From Knoellia locipacati (lineage in GTDB: Bacteria > Actinomycetota > Actinomycetes > Actinomycetales > Dermatophilaceae), in assembly GCF_007992835.1 (NCBI RefSeq), contig NZ_BKBA01000003.1, forward strand, positions 124,001 to 188,000: a stretch of 64,000 bases of DNA, read 5' to 3'. Shown here one piece after another: positions 1-64,000 of the stretch. The translations under genes and the position numbers were made by a program. Position 1 is the first letter of the stretch; each line of letters begins with the position of its first letter. The notes under the pieces were generated by a model, which saw only the letters and a program-made list of their open reading frames with translations, was not told where the DNA came from and ran no database searches.

Positions 1-1162
1 GGCGCACCGGTCTGTGGGCCCTCGCGATCCTGCTGGGCATCGGTGCGCTGGCGGCGATCGCCATCGCCACGACTCCCCCCGGCAACGCGATGGACCCCGA
101 GGACATGGGACCGCGGGGTGGGGCGGCGCTCGTGGCGGTCCTCGAGCAGAACGGCGTCGACGTCGAGACCTTCACCTCGATCGACGACGTGCGAGACGCC
201 CTCGCCGAGCGCGACGACGACACCACGGTGGTCGTCGCCAACACGAGCAACCTCGGCACCGCCGCCGCCACGACCCTGCGGCAGGAGAGCCTCGGTGTCG
301 ACCGGGTCGTCGTGCTGTCGCCGTCGACCGGCCAGCTGCGGGCGCTGCGGGCCGACGCCACGGCGCTGCCGATCGGTGCCGGCGTGCGCGTCGAGAGCCA
401 GTGCGACATCGGCACCGTCGACGAGGGCGACTCGATGGTCGAGATCGACGCGCGCTACGAGCCCGGCAGCTCCGCCTCCGGTGCCAAGGAGTGCTTTCCA
501 CTGACGATCCCGGACGCGGACGGTGGTGACGGGGCCGGTGACCACGGCGCCGGTCTCCTCGACCTGCCGTCCACCTCGGGCCACCCGCCGATCACCGTCA
601 TCGGCACGACCGTCGGCTTCACCAACGGCGCCATCACGCAGGAGCACAACGCCGCGATCGCGCTGAGGCTGCTCGGCGGCTCGCCCCGCCTGCTCTGGTA
701 CCAGCCGGACGTCACCGACCTCGCCGACTCGGCCGACGACACCGAGGACGGCGCGCTGCTCCCGCCGTGGTTCGCCCCGGCCCTGGCCCTCGTCGCGTTC
801 TCGCTCATCGTGCTCGCGCTCGTCCGCGGTCGTCGGCTCGGCCGCCTCGTGCGCGAGCCGCTGCCCGTCGTCGTGCGGGCCGTGGAGACGACCGAGAGCC
901 GGGGACGCCTCTATCGCCGGGCACAGGACCGTCCGCGCGCCGCGACCGTGCTGCGGCTCGCCACGCTCGACCGGCTGCGCTCCCGGCTCGGGCTGCGGCG
1001 CGGCGACTCCGTCGAGACCGTCACCCGCGCCATCTCGGCCGCCACCGGCCGCCCGGTCAGCGAGGTCCTCGACCTCGTCGCCGGCCCCCCACCCACCGAC
1101 GATGCCGCCCTCGTGCGGCTCGCCCAGGACCTGTCCGACCTCGAGGAGAAGGCACACCGCCC

Positions 1163-1166
<4 letters not shown>
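1..1166 (+). CDS. DUF4350 domain membrane protein (5' end outside window)
   Basis: The frame is open from base 3 and begins inside a hydrophobic helix (about bases 10-75), so the true start lies to the left of the window. About 387 residues are visible: that N-terminal helix, a soluble domain, a second membrane helix near bases 770-830 followed by the basic turn RGRRLGRL, and a cytoplasmic tail. This is the DUF4350 layout. The stop overlaps the MoxR start as ATGA (1163-1166), implying translational coupling. In actinobacteria this family usually accompanies DUF4129, MoxR and DUF58 genes in an envelope-linked cluster; a DUF4129 gene is likely just upstream. No biochemical role is established for the family. 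Confidence 0.8.
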
Positions 1167-2206
<1,040 letters not shown>

Positions 2207-2224
2207 GCCGCCGGTCCCCCTTCG

Positions 2225-3517
2225 ATGGCACTGACCCCGAGAGCCCTCTGGCTCGTCCTCCTCGGCATCGTCCCGGTGGTGCTGCGGCCTGCCGCGTCGA
2301 CGGTGTGGCTGTGGCTGCTGCTGTGCGCGGTGGTCGTCGCGGTGGACGTGCTGCTGGCCCCGCGCCCGAGGTCGCTGCACCTCGAGCGCGAGCTGCCCGC
2401 GTCGGTGCGGCTGGGTGAGTCGGTGCGCACGTCGTTGTTCGTCACCAACCCGGGGTCACGGTCGGTCCGAGGGCTGCTGCGTGACGCATGGCCGCCGTCC
2501 GCGGGAGCCGAGCTGACCCGGCATACGCTCCGCCTTCCCGGCGGCGAGCGCACCCGGCTGACGACCCTGCTCACCCCGACGCGCCGTGGCGACCGACAGG
2601 CCGACCGCGTGACCCTGCGGCTACGCGGTCCGCTCGGCGTCGCCGCCCGACAGGCGTCGGTCGAGGTGCCCGGGCGGCTGCGTGTCCTGCACGCCTTCCC
2701 GTCGCGCCGCCACATCCCCAGCCGGCTCGCGGTGCTGCGCCAGCTCGACGGACGTGCGGCGATGCGAACCCGAGGGCAGGGCACCGAGTTCGACTCGCTG
2801 CGCGACTACGTCGAGGGCGACGACGTCCGCTCGATCGACTGGCGCGCGACCGCGCGTCGCCGCGACCTCGTCGTGCGCACCTGGCAGCCCGAGCAGCACC
2901 GGCGGATCATCATCGTGCTCGACACGTCGCGCACGAGTGCCGGTCGCATCGACGACTCACCGCGGCTGGACTCGGGGATGGACGCCGCGCTCTTCCTCAC
3001 CGCCATCGCCGGGCACGCCCGCGACCGGATCCACGTCATCGCCGGGGACCGCGAGGTGCGCGCGCACGTCTCCGGCCACGACCGCGTCGGCGTGCTCCAC
3101 GACGCGATCTCGGAGCTCGCTCCCGTCGACGCCCGGCTCATCGAGGCCGACTGGCGCCTCCTTGCCGCCGAGGTGGCGCGGGTCGGCACGCAGCGGGCGC
3201 TCGTCGTCCTCATCACCCCGCTCGAGTCCTCCGCGCTCGAGGAGGGCCTGCTGCCGGTGCTGCCCGCCCTGGCGGCGCGTCACCGGGTGGTCGTGGCCTC
3301 GGTCGCCGACCCCGCCGTCGACCGGATGCGTCGTGGTCGAGACTCGGCGACGGACGTGTATGCCGCGGCCGCGGCCGAGCGCACCGTGGGGCTGCGCCAG
3401 CGCACCGCCGGGGCGTTCCGCTCGCTCGGCGTCGAGGTGCTCGACGAGACGCCGGACCGGTTGCCGCTGGCGCTGGTCGACCACTACCTCGCGCTCAAGC
3501 GTCAGGGCCTGCTCTGA
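2225..3517 (+). CDS. DUF58 domain protein, MoxR partner
   Basis: 430 residues. Two closely spaced hydrophobic helices occupy about residues 8-42, followed by a beta-rich region. The DUF58 signature RDYVEGDDVRSIDW lies near residues 193-206 and leads into a von Willebrand A-like fold whose first strand IIIVLDTSRTS carries a MIDAS-type Asp. Proteins of this family are membrane-anchored and pair with MoxR ATPases. The gene follows the moxR-like gene by 18 bases and ends the three-gene run; a strong hairpin (3551-3592) lies just beyond. The exact substrate of this complex is unknown. Confidence 0.9.
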   Translation: MALTPRALWLVLLGIVPVVLRPAASTVWLWLLLCAVVVAVDVLLAPRPRSLHLERELPASVRLGESVRTSLFVTNPGSRSVRGLLRDAWPPSAGAELTRHTLRLPGGERTRLTTLLTPTRRGDRQADRVTLRLRGPLGVAARQASVEVPGRLRVLHAFPSRRHIPSRLAVLRQLDGRAAMRTRGQGTEFDSLRDYVEGDDVRSIDWRATARRRDLVVRTWQPEQHRRIIIVLDTSRTSAGRIDDSPRLDSGMDAALFLTAIAGHARDRIHVIAGDREVRAHVSGHDRVGVLHDAISELAPVDARLIEADWRLLAAEVARVGTQRALVVLITPLESSALEEGLLPVLPALAARHRVVVASVADPAVDRMRRGRDSATDVYAAAAAERTVGLRQRTAGAFRSLGVEVLDETPDRLPLALVDHYLALKRQGLL

Positions 3518-3550
3518 GGTGACGCGGGGCGCGCGCCGGGTGTGCGCGCG

Positions 3551-3592
3551 GCGCTGTGCACTGCTGCGCTGTGGCGCAGCACTGCACAGCGC
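3551..3592. terminator. Hairpin between convergent genes
   Basis: A 19-base arm (3551-3569) pairs with 3574-3592 with one mismatch and a four-base loop. It lies between the convergent DUF58 and SpoIIM genes and could end transcription from both sides. There is no clear T-tract, as is common for actinobacterial terminators. Confidence 0.65.
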
Positions 3593-3643
3593 TGTCGTGA
3601 CCCAGCTGCCCGAGCGCGGCGACGAGCGCGCTGGATCGACGCG

Positions 3644-4639
3644 TCAGGCGGCGACGGGTGCTGTGGCGACCTGGTCGCTCTCGGCCACGTCACCGGTGAC
3701 ACCGGCTCGGGCCGCCCGGCGCCCGACGACGAACACGTAGGCGAAGAAGAGCGACTCGGCCACGATCCCGATGAGGATCCGGCCCCATGTCGGCAGGCCC
3801 GACGGCGTCACGAACCCCTCGATGCCGCCGCTGACGAACAGCACGACGACGAGGCCCAGCGCGATGCCGGCGGCGGTGCGACCCTCGGCCGCGAGCGAGT
3901 CGAGGCGGCTGCGGGGTCCGGGCTCGATCCACGACCAGAACAGCCGGAGCCCGACGGCCGCGGCGACGAAGATCGCGGTGAGCTCGAGCAACCCGTGCGG
4001 GAGGATCAGCCCGAAGAAGAGCGACCCGCGGTCGTGGCTCACCATGAGCGCCCCGGCGAGCCCGACGCTGATGACGTTCTGCGCCAGCACCCAGAGCACC
4101 GGCAGCCCGAGGACGCCCATCGCGATGCACTGCGCCGCCACCCACGCGTTGTTGGTCCACACGAGCGTCGCGAACTCGTGGTGCGGGTACTCGGAGTAGT
4201 AGTTCTCGAAGTCGGTGCCGACGTAGGCGTCGATCTCGCCGCGGGTCATCTGCTGGGTGAAGACCTCGGGGTGGCGCACCGCCCAGGCGCCGACGACGAG
4301 CGCGAGCAGGACGCTGCCGACCATCGTCGCGAGCCACCACCGGCGCGTGCGGTAGAGCGCGGCCGGGAACGTCTGGGTGAAGAAGCGTGCCCCGTCGCGC
4401 CACGTCGTGGCCCGGGACCCCGTGGCCGTATGCCGTGCCCGCGCGAGGAGCGCGGACAGGTAGCTCACGAGCGAGGGGTCGGGGCTCGAGGACCGCACGA
4501 CGGAGAGGTGGGTGGAGACCCGCTGGTAGAGATCGAGCAGCTCGTCCGACTCGGCGCCGCTGAGCCGGCGCCGCCCGACGAGCTCCTCGAGCCGACGCCA
4601 CTGACCCAGATGGGTGGCGATGAACGCGTCGAGATCCAC
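3644..4639 (-). CDS. SpoIIM-domain (stage II sporulation protein M) membrane protein
   Basis: 331 residues with a soluble N-terminal ~100 residues, then about five membrane helices (for example WWLATMVGSVLLALVVGAWAV and the segment around NVISVGLAGALMV). The conserved LPHGLLEL motif of the SpoIIM/DUF95 family is present. In Bacillus SpoIIM is part of the DMP engulfment complex, but in non-sporulating actinobacteria homologues sit beside RDD, MoxR and DUF58 genes, as here, so sporulation is not implied. The GTG start lies exactly six bases after a TAGAGT -10 element on this strand (4646-4651), so the message is probably leaderless. It is divergent from the RDD gene across 43 bases. Confidence 0.88.
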   Translation of the reverse strand: MDLDAFIATHLGQWRRLEELVGRRRLSGAESDELLDLYQRVSTHLSVVRSSSPDPSLVSYLSALLARARHTATGSRATTWRDGARFFTQTFPAALYRTRRWWLATMVGSVLLALVVGAWAVRHPEVFTQQMTRGEIDAYVGTDFENYYSEYPHHEFATLVWTNNAWVAAQCIAMGVLGLPVLWVLAQNVISVGLAGALMVSHDRGSLFFGLILPHGLLELTAIFVAAAVGLRLFWSWIEPGPRSRLDSLAAEGRTAAGIALGLVVVLFVSGGIEGFVTPSGLPTWGRILIGIVAESLFFAYVFVVGRRAARAGVTGDVAESDQVATAPVAA

Positions 4640-4645
4640 GGCGTC

Positions 4646-4675
4646 ACTCTATGTCGACGCGTGCGGGGTTAGCCT
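4646..4675. promoter_or_regulatory. Back-to-back leaderless promoters for SpoIIM and RDD genes
   Basis: On the minus strand TAGAGT (4646-4651) ends six bases before the SpoIIM GTG. On the plus strand TAGCCT (4670-4675) ends seven bases before the RDD ATG at 4683. Both place the transcription start on the start codon. The whole intergenic region is only 43 bases, so the two -35 zones overlap. Confidence 0.6.
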
Positions 4676-4682
4676 TCCGTTC

Positions 4683-5504
4683 ATGAGCATCGACGGGGGC
4701 TATCGCACCTATGCCGGCGACGACGTCGTCACGGGCGAGGGTGTCTCCGTCGAGGTCCCCGTGGCCAGCGTCATCAGCCGGGTCGCCGCTCGGCTCATCG
4801 ACCTCGTCATCACCTTCGTCCTGGCCATCGCTGCGGTCTTCGTCGTCGGCATGCTCGTCGGGTCGATGTCGGACGCGGTGACCCAGGCCGCGGTCATCGT
4901 GCTGGTGGTCGGACTCACCGTCATCCTCCCGGTGCTCTTCGAGGTGGTGACCAAGGGCCGCAGCCCCGGCAAGTACGCCCTCGGGCTGCGGGTCGTCCGG
5001 GACGACGGTGGCCCGATCACGGTGCGGCACAGCGTGATCCGGCACCTCGTGGGGTTCGTCGAGTTCTATCTGCTCCAGGGCGCGCCCGCCGTCGTCGCCG
5101 CCGTCATCTCGCCCCGGGCCAAGCGTCTGGGTGACATGGCGGCCGGCACCTATGCGATGTCGCTGCGCCACAAGCTCCAGGTGACGAGCCCGCCCGAGGC
5201 GCCACCTGCGCTCGAGCACTGGGTGCGCGCCACCGACATCGGACCCATGCCGGCATCGCTCGCCATCGGCGTGCGGCAGTTCCTCACCCGGACGGGCAGC
5301 CTCACGCCGCAGGCGCGCGCCCACCTCGGCCAGGACCTGTCGGCGCAGGTGCTCCGGCACGTGTCACCGCCCCCGCCGCCGGGCATCCACGCCGAGTGGG
5401 TCCTGCGCGCAGTCCTCGCCGAGCGCCGCCGCCGCGACCTCGACCGGCTGCACTCGGAGGCGGCGCGAGCGCACCGTCTCCTCCCGCCCGACCCGCTCGG
5501 GTGA
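4683..5504 (+). CDS. RDD-family membrane protein
   Basis: 273 residues. The RDD signature is near the N-terminus (ARLIDLVI), followed by three membrane helices and the second conserved motif GRSPGKYALGLRVV. A roughly 100-residue cytoplasmic tail, rich in Arg and ending in a charged helix, follows the membrane domain. RDD proteins are poorly defined and some have been linked to ion or osmolyte transport. I chose the ATG at 4683 because it sits seven bases after a TAGCCT -10 element; an upstream in-frame start at 4614 would run back through the SpoIIM gene start. The context suggests an envelope role shared with the divergent SpoIIM protein. Confidence 0.87.
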   Translation: MSIDGGYRTYAGDDVVTGEGVSVEVPVASVISRVAARLIDLVITFVLAIAAVFVVGMLVGSMSDAVTQAAVIVLVVGLTVILPVLFEVVTKGRSPGKYALGLRVVRDDGGPITVRHSVIRHLVGFVEFYLLQGAPAVVAAVISPRAKRLGDMAAGTYAMSLRHKLQVTSPPEAPPALEHWVRATDIGPMPASLAIGVRQFLTRTGSLTPQARAHLGQDLSAQVLRHVSPPPPPGIHAEWVLRAVLAERRRRDLDRLHSEAARAHRLLPPDPLG

Positions 5505-5538
5505 CGCTCCGTCGGCCAACCCTCGCCCCCTCCCCACC

Positions 5539-5590
5539 CCTTGCGTCTGCGCCTTCGGTTGCTAGAGCCGCCACATCCGCAGACGCAAGG
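5539..5590. repeat. Palindromic repeat, copy 1
   Basis: A perfect 13-base arm ccttgcgtctgcg (5539-5551) is mirrored at 5578-5590. The 26-base loop contains the core gctagagccgcc. Copies 2 and 3 of the same family lie at 5613-5664 and 6713-6763, on either side of the DUF559 gene. Confidence 0.85.
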
Positions 5591-5612
5591 ACGGCGCCCT
5601 CCTCGCCGCCCT

Positions 5613-5664
5613 CCTTGCGTCTGCGTCTTCGGTTGCTAGAGCCGCCACATCCGCAGACGCAAGG
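5613..5664. repeat. Palindromic repeat, copy 2
   Basis: Same 13-base arms as copy 1 (5613-5625 and 5652-5664) and a loop differing by one base from copy 1, so the two are recent duplicates separated by 22 bases. It ends 20 bases before the stop codon of the minus-strand DUF559 gene. Confidence 0.85.
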
Positions 5665-5684
5665 GCCACCCGGCACGCACGGGG

Positions 5685-6665
5685 TCAGCCGGGCCAGCCG
5701 CGACTGCGCAGGAGGTTGGCGAGGGCGTCGAACAGCGCGTCGGGGTGACACCGGAGCGTGAGCACCGAGACAGGAATCACGGCGTTGCCCTGTGCCTGGA
5801 GGTCGGTGATCCGAACCTCGTCACGCATCGCGATGTCCAGAGCGTGGTGGCCCGCGCCGTTGACCTCGACCACGACGGCGTAGTCCTCCCACAGGACGTC
5901 GAGGACGGCCCGCCCGTGCGAGAGCCGTCGCACCACCTGGCGGTGAGGCTCGGGCAGACCGCGACGGCGGCACTCGACGGCGAAGTCGAGCTCGTTGAGC
6001 GACTCGACCCCGAGCCGAATGTCACGCAACACCGCCTGCAACGGTGCTCGGAAGCGGTGTCGGGTGATGCGGTCGAGCTCGCCGGCGACCTGCTCCGCCG
6101 GGACGATCCGCTGCTGGATCGGCATGACGAGGCACAGCATCGCCTGTCGCAGGGTGACGGACCACAGGGCTGCCTGCACGGTCGAGACCGCGCGGTTGGA
6201 GCGCGGCACACCGCTTCCGGCGGCGTCCGCCGCGGTCCACCTCCGGGTCTCGTGGAGCCGGACCCCGGGGACCCGCTGCTTCTCGAGTCCCTTCGGCACC
6301 CAAATGTGGATCCACGGCTCGGTGAACCCACGCATTCCGTCGACCTCGAGGGCCGTCACCCCACCGAGCCGGGCCTGCGGACCCACCCTCATGAGCGCCT
6401 CGCGCCACCTCGCCTCGTCGGCGCGACCGCCCGGCACGACGATCCCCTTGCCGGGCACCGCCCTCCAGCGACCGCCGTCGACCATCGCCCTTCTCAGTCC
6501 CCGACTCACCCCCGCACGGCGAAGTGCCGCGGAGGGGAGGACTCCCGCGGTCACCTCGAGGTCGTCGGCCAGGTCTGGATGGGGGCGGCGAGTCGGCATC
6601 CAGACACGCTCGACCAGCCAGCCCTTCGCCGGTACCCGGACGCGGGCGACCTGTGGACGACGCAC
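5685..6665 (-). CDS. AbiEi-like / DUF559 endonuclease-fold protein
   Basis: 326 residues from the GTG at 6665, or 304 from an in-frame ATG at 6599 that starts right before the N-terminal domain and may be the true start; neither has a clear ribosome site. The N-terminal part (EVTAGVLPSAALRRAGVSRG) resembles the AbiEi antitoxin-type winged helix. The C-terminal ~100 residues match DUF559/Vsr-like PD-(D/E)XK proteins: ELDFAVE, then VLDVLWEDYAVVVEVNG with acidic residues spaced as in a nuclease core. Function is unproven. No AbiEii toxin gene is adjacent. The gene is flanked by copies of one palindromic repeat on both sides, which is reported separately. Confidence 0.75.
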   Translation of the reverse strand: MRRPQVARVRVPAKGWLVERVWMPTRRPHPDLADDLEVTAGVLPSAALRRAGVSRGLRRAMVDGGRWRAVPGKGIVVPGGRADEARWREALMRVGPQARLGGVTALEVDGMRGFTEPWIHIWVPKGLEKQRVPGVRLHETRRWTAADAAGSGVPRSNRAVSTVQAALWSVTLRQAMLCLVMPIQQRIVPAEQVAGELDRITRHRFRAPLQAVLRDIRLGVESLNELDFAVECRRRGLPEPHRQVVRRLSHGRAVLDVLWEDYAVVVEVNGAGHHALDIAMRDEVRITDLQAQGNAVIPVSVLTLRCHPDALFDALANLLRSRGWPG

Positions 6666-6712
6666 GGCGAGCCGGCAGCCTGTGGACGGGCGGACGGCAT
6701 ACCCACGACGTT

Positions 6713-6763
6713 CTTGCGTCTGCGGATCCGGCGGCTAGAACCGCCGAATCCGCAGACGCAAAG
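6713..6763. repeat. Palindromic repeat, copy 3
   Basis: Arms cttgcgtctgcgg...ggcgg (6713-6734) and the mirror 6741-6763 pair over 22 bases with one mismatch and one bulge, around the loop ctagaa. The outer 12 bases and the gctaga-ccgcc core match copies 1 and 2. It lies three bases past the add stop codon and about 50 bases upstream of the DUF559 start, so it may also act as the add terminator. Confidence 0.85.
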
Positions 6764-6765
6764 GG

Positions 6766-7863
6766 TCAGGTGGCGGCGGACAACGCGGCATACCCCGGCT
6801 TGACGACGCGCTCGATGATCGCGAGCCGCTCGTCGAAGGGGATGAACGCCGACTTCATCGCGTTGATCGTCGCCCAGCGCAGGTCGTCGAGGGTCCAGCC
6901 GGCGTCGTCGACGAGGAGCTGCATCTCGCGCGACATCGACGTGCCCGACATGAGCCGGTTGTCGGTGTTGATCGTGACCCGGAAGCGCAGGTCCTTGAGC
7001 AGGGTGATCGGGTGCTCCGCGATCGACTCGGCCGCGCCGGTCTGCAGGTTGGAGGTGGGGCACATCTCGAGCGGGATCCGGCGGTCACGCACGTATGCCG
7101 CGAGGCGGCCGAGCGTGTGCGTGTCACCCTCGCTCGTGATGTCGTCGACGATGCGGACGCCGTGGCCGAGCCGGTCGGCGCCGCACCACTGGATGGCCTC
7201 CCAGATGCTCGGCAGACCGAAGGCCTCGCCGGCGTGGATGGTGAAGTGGGCGTTCTCGCGGCGGAGGTACTCGAAGGCCGAGAGGTGCCGGCTGGGCGGG
7301 AAGCCCGCCTCGGCGCCAGCGATGTCGAACCCGCCCACACCCTGGTCGCGGTAGCGGATGGCGAGCTGGGCGATCTCGTCGCTCTTGGCGGCGTGCCGCA
7401 TCGCGGTAAGCAGCGAGACCATGCGGATCGGCGTGCCCGCCGCGGCCGCCTCGGCCTCGCCCTCGCGCAGCCCGGCGAGGACGGCCTCGACGACCTCGGG
7501 CAGGCTCAGCCCACCCTCGACGTGGAGCTCGGGGGCGAAGCGCGACTCGGCATAGACGACACCGTCGGCCGCGAGGTCGAGGGCGCACTCGCGAGCGACC
7601 CGGCGCAGCTGGTCGGGCGTCTGCATGACGGCGACGGTGTGGCTGAACGTCTCGAGGTAGCGCACGAGCGAGCCGGAGTCGGCACTGTCACGGAACCACG
7701 CACCGAGCTCGTCGGCGTCGGTGGCCGGCAGCCCGTCGTAGCCCGACTCGCCCGCGAGCTCGATGATCGTCTGCGGTCGGAGTCCGCCGTCGAGGTGGTC
7801 GTGGAGGAGCGCCTTGGGCGCGCGGGCGACGATCGCCGCCGGGACGGTGGCGCTGTCGGCCAT
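6766..7863 (-). CDS. add: Adenosine deaminase
   Basis: 365 residues, a normal length for adenosine deaminase, which hydrolyses adenosine and deoxyadenosine to inosine forms in purine salvage. The metal-binding HDH of LLHDHLDGG is at residues 21-23; HAGEAFG, the catalytic Glu region, and LGHGVR, CPTSN and NTDNRLMSG follow in the expected order. The ATG overlaps the deoA stop by one base (TGATG). It is the last gene of the minus-strand salvage operon, and the stop is followed three bases later by palindromic repeat copy 3. Confidence 0.95.
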
Positions 7864-9152
7864 CAGGAGATCCTGTCGATGAGGAGCGGGAGGAGGTCGG
7901 GACGCGAGCCCTCGGGGGCGATGGTGAAGCCGCCCTCGAGCGCCTCCTTGGCGCGCTCGAACTTGTCGGGGGTGTCGGTGTGGAGCGTCATGAGCTTCTC
8001 GCCACCACGCACGACGGCGCCGGGCTTCGCGTGCAGCTCGATGCCGGCGCCGGCCTGCACCGGGTCCTCCTTGCGGGCCCGGCCGGCGCCGAGACGCCAG
8101 GCGGCGACGCCCACGGCATACGCGTCGAGCTGGGTGAGGACGCCGTCGGCGGGCGCGAGGATCTCCTCGGTGTGCTTGGCGACGGGGAGCTCGGCGTCCG
8201 GGTCGCCGCCCTGGGCCGCGATCATGCGGCGCCAGGCGTCCATGGCACGGCCGTCCTTGAGGGCCGCGGCGACGTCGTCGCCGTCGCGACCGGCTGCCTT
8301 GAGCATCTCCTGCGCGAGGGCCACGGTGAGCTCGACGACGTCCTCGGGACCGCCACCGGCGAGCACCTCGACGGACTCCCGCACCTCGAGCGCGTTGCCG
8401 GCCGTGAGGCCCAGGGGCGTCTGCATGTTGGTGAGCAGGGCGACGGTCTTGACCCCGGCATCGGTGCCGAGCTCGACCATGGTGCGGGCGAGCTCGGTGG
8501 CGTCCTCGCGGTTCTTCATGAAGGCGCCGGAGCCGACCTTGACGTCGAGGACGAGCGCGCCGGTGCCCTCGGCGATCTTCTTGCTCATGATCGAGCTCGC
8601 GATGAGCGGGATGGCCTCGACGGTCCCGGTGACGTCGCGCAGGGCGTAGAGCTTCTTGTCGGCCGGGGCCAGTCCGGTGCCCGCCGCGCAGATGACGGCG
8701 CCGACGTCGTCGAGCTGCGCGAGCATCGCCTCGTTGGTGAGGTCGGCACGCCAGCCGGGGATGGACTCGAGCTTGTCGAGCGTGCCTCCGGTGTGGCCCA
8801 GGCCGCGCCCGGACAGCTGCGGCACGGCGACGTCGAAGACGGCCACGAGCGGCGCGAGCGGCAGGGTGATCTTGTCGCCGACCCCGCCGGTCGAGTGCTT
8901 GTCGGCGGTCGGGCGCGACAGCGACGAGAAGTCCATCCGCTCGCCGCTGGCGATCATCGCCGCCGTCCACGTCGCGATCTCGCGCCGGTTCATCCCGTTG
9001 ATGAGGACGGCCATCGCGAGCGCGCTCATCTGCTCGTCGGCGACGGCGCCTCGCGTGTAGGCGTCGATGACCCAACGGATCTGGTCGTCGCTCAGCTCTC
9101 GCTTGTCGCGCTTGGTCGTGATGACGTCGACGGCGTCGTGGCTCTCACTCAT
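7863..9152 (-). CDS. deoA: Thymidine (pyrimidine-nucleoside) phosphorylase
   Basis: 429 residues. This enzyme phosphorolyses thymidine or uridine to the free base and (deoxy)ribose-1-phosphate. The family signature [10 protein letters not shown] is present near residues 84-93, followed by [15 protein letters not shown] and the glycine-rich KVGSGAFMK stretch. It lies between cdd (49 bases upstream) and add (one-base overlap) and is transcribed with them. Together they convert cytidine and adenosine derivatives to bases and sugar phosphates. Confidence 0.95.
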
Positions 9153-9201
9153 GGCGTCATCATGTCACCCGGCGCGAACGCGCCGACACGGCTCGAGCGG
9201 G

Positions 9202-9600
9202 TCAGGGACGCTGCGCGAGGTTGTCCGGGCCGAAGGCCTGCGGGAGCACCTGGTCCATCGTCTGGATGCCCTCGGGCGTCATGAACAGGCAGGACGCACC
9301 GCCGTTCTCCCACAGGAGCTGGCGGCACCGGCCGCACGGCATGAGGGCCTCGCCACGACCGTCGACGCAGTAGACCGCGACGAGCAGGCCGCCGCCGGTG
9401 GCGTGCAGCTCGGAGACCATGCCGCACTCCGCACAGAGGGTCACGCCGTAGGCGGCGTTCTCGACGTTGCAGCCCGCGACCACCCGGCCGTCGTCGGTGA
9501 GACCGGCCACGCCGACCCGGTAGTTCGAGTAGGGCGCATAGGCGAGCTTCGTCATCTCGATCGCCCTGTCGCGCAACGCATCCCAGTCGATGTCACTCAT
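9202..9600 (-). CDS. cdd: Cytidine deaminase
   Basis: 132 residues, the size of homotetrameric cytidine deaminases. The zinc site is visible as the CAE of TLCAECG and the PCGRC motif, and the substrate-binding CNVENAAYG is intact. It deaminates cytidine and deoxycytidine to uridine forms, feeding the adjacent pyrimidine phosphorylase. The ATG at 9600 lies eight bases inside the end of the upstream M20 amidohydrolase gene, so the two are co-transcribed and probably translationally coupled. Confidence 0.95.
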   Translation of the reverse strand: MSDIDWDALRDRAIEMTKLAYAPYSNYRVGVAGLTDDGRVVAGCNVENAAYGVTLCAECGMVSELHATGGGLLVAVYCVDGRGEALMPCGRCRQLLWENGGASCLFMTPEGIQTMDQVLPQAFGPDNLAQRP

Positions 9601-10828
9601 GAGCACCCGTCCTGATGTCGATGATGTCTCCGCCGGCCTTGACGGTGTGGGCGACGACGACGGACGCGAGCAGCCGTGCGCCGCAACCGATCGCGTCCTC
9701 GTCGACGATGACGTCACCCTGGTGCAGGTCGTAGCTGCGGCCGCCCGGCGTGCGCGTCCCGAGCCGGGCCATGGCACCGGGTGCGTGCGCGAGGTACCAG
9801 GAGTAGTCCTCGCCGCCGAGCGACTGCACGGTCGGCGCGATCTGCAGCCCGGTGCCGAGGCACGCGAAGCGCAGCGCGTCGATGGCGTCGGCCTGGTTGA
9901 CCACGGGTGGCACGCCCTTGACCCGCTCGAGCCGGGCCTCGACGCCGTAGGGGGCGACGACGCCCTGGACGATCTCGTCGAGCAGCGGCCCGACGGACAG
10001 CCAGGCGTTGGCGTCGAGCATGCGCAGGGTCCCGCTGCACTCCCCCGTGCTCGGGATGACGTTGCTCGCGGTGCCCGCCCGCACCGTGCCCCAGACCAGC
10101 GCGGCGCCGGCCCGCGGGTCGAGGCGGCGCGACAGGGCCGCGGGGACGTCGGTGACGACCTTGGCGAGCGCGTAGGTGAGGTCCTCGGTGAGCTGCGGCC
10201 GGGACGTGTGCCCGCCGCGACCGCTGAGGTGCACACGGAGGTGGTCGCACGCCGCGGTGATCGGGCCCTCGCGCAGCCCCACCTGACCGACGTCGAGCGA
10301 CGGGTCGCAGTGGACGGCGAAGATCGCGTCGACACCCTCCATGACGCCGTCGGCGATCGCCTCGAGCGCGCCACCGGGGATGACCTCCTCGGCCGCCTGG
10401 AAGATCGCGCGCACAGCAGTGCCCCGCTCGAGCAGCGCCTGCTCCTGCTCCTTGAGGGCGAGCAGGGCGCCGAGGAGGGCGGTGACGTGGACGTCGTGGC
10501 CGCACGCGTGCGTGACGCCGTCGGTCACCGAGGCGAACGGCAGCCCCGTCTGCTCCTGCACCGGGAGGGCGTCCATGTCCGCGCGCAGGGCGACCCGGTA
10601 TGCCGGCGAGTCGGCTCCGAGGTCGGCGACCAGTCCCGTGCCCGGCAGTCGGCGGACGCGGATGCCCGCCTGCTCGAGGCGGGCGGCGACGATGCCCGTG
10701 GTGCGGGTCTCCTGGCGCGAGAGCTCGGGGTGGGCGTGGAGGTCCCGGCGGATCTCGATGAGCTCGGGCAGGACCGACGCGACGCTGGCGCCGAGGGCGG
10801 TGAGGGTGTCTGTCATGGGAGCACCCAT
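9593..10828 (-). CDS. M20-family amidohydrolase (aminoacylase/hippurate hydrolase-like)
   Basis: 411 residues from the ATG at 10828; a second ATG four codons on (10816) is equally plausible. This is a metallo-amidohydrolase of the M20D group, with HPELS, ALRADMDALPVQE, the metal ligands of HACGHDVH, EEVIPGG and the dimerisation-domain GRGGHTSRPQ all in order. Members release amino acids from N-acyl or amide conjugates; the substrate here cannot be told. It leads a nucleoside salvage operon and overlaps cdd by eight bases, an unexpected partner since no nucleoside step needs it. No -10 element is obvious in front. Confidence 0.88.
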   Translation of the reverse strand: MGAPMTDTLTALGASVASVLPELIEIRRDLHAHPELSRQETRTTGIVAARLEQAGIRVRRLPGTGLVADLGADSPAYRVALRADMDALPVQEQTGLPFASVTDGVTHACGHDVHVTALLGALLALKEQEQALLERGTAVRAIFQAAEEVIPGGALEAIADGVMEGVDAIFAVHCDPSLDVGQVGLREGPITAACDHLRVHLSGRGGHTSRPQLTEDLTYALAKVVTDVPAALSRRLDPRAGAALVWGTVRAGTASNVIPSTGECSGTLRMLDANAWLSVGPLLDEIVQGVVAPYGVEARLERVKGVPPVVNQADAIDALRFACLGTGLQIAPTVQSLGGEDYSWYLAHAPGAMARLGTRTPGGRSYDLHQGDVIVDEDAIGCGARLLASVVVAHTVKAGGDIIDIRTGAHE

Positions 10829-10925
10829 GCTACTGGGGCTCGGGTCGGCGCCCCCTGCGCGTCCGCAACGTCCGCGCCAACGGCTGCACGAGCCACCGTC
10901 GACGCCGCCGCACCGAGCACGGGCG

Positions 10926-11444
10926 TCAGCGGGTCGCCTTGTAGGCCTCCCAGCGGTCGATGATGCCGCTCATCTCCTCGGTGACGAACTCGAGGAACTC
11001 GCGCGACAGCTGCAGCCGCTGGCCCGCGGTCGACCCGGCGCCGAGGTGGTCGACCCCGTCGGCGAGCGCCTGGATCATCCCGGCATAGACCTGGTCGGTG
11101 TTGGTGAGCGCACCGTGGAACGCGTCGTCGAGGACGACGAAGACGTCACGCCGTCCACCCCGCTCGCGCTCGCGGCGCAGCAGGCCGACGTGGGTGAGGT
11201 AGCGCACCGCCCCCGACACCGCGGCCGGGCTCACCGACAGCTCGTCGGTGAGCTCGGCCGAGGTCATCCGGCCGTCGTCGTCGACGAGCAGCGCGGCGAA
11301 CACCCGCGAGGGCATGGGCGGGAACCCCGCCGTGGACAGGGCCGCCCCGAGCCGCTCGACGACGGCGTGCGACTCCCGGTGGCTCGCCGGGGTCCCCTCG
11401 GTCACCTGGGGTGCGCGGGCAGCGGTGGCTGGGCGAGACGGCAT
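10926..11444 (-). CDS. GbsR/MarR-family transcriptional regulator
   Basis: 172 residues with a winged helix in the middle (MTSAELTDELSVSPAAVSGAVRYLTHVGLLRRE), followed by a helical dimerisation tail. The arrangement fits the GbsR/MarR group often found beside actinobacterial drug exporters. It is divergent from an ABC exporter operon; the 53-base gap holds a near-perfect 16-base inverted repeat that overlaps both -35 zones. A TAAACT element (11451-11456, minus strand) ends six bases before its ATG, so the message is probably leaderless. It likely represses the exporter and itself. Confidence 0.85.
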   Translation of the reverse strand: MPSRPATAARAPQVTEGTPASHRESHAVVERLGAALSTAGFPPMPSRVFAALLVDDDGRMTSAELTDELSVSPAAVSGAVRYLTHVGLLRRERERGGRRDVFVVLDDAFHGALTNTDQVYAGMIQALADGVDHLGAGSTAGQRLQLSREFLEFVTEEMSGIIDRWEAYKATR

Positions 11445-11450
11445 ACCGAA

Positions 11451-11490
11451 AGTTTAGAGCATTCACGAATTTGTGAAACAGGCGTACGCT
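11451..11490. promoter_or_regulatory. Shared operator and divergent leaderless promoters
   Basis: TTCACGAATTTGTGAA (11462-11477) is an inverted repeat with a single mismatched pair. For the exporter, a TTCACG -35 (11462-11467) and TACGCT -10 (11485-11490) are 17 bases apart and end seven bases before the GTG at 11498. For the regulator, TAAACT (11451-11456) ends six bases before its ATG. A bound dimer would cover both -35 zones. Confidence 0.65.
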
Positions 11491-11497
11491 CGATGTC

Positions 11498-12439
11498 GTG
11501 GACAGCGTCATCGAGACCCAGGACCTGCGCAAGACGTTCGGCAGCACCGTCGCCCTCGACGGCCTCGCCCTCACCGTCGCGGAGGGCGAGGTGCACGGCT
11601 TCCTCGGGCCGAACGGCTCGGGCAAGTCCACGACCGTCCGCATCCTCCTCGGGCTGATGCGTGCCGACTCCGGGCAGGCCCGCCTCTTCGGACGGGACGC
11701 GTGGACCGACGCGACCGACCTGCACCGGCGGGTGGCCTACGTCCCCGGCGACGTCGCCCTGTGGCCCAACCTCACCGGCGGCGAGACCATCGACGTCCTC
11801 GCGCGGCTGCGCGGCGGGCTCGACGAGCGGCGTCGTCGCGACCTCGTCGAGCGCTTCGAGCTCGACCCCACCAAGAAGGCGCGGTCGTACTCGAAGGGCA
11901 ACCGGCAGAAGGTCGCCCTCGTCGCGGCGCTGGCCTCCGACGCTCCCCTGCTCATCCTCGACGAGCCGACGTCGGGCCTGGACCCCCTCATGGAGCGGGT
12001 GTTCCAGGACGAGCTGCACGCGGCACGCTCGCGGGGCCACTCCGCGCTCCTCTCGAGCCACATCCTCAGCGAGGTCGAGCGCGCCTGCGATCGCGTGAGC
12101 ATCGTGCGCTCGGGTCGCATCGTCGAGTCCGGCTCGCTCACCGAGCTGCGCCACCTCTCGCGGTCGACGGTGCACGCGATCGTGAGAACGCCTGCAGCAC
12201 AGGACATCTCGACGTGGCCGGGTGTCGAGGACGTCCACGTCGGCGAGTCTGGCACCGACATCCGGTTGGCGGTCGACGCGGCCCATGTCGGCGAGGCGGT
12301 GAGCCGGCTCGACCGGCTCGGCCTCGTCACCCTCACCTGCGAGCCGGCGAGCCTCGAGGACCTCTTCCTCGCGCACTACGGCACGGAGAGCGCGACCGGC
12401 GCGACCACCCCCAGCAGCGAGGATGCGCAGGTCCGATGA
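11498..12439 (+). CDS. ABC exporter ATP-binding protein
   Basis: 313 residues: a single nucleotide-binding domain followed by a ~90-residue C-terminal extension of the type found in drug-exporting ABC-2 systems. Walker [10 protein letters not shown] is near residues 36-44, the signature is YSKGNRQKV in place of LSGGQ (typical of this subgroup), and Walker B is [13 protein letters not shown]. The GTG at 11498 is the start because it lies seven bases after a TACGCT -10 element. The stop overlaps the permease ATG by four bases. With the divergent regulator it forms a self-contained exporter unit; the transported compound is unknown. Confidence 0.92.
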
Positions 12440-14028
12440 GCACCCTCACCGGGACCGGCACCCTCCTCCGCCTCGCTTGGCGGCGCGACCGGGTGCTCAT
12501 CCCCGTCAGCCTCCTGGCCCTCACCGCGCTCTCCGTCGGCTCGGCCCAGGCGACGATCGCGCTCTACCCGACCGACGCCGAGGCACGCGCCGGGCTCAGC
12601 GGCGTGCTCGCCAACCCGTCCGTCGTCGCGATGTACGGCCCGATCGGCGCCGAGAACCGCGACGCCCTCTCGGTGTTCAAGACGGTGCTCATGGGTGCGG
12701 TCTTCGTCGGGCTCCTCGCGTATGCCGTGGTGCGCCGGCACACGCGCGTCGAGGAGGAGGTCGGTCGGCTCGAGCTCGTCGGCGCCGCCGTCGTCGGACG
12801 CCGCGCTCCCCTCACGGCGGCGATGACCCTCGCCACCGCGGCCGTCGTCGGCGCCGGCGCCCTGTCCACCGTCGGCCTCGTCGCGGTCGGCCTCGACCCC
12901 CTCGGTTCGGTCGCCCTCGGCGTCGCCTGGGTGGTCGCCGGGCTGGCGATGGTCGGTGTCACCGCCGTCGCCGCCCAGCTCACGACGAGCGCCCGGGCCT
13001 GCGCGGGGATCGCGCTCGGCGTGCTCGGCGTGATGTTCCTGCTGCGCGCCGTGGGCGACACCGCCGGTGGCTCCGCGTCGGTGCTGTCGTGGGCCAGCCC
13101 GCTCGGCTGGTCGTCCAGGGTGGCGGCCTACGGCGACAACCGTCTCTGGGTCCTCGGCCCCGCGCTGGTCCTCACCGGCGCCCTCGTCGCCCTCGCGTTC
13201 TCGCTGCTCGACCGTCGCGACGTCGGCTCGGGCCTCATCTCACCCCGTCCCGGTCCGGACCGGGCGCGCGACGGGCTCGGCACCCCGCTCGGTCTCGTCG
13301 GACGGTTGGCGCGTCCGGCCGCGCTCGGCTGGCTCACGGCGTTCGTCGTGCTCGGAGTCGTCCTCGGCGGGCTCGTCGCGTCGGTCGCCGACATGGCGTC
13401 CGACCCGGCGATCGTCGACATGCTCACCAAGCTCGGCGGCAGCGCCGGCACGATCACCGACATCTATCTCTCCACCGAGCTCGCCTTCGTCGCCGTCGCC
13501 GCGGCCGCCGCCGGCATCTCGGTCGCGCTCCGGCTCGCCTCCGAGGAGCGCGCCGGCCGGGGTGAGCCAGTGCTCGCGACCGCGACCTCGCGTCGGTCGT
13601 GGCTCGGCGCCCACACCCTGTATGCCGTCGCCCTCCCCGTCGTGCTCCTGCTCGCCATCGGCCTCGCGGTCGCCGTCACGGCGCACGGCCAGGGCGAGGC
13701 GCCCGGGCTCGTCCCGATGCTCGGGGCCTCGCTCGCCCGCGTCCCGGCTGTCCTCGTCCTCGTGGCGATCGCCGTGCTCGCGGCCGCCGCGGTGCCGACC
13801 CACGCCTCGGCCATCGCCTGGGGCGCGCTGGCCGTGGCGTTCGGGCTCGGCGAGCTGGGTGCGACGGTCGGGCTGCCGCAGTGGCTCATCGACGTCTCGC
13901 CGTTCGCGCACGTGCCGCCGCTGCCCGGTGGCGACTTCACGCCGGCCTCGACGCTCGTGCTCTGCGCGGTCGCGGCAGTGACGACGGGACTGGCGTTCGC
14001 GGCATACCGGGTCCGCGACGCCGCCTGA
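12436..14028 (+). CDS. ABC-2 type exporter permease
   Basis: 530 residues made of two similar membrane halves of about six helices each, joined by a hydrophilic stretch near residues 260-290 ([21 protein letters not shown]). This is the fused permease arrangement annotated as polyketide antibiotic or multidrug exporter in actinobacteria. It is translationally coupled to the ATPase gene by an ATGA overlap at 12436-12439. It probably forms the complete pump with that ATPase; the substrate cannot be inferred. Confidence 0.85.
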
Positions 14029-14077
14029 CCCGTCCTGCGGGTGCCCGGTCCCGCGGCGGGCCCCGCACGAGAGCCGC

Positions 14078-15163
14078 TCAGGTGAGGTCCGTGCGGCCCT
14101 GCTCCTTGAGCTGCTCGACGATCCGCTTGACGTCCTGGGCGCGCGCGAGCGTCGTCACGAGCACGGCGTCGCCGGAGTCGATGACGACGACGTCCTCGAG
14201 ACCGACGACGGCCACCGGCCGGCCGCCCCGCGGCGAGACGAGACCGGTGGAGTCCACCGAGTGCACGAGCGACGCGTCGCCGAGAACCCGCGGCCCCTCG
14301 CCCTCCCCGCGCTCGGGCAGGAGGGCGGCGAGGCTCGCGAAGTCGCCGATGTCGTCCCACGCGAAGTCGCCGGGCACGACGGCCACGACCCCGATGTCGG
14401 CGGCGGGCTCGGCGACGGCGTGGTCGATCGCGATCTTCTCGAGGGTCGGCCAGATCTCCTCCAACCGCGAGGGGTCGGCGGCGATCGTCCGCAACCCCGA
14501 GGCGAGCTCCGGGTGCCAGCGGTGCAGCAGGTCGAGCAGTGTCGCGGCGCGCACGACGAACATCCCTGCGTTCCACCGGAACTCGCCGGTCGAGAGATAG
14601 GCGGCTGCGCGCCGGGCGTCGGGCTTCTCGACGAACTGGCGCACCCGCCGGGCGGTCGGCGCGCCGGCGAGCGCACGCCCCATCTGGATGTAGCCGAACC
14701 CCGTCGACGGGTGGGTCGGCTCGATGCCGATCGTCACGACCTGCCCCTCGCGCGCCACCTCGACGGCCTCGACGACGCAGGCGCGGAAGGCCTCGGCGTC
14801 GGGGATGACGTGGTCGGCCGCGAAGGAGCCGATGACCGCCTCGGGGTCGCGCGCCTCGACGATGGCGGCCGCGAGACCGATCGCCGCCATCGAGTCCCGC
14901 GGGGCCGGCTCGGCGATGAGCTCGCCGGCACCGAGCGACGGCAGCTGCTCGCGCACCGCGTCGGCGTGGGCGGCGCCGGTGACGACGACGACCCGCTCGC
15001 CCGCCAGCGGCGAGACCCGGTCGAGGGTCTGCTGGAGCAGGCTGCGCCCCGACCCGGTGAGGTCGTGGAGGAACTTGGGGTGCCCGGCTCGGGACAGCGG
15101 CCACAGCCGGGTGCCTGCCCCGCCCGCGGGGATGACGGCCCAGAAGCCGGGGATCTCTGACAT
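14078..15163 (-). CDS. manC: Mannose-1-phosphate guanylyltransferase
   Basis: 361 residues. It makes GDP-mannose from mannose-1-phosphate and GTP. The nucleotide-binding signature GGAGTRLWPLSR with the downstream PKFL lies at the N-terminus, and the sugar-binding FVEKPDA and FRWNAGMFV motifs are intact. The single-domain length means there is no fused isomerase, which is instead encoded by the divergent manA. The ATG lies six bases after TAGCCT on the minus strand (15170-15175), indicating a leaderless transcript. The product would feed the MgtA-like mannosyltransferase nearby and protein or lipid mannosylation. Confidence 0.93.
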   Translation of the reverse strand: MSEIPGFWAVIPAGGAGTRLWPLSRAGHPKFLHDLTGSGRSLLQQTLDRVSPLAGERVVVVTGAAHADAVREQLPSLGAGELIAEPAPRDSMAAIGLAAAIVEARDPEAVIGSFAADHVIPDAEAFRACVVEAVEVAREGQVVTIGIEPTHPSTGFGYIQMGRALAGAPTARRVRQFVEKPDARRAAAYLSTGEFRWNAGMFVVRAATLLDLLHRWHPELASGLRTIAADPSRLEEIWPTLEKIAIDHAVAEPAADIGVVAVVPGDFAWDDIGDFASLAALLPERGEGEGPRVLGDASLVHSVDSTGLVSPRGGRPVAVVGLEDVVVIDSGDAVLVTTLARAQDVKRIVEQLKEQGRTDLT

Positions 15164-15169
15164 GGCGTC

Positions 15170-15203
15170 AGGCTAACCAAGCCCGAACGGGCCCATCTAG
15201 GAT
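15170..15203. promoter_or_regulatory. Divergent manC/manA promoter region
   Basis: On the minus strand TAGCCT (15170-15175) ends six bases before the manC ATG, giving a leaderless start. On the plus strand TAGGAT (15198-15203) would start a ~25-base leader carrying the manA ribosome site gggaggtg. Confidence 0.5.
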
Positions 15204-15236
15204 CCTCGGGAACCACGACACGGGAGGTGCAGGGCG

Positions 15237-16421
15237 ATGGACCAGCTGGAGCCGGTGCTCTTCACCGACGCCTGGGGTTCGCACGTCTCCATCGCCAGCC
15301 TCCAGGGCCGCTCCATCCCGAGTGCCGAGCCCGAGTCCGAGCTGTGGATGGGCGCCCACGAGAGCGGACCCTGCGGGCTCGTCCGCGACGGCGTCGCCAC
15401 CACTCTCGCCGACGTCATCCGCGCGGACCCCGAGGGTGAGATGGGCGCCGAGTGCTGCACGGCATACGAGGGCCGTCTGCCGTTCCTCCTCAAGGTCCTC
15501 GCGCCCGGACGCGCGATCTCGATCCAGGCCCACCCGACGGCCGCGCAGGCGAGCGAGATCCGCGCGCGCGACCGGGAGGCGGGGGACAAAGACGCGACCT
15601 ACGTCGACGACTGGGCCAAGCCCGAGATGCTCGTCGCCATCTCGCCGTTCCGCGTGTTCGTCGGCATGCGCTCCCCCGACGAGGTCGCCGATCTCGCCAA
15701 GCGGCTCGGCGTGACCCGGCTGAGCACCCTCGTCGACGACGCCCGCACCGCCCCGGACCCCGCGCACAGCCTGCTCGCCGCGATCCTCGCCATCCCGAAG
15801 CCCGAGCAGGCCGGGTTCGTGCGCGAGCTCGTCGCCGCCTGCGTGCGGGTCTCGTCGAGCCCCGACGACGCGGGCCACCAGTGCGCCGCCGTCGTCCGGG
15901 TCGCCGAGGACCACCCCGACGACATCGGGCTCGCCGTGCTCCTGCTCATGCGTCACCACGTCCTCGAGCCGGGCGACTACATCGACGTGCCCGCCGGCGT
16001 CCTGCACTCCTACGTGAGCGGCCTGGGCATCGAGGTCCTCGCCAACTCCGACAACGTCGTCCGCGCCGGTCTCACCGGCAAGGAGATCAACATCCCCGAG
16101 CTCCTGCGCATCGTCGACCCCGAGGCCGACGGTCTCGTGGGCCACGCCGAGCGCGACCCCGACCTGCCCGCGACGGACTGCTTCCCGAGCTCGTCGGACC
16201 GCTTCGCCCTGCGCCGGCTGCACACCCCCGCGGGTCAGCTGCTCCCCGGGGACGGCACGCCGCGGCTCGTCCTGTGCCTCCACGGCGACGTCCTGCTCGC
16301 CGGGCCCACCGGGTCCCTCGCGCTCGGACCGGTGCAGGCGGCCTTCCTCTCCGCCCGCGACCACGACGTCGTCGCGACCGGCAGCGGCGAGGTCTACCTC
16401 GTCACGCTGCCCACGATCTGA
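15237..16421 (+). CDS. manA: Mannose-6-phosphate isomerase, class I
   Basis: 394 residues, a zinc enzyme interconverting fructose-6-phosphate and mannose-6-phosphate. The zinc-site segment SIQAHPT, the KPEML stretch and VPAGVLHSY are present, in the order expected for type I phosphomannose isomerases. A gggaggtg ribosome site precedes the ATG. It is divergent from manC, so both enzymes of GDP-mannose supply share one control region. A phosphomannomutase gene is not in the window. Confidence 0.93.
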   Translation: MDQLEPVLFTDAWGSHVSIASLQGRSIPSAEPESELWMGAHESGPCGLVRDGVATTLADVIRADPEGEMGAECCTAYEGRLPFLLKVLAPGRAISIQAHPTAAQASEIRARDREAGDKDATYVDDWAKPEMLVAISPFRVFVGMRSPDEVADLAKRLGVTRLSTLVDDARTAPDPAHSLLAAILAIPKPEQAGFVRELVAACVRVSSSPDDAGHQCAAVVRVAEDHPDDIGLAVLLLMRHHVLEPGDYIDVPAGVLHSYVSGLGIEVLANSDNVVRAGLTGKEINIPELLRIVDPEADGLVGHAERDPDLPATDCFPSSSDRFALRRLHTPAGQLLPGDGTPRLVLCLHGDVLLAGPTGSLALGPVQAAFLSARDHDVVATGSGEVYLVTLPTI

Positions 16422-16494
16422 CGTTCACCTGCTGCTCACCTGACACACCACCGGCCGCTGCCCGCGCAGCACGCGGCCCCGGGACCGTGGAGCC

Positions 16495-17661
16495 ATGCGA
16501 GTCGCGATGGTCACCGAGTCGTTCCTCCCGACGCTCAACGGTGTGACGACGAGCGTATGCCGGGTGGCCCAGTCGCTGAGGGCGCTCGGCCACGAGGCGC
16601 TCATCCTCGCCCCCGGGCCGGCGCCGGCGACCTTCGAGGGGTTCGCGGTGCGCGGGCTGCCCTCGGTCAGCGTCCGTCAGTTCCCCACCGGCGTGCCGAC
16701 ACCGGCGCTGCGGCACGCCCTCGAGGACTTCGAGCCGGACGTCGTCCACGCCGCCTCGCCGTTCGTCCTCGGTGCCCGCGCGCTCCAGCTGGCCGACCGC
16801 ACCCGCACCCCGGCCGTCGCGATCTACCAGACCGACATGCCGAGCTACCTGCGGCAGCACGGTCCCGGCCGGGTCGGTGCGAGTGCCGCGAGCGCCGCCT
16901 GGCGCTGGATCCGGCGCATGCACGCCCACGCCGACCTCACCCTCGCGCCGTCGACGCAGACCCTCGACGAGCTCCGGCGCCACGGCGTGCCCCGCACCGA
17001 TCTGTGGGCGCGGGGGGTCGACACGGGGCTGTTCTCGCCGCACTGGCGCACCGACGCGGGCACGGCCGAGCTGCGCCGGGCCCTGGCCCCGAGCGGCGAG
17101 GTGCTGCTGGGCTACGTCGGCCGGCTGGCTCCCGAGAAGGAGCTGTGGCGGCTCACCGAGGTGGCGCAGATTCCCGGGACGCGCCTCGTCATCGTCGGTG
17201 ACGGGCCGAGCCGCGCCCAGGTCGGCGCCCGGCTCACCGAAGCGGTCGCCTCGATGCCGGGCCGCCCCAACCGCTCCCCCGTCTTCCTCGGCCGGCGATC
17301 GGGTGACGACCTCGCCCGCGCGTATGCCGCGTTCGACGTCTTCGTCCACACGGGCACCCGCGAGACCTTCGGCCAGACCCTCCAGGAGGCTGCCGCGGTC
17401 GGCCTGCCCGTCGTCGCCCCGGCGCGCGGTGGCCCGCTCGACATCGTCGAGCACGGACGCACCGGACTGCTCTTCGACCCCGACACGCCCGGGTCGCTGC
17501 ACGACCACGTCGACGCGCTGGTGGGTGACGCCGCATGGCGCGAGGCCATGGGACACGACGCAGAGCTCGCCGTGCGCGGCCGCTCGTGGGAGAGCCTCAC
17601 GGCGCAGCTCGTCGAGCACTACGACACGGCACGGGCCTCACGGGCGCAGCGCGTCGCGTAA
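16495..17661 (+). CDS. mgtA: GT4 glycosyltransferase, MgtA-like mannosyltransferase
   Basis: 388 residues in a GT-B fold: N-terminal FLPTLNGVTTSVCR loop, and a C-terminal nucleotide-binding half with GYVGRLAPEKE, VGDGPSR and the EX7E-type ETFGQTLQEAAAVGLPVVA. Sequence character is that of actinobacterial GDP-mannose-dependent alpha-mannosyltransferases of the MgtA/PimB group, which mannosylate glycolipids at the membrane. The location next to manC and manA supports GDP-mannose as donor. The acceptor is not deducible, and other GT4 specificities remain possible. Confidence 0.75.
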   Translation: MRVAMVTESFLPTLNGVTTSVCRVAQSLRALGHEALILAPGPAPATFEGFAVRGLPSVSVRQFPTGVPTPALRHALEDFEPDVVHAASPFVLGARALQLADRTRTPAVAIYQTDMPSYLRQHGPGRVGASAASAAWRWIRRMHAHADLTLAPSTQTLDELRRHGVPRTDLWARGVDTGLFSPHWRTDAGTAELRRALAPSGEVLLGYVGRLAPEKELWRLTEVAQIPGTRLVIVGDGPSRAQVGARLTEAVASMPGRPNRSPVFLGRRSGDDLARAYAAFDVFVHTGTRETFGQTLQEAAAVGLPVVAPARGGPLDIVEHGRTGLLFDPDTPGSLHDHVDALVGDAAWREAMGHDAELAVRGRSWESLTAQLVEHYDTARASRAQRVA

Positions 17662-17709
17662 CCTCTTCGGGGCCCTCCAGCGGAGAGGGCCGGTCGAGAG
17701 GAGGCCCGG

Positions 17710-18999
17710 ATGCGCAGCGGTGTGATCACCGCAGGAGCTGCGGCTCTGGTCTCGGCGGCCCTCGTGGCCGGCCCGACGACCGCCACCGCCGCCCCCACTC
17801 CCACCCCTGCTCCGACCCGGGCGGCCGCGCCGACCAGCCCGAGCAGTCCCACCAGCCCCGCAGCGACCGCCTCACCCAGCCCCACGCTGCCGCCGGTGAC
17901 GCGCCGCCTCGACCCTGCCGAGAGCATCGGCGGCCCGGGCCTGGCACCCATGGACACCCTGCTGCTCGACGCACCGGCCGGTGTCCCGGCACCGCCGGCC
18001 GTGAGCGACGTCGCGTGGCTCATCGCCGACGCCGACACCGGCGAGATCCTCGCGGCACGCAACCCGCACGCGCCCCTGCTCCCGGCGAGCACGCTCAAGG
18101 CGCTCACCGCGATCCACCTGCTGCCGCGCATCGACCCGGCGGCGGTGCTCACCGCCACCGCGGCCGAGACCAACGCCGAGGGCACTCGGGTCGGCATGGT
18201 CGCGGGCCAGGCCTACGCCGCCAAGCAGCTCTTCGAGGCGCTCATCATGTCGTCCGGCAACGACGCGGCATACGGGTTGGCCTCCCTCAACGGCGGCGTC
18301 GCCAAGACGGTCACCGAGCTCAACGCCCTCGCCGACGAGCTCGGGGCCCACGACACCGTCGTCGTCGACCCCAGCGGTCTCGACGCTCCCGGCCAGCAGT
18401 CCAGCGCCTACGACCTCGCCCTCATCGGGCGCGCCGCCATCGCGAACCCCGACTACGTCCGGATCGCGACGACCAAGGCGTCGACCTTCCCGGCGCGCGC
18501 CGTCCGTGGCGCGGCCCGCCCCACCTACGCGATCGGCAACCACAACCGCCTGCTGTGGAACTACCCGGGCACCATCGGCGTCAAGAACGGCTTCACCAAG
18601 GCGGCGCACCGGACGTTCATCGGTGCCGCCCGCCGTGGCGGCAAGACCTACATCGTCACCGAGATGTACGGCACGGGCAGCAGCTGGCGACCCGCCGCCT
18701 CGCTGCTCGACTGGGCCTTCGCCCACGGCGACAAGGTCACGCCGATCGGCCGGCTCGTCGACCGTGGCGAGGTGCCCCAGCCACCGGCTGCGGCAGCACC
18801 GGACACGCAACAGCGCAGCGGCGAGCGCGGCGACGACCCCGCCACCTCGGTGGCAGCGTCACTCACCGCTTCCAGAGGATCGGTCACGCCCTCGCTCCTG
18901 CCGCTGGCCGGTGGCGCAGCGCTCGTGGCCCTGCTCCTCGTGACCCGCCGTCGCCGCGCCCGTCCGCGCCGGGCGTCAGGCGCGCGCCGCCACCGCTGA
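17710..18999 (+). CDS. D-alanyl-D-alanine carboxypeptidase (S11, DacC-like)
   Basis: 429 residues: signal peptide (about residues 1-28), a Pro/Ala/Thr/Ser-rich linker to ~residue 60, an S11 penicillin-binding domain, and a C-terminal membrane helix followed by RRRRARPRR. Catalytic motifs are S-T-L-K in LLPASTLKAL, the S-G-N of SSGNDAAYGL and a KNG in place of the usual KTG in KNGFTKAAH. The enzyme trims the terminal D-Ala of peptidoglycan side chains outside the membrane. A ribosome site gagaggag precedes the ATG, and a TAACCT -10 candidate lies near 17660. It is convergent with the YihY gene. Confidence 0.9.
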   Translation: MRSGVITAGAAALVSAALVAGPTTATAAPTPTPAPTRAAAPTSPSSPTSPAATASPSPTLPPVTRRLDPAESIGGPGLAPMDTLLLDAPAGVPAPPAVSDVAWLIADADTGEILAARNPHAPLLPASTLKALTAIHLLPRIDPAAVLTATAAETNAEGTRVGMVAGQAYAAKQLFEALIMSSGNDAAYGLASLNGGVAKTVTELNALADELGAHDTVVVDPSGLDAPGQQSSAYDLALIGRAAIANPDYVRIATTKASTFPARAVRGAARPTYAIGNHNRLLWNYPGTIGVKNGFTKAAHRTFIGAARRGGKTYIVTEMYGTGSSWRPAASLLDWAFAHGDKVTPIGRLVDRGEVPQPPAAAAPDTQQRSGERGDDPATSVAASLTASRGSVTPSLLPLAGGAALVALLLVTRRRRARPRRASGARRHR

Positions 19000-19011
19000 G
19001 GTCCGAGGGGC

Positions 19012-20199
19012 CTAGCGGCGGCCGGTGACGCGGCGCAGGATCCCCGTGGCCAGGCCGAGGCCGGCCGCGGCGGACGCACCGAGTGCCGCCCCGATCGCGA
19101 GGTTGACCCGGTCGTCGGCCCGCTTCGCGCGTGGTGCCACGACCCGGTCGGTATGCCGGCCGCCCCCGTCCGCGGTCCGCGCCGCGTCCGCTGGGCTCAC
19201 CCCGGAGGCCCTGCTCGCCCGGGAGGCGGACTCCGGCGACGCACCGAGCCACACCGGGTCGGGCACCGTGGGGTCGACGGCTGCCGAGACCGGCAGGGCC
19301 GGACCCTCGGCGAGCTTGGAGCGCTGTCCCTCGCTGAGGTCGGCCAGCGCCCCGGACTCGAGCGAGTTCGCGCTCCACGCAGCGGCGAGCAGGACGATGC
19401 GCGACATGAAGTTCAGCCACGCGAGCAGTCCGACGACGAGGGCGATCGACGCGAAGAGCGGGTTGTTGGTCGTGCCGGCGATGAGGCTCGTGCCGAGGAC
19501 CTTGAGCAGCGTGAGGCCGATCCCGCCGACGACGGCGCCGCCGACGAGGCCGCGCCACGGGACGTCCACCCCGGAGAGCAGCCGGAGCATGACGAGGACG
19601 ACGAGCCCGTCGAGCGCGGCGCCGATGACGAGGGCGATGCCGCGCAGCAGCCACTGCTGGCCCCCGAGACCGATCGCCTCGGCGATCCAGCCGGTGAGTG
19701 CGCTCGCGACACCGGTCACCGCCGCCGAGACGACGATGGCGAACCCGAGCAGGACGAGCACGCCGAGGTCGCGCAGCTTGGTGGTGATGGCGTTGCCGGG
19801 CTCGCCCTCGGCGCCGAAGACCGTGCGGATGCCGTCGCGCAGGGCACCCAGCCAGCCGAGGCCGGCATACAGGAGGCCGGCGAGCCCGACGAGACCTGTG
19901 ATCGTCAGCGCGCCGTCACCGGGCGTCTCGAGCGGGATGATCCCGGAGTCGCCGTCCTTGATGAAGCCCGGCAGCGTCTGGTTGAGGTAGTCGCGGATCT
20001 GGTCCAGCCACTGCTGGTTGTCCTGGAGCAGGACGCCGAAGACGGTGAAGGCCAGGGCCATGACCGGGAAGAGCGAGAAGAACGCGAAGTACGCGATGCC
20101 GCCCGCGAGCAGGTTGCCGCGCGAGTCGCCGTAGCGCTTCCACGCGTGCCAGAGCCGGGTTCGCTGGACGCTGGCCCAGATCGCCTTGAGGCGGTCCAT
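19012..20199 (-). CDS. YihY/virulence factor BrkB family membrane protein
   Basis: 395 residues with about six membrane helices in the first 300, including the family start NLLAGGIAYFAFFSLFPV, then a long charged, low-complexity cytoplasmic tail that ends with one more hydrophobic segment. The tail is longer than in most homologues. The biochemical role of YihY/BrkB proteins is not settled (they were once misnamed RNase BN). The start lies two bases after the stop of the 2'-5' RNA ligase-like gene, so the two are in one minus-strand unit with trpS. Confidence 0.87.
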   Translation of the reverse strand: MDRLKAIWASVQRTRLWHAWKRYGDSRGNLLAGGIAYFAFFSLFPVMALAFTVFGVLLQDNQQWLDQIRDYLNQTLPGFIKDGDSGIIPLETPGDGALTITGLVGLAGLLYAGLGWLGALRDGIRTVFGAEGEPGNAITTKLRDLGVLVLLGFAIVVSAAVTGVASALTGWIAEAIGLGGQQWLLRGIALVIGAALDGLVVLVMLRLLSGVDVPWRGLVGGAVVGGIGLTLLKVLGTSLIAGTTNNPLFASIALVVGLLAWLNFMSRIVLLAAAWSANSLESGALADLSEGQRSKLAEGPALPVSAAVDPTVPDPVWLGASPESASRASRASGVSPADAARTADGGGRHTDRVVAPRAKRADDRVNLAIGAALGASAAAGLGLATGILRRVTGRR

Positions 20200-20201
20200 G
20201 C

Positions 20202-20714
20202 TCAGCCTTCCAGCGCGTACGAGGACAGCGGGCGCCAGACGCCGTCGTCGGTCTGGTGGAACAGCTCGAACGACGTCACGTCAAAGCTGCAGCGGTAGTC
20301 GACGAGCCCGTCGAACGCGACGTCGAGCCGGTCCTCGTCGAGGTGGTGGGCGATCGTCACGTGCGGGTGGTAGTTGAACTCCAGGGTGCGCTCCACCGGT
20401 CCGGAGCGCACGGCCGTCTCAAGAAGCTCGCACTGCGAGATGCCCGAGGACACCTGGACGAACACGACGGGTGACAGCGGCCGGAACGTGCCCGTGCCGG
20501 CGAGCGTCATCCGGAACGGCGCGTGCGCCGCGGCGACGACGCCGAGGTGGGTCTGGAACGCGTCGAGCGACGGCTCGTCGATCTCGGTCGGTGGCAGGAG
20601 GGTGATGTGGGGCGGGATGAACCGGGCCAAGGGGTCCCCGAAGCGTTCGCGCGCGTCCTGCAGCGCCGAGCCATGGGGTTCGGGCACGGTGATGGCCACT
20701 CCGTGGGTGGGCAT
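20202..20714 (-). CDS. 2'-5' RNA ligase / phosphodiesterase-fold (2H) protein
   Basis: 170 residues with the two HxT motifs that define the 2H phosphoesterase fold: H-I-T in PPHITLLPP and H-V-T in HPHVTIAHH. Members include ThpR-type cyclic phosphodiesterases and RNA ligases; the natural substrate here is unknown. The ATG at 20714 is 10 bases after the trpS stop, and the gene ends two bases before the YihY start, so it sits in the middle of a three-gene unit. Confidence 0.85.
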   Translation of the reverse strand: MPTHGVAITVPEPHGSALQDARERFGDPLARFIPPHITLLPPTEIDEPSLDAFQTHLGVVAAAHAPFRMTLAGTGTFRPLSPVVFVQVSSGISQCELLETAVRSGPVERTLEFNYHPHVTIAHHLDEDRLDVAFDGLVDYRCSFDVTSFELFHQTDDGVWRPLSSYALEG

Positions 20715-20724
20715 GCGCTCGACC

Positions 20725-21750
20725 CTATCGGGATGCAGAGGGCAGGAGGCCGACCCGGTCCCGCACACGTTCCATCGTCGCGCGCGCCACGACCCGGGCC
20801 CGCTCGGCACCGGACGCGAGGATCCGGTCGAGCTCGGCGGGGTCGTCGAGCAGCTCGCGCATCCGCGCCTGGAAGGGCTCGACGGCCGCGACGACGACGT
20901 CGGCGACCTCCTTCTTGAGGTCGCCGTAGCCACGACCGGCGAACGCCGCCTCGAGCTCCGGGACCGGTGTGCCGGACAGGATCGAGTGGATGACGAGCAG
21001 GTTGGAGACACCCGGCTTGGTGTCGACGTCGTAGCGGATCTCGGCGTCGGTGTCGGTGACGGCCGACCGGATGTTCTTGGCGATCTTGGCCGGGTCCTGC
21101 ATGAGGTCGATGAGCCCCTTGGGCGACGACCCGGTCTTGCTCATCTTGGCGGTCGGCTCCTGGAGGTCCTGGATCTTGGCCGCGCCCTTGACGATGTAGG
21201 GCTCGGGGACGACGAGCGCCTCACCAAACCGGGTGTTGAAGCGGGTCGCGAGGTCGCGGGTGATCTCGAGGTGCTGGCGTTGGTCCTCACCGACGGGCAC
21301 GAACGCGGCGTCGTACATGAGGATGTCGGCGGCCATGAGCATCGGGTAGGTCAGCAGCCCGACGTTGGCGTTCTGCCCCTTGGCCGTCTTGTCCTTGAAC
21401 TGCGTCATCCGGCGGGCCTCGCCGTCGGCGGTGAGGCAGTTCATGACCCAGCCGAGCTCGGCGTGCTCGGTGATGTGGCTCTGGCAGAACACCGCCGAGC
21501 GCTCGGGGTCCACGCCGCCGGCGATGAACTGTGCCGCGGTGGCGCGGGTGCGGGCGCGCAGCACCGCCGGGTCGGTCGGGACGGTGAGGGCGTGGAGGTC
21601 GGCGACGAAGTAGTAGGCGTCGAACTCGTCCTGCAGCGTCACCCAGTTGACCAGTGCCCCGAGGTAGTTGCCGAGGTGGAGCGAGTCGCTGGTGGGCTGC
21701 ATCCCGGAGAGGATCCGGGGAGCCGCCTGGGGGGTCACGGGTGCGGACAT
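20725..21750 (-). CDS. trpS: Tryptophanyl-tRNA synthetase
   Basis: 341 residues from the ATG at 21750 (another ATG at 21759 is possible). A class I synthetase charging tRNA-Trp. The HIGH-like element is SLHLGNYLG and the KMSKS-like element is [16 protein letters not shown] stretch ends seven bases before the chosen ATG, consistent with a leaderless start. It leads the minus-strand unit with the RNA ligase-like and YihY genes and is divergent from galK. Confidence 0.94.
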
Positions 21751-21766
21751 GCGCGTCATTGTGTCA

Positions 21767-21784
21767 GGTGGGCCCACCTAGACT
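21767..21784. promoter_or_regulatory. Perfect 14-base palindrome overlapping the galK -10
   Basis: AGGTGGGCCCACCT (21767-21780) is a perfect palindrome. Its right end overlaps TAGACT (21779-21784), a -10 element ending six bases before the galK GTG at 21791. A protein bound here would block the galK promoter and lie close to the trpS start. Confidence 0.5.
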
Positions 21785-21790
21785 CGCACC

Positions 21791-22946
<1,156 letters not shown>

Positions 22947-22960
<14 letters not shown>

Positions 22961-23756
22961 TCTCGTAGTCGACCGTGAGGGCGGCGTGGTCGCTCCACCG
23001 CTGGTCGTATGCCGCCGCGCGGCCGACCTCCGCACGCGTCGCCAGGGCGGCGAGCGGCGCGCTGGCGAACTGGTAGTCGATCCGCCAGCCGGCGTCGTTG
23101 TCGAACGCCTTCCCGCGCCACGACCACCACGTGTAGGGGCCCGGCCCCGGACCGTGCAGCGCCCGGTGGACGTCGACGTAGGCGTGCTCGGCCATCCAGC
23201 GGTCGAGGTGGGCCTGCTCCTCGGGGAGGAAGCCGGACTTGCCGGTGTTGCCCTTCCAGTTCTTGAGGTCGTCCGCGGAGTGGCAGATGTTGAGGTCACC
23301 GGTGAGGACGGCATACCCGTCGTTCGCCGTGAGGGTCTCGAGACGCGAGCCGACGGCGTCGAGGAAGCGCATCTTCTCGTCCTGGCGCGGGGTGCGCGCC
23401 TCACCGGTGTGGACGTAGGTCGAGATGACGGTGACCGGCCCGTCGGGCCCGCGCACGTCGACCTCGACCCACCGCCCGGCGTCGCTGAACTCCACGGGGC
23501 CGATGTCGGTGCTCGTGCGCAGCGGCGGCTGCCGGGTGAGCACGGCGACGCCCGCGTGGCCCTTGGTGCGGCCCGGCGCCGAGGTGACGTGCCAGTCGCC
23601 GAGGCCGCCGTCGGCGAGGACCTGGGCGAGCTGGTCGTCGCGCGCCCTCACCTCCTGGAGAGTGAGGACGTCGGCGTGCTGGGCCCGGAGCCAGTCCAGG
23701 CCACCACGGCGGGCGGCGGCACGGATGCCGTTGACGTTGGCCGAGGTGAGACGCAC
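22947..23756 (-). CDS. xthA: Exodeoxyribonuclease III / AP endonuclease
   Basis: 269 residues, a DNase I-fold nuclease of base excision repair that cuts at abasic sites and trims 3' ends. Motifs: ANVNGIRAA at the start, LQEVRA with the metal-binding Glu, TGDLNICHS, and the terminal WSDHAALTVDYE carrying the catalytic Asp-His pair. The GTG start lies six bases after TAGGCT on the minus strand (23763-23768), so the transcript is probably leaderless. Convergent overlap of 14 bases with galK. Confidence 0.94.
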
Positions 23757-23762
23757 CGGAGA

Positions 23763-23768
23763 AGCCTA
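23763..23768 (-). promoter_or_regulatory. Leaderless -10 element of xthA
   Basis: TAGGCT on the minus strand, ending six bases before the GTG start. Confidence 0.55.
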
Positions 23769-23851
23769 GATGAGGGGTGAACGCGCAGTTCAACGTCCGC
23801 GACCCGAGTGTTCACAGTTCCCGGTCAGGAGACTTGCATAGGGTGAGGGGC

Positions 23852-24436
23852 ATGTCAGCAGTGAGCGGTCCCGACGTCACCAACGGCCGCATCCTCGTGG
23901 TGTGCACCGGCAACATCTGCCGCTCCCCCTACATCGAGCGGGTCCTCGCACGCGAGCTCTCCGGCACGGGGATCGCGGTGTCGAGCGCCGGCACCGGCGC
24001 CCTCGTGGGCTCCCCGGTCGACCCCGAGTCCGCCCAGCGCCTCGTCGCCGTGGGCGCCAACGCCGAGGGGTTCGCCGCCCGCCAGATCACCCGCGAGATC
24101 GTCGCGGCCTCCGACCTCATCATCGGCGCGACGCGCGAGCACCTGTCCGAGGTCGTGCCGCTGCACCCGCGGGCGCTGCGCTACTCGTTCGCCCTCCATG
24201 ACCTCGGCGACCTGCTCGCCGACGTGACGCCGCAGGAGATCGCCGCCGCTCCCGGCCACAACCGGGTGGCCAAGGTGGCCGCTGCAGCGATCGGTCGGCG
24301 CGGCATCGTCAACCCGCGGCTGCCCGAGCAGTCCGGCATCGTCGACCCCTACCGCCAGTCTCCCGAGGTCTTCGACCAGATGGTCACCGAGATCTCCGCC
24401 TCGCTCCCCGCGGTCGTCGCGGCGCTGCGCCACTGA
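23852..24436 (+). CDS. Low-molecular-weight protein tyrosine phosphatase
   Basis: 194 residues. The P-loop CTGNICRSP (CX5R) is near residues 18-26, and the general-acid loop DPYRQSPEVF is near the C-terminus; both are needed for Cys-based phosphatases. In polysaccharide loci this enzyme (Wzb-like) dephosphorylates the BY-kinase, encoded here just downstream in the opposite direction and separated by a hairpin. The ATG at 23852 has both a ribosome-like gggtgagggg and a TAGGGT -10 (23839-23844) seven bases away, so leadered and leaderless starts are both possible. Confidence 0.9.
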   Translation: MSAVSGPDVTNGRILVVCTGNICRSPYIERVLARELSGTGIAVSSAGTGALVGSPVDPESAQRLVAVGANAEGFAARQITREIVAASDLIIGATREHLSEVVPLHPRALRYSFALHDLGDLLADVTPQEIAAAPGHNRVAKVAAAAIGRRGIVNPRLPEQSGIVDPYRQSPEVFDQMVTEISASLPAVVAALRH

Positions 24437-24454
24437 CGCCGGCCCCGGACACAG

Positions 24455-24496
24455 ACGCAGGGACGCCCACGGCCTGAGCCGTGGGCGTCCCTGCGT
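24455..24496. terminator. Strong bidirectional hairpin terminator
   Basis: Perfect 19-base arms (24455-24473 and 24478-24496) around a four-base loop, between the convergent phosphatase and BY-kinase genes. Confidence 0.85.
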
Positions 24497-24514
24497 GCCG
24501 GGTCGAGCGGTGAC

Positions 24515-25966
24515 TCAGCTCCCGACGAGATCCTTGCGGGGACGGGTCGTCGTGTCGTCCTGACCGCGACGACGGCGACCGCTCTTCTCGCTGCGCTTGC
24601 TCGAGGGCTGGCCCTCCGGGCGGTACTCGTAGCGGTAGTCGTAGTAGCCGCCGCGCGACTGGCGCGGGATGCGGTTGAGCACGACACCCAGGACGGTGCC
24701 GTTGACCGTCTCGAACGTCTCGAGCGCGTGGTCGAACTGGTCCTTGGTGACGACGCCGCTGCCGGCCACGATGATGGCACCGTCGGCGAGGCGGGTGAGG
24801 ACCGTCGAGTCGGTCACGGGCAGCACCGGGGCACCGTCGATGAGGACGTAGTCGAAGCGGCGGCGCAGCTCGTCGAGCGTGTTGCGCATCGACGTGGAGC
24901 CGAGCAGCTCGCTGGGGTTGGGCGGCGAGGCGCCCGCGCCGAGCACGGTGAGCGAGTGCGCACCGAACGGCTGGAGCACGTCGTCGAGCTCGTAGCGGCC
25001 GATGAGCACGTCGGTGAGACCGACGGAGCCCTCGAGCCCGAGGTAGGTCAGCAGACGCGGGCGGCGGAGGTCACCCTCGACGACGCAGACGCTGGCGCCC
25101 GACTCGGCCATGGCCAGCGCGAGGTTCGCGGTCGTCGTCGACTTGCCCTCACCGGCGATCGACGAGGTGACGACGAGGACGCGGGGGTGGTTGGCGGCGT
25201 CGACGAACTGGAGGTTCGTGCGCAGCGACCGAAAGGCCTCGGCGCGCCCGGAGAGCGGGTCGGCCTGGATGATGAGCGGGTGCTTCTCGGCGTCGGCGTC
25301 GAACGGGATCCCGCCGAGGACGACGGCGTCGGTCATGGCCTCGACGTCCTCCTTGGTGCGGAGCTTGGTGTCGAGCATCTGCTTGACCACCGCGGCGGCG
25401 AAGCCCGCGAGGAGTCCGAGCACGAGCCCGAGGGCGAGGTTGCGCGCAGGACGAGGACTCACGGGCGAGGAGGCCACCGAGGGCTCTCGCACGACGGTGA
25501 CCTTGACCGGACTGTCGGCGTCTGCGCTCACTCGCTCGAGGTCGTCCACCATCTTCGGAAATTCCGCTGAGATGGCTTGAGCGATGTCGCGCGCCTTGGT
25601 GGCGTCGGGGTCCGTGACCGACACATCGATGAGGACGGTGTCCGGTGGCGTAGTCGCGGTGATCTTGCCGGCGAGTCCCCCGGGCGTGTCGCTCGCCCCT
25701 GACTTGGCGATGACCGGGTCGAGGAGGCGCGGGGTCTTGAGCAGCTGGCTGTAGGACTTCACACGCTGTTGGGTGAACGTCGAACCCACGGCGAGCTGAG
25801 TGCTGCTCGCCGAGTCCGCGGTGGACACGAAGAACTGGGTGCTGGACGTGTACAGGGGGGTCGAGATCAGCGTCAGCCCGGCCGCGAGGGCGAGCACGAC
25901 GAGTGAGACAGCGACCAGAGTGCGCCAGCGACGGCGTACTATCTGCACGTAACTCATCAGGTCCAA
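24515..25966 (-). CDS. wzc: BY-kinase / polysaccharide co-polymerase (Wzc-like)
   Basis: 483 residues. An N-terminal Wzz domain lies between two membrane helices (about 16-34 and 177-195), followed by a cytoplasmic tyrosine kinase with Walker A SSIAGEGKSTTT, Walker A' VVEGDLRRPR and Walker B VLIDGAPVL, then a C-terminal tyrosine cluster GGYYDYRYEYRPE and a basic tail. Cycling phosphorylation of that cluster controls polymer length. The TTG at 25966 is preferred to the ATG at 25957 because gagga lies six bases before it. A TACTGT -10 candidate (26012-26017, minus strand) would give a ~40-base leader. The phosphatase partner lies convergently downstream. Confidence 0.9.
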   Translation of the reverse strand: MDLMSYVQIVRRRWRTLVAVSLVVLALAAGLTLISTPLYTSSTQFFVSTADSASSTQLAVGSTFTQQRVKSYSQLLKTPRLLDPVIAKSGASDTPGGLAGKITATTPPDTVLIDVSVTDPDATKARDIAQAISAEFPKMVDDLERVSADADSPVKVTVVREPSVASSPVSPRPARNLALGLVLGLLAGFAAAVVKQMLDTKLRTKEDVEAMTDAVVLGGIPFDADAEKHPLIIQADPLSGRAEAFRSLRTNLQFVDAANHPRVLVVTSSIAGEGKSTTTANLALAMAESGASVCVVEGDLRRPRLLTYLGLEGSVGLTDVLIGRYELDDVLQPFGAHSLTVLGAGASPPNPSELLGSTSMRNTLDELRRRFDYVLIDGAPVLPVTDSTVLTRLADGAIIVAGSGVVTKDQFDHALETFETVNGTVLGVVLNRIPRQSRGGYYDYRYEYRPEGQPSSKRSEKSGRRRRGQDDTTTRPRKDLVGS

Positions 25967-26107
25967 GGGGCATCCTCACATGGGTGGCCGCGCGGCCATG
26001 GGTTCAACGCAACAGTACCTGCCGCACTCGACGACTGCCGCGCGGGAAGTTTGGGGGCAAGCCCTCGTCCCGGCGCACCCCCGACGACAGATGGAGCGAT
26101 CACACCC

Positions 26108-27915
<1,808 letters not shown>

Positions 27916-27919
<4 letters not shown>

Positions 27920-29064
27920 GCGAGCGGATCCACCTCTCGCGAGCCCACGTCACCGACGTCGAGGAGAAGTACGTCCTCGAGGCCCTGCGCTCCGGCTGGG
28001 TCGCCCCCCTTGGACCCATGGTCGACCGCTTCGAGCGCGAGGTCGCCGAGCGCAGCGGCGTCGCCGGGGCGCTCGCGCTCTCGTCCGGCACCGCCGCCCT
28101 GCACCTGGCACTGCTCGAGCTCGGCGCCGGCCCCGACACCGTCGTCGTCCTGCCCTCGATGACCTTCGCCGCCTCGGCCAACGCCGTCGCCTACACCGGC
28201 GCGGAGCCGGTGTTCGTCGACTCGACCGACGACGCCAACGTCGACGTCGACCTCCTCGTCGAGACGGTCGAGACGCTGCTCTCCGAGGGCCGCACGGTCA
28301 CCGCAGTGATGACCGTCGACCTCTTCGGGCGCTGCTGCGACTACACCGCGCTCGGTGACCGCCTCGAGCGCCTCGGAGTGCCGCTGGTCGAGGACGCCGC
28401 CGAGGCCCTGGGCGCGAGCCACGCCGGCCGCCCCGCCGGCTCGTTCGGCCGGGCCGCGGCGCTGTCGTTCAACGGCAACAAGATCATGACCACCTCGGGT
28501 GGCGGGATGCTGCTCAGCGACGACCTCGAGCTCCTGGCCCGGGCCCGCTACCTCTCGACTCAGGCGCGCCAGCCCGCAGCCTGGTACGAGCACACCGAGA
28601 TCGGCTACAACTACCGGATGTCCAACATCCTCGCGGCGTTGGGCGTCGGTCAGCTCGAGCGCCTCGACTCGATGATCGGGCGTCGCCGCGAGATCCGCCG
28701 TCGCTACACCGCCGGGTTCGCCGACATCGAAGGCTTGACCTTCCTCGGTCGAGGCGCCGACGGTGACGCCTCCGGCGAGGCCAACGACAACCACTGGCTC
28801 ACCTGCATCTCGCTGGACCCGGACAGCGTCGCCGTCGACCCGACCACGCTCATGGCAGGTCTGGACGCCGCCGGCATCGAGGCGCGCCACCTGTGGAAGC
28901 CGATGCACCTCCAGCCGATCCACGCCGACCGCCGCGCCGCCCTCACCGGGGTGAGCGAGCGTCTCTTCGCCACGGGCGTGACCCTGCCCTCCGGTTCCGA
29001 GCTCGGTGACGAGCAGATCGACCGAGTGATCGCGGAGACGCGGCGGCTCCTGCTCGCGTCATGA
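27916..29064 (+). CDS. pglE: DegT/DnrJ/EryC1 aminotransferase, PglE-like
   Basis: 382 residues, a PLP-dependent sugar aminotransferase. The PLP lysine is in SFNGNKIMTTSGGG; DAAEALGASH and the GYNYRMSNI substrate loop are typical of the family. By position between PglF-type and PglC/PglD-type genes it should convert the 4-keto sugar to UDP-4-amino-4,6-dideoxy-GlcNAc (UDP-N-acetylbacillosamine precursor). The GTG overlaps the preceding stop (GTGA). Related enzymes making GDP-perosamine or UDP-4-amino-altrose are less likely given the neighbours. Confidence 0.87.
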
Positions 29065-29675
29065 GCCGGATCGACCGCAAGCGGGTCTTCGACCTCGTCG
29101 TCACGACGCCTGCCCTGGTGCTCTCCCTCCCGGTGCAGGCCGCCGTCGCCGTCGCCGTGCGCCGCAAGCTCGGCTCGCCCGTCCTCTTCGCGCAGGAGCG
29201 GCCCGGCCTCGACGGCGAGGTCTTCGTCATGCGCAAGTTCCGCACGATGCTCGAACCCGACCCCGCCAAGGGCCTGATCTCCGACGCCGACCGGCTCACG
29301 CCGTTCGGCGTCTTCCTGAGGTCCACGAGCCTGGACGAGCTCCCCACCCTCTGGAACATCGTGCGCGGAGACATGTCGGTCGTCGGGCCGCGCCCGCTGC
29401 TCGTGCGCTACCTCGAGCGCTACTCCCCCGAGCAGGCCCGCAGGCACGAGGTGCGCCCCGGCCTGACCGGGCTCGCCCAGGTGAGCGGCCGCAATGCCAC
29501 GAGCTGGGAGCAGCGCCTCGCCCTCGACGTCGAGTACGTCGACACCCACACCCTGCGGGGCGACCTCGCCATCATCGCCCGCACGGTGCGTGCCGTCCTC
29601 AAGCGTGACGGCATCGCGGCCGAAGGCGACGTGACGATGCCCGAGTTCATGGGTGAGGGGGGCGGCCGCGCATGA
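29061..29675 (+). CDS. pglC: Initiating sugar-phosphate transferase, PglC-type monotopic PGT
   Basis: 204 residues, the short form of the bacterial sugar transferase family: one N-terminal re-entrant hydrophobic helix (about 10-30), then the catalytic domain with KFRTM, LDELPTLWNIVRGDMS and VVGPRPLL. Members move a sugar-1-phosphate from UDP-sugar to undecaprenyl phosphate at the inner membrane face, the first step of repeat-unit assembly. The small size and neighbouring pglF/E/D genes suggest di-N-acetylbacillosamine phosphate as the sugar moved. ATGA overlaps on both sides. Confidence 0.88.
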   Translation: MSRIDRKRVFDLVVTTPALVLSLPVQAAVAVAVRRKLGSPVLFAQERPGLDGEVFVMRKFRTMLEPDPAKGLISDADRLTPFGVFLRSTSLDELPTLWNIVRGDMSVVGPRPLLVRYLERYSPEQARRHEVRPGLTGLAQVSGRNATSWEQRLALDVEYVDTHTLRGDLAIIARTVRAVLKRDGIAAEGDVTMPEFMGEGGGRA

Positions 29676-30295
29676 GCGCACGCCTCGTCATCGTCGGCGC
29701 CGGCGGGTTCGCCCGAGAGACCACGGAGATCGCCCGCCGCGCCTACCCGGGCCTGGCCCTGGCCTTCGTCGACGACGCCCCGAGCCACGACGCGCTGCGG
29801 CTCATGGCCGGGCACGGCGCGACCTCACTCGGCACCCTCGACGCGTGGGTCCCCGATCCGCACGACACCTGCGTCATCGCCATCGGAGACCCGGCAGCGC
29901 GAGCCTCGATCGCCGCCTGCCTCGCGGACCGGGGCGCGCGCTTCGCGGTGCTCGTGCACCCGGACGCGACAGTCGCCGACTCCGCGGTCCTCGAGCCCGG
30001 CGTCGTCATCGCCCCCGGCGCGAGGGTCAGCGCGGACGTCATCCTCGGCAGCCACGTGCACGTCGACCAGAACGCCACCATCGGCCACGACACGCGGGTC
30101 GGCGCCTGCGCCCGGCTCAACCCCGCCGCCTGCATCTCGGGCAACGTGTCGATCGGCGAGCGCGCCTACATCGGCGCCGCCGCGGTCGTGCTCCAAGGAC
30201 TCGTCGTCGGTGACGGCAGCACCGTCGGAGCAGGGGCCGTCGTCGTCCGCGACACGCCCCAGGACACCGTCGTCAAGGGGGTGCCGGCCCGATGA
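29672..30295 (+). CDS. pglD: Sugar O/N-acetyltransferase, PglD/NeuD-type
   Basis: 207 residues. An N-terminal nucleotide-sugar binding half (VIVGAGGFARE) is followed by a left-handed beta-helix of hexapeptide repeats (for example VVIAPGARVSADV and IGHDTRVGACARL), containing the catalytic His of NATIGHD. It matches the PglD/NeuD family that acetylates the 4-amino group of UDP-amino-dideoxy-GlcNAc using acetyl-CoA. With PglF and PglE it completes UDP-N,N'-diacetylbacillosamine synthesis. Confidence 0.87.
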   Translation: MSARLVIVGAGGFARETTEIARRAYPGLALAFVDDAPSHDALRLMAGHGATSLGTLDAWVPDPHDTCVIAIGDPAARASIAACLADRGARFAVLVHPDATVADSAVLEPGVVIAPGARVSADVILGSHVHVDQNATIGHDTRVGACARLNPAACISGNVSIGERAYIGAAAVVLQGLVVGDGSTVGAGAVVVRDTPQDTVVKGVPAR

Positions 30296-31512
30296 GGATC
30301 GGCTACATCACCCAGTGGTTCCCGCCCGAGCCCGGCACCCACGTGGCCGCCGGCATCGCGACCGGTCTCGCCGAGCGAGGCCACGAGGTCGACGTCATCA
30401 CGGGCTTCCCGAACTACCCGACGGGCCGCATCCAGGAGGGCTGGAAGCAGCAGTCCTACCTCCGCGAGGAGTACGCACCCGGCGTCACGCTGCACCGCAG
30501 CCCCCTCTACGCCAGCCACGACAAGAGCGCCGTGCACCGCATGGGCAACTACCTGAGCTTCGCGGCCTCGGCGACGATGACGGCGAACCTTCGCGTGCCG
30601 CGGCCCGACGCCTGGCTCGTCTACTCGTCGCCGGCGACGGCAGCCGTGCCCGCCCTGCTCGCCCGCCGTGGCCGCCGCGCACCGATCTGCCTGCACATGC
30701 AGGACCTGTGGCCCGACAGCGTCACCGGCAGCCACTTCGTCGAGGGCCGCACCCTCAAGGCGATGGAGCGCGCGCTCCACGTCTTCACCAACGCGTCCTA
30801 CCGGGTCGCGAGCCGCATCGGCGTCATCGCGCCGAGCATGGAGCACATCCTCGTCGACCGTGGTGTCCCGGCCGACAAGATCCGCTGGGTCCCGAACTGG
30901 AGCGACAGCGCCCAGGTGGCGGACAGCAGCGAGCGCCGCGCACTCGGCCTGCCCGAGGGCCCTCTCTTCCTGTATGCCGGCAACCTCGGCACGCTCCAGG
31001 GCCTCCTTCCGCTCGTCGAGGCCTTCAAGGAGGTCCCCGAGGCGCAGCTCGTCCTCATGGGCGACGGCATCGAGAAGGACGAGCTCACCCGCGCCGCGCA
31101 GGCCGCACCGGCGGGCAACGTGCACGTCCACGACAGCGTCCCGTCCGACGTCGTCGGCCGACACCTCAGCTCCGCCGACGTCCTCGTCGTCTCGCTCCAG
31201 GACTCCCCCCTGCTCCGGGCCACGATGCCGAGCAAGGTGCAGTCCTCGCTGGCGGCCGGCAAGCCGATCCTCGTGCACGGCGCCGGTGACGTCGCCGATG
31301 TCGTGACCGACTCCGGTGCCGGCGTGGCCGTGACGCCGGGCAACCACCGTGAGGTGGCACACGGCATACGCACGCTGGCGACATCGCCCCAGACCTGGGC
31401 GCGCAGGGGCGCCGCGGCGAGGCGGCACTACGAAAACATCTTCGCTCCGGACGTGGGTCTTTCGCGTCTGGAGAGCATGGTCCTCGAGGCCGCGACGAAA
31501 GGGCAGCAATGA
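30292..31512 (+). CDS. wbuB: GT4 glycosyltransferase, WbuB-like
   Basis: 406 residues in a GT-B fold with QWFPPEPGTHVAAGIA at the N-terminus, SPPLYAS-type loop, LYAGNLGTLQGL and PSKVQSSLAAGKPILV in the donor half. It resembles WbuB-type transferases, which add N-acetyl-L-fucosamine. The capE-F-G genes immediately downstream make UDP-L-FucNAc, so this enzyme probably places L-FucNAc on the lipid-linked bacillosamine. Donor identity is inferred from context. Four-base overlaps with both neighbours. Confidence 0.78.
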   Translation: MRIGYITQWFPPEPGTHVAAGIATGLAERGHEVDVITGFPNYPTGRIQEGWKQQSYLREEYAPGVTLHRSPLYASHDKSAVHRMGNYLSFAASATMTANLRVPRPDAWLVYSSPATAAVPALLARRGRRAPICLHMQDLWPDSVTGSHFVEGRTLKAMERALHVFTNASYRVASRIGVIAPSMEHILVDRGVPADKIRWVPNWSDSAQVADSSERRALGLPEGPLFLYAGNLGTLQGLLPLVEAFKEVPEAQLVLMGDGIEKDELTRAAQAAPAGNVHVHDSVPSDVVGRHLSSADVLVVSLQDSPLLRATMPSKVQSSLAAGKPILVHGAGDVADVVTDSGAGVAVTPGNHREVAHGIRTLATSPQTWARRGAAARRHYENIFAPDVGLSRLESMVLEAATKGQQ

Positions 31513-32537
31513 GTTCGATGGCCGGGGCCTTCGTGACGATCACCGGGGGCACCGGGTCGTTCGGCTCGACGATGGTCCACTCCCTCCTCGAGCGGGGGGT
31601 CGACCGGATCAACATCCTCAGCCGTGACGAGGCCAAGCAGGACGAGATGCGCCAGCGGCTCGGGGACTCGCGGGTCAAGTTCTTCGTCGGCGACGTCCGG
31701 GACTACTCCAGCGTCGAGAGCTCGGTCATCGGTGCCGACTTCGTCTTCCACGCCGCGGCGCTCAAGCAGGTCCCGTCGTGCGAGTTCTTCCCCGACCAGG
31801 CGGTCAAGACCAACGTCACCGGCAGCCGCAACGTCATCGAGGCCTCGCACCGGGCCGGCGTGAAGTCCGTGGTCTGCCTCAGCACCGACAAGGCCGTCTA
31901 CCCGGTCAACGCCATGGGCATGTCCAAGGCGCTCATGGAGAAGACGGCGCAGGCGTTCGCGCGCAACCACCCGAACTCCCCCACCACCGTCTCGATCACC
32001 CGCTACGGCAACGTCATGTACTCGCGCGGGTCGGTCATCCCCCTCTTCGTCCGCCAGCTCCAGGAGGGCAAGCCGCTCACCGTCACCGAGCCGACGATGA
32101 CGCGCTACCTCATGTCGCTCCAGGAGTCGGTCGACCTCGTCGAGCACGCCTTCCACCACGCCGAGAGCGGCGACCTCTTCGTCAAGAAGGCGCCGGCCTC
32201 CACCGTCGAGACGCTGGCCCGCGCGGTCTCGATCGTCCTCGGCCACGGCGACCCCGAGGTGCGACGGATCGGCATGCGCCACGGCGAGAAGATGTTCGAG
32301 ACGCTGCTGACCCGCGAGGAGCTGCTCAAGTCCGAGGACCAGGGCGACTACTTCCGGGTGCCGCTCGACGCGCGCTCGCTCGAGTACGAGCTCTTCGTCG
32401 AGGAGGGCGAGACCGACATCCGCGACGTCACGGACTACGACTCCAACAACACCGAGCGCATGACGGTCGAGCAGACCTGCGACCTGCTGCGCACACTCCC
32501 CGAGATCCAGCAGCTCACCGGGGAGACGGTCGCGTGA
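31509..32537 (+). CDS. capE: UDP-GlcNAc 4,6-dehydratase/5-epimerase (CapE)
   Basis: 342 residues, a soluble short-chain dehydrogenase of the CapE group. Cofactor loop TGGTGSFGSTMV at residues ~13-24, then STDKAVYPVNAMGMSK with the catalytic Lys, and TRYGNVMYSRGSV. It inverts C5 while dehydrating UDP-GlcNAc, the first step to UDP-L-FucNAc. It is shorter than the pglF product and lacks membrane helices, so the operon holds two different dehydratases acting on the same substrate. Operon overlaps are ATGA upstream and GTGA downstream. Confidence 0.92.
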   Translation: MSSMAGAFVTITGGTGSFGSTMVHSLLERGVDRINILSRDEAKQDEMRQRLGDSRVKFFVGDVRDYSSVESSVIGADFVFHAAALKQVPSCEFFPDQAVKTNVTGSRNVIEASHRAGVKSVVCLSTDKAVYPVNAMGMSKALMEKTAQAFARNHPNSPTTVSITRYGNVMYSRGSVIPLFVRQLQEGKPLTVTEPTMTRYLMSLQESVDLVEHAFHHAESGDLFVKKAPASTVETLARAVSIVLGHGDPEVRRIGMRHGEKMFETLLTREELLKSEDQGDYFRVPLDARSLEYELFVEEGETDIRDVTDYDSNNTERMTVEQTCDLLRTLPEIQQLTGETVA

Positions 32538-33640
32538 AGGTCGTCCTCACCGGCGCCGGCGGCTTCCTCGGCTGGCACACGCGGCTGCGTCTCGCGGCGC
32601 TCACCGACCACGAGGTCGTCCCCGTCGACCGCACCTCGTGGGCGGGCCTGACCGAGGCCGTGTCCGACGCCGACGCGGTCATCCACATCGCCGGTGTCAA
32701 CCGCGCCGACGACGACACCGTCCGTCAGGGCAACGAGGACCTCGCGCGCGACGTCGCCGCGGCAGTGTCCGCCTCGGGTCGTCCGGTCCGCGTCGTCTAC
32801 GCCAACTCGATCCAGGACGGCAACGGCACGGCATACGGGATCGGCAAGGGCCGCGCCCGCGAGGTCCTCGCCGCGTCCGCCGAGGCGACCGGGGGCTCGC
32901 TCGTCGACGTGCGGCTGCCGAACCTCTTCGGCGAGCACGGGCGGCCGGCATACAACTCGTTCGTCGCGACGTTCGTCCACGCCGTCCGCGACGTCTCGAC
33001 ACCGACCGTGAACGACAACACGGTCGGCCTGCTCCACGCGCAGGGTGCGGCCGCATCCCTCCTCGACGGTCTCACCGGCGACGCCCGCCGCATCGACCCG
33101 GGCAGCACGCCGGTCACGGTGCGCGAGGTGCTCGACCTGCTCCAGGAGTTCAAGGCGTCCTACGACACCGGTGAGATCCCCGACCTGTCGACGCCGTTCC
33201 GGGTGGACCTGTTCAACACCTACCGCGCGGCGCTCTTCCCCGAGCACTACCCGATCGCGCTCACGCCCCACACCGACCCGCGCGGAACGTTCGTCGAGAC
33301 GATCCGGGTCCGCGGCGGTGAGGGCCAGGCGTCCTTCTCGACCACGGTCCCCGGCATCACCCGCGGCGAGCACTACCACCTGCGCAAGATCGAGCGGTTC
33401 GCCGTCATCTCAGGCGAGGCACGCATCTCCCTTCGCAGGATGTTCACCGACGAGGTCGTCGACTTCGACGTCACCGGCGAGGAGCCCTGCGCCGTCGACA
33501 TGCCCGTCGGCTGGGTCCACAACATCACCAACACGGGCGCTGACACCCTTGTCACACAGTTCTGGTCGCACGAGCTGCACCGACCGGAGGACCCCGACAC
33601 CTACCCCGAGCCCGTCCGCCCGCAGGGAGCATCCGCATGA
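32534..33640 (+). CDS. capF: Bifunctional UDP-sugar epimerase/reductase with cupin domain (CapF)
   Basis: 368 residues in two parts: an N-terminal SDR domain (TGAGGFLGWHTRLRL; ANSIQDGNGTAYGIGKG with the Tyr-x3-Lys pair) and a C-terminal cupin of about 110 residues (GEHYHLRKIERF, DMPVGWVHNI) that holds metal-binding histidines. This is the CapF arrangement: the cupin epimerises C3 and the SDR domain reduces C4, giving UDP-6-deoxy-L-talNAc. The GTG overlaps the capE stop. Confidence 0.92.
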   Translation: MKVVLTGAGGFLGWHTRLRLAALTDHEVVPVDRTSWAGLTEAVSDADAVIHIAGVNRADDDTVRQGNEDLARDVAAAVSASGRPVRVVYANSIQDGNGTAYGIGKGRAREVLAASAEATGGSLVDVRLPNLFGEHGRPAYNSFVATFVHAVRDVSTPTVNDNTVGLLHAQGAAASLLDGLTGDARRIDPGSTPVTVREVLDLLQEFKASYDTGEIPDLSTPFRVDLFNTYRAALFPEHYPIALTPHTDPRGTFVETIRVRGGEGQASFSTTVPGITRGEHYHLRKIERFAVISGEARISLRRMFTDEVVDFDVTGEEPCAVDMPVGWVHNITNTGADTLVTQFWSHELHRPEDPDTYPEPVRPQGASA

Positions 33641-34770
33641 AGGTCATGACGATCGTCGGGACCCGTCCCGAGCTGATCCGCCTGTCCCGAGTGATCCACC
33701 GGCTCGACGAGACCGTCGACCACGTCCTCGTGCACACGGGCCAGAACTACGACTATGCCCTCAATGAGGTCTTCTTCAGCGACCTCGGCATCCGCAAGCC
33801 CGACCACATGCTCGGCGTCGACACGTCCAGCCTGGGCGCGGTCCTCGGCGGCACCCTCATCGCGGCCGAGAAGGTCATGCTCGAGGAGCGCCCCGACGCG
33901 GTCCTCGTCCTGGGTGACACGAACTCCTGCATCGCCGCGGTCATGGCCAAGCGCCTGCGCATCCCGACCTACCACATGGAGGCCGGCAACCGCTGCTTCG
34001 ACGAGAACGTCCCCGAGGAGACCAACCGTCGCCTCGTCGACCACGTCGCCGACTTCAACCTCGTCTACACCGAGCACGGCCGCCGCAACCTCCTCGCCGA
34101 GGGCCTGCACCCGCGCCGCATCATCAAGACGGGCTCGCCGATGCGCGAGGTCCTCGACGCCTACCGCGACGAGATCCTCGCCTCCGACGTCCTCGACCGG
34201 TTCGAGCTCACCGAGGGCGGCTACTACCTCGTGAGCGCCCACCGCGAGGAGAACGTCGACTCCCCCGAGCGCCTGCGCGCCCTCATCGACTGCCTCACAG
34301 CGGTGTATGCCGCGTTCGGCCTTCCCGTGTTCGTCTCGACCCACCCGCGCACCCGCAAGCGGCTCGAGGCGCTGCCGGACTGGTCCGAGCCCGAGGGCAT
34401 CACCTTCAGCGACCCGCTCGGCTTCCACGACTACAACAAGCTCCAGCTCTCCGCCGCGTGCTGCCTGTCCGACTCGGGGACGATCGCCGAGGAGTCGACG
34501 CTGCTCGGCTTCCCCGCCGTCACGCTGCGGGACTCGATCGAACGCCCGGAGGCCCTCGACACCGGCGGCATCATCATGACCGGTCTGCACGCCGACGACG
34601 TCGTGGCGGGGGTGCGCGCGGCGATGGCCACCCCTCGTGGTCGCGACGGCGTCAGCCACCTCACGCCCGACGACTACCTCATCGACAACACGAGCGAGCG
34701 CACCATCAACTTCATCCTCTCAACGGCCAACCGCCACCACGCGTGGGCGGGCATCCGGAGAACCTCATGA
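33637..34770 (+). CDS. capG: UDP-sugar 2-epimerase, non-hydrolysing (CapG)
   Basis: 377 residues, GT-B-like fold with TIVGTRPELIRLSRV at the start, HTGQNYDYALN, HMEAGNR and SAHREENVD, all typical of the WecB/CapG family. It converts UDP-6-deoxy-L-talNAc to UDP-N-acetyl-L-fucosamine, completing the pathway begun by CapE and CapF. Its stop overlaps the ATG of the next gene by four bases, although base composition changes abruptly exactly there. Confidence 0.92.
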   Translation: MKVMTIVGTRPELIRLSRVIHRLDETVDHVLVHTGQNYDYALNEVFFSDLGIRKPDHMLGVDTSSLGAVLGGTLIAAEKVMLEERPDAVLVLGDTNSCIAAVMAKRLRIPTYHMEAGNRCFDENVPEETNRRLVDHVADFNLVYTEHGRRNLLAEGLHPRRIIKTGSPMREVLDAYRDEILASDVLDRFELTEGGYYLVSAHREENVDSPERLRALIDCLTAVYAAFGLPVFVSTHPRTRKRLEALPDWSEPEGITFSDPLGFHDYNKLQLSAACCLSDSGTIAEESTLLGFPAVTLRDSIERPEALDTGGIIMTGLHADDVVAGVRAAMATPRGRDGVSHLTPDDYLIDNTSERTINFILSTANRHHAWAGIRRTS

Positions 34771-35996
34771 GGAACCGGACCGCTCAGGTTGATCCGAACA
34801 ATCGCGACGCGGACGTCGTCGTGATCACTTTCGACTCCTACCCCCTTTCAACGCGATCCCGCAAGGCCGCTCGGGCTTATGCCGAAGCAGGCATGCGCGT
34901 TCAGTTTGTGGGCATGTCTCGCGCTGGACGTACCGGAAGGTGGTCGCCAGCGGGCAGGACGCGCGCCGATGGGATCGATATCCTCAGCGTCGACATGCGG
35001 GCACCAGACCTTGAACCAACAAGGCTGAACATCGTTCGCAATGTCGCACTTACCTACGTACCCGCCATCTTCCGGATGGCCAAAGAGGCGCTCGGCACTC
35101 CGGCTGGGGTCGTCCATACGACAGGGTCCGCGCTCTCGCTTCTAGGCGTTGCCCACAAAGTGCTTCACAGATCGAAATTCGTACTGGACATCCCGGAACG
35201 ACCGGGAGCTGTCGCGGCCCGAGGTTCCGCTGCAGCCGCGTTTGCCCGCGTAGAACGCATCGTCCTTCGGGCCGCACGGCCCTTTGTCGATGTCGCTTCG
35301 GTCGTGGTGGAGCCGGACGTTCACCACCTGCGCGACCGCGGCTTCGATGATGTTGTGCAGGTACGGAACGCTCCGATGAAATCGTGGCTTGCCCCATACG
35401 TCGATATGCCACCCTCACCAGTACGTTTCGCCGTCATAGGCAGCATTTTCGAAGGACGGGGCTACGAGACTCTGATTCGGGCCGCTGCGCGTGCTCAGAA
35501 GGACGCGAACTTCCAGATATACATCTACGGAAAGGGCCGCGACAGTTTTACTGGTCACCTCAAGAACCTTTCTAGCGAGCTCGGGGCGGACCGCACGATC
35601 GTCTGGGCCGGCTCGCTACCGAGCGACCAAGTCAGCCGCGCATACCTGGATGCGCACGTCGGTGTCGTTCTGTACGAGTCCCTCGACCCTGGCAACGATG
35701 GACTATCAAACAAGCTTCTCGAGTGCATTGCATCAGGGCGACCAGTCTTGGCAGGAGACCTACCCGAGAATCGCAAGTTCGTGACTCAGCACCAGGCGGG
35801 CTGGCTGACCGACGTCTCGGAAGAGGCGCTGGCACATTCGATCGTCGAGGTGGCCAACACCACCATTGATCTCGACGTGATGGGTCAACACTGTCGAGAC
35901 TTGGGCGAGACAGCCCTCACGTGGGAAGGCGAGTTCGCACCGATCATTGAGCGGATGCGTTCAACCAACTCAGCGTCTGCCGCTAACTCCTCGTAG
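34767..35996 (+). CDS. Glycosyltransferase (GT4-like), low G+C
   Basis: 409 residues. GT-B-like: VVITFDSYPLSTRSRKAARAY at the N-terminus, then FAVIGSIFEGRGYETLIRAA, YIYGKGRD and NDGLSNKLLECIASGRPVLAG in the donor-binding half. It should add one sugar of the repeat unit; donor and linkage are unknown. G+C is visibly lower than in capG, and codons such as TAT, AGA and CGA appear. Despite that, it is joined to capG by an ATGA overlap. Its 3' end overlaps the convergent flippase gene by 27 bases. Confidence 0.82.
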   Translation: MRNRTAQVDPNNRDADVVVITFDSYPLSTRSRKAARAYAEAGMRVQFVGMSRAGRTGRWSPAGRTRADGIDILSVDMRAPDLEPTRLNIVRNVALTYVPAIFRMAKEALGTPAGVVHTTGSALSLLGVAHKVLHRSKFVLDIPERPGAVAARGSAAAAFARVERIVLRAARPFVDVASVVVEPDVHHLRDRGFDDVVQVRNAPMKSWLAPYVDMPPSPVRFAVIGSIFEGRGYETLIRAAARAQKDANFQIYIYGKGRDSFTGHLKNLSSELGADRTIVWAGSLPSDQVSRAYLDAHVGVVLYESLDPGNDGLSNKLLECIASGRPVLAGDLPENRKFVTQHQAGWLTDVSEEALAHSIVEVANTTIDLDVMGQHCRDLGETALTWEGEFAPIIERMRSTNSASAANSS

Positions 35997-37421
35997 GACA
36001 AGGCTGGCCTCGGCTCGGTTCAAGGCGAGCCAGACGCCAAGGAACGCAACGGCCCCGCACACCTGGACGACCACTGAAGTCCCCTCCGTCAGCACGCTCA
36101 GGCCCCATACCAACAGCAACGCTGCAAAGACTTTGAGCGATAGCCCGACCCAAGCGTGGCCATCGCGGTACCAAGTCACCGCGATGGGGACCAAGGCGAT
36201 GATCAGCGATCCCGCGACGTAGCCCCACGCGATGGCTTGCACCCCCAACGAACCGAAGATCGCCCATGCGATGCAGCCTACGAGCGCGCCAGAGAGAGAC
36301 GATGCGGCTGAGATTCGCATCCCAACCTCAGATCTGGTGGTGATGGCACTCACTGACGGCGAACTGATCCCGCCGATAGCGACGGCTGCAAGCAGAAGCG
36401 GCATGACGACGACGACATCAGGGAAGTCGGGGCCCCAGAGAAGGTCAACAAGGCCTTCCCGGACGATCACCACCACCCCCAGTCCGCCAATCAGGGCCAG
36501 ACACAACACCCTCGTCGCCTGATCCGTAATCCTGCGGAACTCATGAGTTGATCCACCACCCCAAGCCCTTGCCAAGGTGGGGTAGAGCACGACACTCAGA
36601 CCTGCAGCCACCAAGGAGAGGGGCGTCGCCAACGTCAAAGAGGCCGAATATTGTCCTGCGCCTTCCAGCCCCGCAAAGTGACGCGCCGCCAAAAGGGACA
36701 GTTGGAGGAATCCTGCGCTGCTGATGGTTCCTACCGTACCGAGAATGACGAATCTACGAATTTCCTTGTTGAGCACCTGATCGAAGTCTGAACCGGCAAG
36801 CCGAGGAATCGACAAGATTGTGTAAAGGGCGTACCCGCAGGCTACCGGCAGGAGAACGACGATACTGCGGATTCCAAAGACCATGAACAAACAAAGCCCA
36901 ACGAGGCCCGCAGCGCCGGTCAAAACGTCAGTGAAGACCGCGCGGCGCACATTCCCCGAACCGAAGAGAATTCCTCGGGTTGTGGTCCAACCCGCCAGAC
37001 CGAGGGTGAGGAGGACAACCGTAAGACACTCAAGCCAGGAACCACGCTCCACGAGCCTCCAGTAGGTAAGGCTCATCACGGCCGCGACCAGTTGGAAGAT
37101 CATCAGGCGACGGATGAAGTAGCCGGCCACTTTCTGCATTTCACCGACATCGCGCCTCCCCAGCGCCAGTCCAACGAAGCGCGACGCTGCCGCGCCGGCA
37201 GCAGCGGGCCAGAGCAGGACAATCAACTGTGAAATGGAGAGAGCCGTGGCCGTGAGACCGAGCAGAATCGCCCCGGCCACATTACCGATGAGGATGTTCG
37301 TGACGAACCGGACACCACCCTGCCAGCCGACACCAAGCATGCCGAGCAGGCCGCCCTTACCTATCGAGCTCGAGCCGATCTCTCTATTGAAGTCGACACG
37401 CTCCCATCTCAAACTAGGCAT
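35970..37421 (-). CDS. wzx: Polysaccharide flippase, Wzx/MATE-like
   Basis: 483 residues with about 12-14 membrane helices and little soluble sequence, the profile of the oligosaccharide flippase family that moves undecaprenyl-linked repeat units across the membrane. A typical loop between helices is IRRFVILGTVGTISSAG. The ATG at 37421 sits eight bases inside the end of the upstream glycosyltransferase gene; the frame is open for 56 more codons but those lie inside that gene. Sampled G+C is about 57%. Confidence 0.82.
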   Translation of the reverse strand: MPSLRWERVDFNREIGSSSIGKGGLLGMLGVGWQGGVRFVTNILIGNVAGAILLGLTATALSISQLIVLLWPAAAGAAASRFVGLALGRRDVGEMQKVAGYFIRRLMIFQLVAAVMSLTYWRLVERGSWLECLTVVLLTLGLAGWTTTRGILFGSGNVRRAVFTDVLTGAAGLVGLCLFMVFGIRSIVVLLPVACGYALYTILSIPRLAGSDFDQVLNKEIRRFVILGTVGTISSAGFLQLSLLAARHFAGLEGAGQYSASLTLATPLSLVAAGLSVVLYPTLARAWGGGSTHEFRRITDQATRVLCLALIGGLGVVVIVREGLVDLLWGPDFPDVVVVMPLLLAAVAIGGISSPSVSAITTRSEVGMRISAASSLSGALVGCIAWAIFGSLGVQAIAWGYVAGSLIIALVPIAVTWYRDGHAWVGLSLKVFAALLLVWGLSVLTEGTSVVVQVCGAVAFLGVWLALNRAEASLVLRGVSGRR

Positions 37422-38481
37422 GCTTCTCCATGTCTGCGGTCCGACCCATCGCTTCAACCAAGACCGCGGCCGACCGTTGGCCACCGTGAACACTGGCCAC
37501 ATATTCAGGGCCTGCGCTGGCCAAGCGCTGTAGATGCGATCGGTCTGATAGCACCTCTCGGAATCCTTGCAAGAAGGTGCCGGGATCAAGGTCCACGATC
37601 GGCAACTCGCGCCCGATTACCCTCCGGGTAGCCGCGCCAACGTTAGCGATGGTCAGCCGGCCCGAGGCCATGGCTTCCACTGCGCTGACTCCAAAAGAAT
37701 CCGTGAGCACCTGATCAACCACAATGTCGGCCTCCTGGAGCAATGCGGGCATCTCGGCGTGCGACACATGCCGCCCCCGAATCCACGTGATAGCCCCCTC
37801 ACGCTCCAGTTGCTCCAGGGCTGGCTCGATGAACTGCGAACCCTTGATGGGGGGATTTCTACGGGTAGGCATGTGGAGCACCTTGGGCTTGGCGGAGCTG
37901 AAAGCAACCGCGCCCGCGGAAAATCGGTCCACATCTACACAGAGAGGGAGCCAGATCGCCTCAGGATTGTCGATGAGCAAATCCGGCGTGGAAACGAGCA
38001 ACGGTGCTCCCAGGGCATCACGGACACGCCGATTCTGTCGCACCCGCTGGCGCGCCTGGTCAACGAATTCGCCATCAGCATATTTGAAGTACGAGTAGGG
38101 TACGCGACTCAGATGCGCATCTGGATCGCGAGTGTCAGATCCATGTGAGATGAGAATGAGTTCGCGCCCGTTCCCCGCCACACGACGATAATCCCTGAGG
38201 AGCGAGCCGACACGTGGCATTGAATAGACTCGCTGGAATCCGTCGACTGCTACATGCGTGAACCTTTTAAGGAGCGAGTCGGCGGCACGCCTTCGAACCC
38301 ATGGGTTGGAGCGAGTACCCGGAATCTGGTTGTCGGCTGAGAAATTGAAGCCGGGATTGCCGCCGACATACTCAAACGATTCAGCATCTATCGAGGAATA
38401 TAGGTGCACCGCTCGCGCCCACTGATGGGCCTGACCTGCATAGTTGGCCGGCCCGATAGCGAGTAACGGGTTGTTGATCAT
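37414..38481 (-). CDS. Glycosyltransferase, low G+C
   Basis: 355 residues. The N-terminal half starts LLAIGPANYAGQAHQWARAV. The C-terminal half has the features of GT-B donor domains: VLHMPTRRNPPIKGS, ADIVVDQVLTDSFGVSAVEAMASGRLTIANV and a following loop. A GT4-like transferase acting on the same repeat unit is the best reading, but similarity to any named enzyme is weak. The start overlaps the polymerase stop as ATGA, and the end overlaps the flippase start by eight bases. Confidence 0.7.
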   Translation of the reverse strand: MINNPLLAIGPANYAGQAHQWARAVHLYSSIDAESFEYVGGNPGFNFSADNQIPGTRSNPWVRRRAADSLLKRFTHVAVDGFQRVYSMPRVGSLLRDYRRVAGNGRELILISHGSDTRDPDAHLSRVPYSYFKYADGEFVDQARQRVRQNRRVRDALGAPLLVSTPDLLIDNPEAIWLPLCVDVDRFSAGAVAFSSAKPKVLHMPTRRNPPIKGSQFIEPALEQLEREGAITWIRGRHVSHAEMPALLQEADIVVDQVLTDSFGVSAVEAMASGRLTIANVGAATRRVIGRELPIVDLDPGTFLQGFREVLSDRSHLQRLASAGPEYVASVHGGQRSAAVLVEAMGRTADMEKHA

Positions 38482-39926
38482 TGGCGACTCCCCGCCTGGC
38501 GATCAGGCGAAGCGGCGGGCTCGTTCTCACCCTCGACAGAGGGTGTGGCGCGTATCAGGCCTGCGAGTGCGACGGAATAGCCGATAAGCAGCCACCAAGT
38601 CCCGTCCGCGATAAGCGAACTTGCCGAGAGGCCGCCGGCCAGCACACCAATGAGTACCAAGGAAAGCTCCAAACGTATGTGTCCCGTCCAGCGCACAACC
38701 CGTCCGTGCTCCTTGTGCAGGACGGATGACGCCAGCCAGAACATCATCCATACAACTGGAACGAAGACGATGACGCCGTACTCGGCGCCGATCTGGAGAA
38801 AGGTGTTGTGCGCGTCGGTCACTAGGCCCACGTTTCGCCCGGGATCACTGCGCAGATAGGAGACGAAGCTTCCCGGACCGATACCCAGACCGTCGGAGTC
38901 GATGGCGTACTTGGCTGCCGCCTGCGCGAGTCCGACGCGCATTTCGTCGCTCTGTGCATCGACGTCAGAGAACGTTCCACTCATTGACGAGATGATGCGT
39001 CCCGAGAAGAGGAGTGCTGCAACTCCGGCCGAAAGAAGCATCGCTGGGATGGACAGCACATGCCGGTTCTGCCCATGAAGCGGCCAGAGCATACCCACGC
39101 AAAGCACCAGCAATCCCGCGATGACGGCCGTGCGACTGAGTGTATGAATGGCAAGAAAACCTGCGAGGACGATCAGAAGAAGGCAGGAGAACCGAAGCAG
39201 CTTGGAGGCCGTGCGCCGTGCCACCACGATGGTTGGCCCCACGAAAGCCACCAGAAAGGACGCATAGTTGTTCGGATTGATGTACGGACCGCCAAGGGCA
39301 TCGCCGGCCAGCCACTGCCTTCCAGCTCTCGCCTCCCAAGAGACTCCGGTGACGTACTCAATGAGCCCCATGATCGCGAGCGCTCCCAAGGCAAGCACCA
39401 TGCCTATGCGTGCTGCCCGATGGGCGGACGGTGTTCGACAGAGCACTGCGATAATGACGGCCCCTACGCAGCCAAAAATGGAAGCAACAACCTGGCGGGA
39501 TCCTTGGGCAGGATTCTGACTCCACTGCAGCGACAGTGTCCCCCAGACCGCGAATAGGGCCGTGATCACCACGAGGAGGTTGAGACCCCGGGAATACACG
39601 CGCTCACGAATTGCGATAATTAACGTCGGGAGGATTGCGGCAAGGATAAGAATCCGAGACGCATATGGCTGTGACGCCGCCCCGGGGACGGGCGACACCC
39701 ATACCGAAAGCGCGGAGAGGGGCGGCAAGGCGACAAGTACTAGCTCTGAGGCTCGCCATCGGGACCCCGCTCCCGCAGTCGTCCCACGCGATGAGCCCCC
39801 TACTCGACTTTCGGGGTCAGAGATTCGAACGGCTCGCGATCGATCTTGCCTGAGGTTCGACCTTGGTTGGTTCACCCGCGCAGGGTGGGACCGCTTCGGT
39901 TGGGAATGTCCGCCTGTGTACGTCAA
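38478..39926 (-). CDS. wzy: O-antigen ligase/polymerase-like membrane protein (Wzy candidate)
   Basis: Up to 482 residues. A ~60-residue basic, Ser/Arg-rich lead is followed by about 12 membrane helices. The family marker is the large external loop ending in DAHNTFLQIGAEYGVI near residues 365-380, typical of Wzy_C (O-antigen ligase/polymerase) proteins. In this locus with a flippase and BY-kinase it is the likely repeat-unit polymerase. The start is uncertain: TTG at 39926 or GTG at 39875, neither with a good ribosome site. It lies six bases after the ugd stop. Confidence 0.8.
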   Translation of the reverse strand: MTYTGGHSQPKRSHPARVNQPRSNLRQDRSRAVRISDPESRVGGSSRGTTAGAGSRWRASELVLVALPPLSALSVWVSPVPGAASQPYASRILILAAILPTLIIAIRERVYSRGLNLLVVITALFAVWGTLSLQWSQNPAQGSRQVVASIFGCVGAVIIAVLCRTPSAHRAARIGMVLALGALAIMGLIEYVTGVSWEARAGRQWLAGDALGGPYINPNNYASFLVAFVGPTIVVARRTASKLLRFSCLLLIVLAGFLAIHTLSRTAVIAGLLVLCVGMLWPLHGQNRHVLSIPAMLLSAGVAALLFSGRIISSMSGTFSDVDAQSDEMRVGLAQAAAKYAIDSDGLGIGPGSFVSYLRSDPGRNVGLVTDAHNTFLQIGAEYGVIVFVPVVWMMFWLASSVLHKEHGRVVRWTGHIRLELSLVLIGVLAGGLSASSLIADGTWWLLIGYSVALAGLIRATPSVEGENEPAASPDRQAGSRQ

Positions 39927-39931
39927 GACAC

Positions 39932-41098
39932 TCAGTCCCGGCCGAAGAGATCGCGGGTGTAGACCTTGTCGGACACGTCGTCGAGGTCGTCGCTCAGCCG
40001 GTTCGCCACGATGACATCCGCGCGAGCCTTGAACTCGTCGAGGTCGCGCACAACCTCGGAGTTGTAGAACCGGTCGTCCTCGAGCGCCGGCTCGTAGAGC
40101 ACGACCTCGATCCCCTTGGCCTTGATCCGCTTCATGATCCCCTGGATGCTCGACACCCTGAAGTTGTCCGAGCCGGCCTTCATGATGAGGCGGTACATCC
40201 CGACGACGCGGGGCTGGCGGCGCAGGATGTCGGTGGCGATGAAGTCCTTGCGCGTCGTGTTGGAGTCGACGATCGCGCGGATGAGGTTCTGCGGCACCTG
40301 GTCGTAGTTCGCGAGCAGCTGGCGCGTGTCCTTGGGCAGGCAGTAGCCGCCGTAGCCGAACGACGGGTTGTTGTAGTGCGACCCGATCCGCGGGTCGAGC
40401 CCGACCCCGTCGATGATCGCGCGGGTGTCGAGACCGTGCGACACGGCATACGTGTCGAGCTCGTTGAAGTAGGCGACCCGCATCGCGAGGAACGTGTTCG
40501 CGAAGAGCTTGATCGCCTCCGCCTCGGTGGGGTTCGTGTGCAGCACGGGCACGTCGGCGTCGATCGCGCCCTCGACGAGCAGCTCGCCGAAGCGCCGGGC
40601 CGCGTCGCTCGCCCCGCCGACGACGACCCGGCTCGGGTGGAGGTTGTCGTAGAGCGCGCGTCCCTCGCGCAGGAACTCGGGCGAGAAGACGACGTCGAGA
40701 CCGGCGTATGCCGTCCGCATCCGTTCCGTGAACCCGACCGGCACCGTGGACTTGACGACGACGGTCGCCCCGGGAGCCAGCCGTGACACCGACTCGATGA
40801 CCGACTCGACCGACGAGGTGTCGAAGAAGTCGCGGTCCGGGTCGTAGTCGGTCGGGGTGGCGACGACGACGAAGTCCGAGCCGGGCAGCGCCTCGTCGGC
40901 CGAGGTCGTCGCGGTGAGCCTCAGCTCGTGGTGCGCGAGGTAGTCCTCGAGCTCGGGATCGACCAACGGCGACTCGCGCCGGTTGACCTGGTCGACGCGG
41001 TGGGGGTTGAGGTCCACGGCGACGACGTCGTGGTGCTGGGCGAGTACGACTGCGTTGGAGAGGCCGACATAACCCAGGCCCACCACGGAGATCTTCAC
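39932..41098 (-). CDS. ugd: UDP-glucose 6-dehydrogenase
   Basis: 388 residues, the length of E. coli-type Ugd. The NAD loop [15 protein letters not shown] starts the protein, [11 protein letters not shown] follows, and the catalytic Cys is in [12 protein letters not shown]. It oxidises UDP-glucose to UDP-glucuronate, a likely acidic component of the surface polymer. The GTG lies six bases after TAGGTT on the minus strand (41105-41110), so the message is probably leaderless. Composition and the GTATGCCG octamers are of the chromosomal type, unlike the polymerase gene beginning only six bases on. Confidence 0.93.
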
Positions 41099-41104
41099 GC
41101 CGCC

Positions 41105-41110
41105 AACCTA
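41105..41110 (-). promoter_or_regulatory. Leaderless -10 element of ugd
   Basis: TAGGTT on the minus strand, six bases before the GTG. It would drive ugd and the low-G+C wzy-glycosyltransferase-wzx genes behind it. Confidence 0.5.
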
Positions 41111-41192
41111 CCGGGGAGCGCCCGGCCCGACACGGTGCGGTGCCCTCGTCCCATCACCCTCCGGACCGCCCCTTTGGGCAACAATGGGCGCC

Positions 41193-42020
41193 ATGCTGAT
41201 CCCTGAGATGTCGAAGCGCCTGCTCGCGGAGTTCGTCGGCACGTTCTGGCTGGTCTTCGGCGGGTGCGGCTCGGCGATCTTCGCCGCCGGCTTCCTCTCG
41301 ACCCCCACCCTGGGCTCGGGCGCGCCGACGCACCTCGGGATCGGCTTCCTCGGCGTCGCGCTCGCCTTCGGTCTCACGGTCGTGACGATGGCGTATGCCG
41401 TGGGCCACGTCTCCGGTGCGCACTTCAACCCCGCGGTGACGATCGGCATCACCATCGCCAAGCGCTTCGAGTGGAAGGACGTGCCCGGCTACGTCGTCGC
41501 CCAGGTCCTCGGCGGTCTCGCCGCCGGTGGCGCACTGTGGGCCATCGCCCGCGGCCGTGACGGCTTCGTGGCCACCGGCAACCTCGCGGCCAACGGCTTC
41601 GCCGAGCACTCCCCCGGCGGCTACTCGATGTTCGCCGTGCTGTGCGCCGAGGTGCTGCTGACGATGTTCTTCGTCTACGTCATCCTCGGGGTCACGCGAG
41701 AGAGCGCCCCGACCGGCTTCGCGCCGCTCGCCATCGGCTTCTGCCTCACGCTCATCCACCTCATCTCGATCCCGATCTCGAACACGTCGGTCAACCCGGC
41801 CCGCTCCACGGCGGTCGCGTTCTTCAACGGCAACGGCGCCCCCGGGCAGCTGTGGCTCTTCTGGCTCGCACCGGTCATCGGCGCCGCGATCGCCGGTGCG
41901 ACCTTCCACCTCATCACCGGTGTCGACCGTCGCGACCGCGACATCACCGGCCAGGTCCGGGCCGAGGACGCCGTCGTGGCCGACGGCGTCGACCCGGACG
42001 CCCCCCGCCCCGCAGTCTGA
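41193..42020 (+). CDS. aqpZ: Aquaporin Z-type water channel
   Basis: 275 residues from the ATG at 41193 (41184 and 41208 are alternatives). Six membrane helices and the two NPA boxes, HFNPAVTIG and SVNPARSTA, place it in the aquaporin family. The pore-lining residues around GFAPLA and the second NPA box suggest a water-selective channel. A hydrophilic C-terminal tail of about 35 residues ([15 protein letters not shown]) is longer than in E. coli AqpZ. AACAAT eight bases ahead of the ATG is a weak -10 candidate. Confidence 0.88.
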
Positions 42021-42074
42021 GCGCCGAGAGCGGCCGGTGCGCGGGCGGCATACGCCGCCGTCGACGCCATTCGA

Positions 42075-44297
<2,223 letters not shown>

Positions 44298-44314
44298 CGC
44301 GTCGACACCACGAC

Positions 44315-44353
44315 GTATGCCGTGTGCTCACCCTGGGTGAGCACACGGCATAC
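44315..44353 (+). terminator. Perfect hairpin terminator of icd built from inverted GTATGCCG
   Basis: Nineteen-base perfect arms (44315-44333 and 44335-44353) that begin and end with GTATGCCG / CGGCATAC, followed by ccgtttc. It follows icd and precedes the promoter of the next gene. Confidence 0.9.
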
Positions 44354-44373
44354 CCGTTTCTCGGGATCGGACG

Positions 44374-44379
44374 TAGCGT
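44374..44379 (+). promoter_or_regulatory. Leaderless -10 element of the F420-type reductase gene
   Basis: TAGCGT, ending six bases before the ATG at 44386. Confidence 0.55.
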
Positions 44380-44385
44380 CGGAGC

Positions 44386-44796
44386 ATGAGCGACTGGAAC
44401 AAGGGCGTCATCGAGGAGTTCAGGGCCAACGAGGGCCGGGTCGGCGGGCCCTTCCAGGGGGCGCCGATGATCCTCATCCACCACATCGGTGCGAGGACCG
44501 GGACCGTGCGGGTCTCGCCGCTGCGCTACTTCCCGCAGGACGACGGGTCGATGCTCATCATCGCGTCCAAGGGCGGGGCGCCGGACAACCCCGACTGGTT
44601 CCACAACATCCGGGCGAACCCGCGCTTCGAGGTCGCGGTCGGCACCGAGGCGTTCCCGGTCGAGGCGGAGGTGCTCACCGCCGACGAGCGTGCCGCCGTG
44701 TGGCCGGCCATCGTCGCCGAGGCGCCCGGGTTCGGTGAGTACGAGAAGAAGACCGACCGGGTCATGCCGGTTCTGCGGCTACGCCGAGTCGGGTGA
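44386..44796 (+). CDS. Deazaflavin (F420)-dependent nitroreductase-family protein
   Basis: 136 residues, a compact split beta-barrel protein of the Ddn/FDOR type. Characteristic stretches are MILIHHIGARTGTVRVSPL, the GGAPDNPDWFHNIRANP cofactor-binding segment and a C-terminal RVMPVLRLRR. Family members use F420H2 to reduce varied substrates, though some bind other flavins or fatty acids. Natural substrate unknown. Leaderless start predicted from TAGCGT six bases upstream. It is convergent with the GNAT gene. Confidence 0.87.
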   Translation: MSDWNKGVIEEFRANEGRVGGPFQGAPMILIHHIGARTGTVRVSPLRYFPQDDGSMLIIASKGGAPDNPDWFHNIRANPRFEVAVGTEAFPVEAEVLTADERAAVWPAIVAEAPGFGEYEKKTDRVMPVLRLRRVG

Positions 44797-44803
44797 GCCA
44801 CCG

Positions 44804-44857
44804 GGTGTCGGTGATCCGGGCGAATGCGTGGGGTCGTGACCCCACATCCCCGACACC
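44804..44857. terminator. Nested hairpin between convergent genes
   Basis: Outer arms ggtgtcgg (44804-44811) and ccgacacc (44850-44857) enclose an inner hairpin gtggggtc (44828-44835) / gaccccac (44838-44845). It lies between the F420-type reductase and GNAT genes and may terminate both. Confidence 0.6.
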
Positions 44858-44875
44858 AGAACGGGTCGCGCGGGC

Positions 44876-45331
44876 TCAGGTGAGCGGGAGCTTCATCCCC
44901 ACGTGGCTCCCGACGAAGCCGAGCCGCTCGTAGAAGCGCTGGGCATCGACGCGGCTCGCGTCGGTCGTGAGCTGCATCAGGACCGCCCCGCGACGTCGCG
45001 CCTCGTCGACAGCCCAACCGAGGAGCTGCTCGCCGAGCCGCTGCCCGCGGTGCGACGACGCCACACGCACGGCCTCGACGAGGGCGCGGGTCGCACCGTG
45101 CCGCGACAGGCCGGGCAGCAGGGTGAGCTGCAGCGTCCCCACGACCACGCCGCCGTCGTCGAGGACGACGAGCTTGTGCGCCGGGTCGGCGTCGATCGCG
45201 TCGAACGCCGTGAGGTATGCCGCCGGGTCGCTCAGGTCCTCGCGCGCGGCTGCCAGCGGGTCGTCGGCGAGGAGGGCGACGATGGCCGGCACGTCCTCGC
45301 GGGTGGCCCGCCGCACCTGCACCCCGCTCAC
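44876..45331 (-). CDS. GNAT-family N-acetyltransferase
   Basis: 151 residues with the GNAT fold: N-terminal VRRATREDVPAIVALL, the acetyl-CoA pyrophosphate loop VASSHRGQRLGEQLL (the R/Q-x-x-G-x-G/A motif) and a C-terminal RFYERLGFVGSHVGMKL. It should move an acetyl group from acetyl-CoA to an amine; the acceptor is unknown. The GTG overlaps the galE stop (GTGA at 45328-45331), so it is translated with galE. Confidence 0.88.
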   Translation of the reverse strand: MSGVQVRRATREDVPAIVALLADDPLAAAREDLSDPAAYLTAFDAIDADPAHKLVVLDDGGVVVGTLQLTLLPGLSRHGATRALVEAVRVASSHRGQRLGEQLLGWAVDEARRRGAVLMQLTTDASRVDAQRFYERLGFVGSHVGMKLPLT

Positions 45332-46341
45332 GGGTAGCCGTCCGGGTTGCCGCTCTGCCACCGCCACGTGTCGGCGCACATGTCGTCGACGGTGCGGGTC
45401 GCCCGCCACCCGAGCTCGGCCTCGGCCTTGGTCGGGTCGGCATAGGACTCGGCGATGTCGCCCGGACGCCGGTCGACGATCTCGTGCGGCAGCTCGCGAC
45501 CCACCGCCCGCTCGAAGGCGTGGAGCATCTCGAGGACCGACGTGCCGTGTCCGGTGCCGAGGTTCCACGTGTTGAGCGCGGTGTCGGTGGCGCCCAGGCG
45601 GTGCAGCGCGGCGACGTGACCGGCGGCCAGGTCCTCGACGTGGATGTAGTCGCGCACTCCGGTGCCGTCGGGCGTCGGGTAGTCGCCTCCATAGACCGAG
45701 AGCTTCTCGCGCCGGCCCACGGCCACCTGTGCGAGATAGGGCATGAGGTTGTTGGGCACGTCGCTCGGGTCCTCGCCGATGGTGCCGCTCGAGTGCGCGC
45801 CGACCGGGTTGAAGTAGCGCAGCAGCGCGATCCGCCACGTCGGGTCGGCGACGGCCATGTCGCGCAGGACCTGCTCGTTCATGACCTTGGTCCAGCCGTA
45901 GGGGTTGGTCGCCGAGGTGGGCGCCTCCTCGGTCATCGGCACGACGGGCGTGGCGCCGTAGACCGTGGCCGAGCTCGAGAAGACGAGCTTGCGCACGCCG
46001 TGCCGGTCCATGGCCCGCAGCAGCGACAGGGTCGTGTCGAGGTTGTTCTCGTAGTAGGCCAGCGGCTCCGAGACGCTCTGCCCGACGGCCTTGAACCCCG
46101 CGAAGTGGATCACCGCGTCGATCTGCGTGTCGACGAACGTCGCCTCGGTCTTGTCGCGGTCGGTGAGGTCGAACGACCGCACGTCGAGCGGCTGCCCGGT
46201 GAGCGCCTCGAGTCGTCCGACGACCGACGGCTTGGCGTTGGCGAACGAGTCGACGACGGTGACCCCGTGCCCCGCGGCGACGAGCTGGACGACGGTGTGC
46301 GAGCCGATGTAGCCGGCTCCCCCGGAGACGAGAACGTGCAT
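45328..46341 (-). CDS. galE: UDP-glucose 4-epimerase
   Basis: 337 residues, an extended SDR. NAD loop SGGAGYIGSHTVVQL at residues 6-20 and the catalytic Y-x-x-x-K in NPYGWTKVMNEQ. It interconverts UDP-glucose and UDP-galactose, serving galactose use and polysaccharide precursor supply. The ATG lies six bases after TAGGGT on the minus strand (46348-46353), so the transcript is probably leaderless. The coupled downstream gene is a GNAT enzyme. galK lies far away at 21.8 kb. Confidence 0.95.
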   Translation of the reverse strand: MHVLVSGGAGYIGSHTVVQLVAAGHGVTVVDSFANAKPSVVGRLEALTGQPLDVRSFDLTDRDKTEATFVDTQIDAVIHFAGFKAVGQSVSEPLAYYENNLDTTLSLLRAMDRHGVRKLVFSSSATVYGATPVVPMTEEAPTSATNPYGWTKVMNEQVLRDMAVADPTWRIALLRYFNPVGAHSSGTIGEDPSDVPNNLMPYLAQVAVGRREKLSVYGGDYPTPDGTGVRDYIHVEDLAAGHVAALHRLGATDTALNTWNLGTGHGTSVLEMLHAFERAVGRELPHEIVDRRPGDIAESYADPTKAEAELGWRATRTVDDMCADTWRWQSGNPDGYP

Positions 46342-46347
46342 GCTCCC

Positions 46348-46353
46348 ACCCTA
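46348..46353 (-). promoter_or_regulatory. Leaderless -10 element of galE
   Basis: TAGGGT on the minus strand, six bases before the ATG. Confidence 0.55.
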
Positions 46354-46437
46354 GGGCCGGGCTCTGCACCAACCCTGTGCGGGCGCTGATAGCGTCGAGA
46401 GCGACCACTCTCGTCCCCGCATGAAGAGGTACTCATC

Positions 46438-47427
<990 letters not shown>

Positions 47428-47467
47428 GGCGCGCCTCATCTGAGCCGAGCGCGACAGCGCGAGCCGG

Positions 47468-47509
47468 GCACCCGGCATACCTCCTTCTCAGGGACGGTAT
47501 GCCGGGTGC
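47468..47509 (+). terminator. Hairpin terminator with inverted GTATGCCG pair
   Basis: Fourteen-base arms gcacccggcatacc (47468-47481) and ggtatgccgggtgc (47496-47509) around a 14-base loop. It lies about 40 bases past the mdh stop, and its right arm extends past the end of the convergent membrane hydrolase gene (stop at 47488). Confidence 0.75.
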
Positions 47510-48357
47510 TCGCGTTCCCGGGGCCGCTCGGCCGCGTAGTGCCGAAAGAGGAGGTAGGCCGCGGCGGCGCAGAGCAGGTGCCAGACCCCGTGCTGCTGGA
47601 GCAGCGAGTCCGGGCGGCACCACGCGTGACCCCGCGTGCCCGTGGTCCAGATGGCGAAGGCGACCCCGAGGGTGAGGACCGACGCCAGCGCCCACCACCT
47701 GTCCTGGCGTGCCTCCGGGCGGCGGGCGAGCACCACCTCGAGCGCGATCGCGAGCCACAGCTCGGCGGCGAAGGCGGCGTTGCCGACGTGTCCGAGGACG
47801 GGGACGCTGCCGCCACGCAGGTGCACGGCCATGCCGGCGAGGACGGCCACGACGAAGACCGCGGCGAAGACCACGGGCCCGCGGCGCAGGAAGCGCATCA
47901 CGGCATACGCGAGGGCGAAGCCCGACACGAGGAACATGCTCAGCAGGTCGAGGTGGCCGCCGAGGTCGCTCTGGGTGGCGTGCATCGCCATGCTCCCCGG
48001 CCCGAGGAGGACGGCGAGCGCGGCGAACGCGGTCGCGAGGCCCGGGTGGGCGCCCAGGGTGAGGCCGAGGCGGTGACGGTGAGCGGCGTGCGCGGCGACT
48101 GCGAGGCCCGCGAGGACGAAGCCGAGGTTGCTCCACGTGTTGGCGGGCTGCCGCACCCAGCCGGGGCGCGCGGCCTCGCAGAAGCCGTCGCCGCGGCCCA
48201 TGTCGGGACCGAGCCACCCCCACCGCACGGCGGCGAGGACGAGGGCGAGCGAGGCGGCCGCGGTGACCCCGGTGACGAGCAGCGGGCGCCGGTCGGGCAC
48301 GTCCCGCGTCCGCTCCTGCGAATGCTCGCGCGTCTGCTCCGCGCCCCGGCTCGTCAC
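47488..48357 (-). CDS. CREST-superfamily membrane hydrolase (ceramidase-domain) candidate
   Basis: 289 residues from a GTG at 48357, which lies six bases after TATCGT (minus strand); the frame extends to a GTG at 48387. Seven hydrophobic helices are visible. Conserved polar residues inside helices fit the CREST hydrolases (alkaline ceramidase, PAQR): NTWSNLGFVLAG in an early helix, HATQSDLGGHLDLLSMF in the middle and HGVWHLLCA in the last. These supply the Ser, Asp and three His of the zinc site. Bacterial members are uncharacterised; a lipid amidase is a guess from the fold. Confidence 0.7.
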   Translation of the reverse strand: MTSRGAEQTREHSQERTRDVPDRRPLLVTGVTAAASLALVLAAVRWGWLGPDMGRGDGFCEAARPGWVRQPANTWSNLGFVLAGLAVAAHAAHRHRLGLTLGAHPGLATAFAALAVLLGPGSMAMHATQSDLGGHLDLLSMFLVSGFALAYAVMRFLRRGPVVFAAVFVVAVLAGMAVHLRGGSVPVLGHVGNAAFAAELWLAIALEVVLARRPEARQDRWWALASVLTLGVAFAIWTTGTRGHAWCRPDSLLQQHGVWHLLCAAAAYLLFRHYAAERPREREHPAYRP

Positions 48358-48363
48358 AGCGTC

Positions 48364-48369
48364 ACGATA
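48364..48369 (-). promoter_or_regulatory. Leaderless -10 element of the membrane hydrolase gene
   Basis: TATCGT on the minus strand, ending six bases before the GTG at 48357; this decides the start choice. Confidence 0.5.
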
Positions 48370-48437
48370 TCTGCGGCTCCGGAGCACCAGATCGAAGTTG
48401 GTCAGGGCCAGTGACCTGCACCCGGGGGTGCGTCAGG

Positions 48438-48443
48438 TAGACA
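48438..48443 (+). promoter_or_regulatory. Leaderless -10 element of the amidohydrolase/QEGLA/ATP-grasp operon
   Basis: TAGACA, ending six bases before the ATG at 48450. Confidence 0.5.
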
Positions 48444-48449
48444 GGTCGG

Positions 48450-49253
48450 ATGCCTCCCACCAGCAACGATGCCTTCTCCTTCGATGGCGACTGGAGCGGC
48501 CAGCTCGTCGCCACGGCCATCCACACCGGACACGACCTGCGCGAGGAGACCGCCTCCCACATGGTCCTCGACGAGGCCACGCGGCTGCGCGAGGAGGACC
48601 CGTTCACCGACGCGATCGGCGCGGCCTGCCCGGCCCGGCTCGTCGTCCACCGGTCCCGGTTCGAGGTCGACCTCAACCGCGCCCGCGAGGAGGCGGTCTA
48701 CCGCCGGCCCGAGGACGCCTGGGACCTCGGGGTCTGGCGGGAGACGCCGCTGCCCGACGACGTCACCGAGCGCTCGCTCGCCATCCATGACGCCTTCTAC
48801 GCGGAGCTCGGCGAGCGGCTCGACCGTGTCGCCGAGCGCGGCCCGTTCGTCCTCTACGACGTGCACTCCTACAACCACCGCCGGGACGGCGCCGACGAGC
48901 CCGAGGCGCCCGGCGAGGACAACCCCGAGGTCAACGTCGGCACCGGCTCGCTCGACCGCGACCGCTGGGGCGACGTCGTCGACACCTTCATGACGACGCT
49001 CGGCGGAACGCAGACGGCCGGCGGCGAGATCGACGTGCGCGAGAACGTCCGGTTCAAGGGCGCCCACCTCTGCGCGTGGGTCCACGGCCGCTACCCCGAC
49101 CACGGCATCGCCCTCGCACTCGAGTTCAAGAAGACCTACATGGACGAGTGGACCGGGCAGCCCGACCGGGCACGGATCGCGGCCCTGGCGCAGGCCCTCG
49201 GCGAGACCGTCGACCCGGTGCTGCGCGCGCTGGGGTCGAGCTCGGCTCGATGA
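48450..49253 (+). CDS. N-formylglutamate amidohydrolase-family protein
   Basis: 267 residues of the HutG/FGase fold, a zinc-dependent amidohydrolase family. Recognisable stretches are AIHTGHDLRE near the N-terminus, the basic-acidic VVHRSRFEVDLNRARE, and LYDVHSYNHRRDG with likely metal ligands. No histidine-utilisation gene is nearby, so histidine degradation is unlikely. Instead it is fused in operon style (ATGA at 49250-49253) to a DUF1704 peptidase and an ATP-grasp ligase, suggesting it removes an N-acyl or amide group from a product of that ligase. Leaderless start predicted. Confidence 0.85.
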   Translation: MPPTSNDAFSFDGDWSGQLVATAIHTGHDLREETASHMVLDEATRLREEDPFTDAIGAACPARLVVHRSRFEVDLNRAREEAVYRRPEDAWDLGVWRETPLPDDVTERSLAIHDAFYAELGERLDRVAERGPFVLYDVHSYNHRRDGADEPEAPGEDNPEVNVGTGSLDRDRWGDVVDTFMTTLGGTQTAGGEIDVRENVRFKGAHLCAWVHGRYPDHGIALALEFKKTYMDEWTGQPDRARIAALAQALGETVDPVLRALGSSSAR

Positions 49254-50419
49254 GCCGCGTCACCCTGTCGATCGCGGACCTCGCGATCGACCACGCCCTG
49301 GCGCAGACGGCCGGCGGCATGCAGTTCCTGCTCGACGTCACGCCGGTCAACGCCGACGAGGTCCGTCAGGAGTTCGCGGACGGCCACGTCGCCGAGCCCG
49401 AGTTCACCTACCGCCCGCTCGAGGTCTCGCCCGACGTCCTCGCCAAGGCCCTCGACAACATCGACGTCGCGACCGTCGAGGACCCCACGCTCGGGCACCT
49501 GCTGCGGGCCAAGCACCGCGAGCTCGCGCTCCAGATCGAGATGCTCAAGGCGCGCGACACCGAGGACTTCAGCGCCCTGAGCATCCAGCTCTACGGCGCC
49601 GCCTCCCCCGAGCTGCGGACGCAGGCCGAGAACATCCTTGCCCGGGTCCACCGCACCGAGAGCGCCGGCGACAGCCTCGAGGCGAGCGAGTTCCTCGAGC
49701 TGGCGCAGGCCGAGATCGAGCACTACCGCGAGATCGACCCCGAGATCGACATCCACGCCGAGGTGCGCGACGACGTCAACGGCGTCATGGTGAGCGGCAA
49801 CACGCTGCTCATCGACCGTGACTCCGTCGTCCAGCGCGCCCGGGCCAACGCGCTCATCCAGCACGAGGTCGGCACCCACCTCGTCACCCAGGTCAACGGC
49901 GCCGCCCAGCCGGTCCGGGTCCTCGGCTCGGGTCTCGCGGGCTACGACGAGACGCAGGAGGGCCTGGCGGTGCTCGCCGAGATCGGGTGCGGCCAGCTCA
50001 CGCCCTTCCGCCTGCGCCAGCTCGCAGCCCGCGTGCTCACCGTGCACCGGATGCACGGCGGCGCCGACTTCGTCGAGGCCTGGCGGGCACTCGTCGACGA
50101 GGGCTTCCCCGAGAACAGCGCCTTCACCACGACGATGCGCGCCTACCGTTCCGGCGGCCTGAGCAAGGACGCGATCTACCTGCGCGGCCTCGTCGAGCTC
50201 CTCGGCCACCTGCGTGGCGGCGGCGACCTCGACCTGCTGTGGCTCGGCAAGTTCTCGCTCGAGGACCTGCCGCTCATCCGCGACCTCGACGAGCGCGGCG
50301 TGCTCAACCCTCCCCGACTCACCCCTCGTTATCTCGAGGACCCCGAAGCAGCACAGCGACTCGTCACCGCGGCCGACCAGGCCGACGACGTCGCGCACCT
50401 CATCCAAGGAGCAGCATGA
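49250..50419 (+). CDS. DUF1704 / QEGLA-motif metallopeptidase-like protein
   Basis: 389 residues of the family annotated as flavohemoglobin expression-modulating QEGLA motif protein. It carries HEVGTH (HEXXXH zinc motif) near residues 205-210 and the conserved ETQEGLAVLAE that supplies the further Glu ligand. Eukaryotic relatives in the KIAA0895/MATCAP group are tyrosine carboxypeptidases, so a carboxypeptidase activity on a C-terminal residue is a reasonable hypothesis. It overlaps both neighbours by four bases. Confidence 0.85.
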   Translation: MSRVTLSIADLAIDHALAQTAGGMQFLLDVTPVNADEVRQEFADGHVAEPEFTYRPLEVSPDVLAKALDNIDVATVEDPTLGHLLRAKHRELALQIEMLKARDTEDFSALSIQLYGAASPELRTQAENILARVHRTESAGDSLEASEFLELAQAEIEHYREIDPEIDIHAEVRDDVNGVMVSGNTLLIDRDSVVQRARANALIQHEVGTHLVTQVNGAAQPVRVLGSGLAGYDETQEGLAVLAEIGCGQLTPFRLRQLAARVLTVHRMHGGADFVEAWRALVDEGFPENSAFTTTMRAYRSGGLSKDAIYLRGLVELLGHLRGGGDLDLLWLGKFSLEDLPLIRDLDERGVLNPPRLTPRYLEDPEAAQRLVTAADQADDVAHLIQGAA

Positions 50420-51459
50420 AGATCGGTTTCGTCGTCAACGACGTCCTCAGCGAGTCCCCCGTCTACACCACGACGAGGCTCGCCATGGCCGCGACCCAAA
50501 TGGGCCACGAGGCCTACCTCATGGGCATCGGGGACTTCGCCTACGAGCCGGACGGCTCGCTCACGGCCCGGGCGCGAGGTGGCAAGGCCAAGAGCTACCG
50601 CTCGCACGAGCGCTACCTCGCCGACGTGCAGAAGCCGGACGTGGAGGAACGCCTCCCGCTCGGCGAGTTCGACGTGGTCATGCTGCGCAACGACCCCGCC
50701 GAGGACGCCGAGGAACGGCCGTGGGCCAACACCGCGGCCGTGGCGTTCGGTGAGCTCTTCGCCGCCTCCGGCGTCCTCGTCGTCAACGACCCCACCAACC
50801 TCGCCCAGGCCCTGTCGAAGGCCTACTTCCAGCACTTCCCCGAGGCCGTCCGCCCGCAGACGCTCATCTCGCGCGACGAGGACCAGATCGCGTCCTTCAT
50901 CTCCGACCTCGGCGGCCGCGCGGTCCTCAAGCCCCTCCAGGGCTCCGGTGGCAGCGGGGTCTTCCTCGTCAACAGCGACGAGTCACCCAACCTCAGCCAG
51001 ATCATCGAGGCCATCGCCCGCGACGGCTACGTCGTCGCGCAGGAGTACCTCCCGGCGGCCTCGGAGGGCGACGTGCGGATGTTCGTCCTCAACGGACGGC
51101 CGCTCGAGGTCGACGGACGCGTCGCCGCGTTCCGCCGCAAGAGCAGCAGCGAGGACCTCCGCTCCAACATGTCGGCCGGTGGGAAGGCGAGCAAGGTCGC
51201 GGTCACCGACGAGATGCTCGCACTCGTCGAGGCCGTGCGCCCCAAGCTCGTCGCCGACGGGATGTTCCTCGTCGGGCTCGACATCGTGGGCGACAAGCTC
51301 ATGGAGGTCAACGTCTTCAGCCCCGGCGGCCTCGGCTCGTGCCAGCAGCTCTACGGCCACGACTACGCGCCGCCCATCATCGCCGACCTCGAGCGCAAGG
51401 TCGGCATCAAGCGCCACTACCCGAACGAGCTGACGAACCTGCGTCTCGCCACCCTCTGA
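50416..51459 (+). CDS. ATP-grasp ligase, glutathione-synthetase-like
   Basis: 347 residues in the GshB order: N-terminal VVNDVLSESPVYTTTRLAMAA, central VMLRNDPAED and VNDPTNLAQALSK, then the ATP-grasp core with VLKPLQGSGGSGVFLV, EYLPAASEGDVRMFVLNG and FLVGLDIVGDKLMEVNVFSPGG (metal-binding Glu and Asn). Members form an amide bond using ATP. Actinobacteria normally make mycothiol, not glutathione, and there is no gshA here, so a different acid-plus-amine product is likely. It is coupled by ATGA to the QEGLA peptidase gene and is followed by a strong terminator. Confidence 0.87.
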   Translation: MKIGFVVNDVLSESPVYTTTRLAMAATQMGHEAYLMGIGDFAYEPDGSLTARARGGKAKSYRSHERYLADVQKPDVEERLPLGEFDVVMLRNDPAEDAEERPWANTAAVAFGELFAASGVLVVNDPTNLAQALSKAYFQHFPEAVRPQTLISRDEDQIASFISDLGGRAVLKPLQGSGGSGVFLVNSDESPNLSQIIEAIARDGYVVAQEYLPAASEGDVRMFVLNGRPLEVDGRVAAFRRKSSSEDLRSNMSAGGKASKVAVTDEMLALVEAVRPKLVADGMFLVGLDIVGDKLMEVNVFSPGGLGSCQQLYGHDYAPPIIADLERKVGIKRHYPNELTNLRLATL

Positions 51460-51478
51460 GGGTCCCTTCGAACGACCC

Positions 51479-51515
51479 GGTATGCCGTCCGCGCACCCCG
51501 CGCGGACGGCATACC
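51479..51515 (+). terminator. Perfect hairpin terminator with inverted GTATGCCG pair
   Basis: Sixteen-base perfect arms ggtatgccgtccgcgc (51479-51494) and its mirror (51500-51515), loop acccc, followed by tctttt. It closes the amidohydrolase/QEGLA/ATP-grasp operon. Confidence 0.9.
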
Positions 51516-51639
51516 TCTTTTCGTGGATCCGCGCAGGCGAATCGCAGAAAAAACTGTGAGGACTATGGACGCGGGTCCCGCGGCGCTGGCAGGGTGCGTG
51601 TGGGGCCGCGATGGGGCGGTCCACGACCAGGAGGAAAAC

Positions 51640-53106
51640 GTGAACCCGACCTTCATGCGCAAGGCCGCCGCCATCGCCGCCACAGCGACGTGCGCGCTGG
51701 CAGCCACCGCCATGGCGTCCGCTCCCGCCGGAGCAGCCCCGATCGGATCGACGTCGTTCATCGTCGCCCAGGGCGGCACCGGCACGGACAAGGCCGTCGC
51801 CGCCGTCAAGGCCGCCGGTGGCACCGTGGTGCAGGAGTGGCCGCAGATCGGCATCGTCATCGCGAGCGCGAGCGACGACACCTTCGACGACAAGGCACGC
51901 ACCTCCCCCGGCATCGTCGCCGCGGGCCCCTCGCGCGCGATGCAGGCCTACGAGCCCGCCTCGACGATCGTCCCCGACGGCACGGTCAAGGGTCTCGGCC
52001 CGGGCACGTCCGGTGGTGACGACACCAAGGAGCCGCTCAACGCCAACCAGTGGGACATGCGCCAGATCGGTGCAGACAAGGCCCACCTCAAGACCGACGG
52101 CAACCGCGCCATCACCGTCGGCGTGCTCGACTCCGGCATCGAGGCCGACCACCCCGACCTCGCCGCCAACGTCGACGCCTCGCAGTCGGTCGACTGCACC
52201 GACCGCGGCGTCCCCAACACGAGCCCCGCGAAGTGGCAGCCCACGACGTCCGACCACGGCACCCACGTGGCCGGCACGATCGCCGCGGCCCGCAACGGCA
52301 TCGGCATCGTCGGTGTCGCCCCCAACGTCAAGCTCGCCTCGGTCAAGGTCGTCGAGGACGCCGGCTACATCTACCCGGAGTACGCCATCTGCGGCTTCAT
52401 CTGGGCGGCGGAGAAGGGCATGCAGGTCACGAACAACTCGTACTACATCGACCCGTACGCCCTCTGGTGCAAGTCCAACCTCGACGAGAAGGCCGCGATC
52501 CTCGCCGTCGAGCGGGCGCTGAAGTACTCCGAGAAGAAGAACGTCGTCAACGTCGCGTCCGCCGGCAACTCGGCCTGGGACCTCTCCAAGCCGATCACCG
52601 ACACGGGCAGCCCCAACAACACGCCCGAGCCGCAGCCGCGTGACACCGACCAGCACTGCTACGACATGCCCGTCGAGCTCGGCAACACCGTCGCCGTGTC
52701 GTCGGTCGGCCCGACGGCCGTGAAGTCGTACTACTCCAACTGGGGCCGCAACGTCATCGACGTGACCGCTCCCGGTGGCGACTCGCGCGTCGCCGCGAAC
52801 ACCCCCGACAAGAACGGCCGCATCCTCTCCACCGTCGTCGGTGGCGGCTGGGGCTACAAGCAGGGCACCTCGATGGCGGGCCCGCACGTGGCCGGCGTCG
52901 TCGCCCTGCTGCGTGGCACGGAGATGAAGCTCAACGCCAAGCAGACGGTCAAGACCCTCGAGCGCGAGGCCGACACTCTGGCCTGCCCGGAGTTCTACGA
53001 CGCCAACCGTGACGGCGTGAACGACGCCACGTGCGAGGGCGGCGCGAAGGGCGCCGGCTACTACGGCGCCGGCCTCGTCGACGCCCTGGACGCCGTCACC
53101 CCGTGA
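51640..53106 (+). CDS. Secreted subtilisin-like serine protease (S8)
   Basis: 488 residues. Signal peptide about residues 1-34 (hydrophobic core AAAIAATATCALAATAMA, cut near AGAAP), a ~100-residue propeptide-like domain, then the catalytic domain: Asp in VGVLDSGIEADHPDL, His in SDHGTHVAGTIA and Ser in GTSMAGPHVAGVVALL. The protein ends soon after the catalytic domain, so it should be released as a simple extracellular protease. The GTG at 51640 is chosen because aggagg lies five bases before it and the signal peptide starts there; the frame extends upstream to 51523 without a credible start. Confidence 0.93.
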   Translation: MNPTFMRKAAAIAATATCALAATAMASAPAGAAPIGSTSFIVAQGGTGTDKAVAAVKAAGGTVVQEWPQIGIVIASASDDTFDDKARTSPGIVAAGPSRAMQAYEPASTIVPDGTVKGLGPGTSGGDDTKEPLNANQWDMRQIGADKAHLKTDGNRAITVGVLDSGIEADHPDLAANVDASQSVDCTDRGVPNTSPAKWQPTTSDHGTHVAGTIAAARNGIGIVGVAPNVKLASVKVVEDAGYIYPEYAICGFIWAAEKGMQVTNNSYYIDPYALWCKSNLDEKAAILAVERALKYSEKKNVVNVASAGNSAWDLSKPITDTGSPNNTPEPQPRDTDQHCYDMPVELGNTVAVSSVGPTAVKSYYSNWGRNVIDVTAPGGDSRVAANTPDKNGRILSTVVGGGWGYKQGTSMAGPHVAGVVALLRGTEMKLNAKQTVKTLEREADTLACPEFYDANRDGVNDATCEGGAKGAGYYGAGLVDALDAVTP

Positions 53107-53172
53107 CGCCCGTCCTGAGCAGGTGACCGGCGGCTGAGCCGCTGCTGAGCCGCTGCTGACCCACCGCCGGAC

Positions 53173-53214
53173 CACGAGGCCCGTGCCCCCTCCCTGGGGG
53201 ACACGGGCCTCGTG
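53173..53214. terminator. Hairpin terminator between subtilase and folD
   Basis: Thirteen-base arms cacgaggcccgtg (53173-53185) and cacgggcctcgtg (53202-53214), extended inward by a CCCC/GGGG pairing. Lies between the convergent subtilase and folD genes. Confidence 0.8.
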
Positions 53215-53238
53215 CGTGCTGCGGTGGGTGCGGCGGGC

Positions 53239-53274
53239 AGGGCTGCGGCTCAGCGCAGGGCTGCGGCTCAGCGC
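53239..53274. repeat. 18-base tandem duplication at the folD stop
   Basis: The unit agggctgcggctcagcgc occurs twice without gap (53239-53256, 53257-53274). The folD stop codon lies in the second unit, so the copy in the first provides an in-frame second stop six codons later. Confidence 0.8.
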
Positions 53275-54131
53275 AGGCCGGCCTGCTTCTCGGCGATCTC
53301 GACGACGTTGGTGAGGAGCATCGCGCGCGTCATCGGTCCGACACCGCCCGGGTTCGGGCTGACCCAGCCGGCGACCTCGGCGACGTCGGCGGCCACGTCG
53401 CCGGCGATGACCGACTTGCCGTCCTCGACGACCCGGCTGACGCCGACGTCGAGCACGGCGGCGCCCGGCTTGACCATCGAGCCGGTAATGAGACCGGGGA
53501 CACCTGCCGCCGCGACGACGATGTCGGCGCGGCGCACCTCGGCAGCGAGGTCGACCGTGCCGGTGTGGCACTGGACGACGGTCGCGTTCTCCGAGCGTCG
53601 GGTGAGGATGAGCGAGAGCGGGCGGCCGACGGTGATGCCGCGACCGACGACGACGACGCGGGCGCCGGCGATCGGCACGTCGTAGCGGCGCAGGAGCTCG
53701 ACCACGCCGACGGGTGTGCACGGCAGGGGGGCCTCCTGTCCGAGGACGAGCCAGCCGAGGTTGGTCGGGTGGAGGCCGTCGACGTCCTTGGCCGGGTCGA
53801 CCTCGGCGAGGATGCGGTTCTCGTCGAGCCCGGTGGGCTGCTGGACGAGGAAGCCGGTGCAGGCGGGGTCGGCGTTGAGCTCGCGCACGACGGCGAGCAC
53901 GTCGTCGAGCGAGGACGACGCGGGCAGGTCGCGCCGGATGCTCGACAGCCCGATGTCGGCGCAGTCCTTGTGCTTGGCGCCGACGTACCAGGTGCTGCCC
54001 GGGTCGTCACCGACGAGCACGGTGCCGAGCCCCGGCGTGATGCCGCGCTCCGCGAGGACGGCCACGCGGCCGCGCAGCTCCTCCTTGATGGTCGCGAGGA
54101 TCGCCTTGCCGTCGAGTATCTGAGCCGTCAC
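53268..54131 (-). CDS. folD: Methylenetetrahydrofolate dehydrogenase/cyclohydrolase
   Basis: 287 residues, the bifunctional FolD of one-carbon metabolism, converting 5,10-methylene-THF to 10-formyl-THF. Signatures: [20 protein letters not shown] (catalytic Lys), [22 protein letters not shown], and [17 protein letters not shown]. The GTG at 54131 has gggagga eight bases ahead. The frame is open far upstream but only through repeats and the next gene. It is convergent with the subtilase gene and preceded by a nested palindromic element. Confidence 0.94.
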
Positions 54132-54195
54132 GACGGCAATCCTCCCAGAGCCACGCCCCCGGGCGGGCGGCGCCACCCACCACCTCGCCGGAGGA

Positions 54196-54327
54196 GTGTC
54201 TTTGCTCCACCCCACAATGCAAAGACACCCCCATTCGCTCCGGTGCCTGACGCAACGGGCCTTCGCGTCACGAGGCGAAGCAGATGGGGGTGTCTTTGCG
54301 TCACCGGGGGGAGCAAAGACACCCCCC
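54196..54327. repeat. Nested palindromic element with four alternating GTGTCTTTGC units
   Basis: The decamer GTGTCTTTGC occurs as plus (54196), minus (54219), plus (54290) and minus (54313). Adjacent pairs form hairpins 54196-54228 and 54286-54327 (14-base arms), and the middle pair forms a 16-base perfect inverted repeat (54219-54234 with 54284-54299). It fills the gap between the folD start and the allG stop, both on the minus strand. No open frame lies inside it. Confidence 0.85.
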
Positions 54328-54337
54328 GGGACGGAGG

Positions 54338-55777
54338 TCAGGCGAGTGGGACCGCCCGGCCCAGCGCGGCCAGCGCCGCCGGGAAGCACTCGGTGGGCGG
54401 GTTGACGAGCCCGGCGCCGACCTGGCCCGTGCCCGCGACCCGACCGGCCATGCCGGTGTTGATCTGCGGCAGGATCCCGGTCCGCACGACGGAGACGACG
54501 TCGATGCCCGTGGGCGTGCCCCGGAAGTCGAGGATCGGCACCTGGAACATCGGGTGCTCGCCGAGCGTGATCTCGTACATCGTCTGGGTCGCCCGCAGCG
54601 CGAACGGCACGTCGCCACCGACGAACTTGACGATCGCCGGGGCCGCCGCCATCGCGAACCCACCGATGCCCGCCGTCTCGGTGATCGCCGAGTCGCCGAT
54701 GTCGGGGTTCGCGTCGTCGGGTCCGTAGTCGCCGAGGAAGAGTCCCTGCGGCGTGTTGGCCGGACCGGTGAACCACTCGTCGCCGGTGCCCGAGACCCGG
54801 ATCCCGAAGTCGGTGCCGTTGCGCGCCATGGTCGTCACGAGCGAGGAGCCCGGGACGCCGTGCGCCGCCATCGTCGCGAGCTTGCAGGCCGGCATACCGA
54901 GGTTGAGGAAGAAGTGCTCGTTGGCACCCGAGAAGCGCACCGCCTCGGCGATGTCGTTCGACGACGCGTCGGCCGTGATCATCCCCGGGAGCAGCTCGCG
55001 CAGAAGCATGAGCGAGCCGGCGCGGTTGCGGTTGTGGCCCTCGTCGCCCATCTGGAGCATCTGCGCGAGGATCGACTTGATGTCGAACGGACCCGTCGCC
55101 CGCACCGACTGCTGGAGGATGGGGCCGAGGACGTCGGTCATCCAGTGCAGGCGGTCGACGACCTCGGGCCCGTAGGCGCCGTAGCGCAGCACCTTGCCCA
55201 GACCCTCGTTGAGCGAGCACCAGGACCACGCGTCGTGGACCTCGTCGCGCAGGCCGTACATCCACATCGACGGCGACACGACACCGGCCATCGGGCCGAC
55301 GGCGTCGCGGTGGTGGCACGGCTCGAAGGTGAACTCGCCGGCAGCGAGCTTCTTCTCGGCCTCCTCGGCGTTGTCGGCCAGGCCCTCGAAGAGGACGGCG
55401 CCGATGAACGCACCCCTCAGTGGACCCGAGGCCCGCTCCCAGTCGATGGGCGGTCCCGCGTGCAGGAACGTGCCGCGCTCGAGCCCGAGCGCGTCCTTGG
55501 CCTGCTTGACGTCGCAGAGCTCGGCGGTCGAGGCGATGAGACGCGCGTATGCCGTCGCGTTGGCTTCCGCTCGACGCGCGTCGGCCATGACGCGGGCGAG
55601 GTCGGCCTCGGTCCCGGGCATCGGCGGCTGCCAGTCGGCCTCGGCGACGGTCACGGCCTGGCCGCGCAGCGCGTCGGCGAAGAGCCCGACACCGGCGGTG
55701 GCGACGGCCGGCGACTCGACGGACAGCAGACCGCGCAGCGGGGAGCCGGTGGAGGTGGCGGTGGTGGGCGACGTCAT
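54338..55777 (-). CDS. allG: DUF1116 protein, AllG subunit of oxamate carbamoyltransferase
   Basis: 479 residues of the YlbE/DUF1116 family. Recognisable blocks are [40 protein letters not shown] and [19 protein letters not shown]. In E. coli, AllF (FdrA), AllG (YlbE) and AllH (YlbF) together form the oxamate carbamoyltransferase that yields carbamoyl phosphate and oxamate at the end of allantoin breakdown; all three families are encoded side by side here. The ATG overlaps the fdrA stop (ATGA). It is the last gene of the operon. Confidence 0.85.
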
Positions 55778-57270
55778 CGTGTGCTCCCGAGGAAGGACAG
55801 GGCGTGCCGGGTGGCATCGCGGTTGGACAGGAAGACGGAGGCACCGGCGGCAGCGAGGGTTTCGCCGGTGCGGGTGAGGCCCTGCGGGTCGGACTCGGTG
55901 CCGGTGACCGAGACGACGACGGGGAGCTCACGGCCCTGCGCACGGGCCGACTCCTTGGCGGCTCGGATCGCGTCGGCGAGCTCGCCGGCGGGGTCCTGGT
56001 GCGCACCGAAGCCGAGCACGAGGTCGAGCAGCAGGACGCCGCACGTCGGGTCGGCGGCCTCGGCCGCGATCCGCTCCATCCGCAGCGTCGGGTCGATCAT
56101 CGGGTGCGCCCGGCCCTGGGTCAGTCCGTCGTCGCCGAAGTCGATGACGAGGTGACCGTCGTCCCTCATGTCCGAGCCGAGCGCGAGGTCGTCGCGCAGC
56201 GGGATGTTGGACCGGATGTCGCCGAGCGCATCGGCGGCGAGCAACATCGCGTCGTCGGCGAGGGTGCCACCACAGAAGAGCCCGCGCAGGCTGCCGGCGA
56301 CCGACCCCGCCTCGGGGTCGCCCTCCGCCACCCAGCTCGGCCACTCCGGCACGTCGCGACCCTCGGCCCGCAGCACCGCCTCGACGGCGGAGGTGAGGTC
56401 GGGACGACCCGACCCGAGCGTGGCCCAGCGGACCGGGACGCCCAGCCCGGCGGCATACGTCTCGAGGTCGGCGAGGACCTCCTCGTCCGGCGGCTTGGAG
56501 ACGACGACGATCGAGGTCGTGCCCTCGTCGGCGGCGAGCGCCGCCAGCGCCTGGCGGGTGGAGCGGGCGCCGACCGCGGTCTTGAGGTCGCGGCCACCGA
56601 CGCCGAGACAGTGCGAGATGCCCACGCCGGCGGCGTCGAGCAGGCACATGATCTGCTGCGCGCCGGTGCCCGACGCGGCGACCATGCCGACCGGTCCGGC
56701 GCCCACGACGTTGGCGAAGCCGAGTGCCACTCCCCCGACGACGGCGGTGCCGCAGTCCGGGCCCATGACGAGGACGTCGGCGGCGGCCGCGGCGTCCTTG
56801 AGCATGACCTCGTCCTCGACGGAGACGTTGTCCGAGAACAGCATCACGGACGCCCCGGCGCCGATGGCGTCGAGCGCCTCGGTCGCGGCGTAGCGGCCGG
56901 GCACGGAGATGAGCGCGATGTCGGCCCCACCGGCGCGGACGGCCGCGGCGGTCGTGCGCGGGGGCGGCGGGTCACCGAAGCCACCGCTGGGGGTGGTCGA
57001 CTTCGCGGAGAGGGCGGCCTCGGCGGCGGCGATGCCGGCGGCCACGCCATCCTCGTCGGCGGCGCGGACGGCGACGACGAGGTCGTTGGCGCCGGCGCCC
57101 TCGGGGACGTCGAAGCCCATGCCGCTCAGCACCTCGACGTTGAGCTCGGTGGCCATGGCGACCTGGGCGGCTTCGACGCCGTCGACGTCGGCGACGGTCC
57201 GTGACACCTGGAGCAGGGTCACGGAGTCGTGGTAGGCGCCTCGGCGCACATCGACGTGGGTGATGCTCAC
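55774..57270 (-). CDS. fdrA: FdrA / AllF acyl-CoA synthetase-like subunit
   Basis: 498 residues with the succinyl-CoA-synthetase-like fold of Fdr[25 protein letters not shown], then [30 protein letters not shown], and the C-terminal [21 protein letters not shown]. It is the large subunit of the three-part oxamate carbamoyltransferase. The GTG at 57270 overlaps the allH stop (GTGA) and the 3' end overlaps allG, so the three are coupled in equal amounts. A carbamate kinase, which usually uses the carbamoyl phosphate, is not seen in the window. Confidence 0.88.
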
Positions 57271-57962
57271 GACGGGATTCCTTCCGGCAGAGGGCTGTTG
57301 ACGTGGTTCAGGGCGAGGTCGACTCCGGCGAGGAGTGCCTCGCCGGAGGTGTGTCCGATGGCGAGGACACGCTCGCGGGTGGGGGTGAGGTCGGCGACGC
57401 CGGCCACCGCGTCGGTGACGTGGTCGACGACGCAGGACACGGCATACCCGGCCCTGGCAGCGACGAGGAGTGACGCCGACAGGCTCGTGGTGCGCTCGAG
57501 CGGGAGGGCCTCCGGCAGCGCGAGACCGAGGGCGCGAGCGGCGAGGAGCGCCCCGCAGAGGACGTCGTCGGCGCGCGGGGTGAGTCCCTCGCCGCGACCG
57601 ACCTCGGCGAGCAGCGGGGCCCAGTCGAAGCCGTCCGCTCGCGCGGCGCCGCTCGTGACCTGTCGGGGCCGCCACGACCGCACGACGCGTATGCCGTGGC
57701 TCGGCAGCGAGACGACGTAGCCACCCACGGTCACGACGTCTCCGGCGCGCACGCCCCAGTCGCGCGGACCGGGGGTCGGCAGGCGGATCGCCGTCGGCAG
57801 GATGAGCGCGTCGCTCGTGACCACGGGCAGGACCGACGCGTGGTCGGGCAGCCCGAGGTAGAGCGCGGTCGGGAAGGCCGCGAGCACGACGGCGGGACGG
57901 CGTGCACCCGTGACGAGACCCTGCGTGAGCGGTGAGGCCGCGGCCGGGATTCTGGGATGCAC
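57267..57962 (-). CDS. allH: DUF2877 protein, AllH subunit of oxamate carbamoyltransferase
   Basis: 231 residues with the DUF2877 signature GEGLTPRADDVLCGALLAAR near residues 126-145, as in YlbF/AllH; the canonical GDD is RADD here. It heads the allH-fdrA-allG operon. The GTG at 57962 lies seven bases after TAGCGT on the minus strand (57970-57975), so the operon message is predicted to be leaderless. It is divergent from a PucR-type regulator across only 36 bases. Confidence 0.83.
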   Translation of the reverse strand: MHPRIPAAASPLTQGLVTGARRPAVVLAAFPTALYLGLPDHASVLPVVTSDALILPTAIRLPTPGPRDWGVRAGDVVTVGGYVVSLPSHGIRVVRSWRPRQVTSGAARADGFDWAPLLAEVGRGEGLTPRADDVLCGALLAARALGLALPEALPLERTTSLSASLLVAARAGYAVSCVVDHVTDAVAGVADLTPTRERVLAIGHTSGEALLAGVDLALNHVNSPLPEGIPS

Positions 57963-57969
57963 CCTGATG

Positions 57970-57992
57970 ACGCTAGTCAGCCGGGCTACTCT
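57970..57992. promoter_or_regulatory. Overlapping divergent leaderless promoters, allH operon and pucR
   Basis: Minus strand: TAGCGT (57970-57975), seven bases before the allH GTG. Plus strand: TACTCT (57987-57992), six bases before the regulator ATG at 57999. The two -10 boxes are only 11 bases apart, so polymerase can probably occupy one promoter at a time; no good -35 is visible for either. Confidence 0.6.
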
Positions 57993-57998
57993 GGCCGG

Positions 57999-59369
57999 AT
58001 GGTAAAAGTTGCCAACGATCCGGCGTCTCAGGCCCAGCAGTTGCCATCGGACGGCCCGGGCACCGTCGAGGACGCCACGACCGTGGAGTCGCTGCGACGC
58101 GTCGTCGACCACCAGGCCGAGCTGCTGCGCCGCGAGGACGAGGTCAACCGGATCCTCGTGCAGACCGTGCTGCGCGGAGGCTCGCTGGGCGATCTCTGCG
58201 AGGCGCTGGTCGAGCTCTTCACCGGGGTCGCGCTCGTCCTGACGACCGACGGCCGGGTCATGACGACGGCGGGCTCCGAGGAGGACGTCGCCGAGGTGCT
58301 GGCGCTCGACTGCTTCGACCGCACCGGCCGGCTCATCGTCGAGGACGAGCCGGTCGGCGAGCGCGAGCCCGGTGGGGTGAAGTCCGAGCGGACCCTGGTG
58401 CGGATCGTGGCCGGGACCTCGGACCACGGGCTGCTCGCGGTGTTCACTCCCGGGCGGACCCTGACGACGACCGACGTGCACGGGCTCGAGCGGGCGGCCA
58501 CCGTCGCCGCGCTCGCCATCACCAAGGAGCAGGCGGTCTCGGCCGTCGAGGGCAAGTACCGCGCGGAGTTCCTGCGCGACACCCTCGTCGGGCGCGGGGG
58601 CGGACCCGCGGAGGCGGTCGCCCACGCCGCCTCGCTCGGCTGGGACCTCGACCGGCGGATGGTCGTCGTCGTCGCCGAGACCGACGAGGACGACTCCCAC
58701 ACCTCGCGGGCCAGTGACGAGGTCCGCTCGCTCCAGGAGCGGTTCGTGCGGGCCTGGGTGCAGGCGGTGCGGACCCGCGAGCCCAAGGCCCCGGTGGCCG
58801 GGTTCTCGCAGGAGGTCGTCGCACTGCTCCCCGCACCCTGCGGTGGCGAGGGCGAGCAGGAGACGGTGATGCGCTCGGTCGGCGAGATCATCAAGGTCGT
58901 CAGCGGTGACGGTGGTGGCGGGCGTCGGTCGTTCTCGACCGGTGTGTCGCGCCCCCTGGAGTCGGTGGCCGACATCCCGCGCGCGTACTCCGAGGCGCTG
59001 CGTGCCGTCGCCGTCGGACGGCAGATGCAGGGCGAGGCCGCGGTGATGCACTTCGACGCCCTGGGGATCTATCGGCTGCTGTCGCTCATCCCCGACTCGG
59101 CCGACCTGCGGGCCTTCGTCGACGAGGCGCTCGGTGAGCTGGCCACGGACGACCAGTCGTCCTACGCCGACCTGCGCCAGACGCTCCAGGTGCTCCTCGA
59201 CACCAACCTCAACGTCGCCGAGACCGCGCGCATCCTCTTCTTCCACTACAACACGCTGCGCTACCGGATCGCCAAGCTCGAGCAGATGCTCGGCCCGTTC
59301 ACGACCGACCCGCAGCTCCGGTTGACCCTCGCGCTGGCACTGCGGATCCGTCAGATGCGCGGCGTCTGA
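57999..59369 (+). CDS. PucR-family (CdaR-like) transcriptional regulator
   Basis: 456 residues: a sensor-like N-terminal half, a central GGDEF-related CdaR region, and the C-terminal PucR helix-turn-helix LQVLLDTNLNVAETARILFFHYNTLRYRIAKLE (about 400-432). PucR proteins control purine catabolic genes, often as activators sensing an intermediate such as allantoin. Position opposite the oxamate carbamoyltransferase operon makes that operon the probable target. The ATG at 57999 follows TACTCT by six bases. A large palindromic element lies right after the stop. Confidence 0.88.
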   Translation: MVKVANDPASQAQQLPSDGPGTVEDATTVESLRRVVDHQAELLRREDEVNRILVQTVLRGGSLGDLCEALVELFTGVALVLTTDGRVMTTAGSEEDVAEVLALDCFDRTGRLIVEDEPVGEREPGGVKSERTLVRIVAGTSDHGLLAVFTPGRTLTTTDVHGLERAATVAALAITKEQAVSAVEGKYRAEFLRDTLVGRGGGPAEAVAHAASLGWDLDRRMVVVVAETDEDDSHTSRASDEVRSLQERFVRAWVQAVRTREPKAPVAGFSQEVVALLPAPCGGEGEQETVMRSVGEIIKVVSGDGGGGRRSFSTGVSRPLESVADIPRAYSEALRAVAVGRQMQGEAAVMHFDALGIYRLLSLIPDSADLRAFVDEALGELATDDQSSYADLRQTLQVLLDTNLNVAETARILFFHYNTLRYRIAKLEQMLGPFTTDPQLRLTLALALRIRQMRGV

Positions 59370-59375
59370 CGCAAC

Positions 59376-59461
59376 CCCCCTCAGCGACTTATTGCCCGAA
59401 TGGGACGTATGTCGCGGCCTTTGCGGCCGCGGAATCTCCCCTTCGGGCAATAAGTCGGGGG
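59376..59461. repeat. Nested palindromic element
   Basis: Outer 16-base perfect arms CGACTTATTGCCCGAA (59385-59400) and the mirror (59442-59457), framed by C5 and G5 runs, enclose a second hairpin cgcggcc...ggccgcg (about 59413-59431). It sits between the convergent pucR-type and DUF1479 genes and could terminate both. The remaining ~120 bases to the DUF1479 stop hold no open gene; they contain two copies of cgtgacgagggg-like sequence in opposite orientation (about 59498-59533), another weak hairpin. Confidence 0.8.
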
Positions 59462-59580
59462 TGACCGGGGGCGAGAACGGGTCACCGGCGCAGGACGTGA
59501 CGAGGGGCGCAGCCATGCTGCGCCCCTCGTCACGTTGTGCGCCGCTCGTGCGGTCGGCCGGTCGGCCGGTCGGCAGGTGG

Positions 59581-60867
59581 TCAGTCGGTCATGCCGAGGC
59601 CGCGGCGACCGATCTCGTTGAGCTGCTCGGGCTGGAAGCGCCCCTCCCAGTCGCGCTCGTAGTGCTCCTCGGGGAAGTCGCTCGGGCTGGAACCGGTGAG
59701 GAACGCCTCTCGCACGGACCCGGCATACGCCTCGTTGCGGGGGCACCACGGCGCGGCCGGGATGTACATGACGTTGCCCCAGCCCACTTGGTCCTCGACC
59801 TCCGCCACGGAGTGGATGAGGTCGCAGTGCCACCACACGGTGTCGCCGGCCTGCACGTCCGGGATGCCCGAGACAGCCTCCATGAGCAGCGGGTGCCACT
59901 TCCACGAGATCGGGAAGGTCTGGTTGTGCGCGATCCCGCAGAGCTCGTCGTCGGCGACGTCGTCGAGCAGCGGACGGAGCATGAGGTAGGCCATCGCCTC
60001 GGGGATCGGCACCGTGTGCAGGACGCCCTGGTCGTGGCCCATATCGGACAGGGCCGTCCACCCCTGGAAGGTGCGGAACGCCGAGCACATCGTCGACGCC
60101 GGGTAGTTCACCGCGTCGGTGCGGTGCGCCGCGTCCCACGGGTCGTAGCTCTCGACGTCGCCCGAGAAGAGGTGGCGGAAGACCTCCTGGTAGCCCTGCG
60201 TCATGTAGAGGTCGATGCTGCCGGTGTCGAGGTGCGTGCCGAGCCCCGCGGAGTCGGTGCCCGGCGGGCGGCGCCGGATGCGGTCCGGGTAGAGCGAGTC
60301 GCGGTTCGGGTCGAACCACTGGCGGCCCTGCGACTCGTGGGTCCACTGGCTGTTGAGGAAGCCCTGCACCGCCGCCATCCTCGGGCTCTGGCGCGCCTCC
60401 ATCTGCGGCTGCGACCAGTAGATCGGGTAGATCTCGGGTGCGCTCTCGACGCTGGCGAAGAAGTCGTCGGCGGGCCCGGTGTACTTCTCGAAGAACTCGT
60501 TGCGCGTCGTGTAGTCGACGATGTCACGGTCCCACTGGAGCGCCTGCTCGTGCGGGAAGGTGCCGCGGACGACGGCGCAGCCGCGCTCCTTGACCTTGGC
60601 CACGAGCTCGGCCGGCACGGTCCCGGCCTCGATGTCGGCGAAGTCGATGACGGGCCAGACCTGCTCGCCGGCCTCGCGCTCGGCCTTGATCGCCTCGACG
60701 CGCCGGGCGATGCGGGCCTCGAGCTCGGCGAAGAGCTCCTCGACGGTGCGGCCGCTCTGCGCGATGCGCGCCTTGAGCGCCCGCTTGATCTCGACGGTCG
60801 CGCCGGTGACGTCCTCCGGCTTGGTCTCCCAGTGCGGCAGGGGATGGGCCTCGACGTTCGCGGTCAT
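59581..60867 (-). CDS. DUF1479 (YbiU-like) Fe(II)/2-oxoglutarate oxygenase-fold protein
   Basis: 428 residues, the size of E. coli YbiU. The metal-binding HxD lies in GTHLDTGSIDLY and a distal His in WWHCDLIHSVAEVED, on the double-stranded beta-helix typical of phytanoyl-CoA-type dioxygenases. YbiU is structurally known but has no established substrate. The ATG at 60867 has gagggag upstream. It is divergent from a ROK regulator across 120 bases containing two matching operators, and lies between purine-catabolism genes and a uracil/xanthine permease, which hints at a nucleobase-related substrate but does not show it. Confidence 0.85.
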   Translation of the reverse strand: MTANVEAHPLPHWETKPEDVTGATVEIKRALKARIAQSGRTVEELFAELEARIARRVEAIKAEREAGEQVWPVIDFADIEAGTVPAELVAKVKERGCAVVRGTFPHEQALQWDRDIVDYTTRNEFFEKYTGPADDFFASVESAPEIYPIYWSQPQMEARQSPRMAAVQGFLNSQWTHESQGRQWFDPNRDSLYPDRIRRRPPGTDSAGLGTHLDTGSIDLYMTQGYQEVFRHLFSGDVESYDPWDAAHRTDAVNYPASTMCSAFRTFQGWTALSDMGHDQGVLHTVPIPEAMAYLMLRPLLDDVADDELCGIAHNQTFPISWKWHPLLMEAVSGIPDVQAGDTVWWHCDLIHSVAEVEDQVGWGNVMYIPAAPWCPRNEAYAGSVREAFLTGSSPSDFPEEHYERDWEGRFQPEQLNEIGRRGLGMTD

Positions 60868-60901
60868 CCTCGACCACTCCCTCTTCACTCGACTGCGGTT
60901 C

Positions 60902-60916
60902 GTAAGGACTCCTGAC
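60902..60916. promoter_or_regulatory. ROK-type operator 1
   Basis: gtaaggactcctgac, an imperfect 15-base palindrome centred on AGGANTCCT. With its flank (ttcgtaaggactcct) it repeats in inverted orientation as operator 2 with one mismatch over 15 bases. Upstream of the DUF1479 gene. Confidence 0.6.
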
Positions 60917-60953
60917 TGGAACCCGTTGCGCCGATCGTAGCGGCGACCTCTGC

Positions 60954-60974
60954 TAGTTTGCAAGGAGTCCTAAC
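60954..60974. promoter_or_regulatory. ROK-type operator 2 with -10 element
   Basis: gcaaggagtcctaac (60960-60974) is centred 58 bases from operator 1. It immediately follows a TAGTTT -10 candidate (60954-60959), so a bound regulator would cover the predicted start of its own transcript. Confidence 0.6.
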
Positions 60975-60987
60975 GAAAGGCTGGTCC

Positions 60988-62190
60988 GTGACCGTCGACC
61001 TCCCCTCGCTCGACCTGCTCCGCTCGCTCAGCGACCGGCACGTCCTCGCCGCCGTCGCGAGCGCGGGCCAGCTCACCCGCGCCGCAGCGGCCACGGCGAC
61101 CGGCCTGTCAAAGCCCACCGTGTCCCAGAGCGTCGCCCGCCTCCTCGAGGCCGGGGTCGTCGTCGAAGGCGAGCGCGCCTCGGGCGGGCGTGGCCGGGCC
61201 GGCACCTACCTCACGGTCAACGACGCGGCCGGCTGCGCGCTCGCCGTGCAGGCCGGGCCCGAGGGTGTCGTCGGGGAGGTCGTCGCCCTCGACGGCCGGG
61301 TGCTCGCCACGCATCGGCGCACCCTGTCGTCGCCCGTCACCCCGGGCTCGCTCGGTCGCGCCCTGACCGCCGTATGCCGTGCGCTCACCTCCGACTCCCC
61401 CGGACCGGTCCGTGTCGTCACCGTGTCCGTCGCCGACCCCGTCGACCGCCGCACCGGCCGGGTGGTCGAGCTGCCCGCCAGCCCCTTCCTCGTCGGCGAG
61501 CTCGACCCCGTCCGGCTCCTCGCCAAGGTCGTCCCCGTCCCACCGGTCGTCGACAACGACGTCAGCTGGGCCCTGCTCGCCGAGCACACCGAGGGCGTCG
61601 CGGTCGGGGTCGACGACGTCCTCCAGCTCCACCTCGACGAGGGCATGGGTGCTGCGATGTGGGCCGGTGGCCGACCGCTGCACGGCGCCCGCGGCCTTGC
61701 CGGTGAGGTCGCCTACTCGCGCACCTCGGTCCCGACCCGGGGCACCCGGGGCACCCGGGGCACCCGGGGCACCCGGGGCACCCGGAGCACCCAGGCCACG
61801 TCTGCCGCTCCCAGCGGCACGCTCATGGAGTGCGTCGCCTCGCTCGGCTACCTCCGCGAGGGCAGCAAGGCCATCGAGGTCGAGTCGCTGCTCGAGGACC
61901 TCGACCGCGGTGCCGGCCAGGCCAGGCGCCTCGCTGCCGCCGTCGCCGAGGTCGCCCGGGCCCACGCCTACCTGCTCGACCCGGAGCTGGTCGTGCTCAG
62001 CGGACGCTGGGGACGGCATACGGAGGTCGTGGAGGCGGTGACCACCGCGCTCGCCGACGCGGGAGGCGTCGCCACCACGGTCGAACGCGCCGGCATCACC
62101 GACGACGCACCCCTCACCGGAGCCCGGATCCACGCTCTCGGCGAGTTGCTCGCAACGTGGTCCGCGCAGCCGGGCACCGTGTCAACATGA
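60988..62190 (+). CDS. ROK-family transcriptional regulator
   Basis: 400 residues. N-terminal winged helix (LTRAAAATATGLSKPTVSQSVARLLEAGVV, about 24-53), then a sugar-kinase-like ROK domain with VVDNDVSWALLAEH and LDEGMGAAMWAGGRPLHGARGLAGEV. The zinc-binding CXCGX4CXE cluster expected after the GEV segment is missing; in its place is a TRG tandem repeat. The GTG at 60988 is preferred over a TTG at 60958 that lies in the -10/operator region. It probably represses itself and the DUF1479 gene. The natural effector is unknown. Confidence 0.87.
   Translation: MTVDLPSLDLLRSLSDRHVLAAVASAGQLTRAAAATATGLSKPTVSQSVARLLEAGVVVEGERASGGRGRAGTYLTVNDAAGCALAVQAGPEGVVGEVVALDGRVLATHRRTLSSPVTPGSLGRALTAVCRALTSDSPGPVRVVTVSVADPVDRRTGRVVELPASPFLVGELDPVRLLAKVVPVPPVVDNDVSWALLAEHTEGVAVGVDDVLQLHLDEGMGAAMWAGGRPLHGARGLAGEVAYSRTSVPTRGTRGTRGTRGTRGTRSTQATSAAPSGTLMECVASLGYLREGSKAIEVESLLEDLDRGAGQARRLAAAVAEVARAHAYLLDPELVVLSGRWGRHTEVVEAVTTALADAGGVATTVERAGITDDAPLTGARIHALGELLATWSAQPGTVST
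61741..61785 (+). repeat. 9-base tandem repeat inside the ROK gene
   Basis: Five perfect copies of ggcacccgg (61741-61785), followed by one or two decayed copies, encoding consecutive Thr-Arg-Gly triplets. Copy-number change would keep the reading frame. Confidence 0.9.
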
Positions 62191-62260
62191 CGCGTATGAC
62201 AGCCGTGTGACACGGGCCACCCCGAGTTGCCAACGGTCCGCGGGCTCCCCTGTCAGAGAT

Positions 62261-62290
62261 TGACGAATGTCCCGGAGGACCGCACAACTA
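62261..62290 (+). promoter_or_regulatory. Candidate promoter of the uracil/xanthine permease gene
   Basis: TTGACG (62261-62266) and ACAACT (62285-62290), 18 bases apart, leaving a leader of about 55 bases. TAGCGT (62290-62295) is an alternative -10. Confidence 0.4.
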
Positions 62291-62352
62291 GCGTCCTCAT
62301 CACCACGACGACGTGACCCCTGCACGCCGTCCGCTGACGAAAGTAGGCACAC

Positions 62353-63864
62353 ATGGCTCTTGGTCTTGGTTGGAAGGTCAAGGAGGGCACGCTCGGGCTC
62401 GATGACGTCGTCGCGCCCGACGAGCGCCTGGACTGGGGTCGCACCGTCGGCCTCGGCGCACAGCACGTGGTCGCGATGTTCGGCGCCACCTTCGTCTTCC
62501 CGCTGGTCATGGGTCTCAACCCCCAGCTGGCGATCATGATGAGCGGTATCGCGACCATCGCGTTCCTGCTCATCGTCCAGGGCCGCGTCCCGAGCTACCT
62601 CGGCACGTCCGCCGCGTTCGTCGGTGGTGTCGCCGCCATCCGCGCGCAGGGTGGCGACTCCTCGGAGGTCACCGGCGCGATCCTCGTGGCCGGTGTCGTG
62701 CTCGCCCTCGTCGGCGTCGCGATCCACTTCGTCGGCTCTGGCGTGCTGCACAAGGTGCTGCCGCCCGTCGTCACCGGCGCGGTCGTCATGCTCATCGGCT
62801 TCAACCTCGCCCCCGTCGTGGCCAACATCTACTGGCCGCAGGACCAGTGGGTCGCCCTGCTGACGATGCTCTTCACGATCGTCTGCGCCGTGGCCTTCAA
62901 GGGCTTCATCAGCCGGATCGCGATCTTCCTCGCGCTGATCTTCGGCACGCTGCTCTCGTGGATCCTCGACAAGACCGCGGGTCAGATCAACTCCGTCCTC
63001 GGTGGCGCCACCGAGGCGACCGACCACTTCCGCTGGAACACCGCGGGCATCGGTGACGCCGCCTGGTTCGGCTTCCCGGCCAAGACGATCTTCAACGCCG
63101 ACGGCACCGAGGTCCCCGGCTGGCACACCCCGAGCTTCTCCACCGCGGCGATCCTCCTCGTGCTCCCCGCCGTCATCGCCCTCATCGCCGAGAACACCGG
63201 CCACGTCAAGGCCGTCGCCGAGATGACCGGCCACAACCTCGACAAGGACATGGGCCGCGCGATCGCCGCCGACGGCGTCGGCACGATCCTCGCCTCCTCC
63301 GTGGGTGGCTCGCCGACCACGACCTACGCCGAGAACATCGGTGTCATGGCCGCGACCCGCGTCTACTCGACCGCCGCCTACTACGTCGCCGCGCTCGTCG
63401 CCATCCTCTTCGGCCTCTCGCCCAAGTTCGGCGCCCTCGTGGCCTCCGTCCCCGGCGGCGTCCTCGGCGGCATCACGGTCGTCCTCTACGGCATGATCGG
63501 CCTGCTCGGCGCCAAGATCTGGAAGGAGAACGGGGTCGACTTCGCGAACCCGATCAACCTCGTCCCGGTCGCGGCCGGCATCGTCATCGGCATCGGTGAC
63601 GTCAAGATGAAGTTCAGCGAGGACTTCACCCTGAGCGGCATCGCCCTCGGCACGATCGTCGCCATCGGCGCCTTCCACCTCGCCCGCTCGATCGCACCCG
63701 CCGACCTGCGCCACCGCGCCGACGGGCACGGGGCCACCGGAGGCACCGCGATCACCACCGGAGACCGCGTCTACGGTGACGAGGACGGCATCGACGACCT
63801 CTACCAGTCCGGCTACCCGGGCGACCCGGGCCGGCGCGACCAGGACCGCGACCGCAGGCCCTGA
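62353..63864 (+). CDS. NCS2-family uracil/xanthine permease
   Basis: 503 residues with about 14 membrane helices. The family start (LGAQHVVAMFGATFVFPLVMGLNPQLAIMMSGIATI), the substrate-site LIAENTGHVKAV and GGSPTTTYAENIGVMAATRVYS are clear UraA/NCS2 marks. Closest in character to UraA-type proton symporters, but neighbours point to a purine such as xanthine as an alternative substrate. The C-terminal ~50 residues are a hydrophilic Asp/Arg-rich tail. A weak ribosome site precedes the ATG; a strong hairpin follows the stop. Confidence 0.92.
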   Translation: MALGLGWKVKEGTLGLDDVVAPDERLDWGRTVGLGAQHVVAMFGATFVFPLVMGLNPQLAIMMSGIATIAFLLIVQGRVPSYLGTSAAFVGGVAAIRAQGGDSSEVTGAILVAGVVLALVGVAIHFVGSGVLHKVLPPVVTGAVVMLIGFNLAPVVANIYWPQDQWVALLTMLFTIVCAVAFKGFISRIAIFLALIFGTLLSWILDKTAGQINSVLGGATEATDHFRWNTAGIGDAAWFGFPAKTIFNADGTEVPGWHTPSFSTAAILLVLPAVIALIAENTGHVKAVAEMTGHNLDKDMGRAIAADGVGTILASSVGGSPTTTYAENIGVMAATRVYSTAAYYVAALVAILFGLSPKFGALVASVPGGVLGGITVVLYGMIGLLGAKIWKENGVDFANPINLVPVAAGIVIGIGDVKMKFSEDFTLSGIALGTIVAIGAFHLARSIAPADLRHRADGHGATGGTAITTGDRVYGDEDGIDDLYQSGYPGDPGRRDQDRDRRP

Positions 63865-63871
63865 GACTCAC

Positions 63872-63909
63872 CGCCGCCCCGCCCGGGGCCGACTCCGGGC
63901 GGGGCGGCG
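63872..63909 (+). terminator. GC-rich hairpin terminator
   Basis: Fifteen-base arms (63872-63886 and 63895-63909) with an eight-base loop, just after the permease stop. Confidence 0.85.
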
Positions 63910-63958
63910 CCATTCCCCCAGAACGCACAGCACGACCAGCAGGCAAGGAGCCCTCCAG

Positions 63959-64000
63959 GTGAAACCCGCACCGTTCGTGCACCACTCCCCCCGCACGCTC
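63959..64000 (+). CDS. Start of probable molybdopterin-dehydrogenase FAD-binding subunit (truncated by window)
   Basis: A GTG at 63959 preceded by aaggag (nine bases away) opens a frame that runs off the right edge after 14 codons, reading VKPAPFVHHSPRTL. That opening (M-K-P-x-P-F-x-x-x-x-P-x-x-L) is typical of the FAD-binding medium subunit of xanthine/CO dehydrogenases. A xanthine dehydrogenase would fit the purine permease and oxamate genes next door. The call rests on 14 residues plus context. Confidence 0.5.
   Translation, partial: MKPAPFVHHSPRTL

Follow-up and report, generated by a model that had tools for sequence, protein, structure and literature searches.

A low-G+C variable centre in a predicted Wzx/Wzy-type surface polysaccharide locus of a high-G+C actinobacterium

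In Salmonella O-antigen clusters, the central region is serovar-specific, with very low G+C content in the glycosyltransferase, wzx and wzy genes and intermediate values in the pathway genes; the same source proposes exchange via crossovers in flanking or shared genes (PMC3715488). For surface polysaccharide loci of Enterobacteriales, an exchange counts as recent if the similarity of the locus genes between two genomes is among the highest of all their genes (PMC7305143), and in Pseudomonas aeruginosa the imported segment can run past the O-antigen cluster (PMC9973846). A narrow literature search found no work on actinobacterial wzx/wzy loci, although such work may exist. Here we describe a locus in the window, that is, the whole stretch of 64,000 nucleotides analysed, where a low-G+C cassette between capG and ugd is most probably the variable centre of a Wzx/Wzy-type locus, replaced as a block by homologous recombination through its flanks.

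Predicted gene content of the polysaccharide region

The region starts with a gene for a low-molecular-weight (LMW), Wzb-like tyrosine phosphatase (23,852-24,436, + strand; PF01451, 1.1e-20), followed by that of a Wzz and AAA protein resembling the chain-length regulator/kinase Wzc (24,515-25,957, - strand; PF02706, 1.7e-11; AAA_31, 3.9e-09). The left operon, on the + strand, includes genes for a CapD-like nucleoside-diphosphate-sugar epimerase/dehydratase (26,141-27,919; PF02719, 1.7e-100) and a DegT-type aminotransferase (27,916-29,064; NCBIfam LegC/PseC-type models, below cut-offs). These are followed, in the same orientation, by genes for an initiating sugar-phosphate transferase (29,061-29,675; PF02397, Bac_transf, 9.6e-58), a NeuD/PglD-like acetyltransferase (29,672-30,295; Hexapep, 3.7e-17; PglD_N, 5.6e-09), a WcaI-like GT4 glycosyltransferase (30,292-31,512; PF13579, PF00534), a capE/fnlA-like UDP-GlcNAc 4,6-dehydratase/5-epimerase (31,509-32,537; TIGR04130, 1e-126, below the equivalog cut-off), a capF/fnlB-like reductase (32,534-33,640; PF14667; NF047837 below cut-off) and a capG/fnlC-like UDP-GlcNAc 2-epimerase (33,637-34,770; TIGR00236 above cut-off), the last forming the left flank of the cassette.

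The first cassette gene, overlapping capG by ATGA, encodes a glycosyltransferase, GT1 (34,767-35,996, + strand; PF13692, 3.4e-15; GC3 0.671). The other three lie on the - strand and encode a Wzx-like MOP-fold flippase (35,970-37,421; GC3 0.694), a second glycosyltransferase, GT2 (37,414-38,481; PF13692, 3.6e-06, its 27.7 bits just exceeding the cut-off of 27; GC3 0.646) and a Wzy_C-type polymerase, the exact start of which is uncertain (38,478-39,926; PF04932, 3e-14, above the gathering score; GC3 0.669). The fixed right flank is ugd, for a UDP-glucose 6-dehydrogenase (39,932-41,098, - strand; TIGR03026 above cut-off; NF011631 at 609 bits, below its 757).

The window flippase itself has no Pfam match, and its sequence profile matched none of the solved structures. 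Among its relatives (12 alignment members, E<=0.01), MurJ was detected in nine and Polysacc_synt in five, and MatE was also matched; the fold of the model (pLDDT 88.7) matches MATE, MurJ and WzxE structures. The relatives' Pfam matches and the modelled fold thus assign the protein to the MOP superfamily as a putative Wzx-like flippase. The polymerase, flippase, initiating transferase, Wzz/AAA protein and LMW phosphatase, along with the sugar-nucleotide genes (a Fnl-type set, two of its three members below equivalog cut-offs, plus ugd), mark the region as a predicted Wzx/Wzy-dependent surface polysaccharide locus, with functions assigned by homology alone. In line with the original prediction, all four cassette ORFs (two glycosyltransferases, flippase and polymerase) fall into categories that would set repeat-unit structure.

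Base composition and edges of the cassette

The G+C content is 60.5% across 34,771-39,930, whereas 400 kb sampled from this genome as 20 stretches of 20 kb, 18 of which lie on the window's own contig, averages 72.0%. None of the 600 overlapping 5,160-bp windows drawn from this sample is as low as the cassette (mean 0.720, SD 0.013, minimum 0.670). This sliding-window comparison bears out the low-G+C cassette that had been proposed; the contrast originally drawn from a line at 57% G+C is real, although that single line slightly overstates it. At the codon level, capG and ugd have a GC3 of about 0.95 and the four cassette genes one of 0.65-0.69, values matched by none of 222 genes of the own-genome sample; high-GC3 genes served to train the gene picker, whose sister script missed GT2, so this count is biased towards the claim, a bias that does not affect the window-based figure.

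The composition-only left edge falls at 34,673 (3-log-unit support 34,613-34,825), and its support spans the capG junction. The right edge falls at 40,198 (3-log-unit support 40,017-40,591), inside ugd, owing to that gene's overall G+C of only 67%; GC3, at 0.954 in ugd against 0.669 in the polymerase gene, places the codon-level edge at the ugd/polymerase junction. The predicted coincidence of the shift with the capG/GT1 and ugd/polymerase junctions therefore holds, on the left by the support interval and on the right by GC3.

Low G+C could also characterize old resident genes, if membrane and transferase genes, being poorly expressed and evolving fast, are under weak selection. According to PMC3715488, wzx and wzy are often lowest in G+C, which needs explanation. 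Yet, GC3 is 0.78-0.98 in 10 of 11 relatives of the flippase, near that of their own loci, so that low G+C is not imposed by the protein family, and a second polysaccharide region of the same genome has 0.67-0.77 G+C per kb. In Janibacter sp. Soil728, the relatives of the polymerase, flippase and GT1 have GC3 of 0.80-0.86 compared with 0.93 for its capG, that is, somewhat low too. This strain carries the nearest named capG (84% identical) and probably belongs to another genus of the same family, given that its idh DNA is only 74% identical.

A general drop in G+C beside the flanking genes was considered separately and rejected. On the capG side, L020 alone among 26 loci falls by more than 5 points (4 kb after versus 4 kb before; the 26 were taken from 80 for a length of 20.5 kb or more and a capG G+C over 0.6). 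On the ugd side, none of 21 loci from other genera of the family (drawn from 121 matching genomes outside the genus) has a 1.4-kb downstream segment more than 1 point below its own ugd.

The slot beside ugd across the genus

The window was compared with eight congeners, one genome per species. Orthologs of ugd are present in all nine genomes, and an aquaporin gene is adjacent to ugd in all nine and in none of the 21 other-genus loci. In the two congeners with capEFG, the alignment ends in the last capG codons (34,757) and restarts at 39,929-39,932, and between these breaks the DNA of the three species does not align (alignment pieces were dropped below 150, 120 or 100/200 bits, depending on the comparison). 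The capG product is 96% identical in congener G005 and 91% in G004, and capG tails are insert-specific among species. Beside ugd, three further congeners have inserts of other content, 3.7-6.1 kb long, and in G007, G008 and G003 the slot is empty, at 6, 5 and 7 bp, respectively; in G003, the stop codon of the LMW phosphatase gene lies 7 bp from that of ugd. On the right, alignable DNA begins in all eight congeners at the ugd stop or no more than 3 bp from it.

Gene content, order and strand vary among the slots. The five other occupied slots all encode glycosyltransferases, three encode a Wzy_C protein and two a protein with a Pfam flippase-type match (one below cut-off), the remaining products being unassigned. 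The polymerase is absent from all eight congeners at E<=1e-15. The expected pattern of conserved flanks and a replaced middle is thus borne out between species, and the same four genes with the same composition do not recur in this between-species comparison.

Slot G+C is 0.59-0.63 in five of the six occupied slots despite their different contents, and the G005 slot holds distant homologs of the flippase (32%) and GT2 (40%), so some cassette genes may have long resided here and diverged where they lie. Against long residence of the block stand the G006 slot at 0.669, the species-to-species variation in content, order and strand, and the three empty slots; we consider this explanation unlikely. 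The 1.4 kb beside ugd has a G+C of 0.569-0.665 in the six occupied slots versus 0.676-0.714 in the three empty ones.

Variability reaches beyond the 5.2 kb: the interval begins at about 29,650 and takes in the acetyltransferase gene and capEFG as nested layers. Towards G002, G005 and G001, the alignment is lost at about 29,647, near the end of the sugar transferase gene. Depending on the species, the left edge lies at capG, at the sugar transferase/acetyltransferase genes or, in one species, at the phosphatase gene; because this edge shifts, the exchange unit is more than four genes. The acetyltransferase occurs in the genus as two main types (69-74% amino acid identity to G007 and G006, 41-43% to G001, G002 and G005), discordant with ugd, by which G002 is closest (93%; just 42% by acetyltransferase). 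GT4 orthologs were found in G005 (69%) and G004 (54%), with none at 45% or above in the other six congeners; the DegT-type aminotransferase has orthologs in seven of eight congeners and the CapD-like gene in three of eight, the examined stretches of G004 and G005 ending short of it. Divergence at fourfold sites is 35-61% in left-operon genes, 16-41% in the right-hand core and 29-55% in the core further left (19-23.8 kb); silent divergence does not cleanly separate the locus from all core genes. Of the original four-gene exchange cassette, the conserved flanks, replaced middle and foreign composition stand, but the unit is larger and its left edge mobile. The serotype switching first suggested would be a change within a species; the comparison covered one genome per species.

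Origin of the block and comparison with known systems

The slot sits at the tail-to-tail junction of two operons, a sugar-nucleotide operon (ending here with capEFG) and that of ugd. Such an arrangement would tolerate swaps, as transcription of an incoming block could continue from the left operon (+) or from ugd (-) with promoters intact. Whole blocks would be swapped by crossovers in the flanking genes, which the insert-specific capG tails fit, and the low-G+C part would be the latest replacement, from a donor of roughly 60% G+C. Searches of family and order genomes found no donor, and the nine genus genomes yielded no crossover tract. The best polymerase relative among 186 family genomes is 33% identical, none of 396 order genomes except the window's own passes 1e-40, and the family genomes searched contain no close relatives of the flippase, GT2 and polymerase. 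A plasmid vehicle was rejected: in the plasmid collection, nothing matches the polymerase, and the seven matches of GT1 are weak, none covering 80%, the best six of the seven being 28-33% identical.

The octamer GTATGCCG, which in this genome outnumbers its reversed control about 25-fold, has 47 copies in the window and, as originally observed, none in the cassette. As 17 of 1,200 sampled 5,160-bp windows also lack it, absence alone is modest evidence. Across the genus, the six occupied slots contain 2 octamers in 30.8 kb, where the flank rate predicts 21.2; with the G001 slot taken slightly longer, the figures are 2 observed and 21.7 expected. The slot might conceivably act throughout the genus as a plug-in site supplied by sequence-biased DNA uptake, with GTATGCCG as a putative mark of kin DNA, though we regard this as improbable; if so, octamer-dense flanks would carry foreign centres in by transformation and recombination. 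A literature search on uptake sequences in Actinobacteria found no mention of the octamer in titles and abstract starts, and the matches listed for its letters look unrelated.

The gene-precise right edge at the ugd stop might suggest a discrete mobile element (transposon, integron-type cassette or integrative element) that has since lost its mobility genes. We consider this very improbable: no integrase or transposase was detected among 24 slot proteins scanned, a subset of the ORFs, and no tRNA or tmRNA in the window, in agreement with the edges as first described; the repeats found near the cassette match imperfectly (70-88%), and none of them brackets it; and the left edge varies by species, with insert-specific capG tails. 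An assembly chimera or contamination, favoured by the odd composition and nothing else, is exceedingly improbable, as the cassette lies inside a 932-kb contig and is ATGA-coupled to capG, the genome is given as 99.98 complete and 0 contaminated, and inserts occur at the same place in five congeners.

The proposed block replacement through the flanks resembles what is described for Salmonella O-antigen clusters, with their low-G+C glycosyltransferase, wzx and wzy genes and proposed flank crossovers. Unlike in those clusters, the host is a 72% G+C actinobacterium, the composition of capEFG is fully native, some of the block lies on the opposite strand, behind ugd, and the comparison is between species rather than serovars (PMC3715488). 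As in Enterobacteriales surface polysaccharide loci, contents appear to be exchanged across species, but, in contrast to the cases of recent exchange in that study, no near-identical copy was found here (PMC7305143). O-antigen switching in P. aeruginosa likewise involves replacement of a gene cluster by recombination, which is only probable here but was shown there among closely related isolates rather than with one genome per species (PMC9973846). Diversification of the slot is probably under phage or predator pressure, and the natural empty sites, which bound it to within a few bases, make it a clean place for studying surface-sugar diversification. Slot-swapping of surface-sugar genes is a well-known kind of change; what is new is the less-studied genus, so that a pattern well described in Gram-negative pathogens now extends to high-G+C actinobacteria.

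Layout and base composition of the capG-ugd cassette

The cassette at 34,771-39,930 comprises a forward-strand glycosyltransferase gene (GT1), joined to capG by an ATGA overlap, and reverse-strand flippase, second glycosyltransferase (GT2) and polymerase genes, co-oriented with ugd. This three-gene block lies 5 bp behind ugd, provided that the TTG start holds, and the two half-blocks converge tail to tail, with a 27-bp overlap of ORFs. Both glycosyltransferases match glycosyltransferase group 1 families above the Pfam gathering scores (GT2 barely), and so does the polymerase match Wzy_C. The flippase itself has no match in Pfam; among the 12 members of its alignment, 9 match MurJ and 5 match Polysacc_synt (E<=0.01). 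Its predicted structure (mean pLDDT 88.7) resembles those of MATE, MurJ and WzxE, with TM-scores of about 0.6-0.7 among the matches listed. The flanking region encodes a phosphatase, a Wzz/AAA protein, a CapD-like enzyme, an acetyltransferase, an initiating sugar transferase, and an FnlA/FnlB/FnlC-like set (two of the three models below cut-offs), pointing to UDP-L-FucNAc or a relative as the predicted product.

As originally predicted, the cassette is low in G+C, at 0.605 compared with a mean of 0.720 and a minimum of 0.670 among 600 overlapping windows of cassette length from a 400-kb sample of the same genome. GC3 is 0.671, 0.694, 0.646 and 0.669 in the four cassette genes, and 0.983, 0.930, 0.952 and 0.954 in capE, capF, capG and ugd, respectively. 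The anticipated coincidence of this shift with the flanking genes holds at the codon level, where the capG/GT1 and polymerase/ugd junctions mark the edges; compositional change points lie at 34,673 and 40,198.

Contents of the slot across the genus

We compared the place left of the ugd stop (the slot) in nine Knoellia genomes, one per species. Close orthologs of ugd are present in all eight congeners, and those of capG in two, G005 (96%) and G004 (91%). DNA of these two aligns with the window at 79-80% as far as 34,757 and picks up again at 39,929-39,932, at about 86%, with no alignable DNA in between. The inserts at this place measure 5.66 kb (G+C 0.590) in G005 and 5.09 kb (0.603) in G004. 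In G002, G006 and G001, the left alignment stops at about 29,650-30,240, and the acetyltransferase-to-ugd inserts measure 5.1, 3.7 and 6.1 kb. The remaining slots are natural empty sites: the ugd stop lies 6 and 5 bp past the acetyltransferase stop in G007 and G008, and 7 bp past the phosphatase stop in G003. Between species, the proposed comparison yields the expected outcome, with flanks that align and a centre that differs or is empty.

A scan of 20 insert proteins from the other five occupied slots gives glycosyltransferase matches in every slot, Wzy_C matches in G005, G006 and G001, and flippase-type matches in G002 and, below cut-off, in G005. The G004, G002, G006 and G001 slots each encode one or two proteins without a Pfam match, which could account for the flippases or polymerases missing there. 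Against these slots, the window's cassette has two clear, distant pairs, both in G005 (flippase, 32%; GT2, 40%), where gene order and strand differ from those in the window; for GT1, a weak match turns up in G001 (2e-9). In Janibacter sp. Soil728, the 5.4 kb or so that follow capG encode proteins distantly related to GT1 (41%), the flippase (33%) and the polymerase (31%), likewise with GC3 somewhat below that of its capG. Across 186 family genomes, the best relatives of the polymerase, flippase and GT2, the three genes searched, show 33%, 39-40% and 40-42% identity, and at 1e-40 the polymerase was found in none of 396 order genomes except the window's own.

Low G+C is not intrinsic to the flippase, because in 10 of its 11 relatives GC3 is 0.78-0.98, with overall G+C near that of the locus concerned; the exception, from G005, is sited in the same slot. 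In the 1.4 kb beside ugd, G+C ranges over 0.569-0.665 for the six occupied slots and over 0.676-0.714 for the three that are empty. Inserts apparently vary in age or source, given the milder composition of those in G006 (0.669, the mildest) and G002 (0.633). Another polysaccharide region of the window's genome (contig C3, 45,001-65,000) has normal G+C, 0.67-0.77 per kb; it encodes paralogs of UDP-GlcNAc 2-epimerase and UDP-sugar dehydrogenase and two GT2 paralogs, one in a 923-codon open frame.

Extent of the probable exchange unit and the octamer

The exchanged unit is larger than the four genes of the original prediction. The NeuD/PglD-like acetyltransferase (29,672-30,295) falls into two main types in the genus that are 40-46% alike; the G008 version is intermediate. 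The window shares its type with G006 and G007 (69-74%), yet G002, its nearest species by ugd (93%), has the type of G005 and G001. This discordance between acetyltransferase type and ugd relatedness provides the strongest indication of recombination within the operon. The C-terminal codons of capG vary with the insert, a pattern that would follow from incoming DNA carrying a capG end of its own. At fourfold sites, the window and its congeners differ by 35-61% across the phosphatase-to-capG genes and by 16-41% in ugd, aquaporin, idh, galE and mdh; this measure favours exchange weakly, because core genes at 19-23.8 kb also differ by 29-55%.

The octamer GTATGCCG is indeed missing from the cassette, with 47 copies in the window. 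Across the six occupied slots there are 2 copies in 30,827 bp, both in G002, where the flank rate would give 21.2; this shortfall agrees with arrival from octamer-free genomes. Its absence from the window's cassette alone is weaker evidence because 17 of 1,200 sampled 5,160-bp windows also lack it. Genome-wide, GTATGCCG occurs 2,535 times in 3.59 Mb (1,266 forward, 1,269 reverse; reversed control, 99), with enrichment of about 12- to 50-fold in the nine genus genomes and from none to about 50-fold among 149 family genomes searched. Pairs less than 60 bp apart are inverted in 9 of 12 cases in a 400-kb sample. The octamer is reminiscent of an uptake sequence or some other genome mark. Among the matches listed, all 18 copies at about 37,000-83,000 of contig C2 are on the plus strand, and strands are mixed in contig C1 and at the start of C2; given the balanced whole-genome count, polarity may thus be local or replication-linked.

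Mechanism and comparison with known loci

The layout of the locus and the differing slot contents are observed directly. The mechanism is most probably block replacement in a Wzx/Wzy-type locus by homologous recombination through the flanking genes, a route that would draw on a donor genome; we infer that such exchange may also switch serotype within the species. Polysaccharide locus exchange between species (PMC7305143) and serotype switching (PMC9973846) are on record. Salmonella O-antigen loci are described as having low-G+C wzx, wzy and transferase genes and pathway genes of intermediate composition, with crossovers in genes that flank the loci or are shared between them (PMC3715488). The window's locus resembles these in its low-G+C centre of wzx/wzy/transferase type between flanking genes. 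The pattern is already known; what sets the window's locus apart is that empty sites are clean and that the cassette is laid out on two strands.
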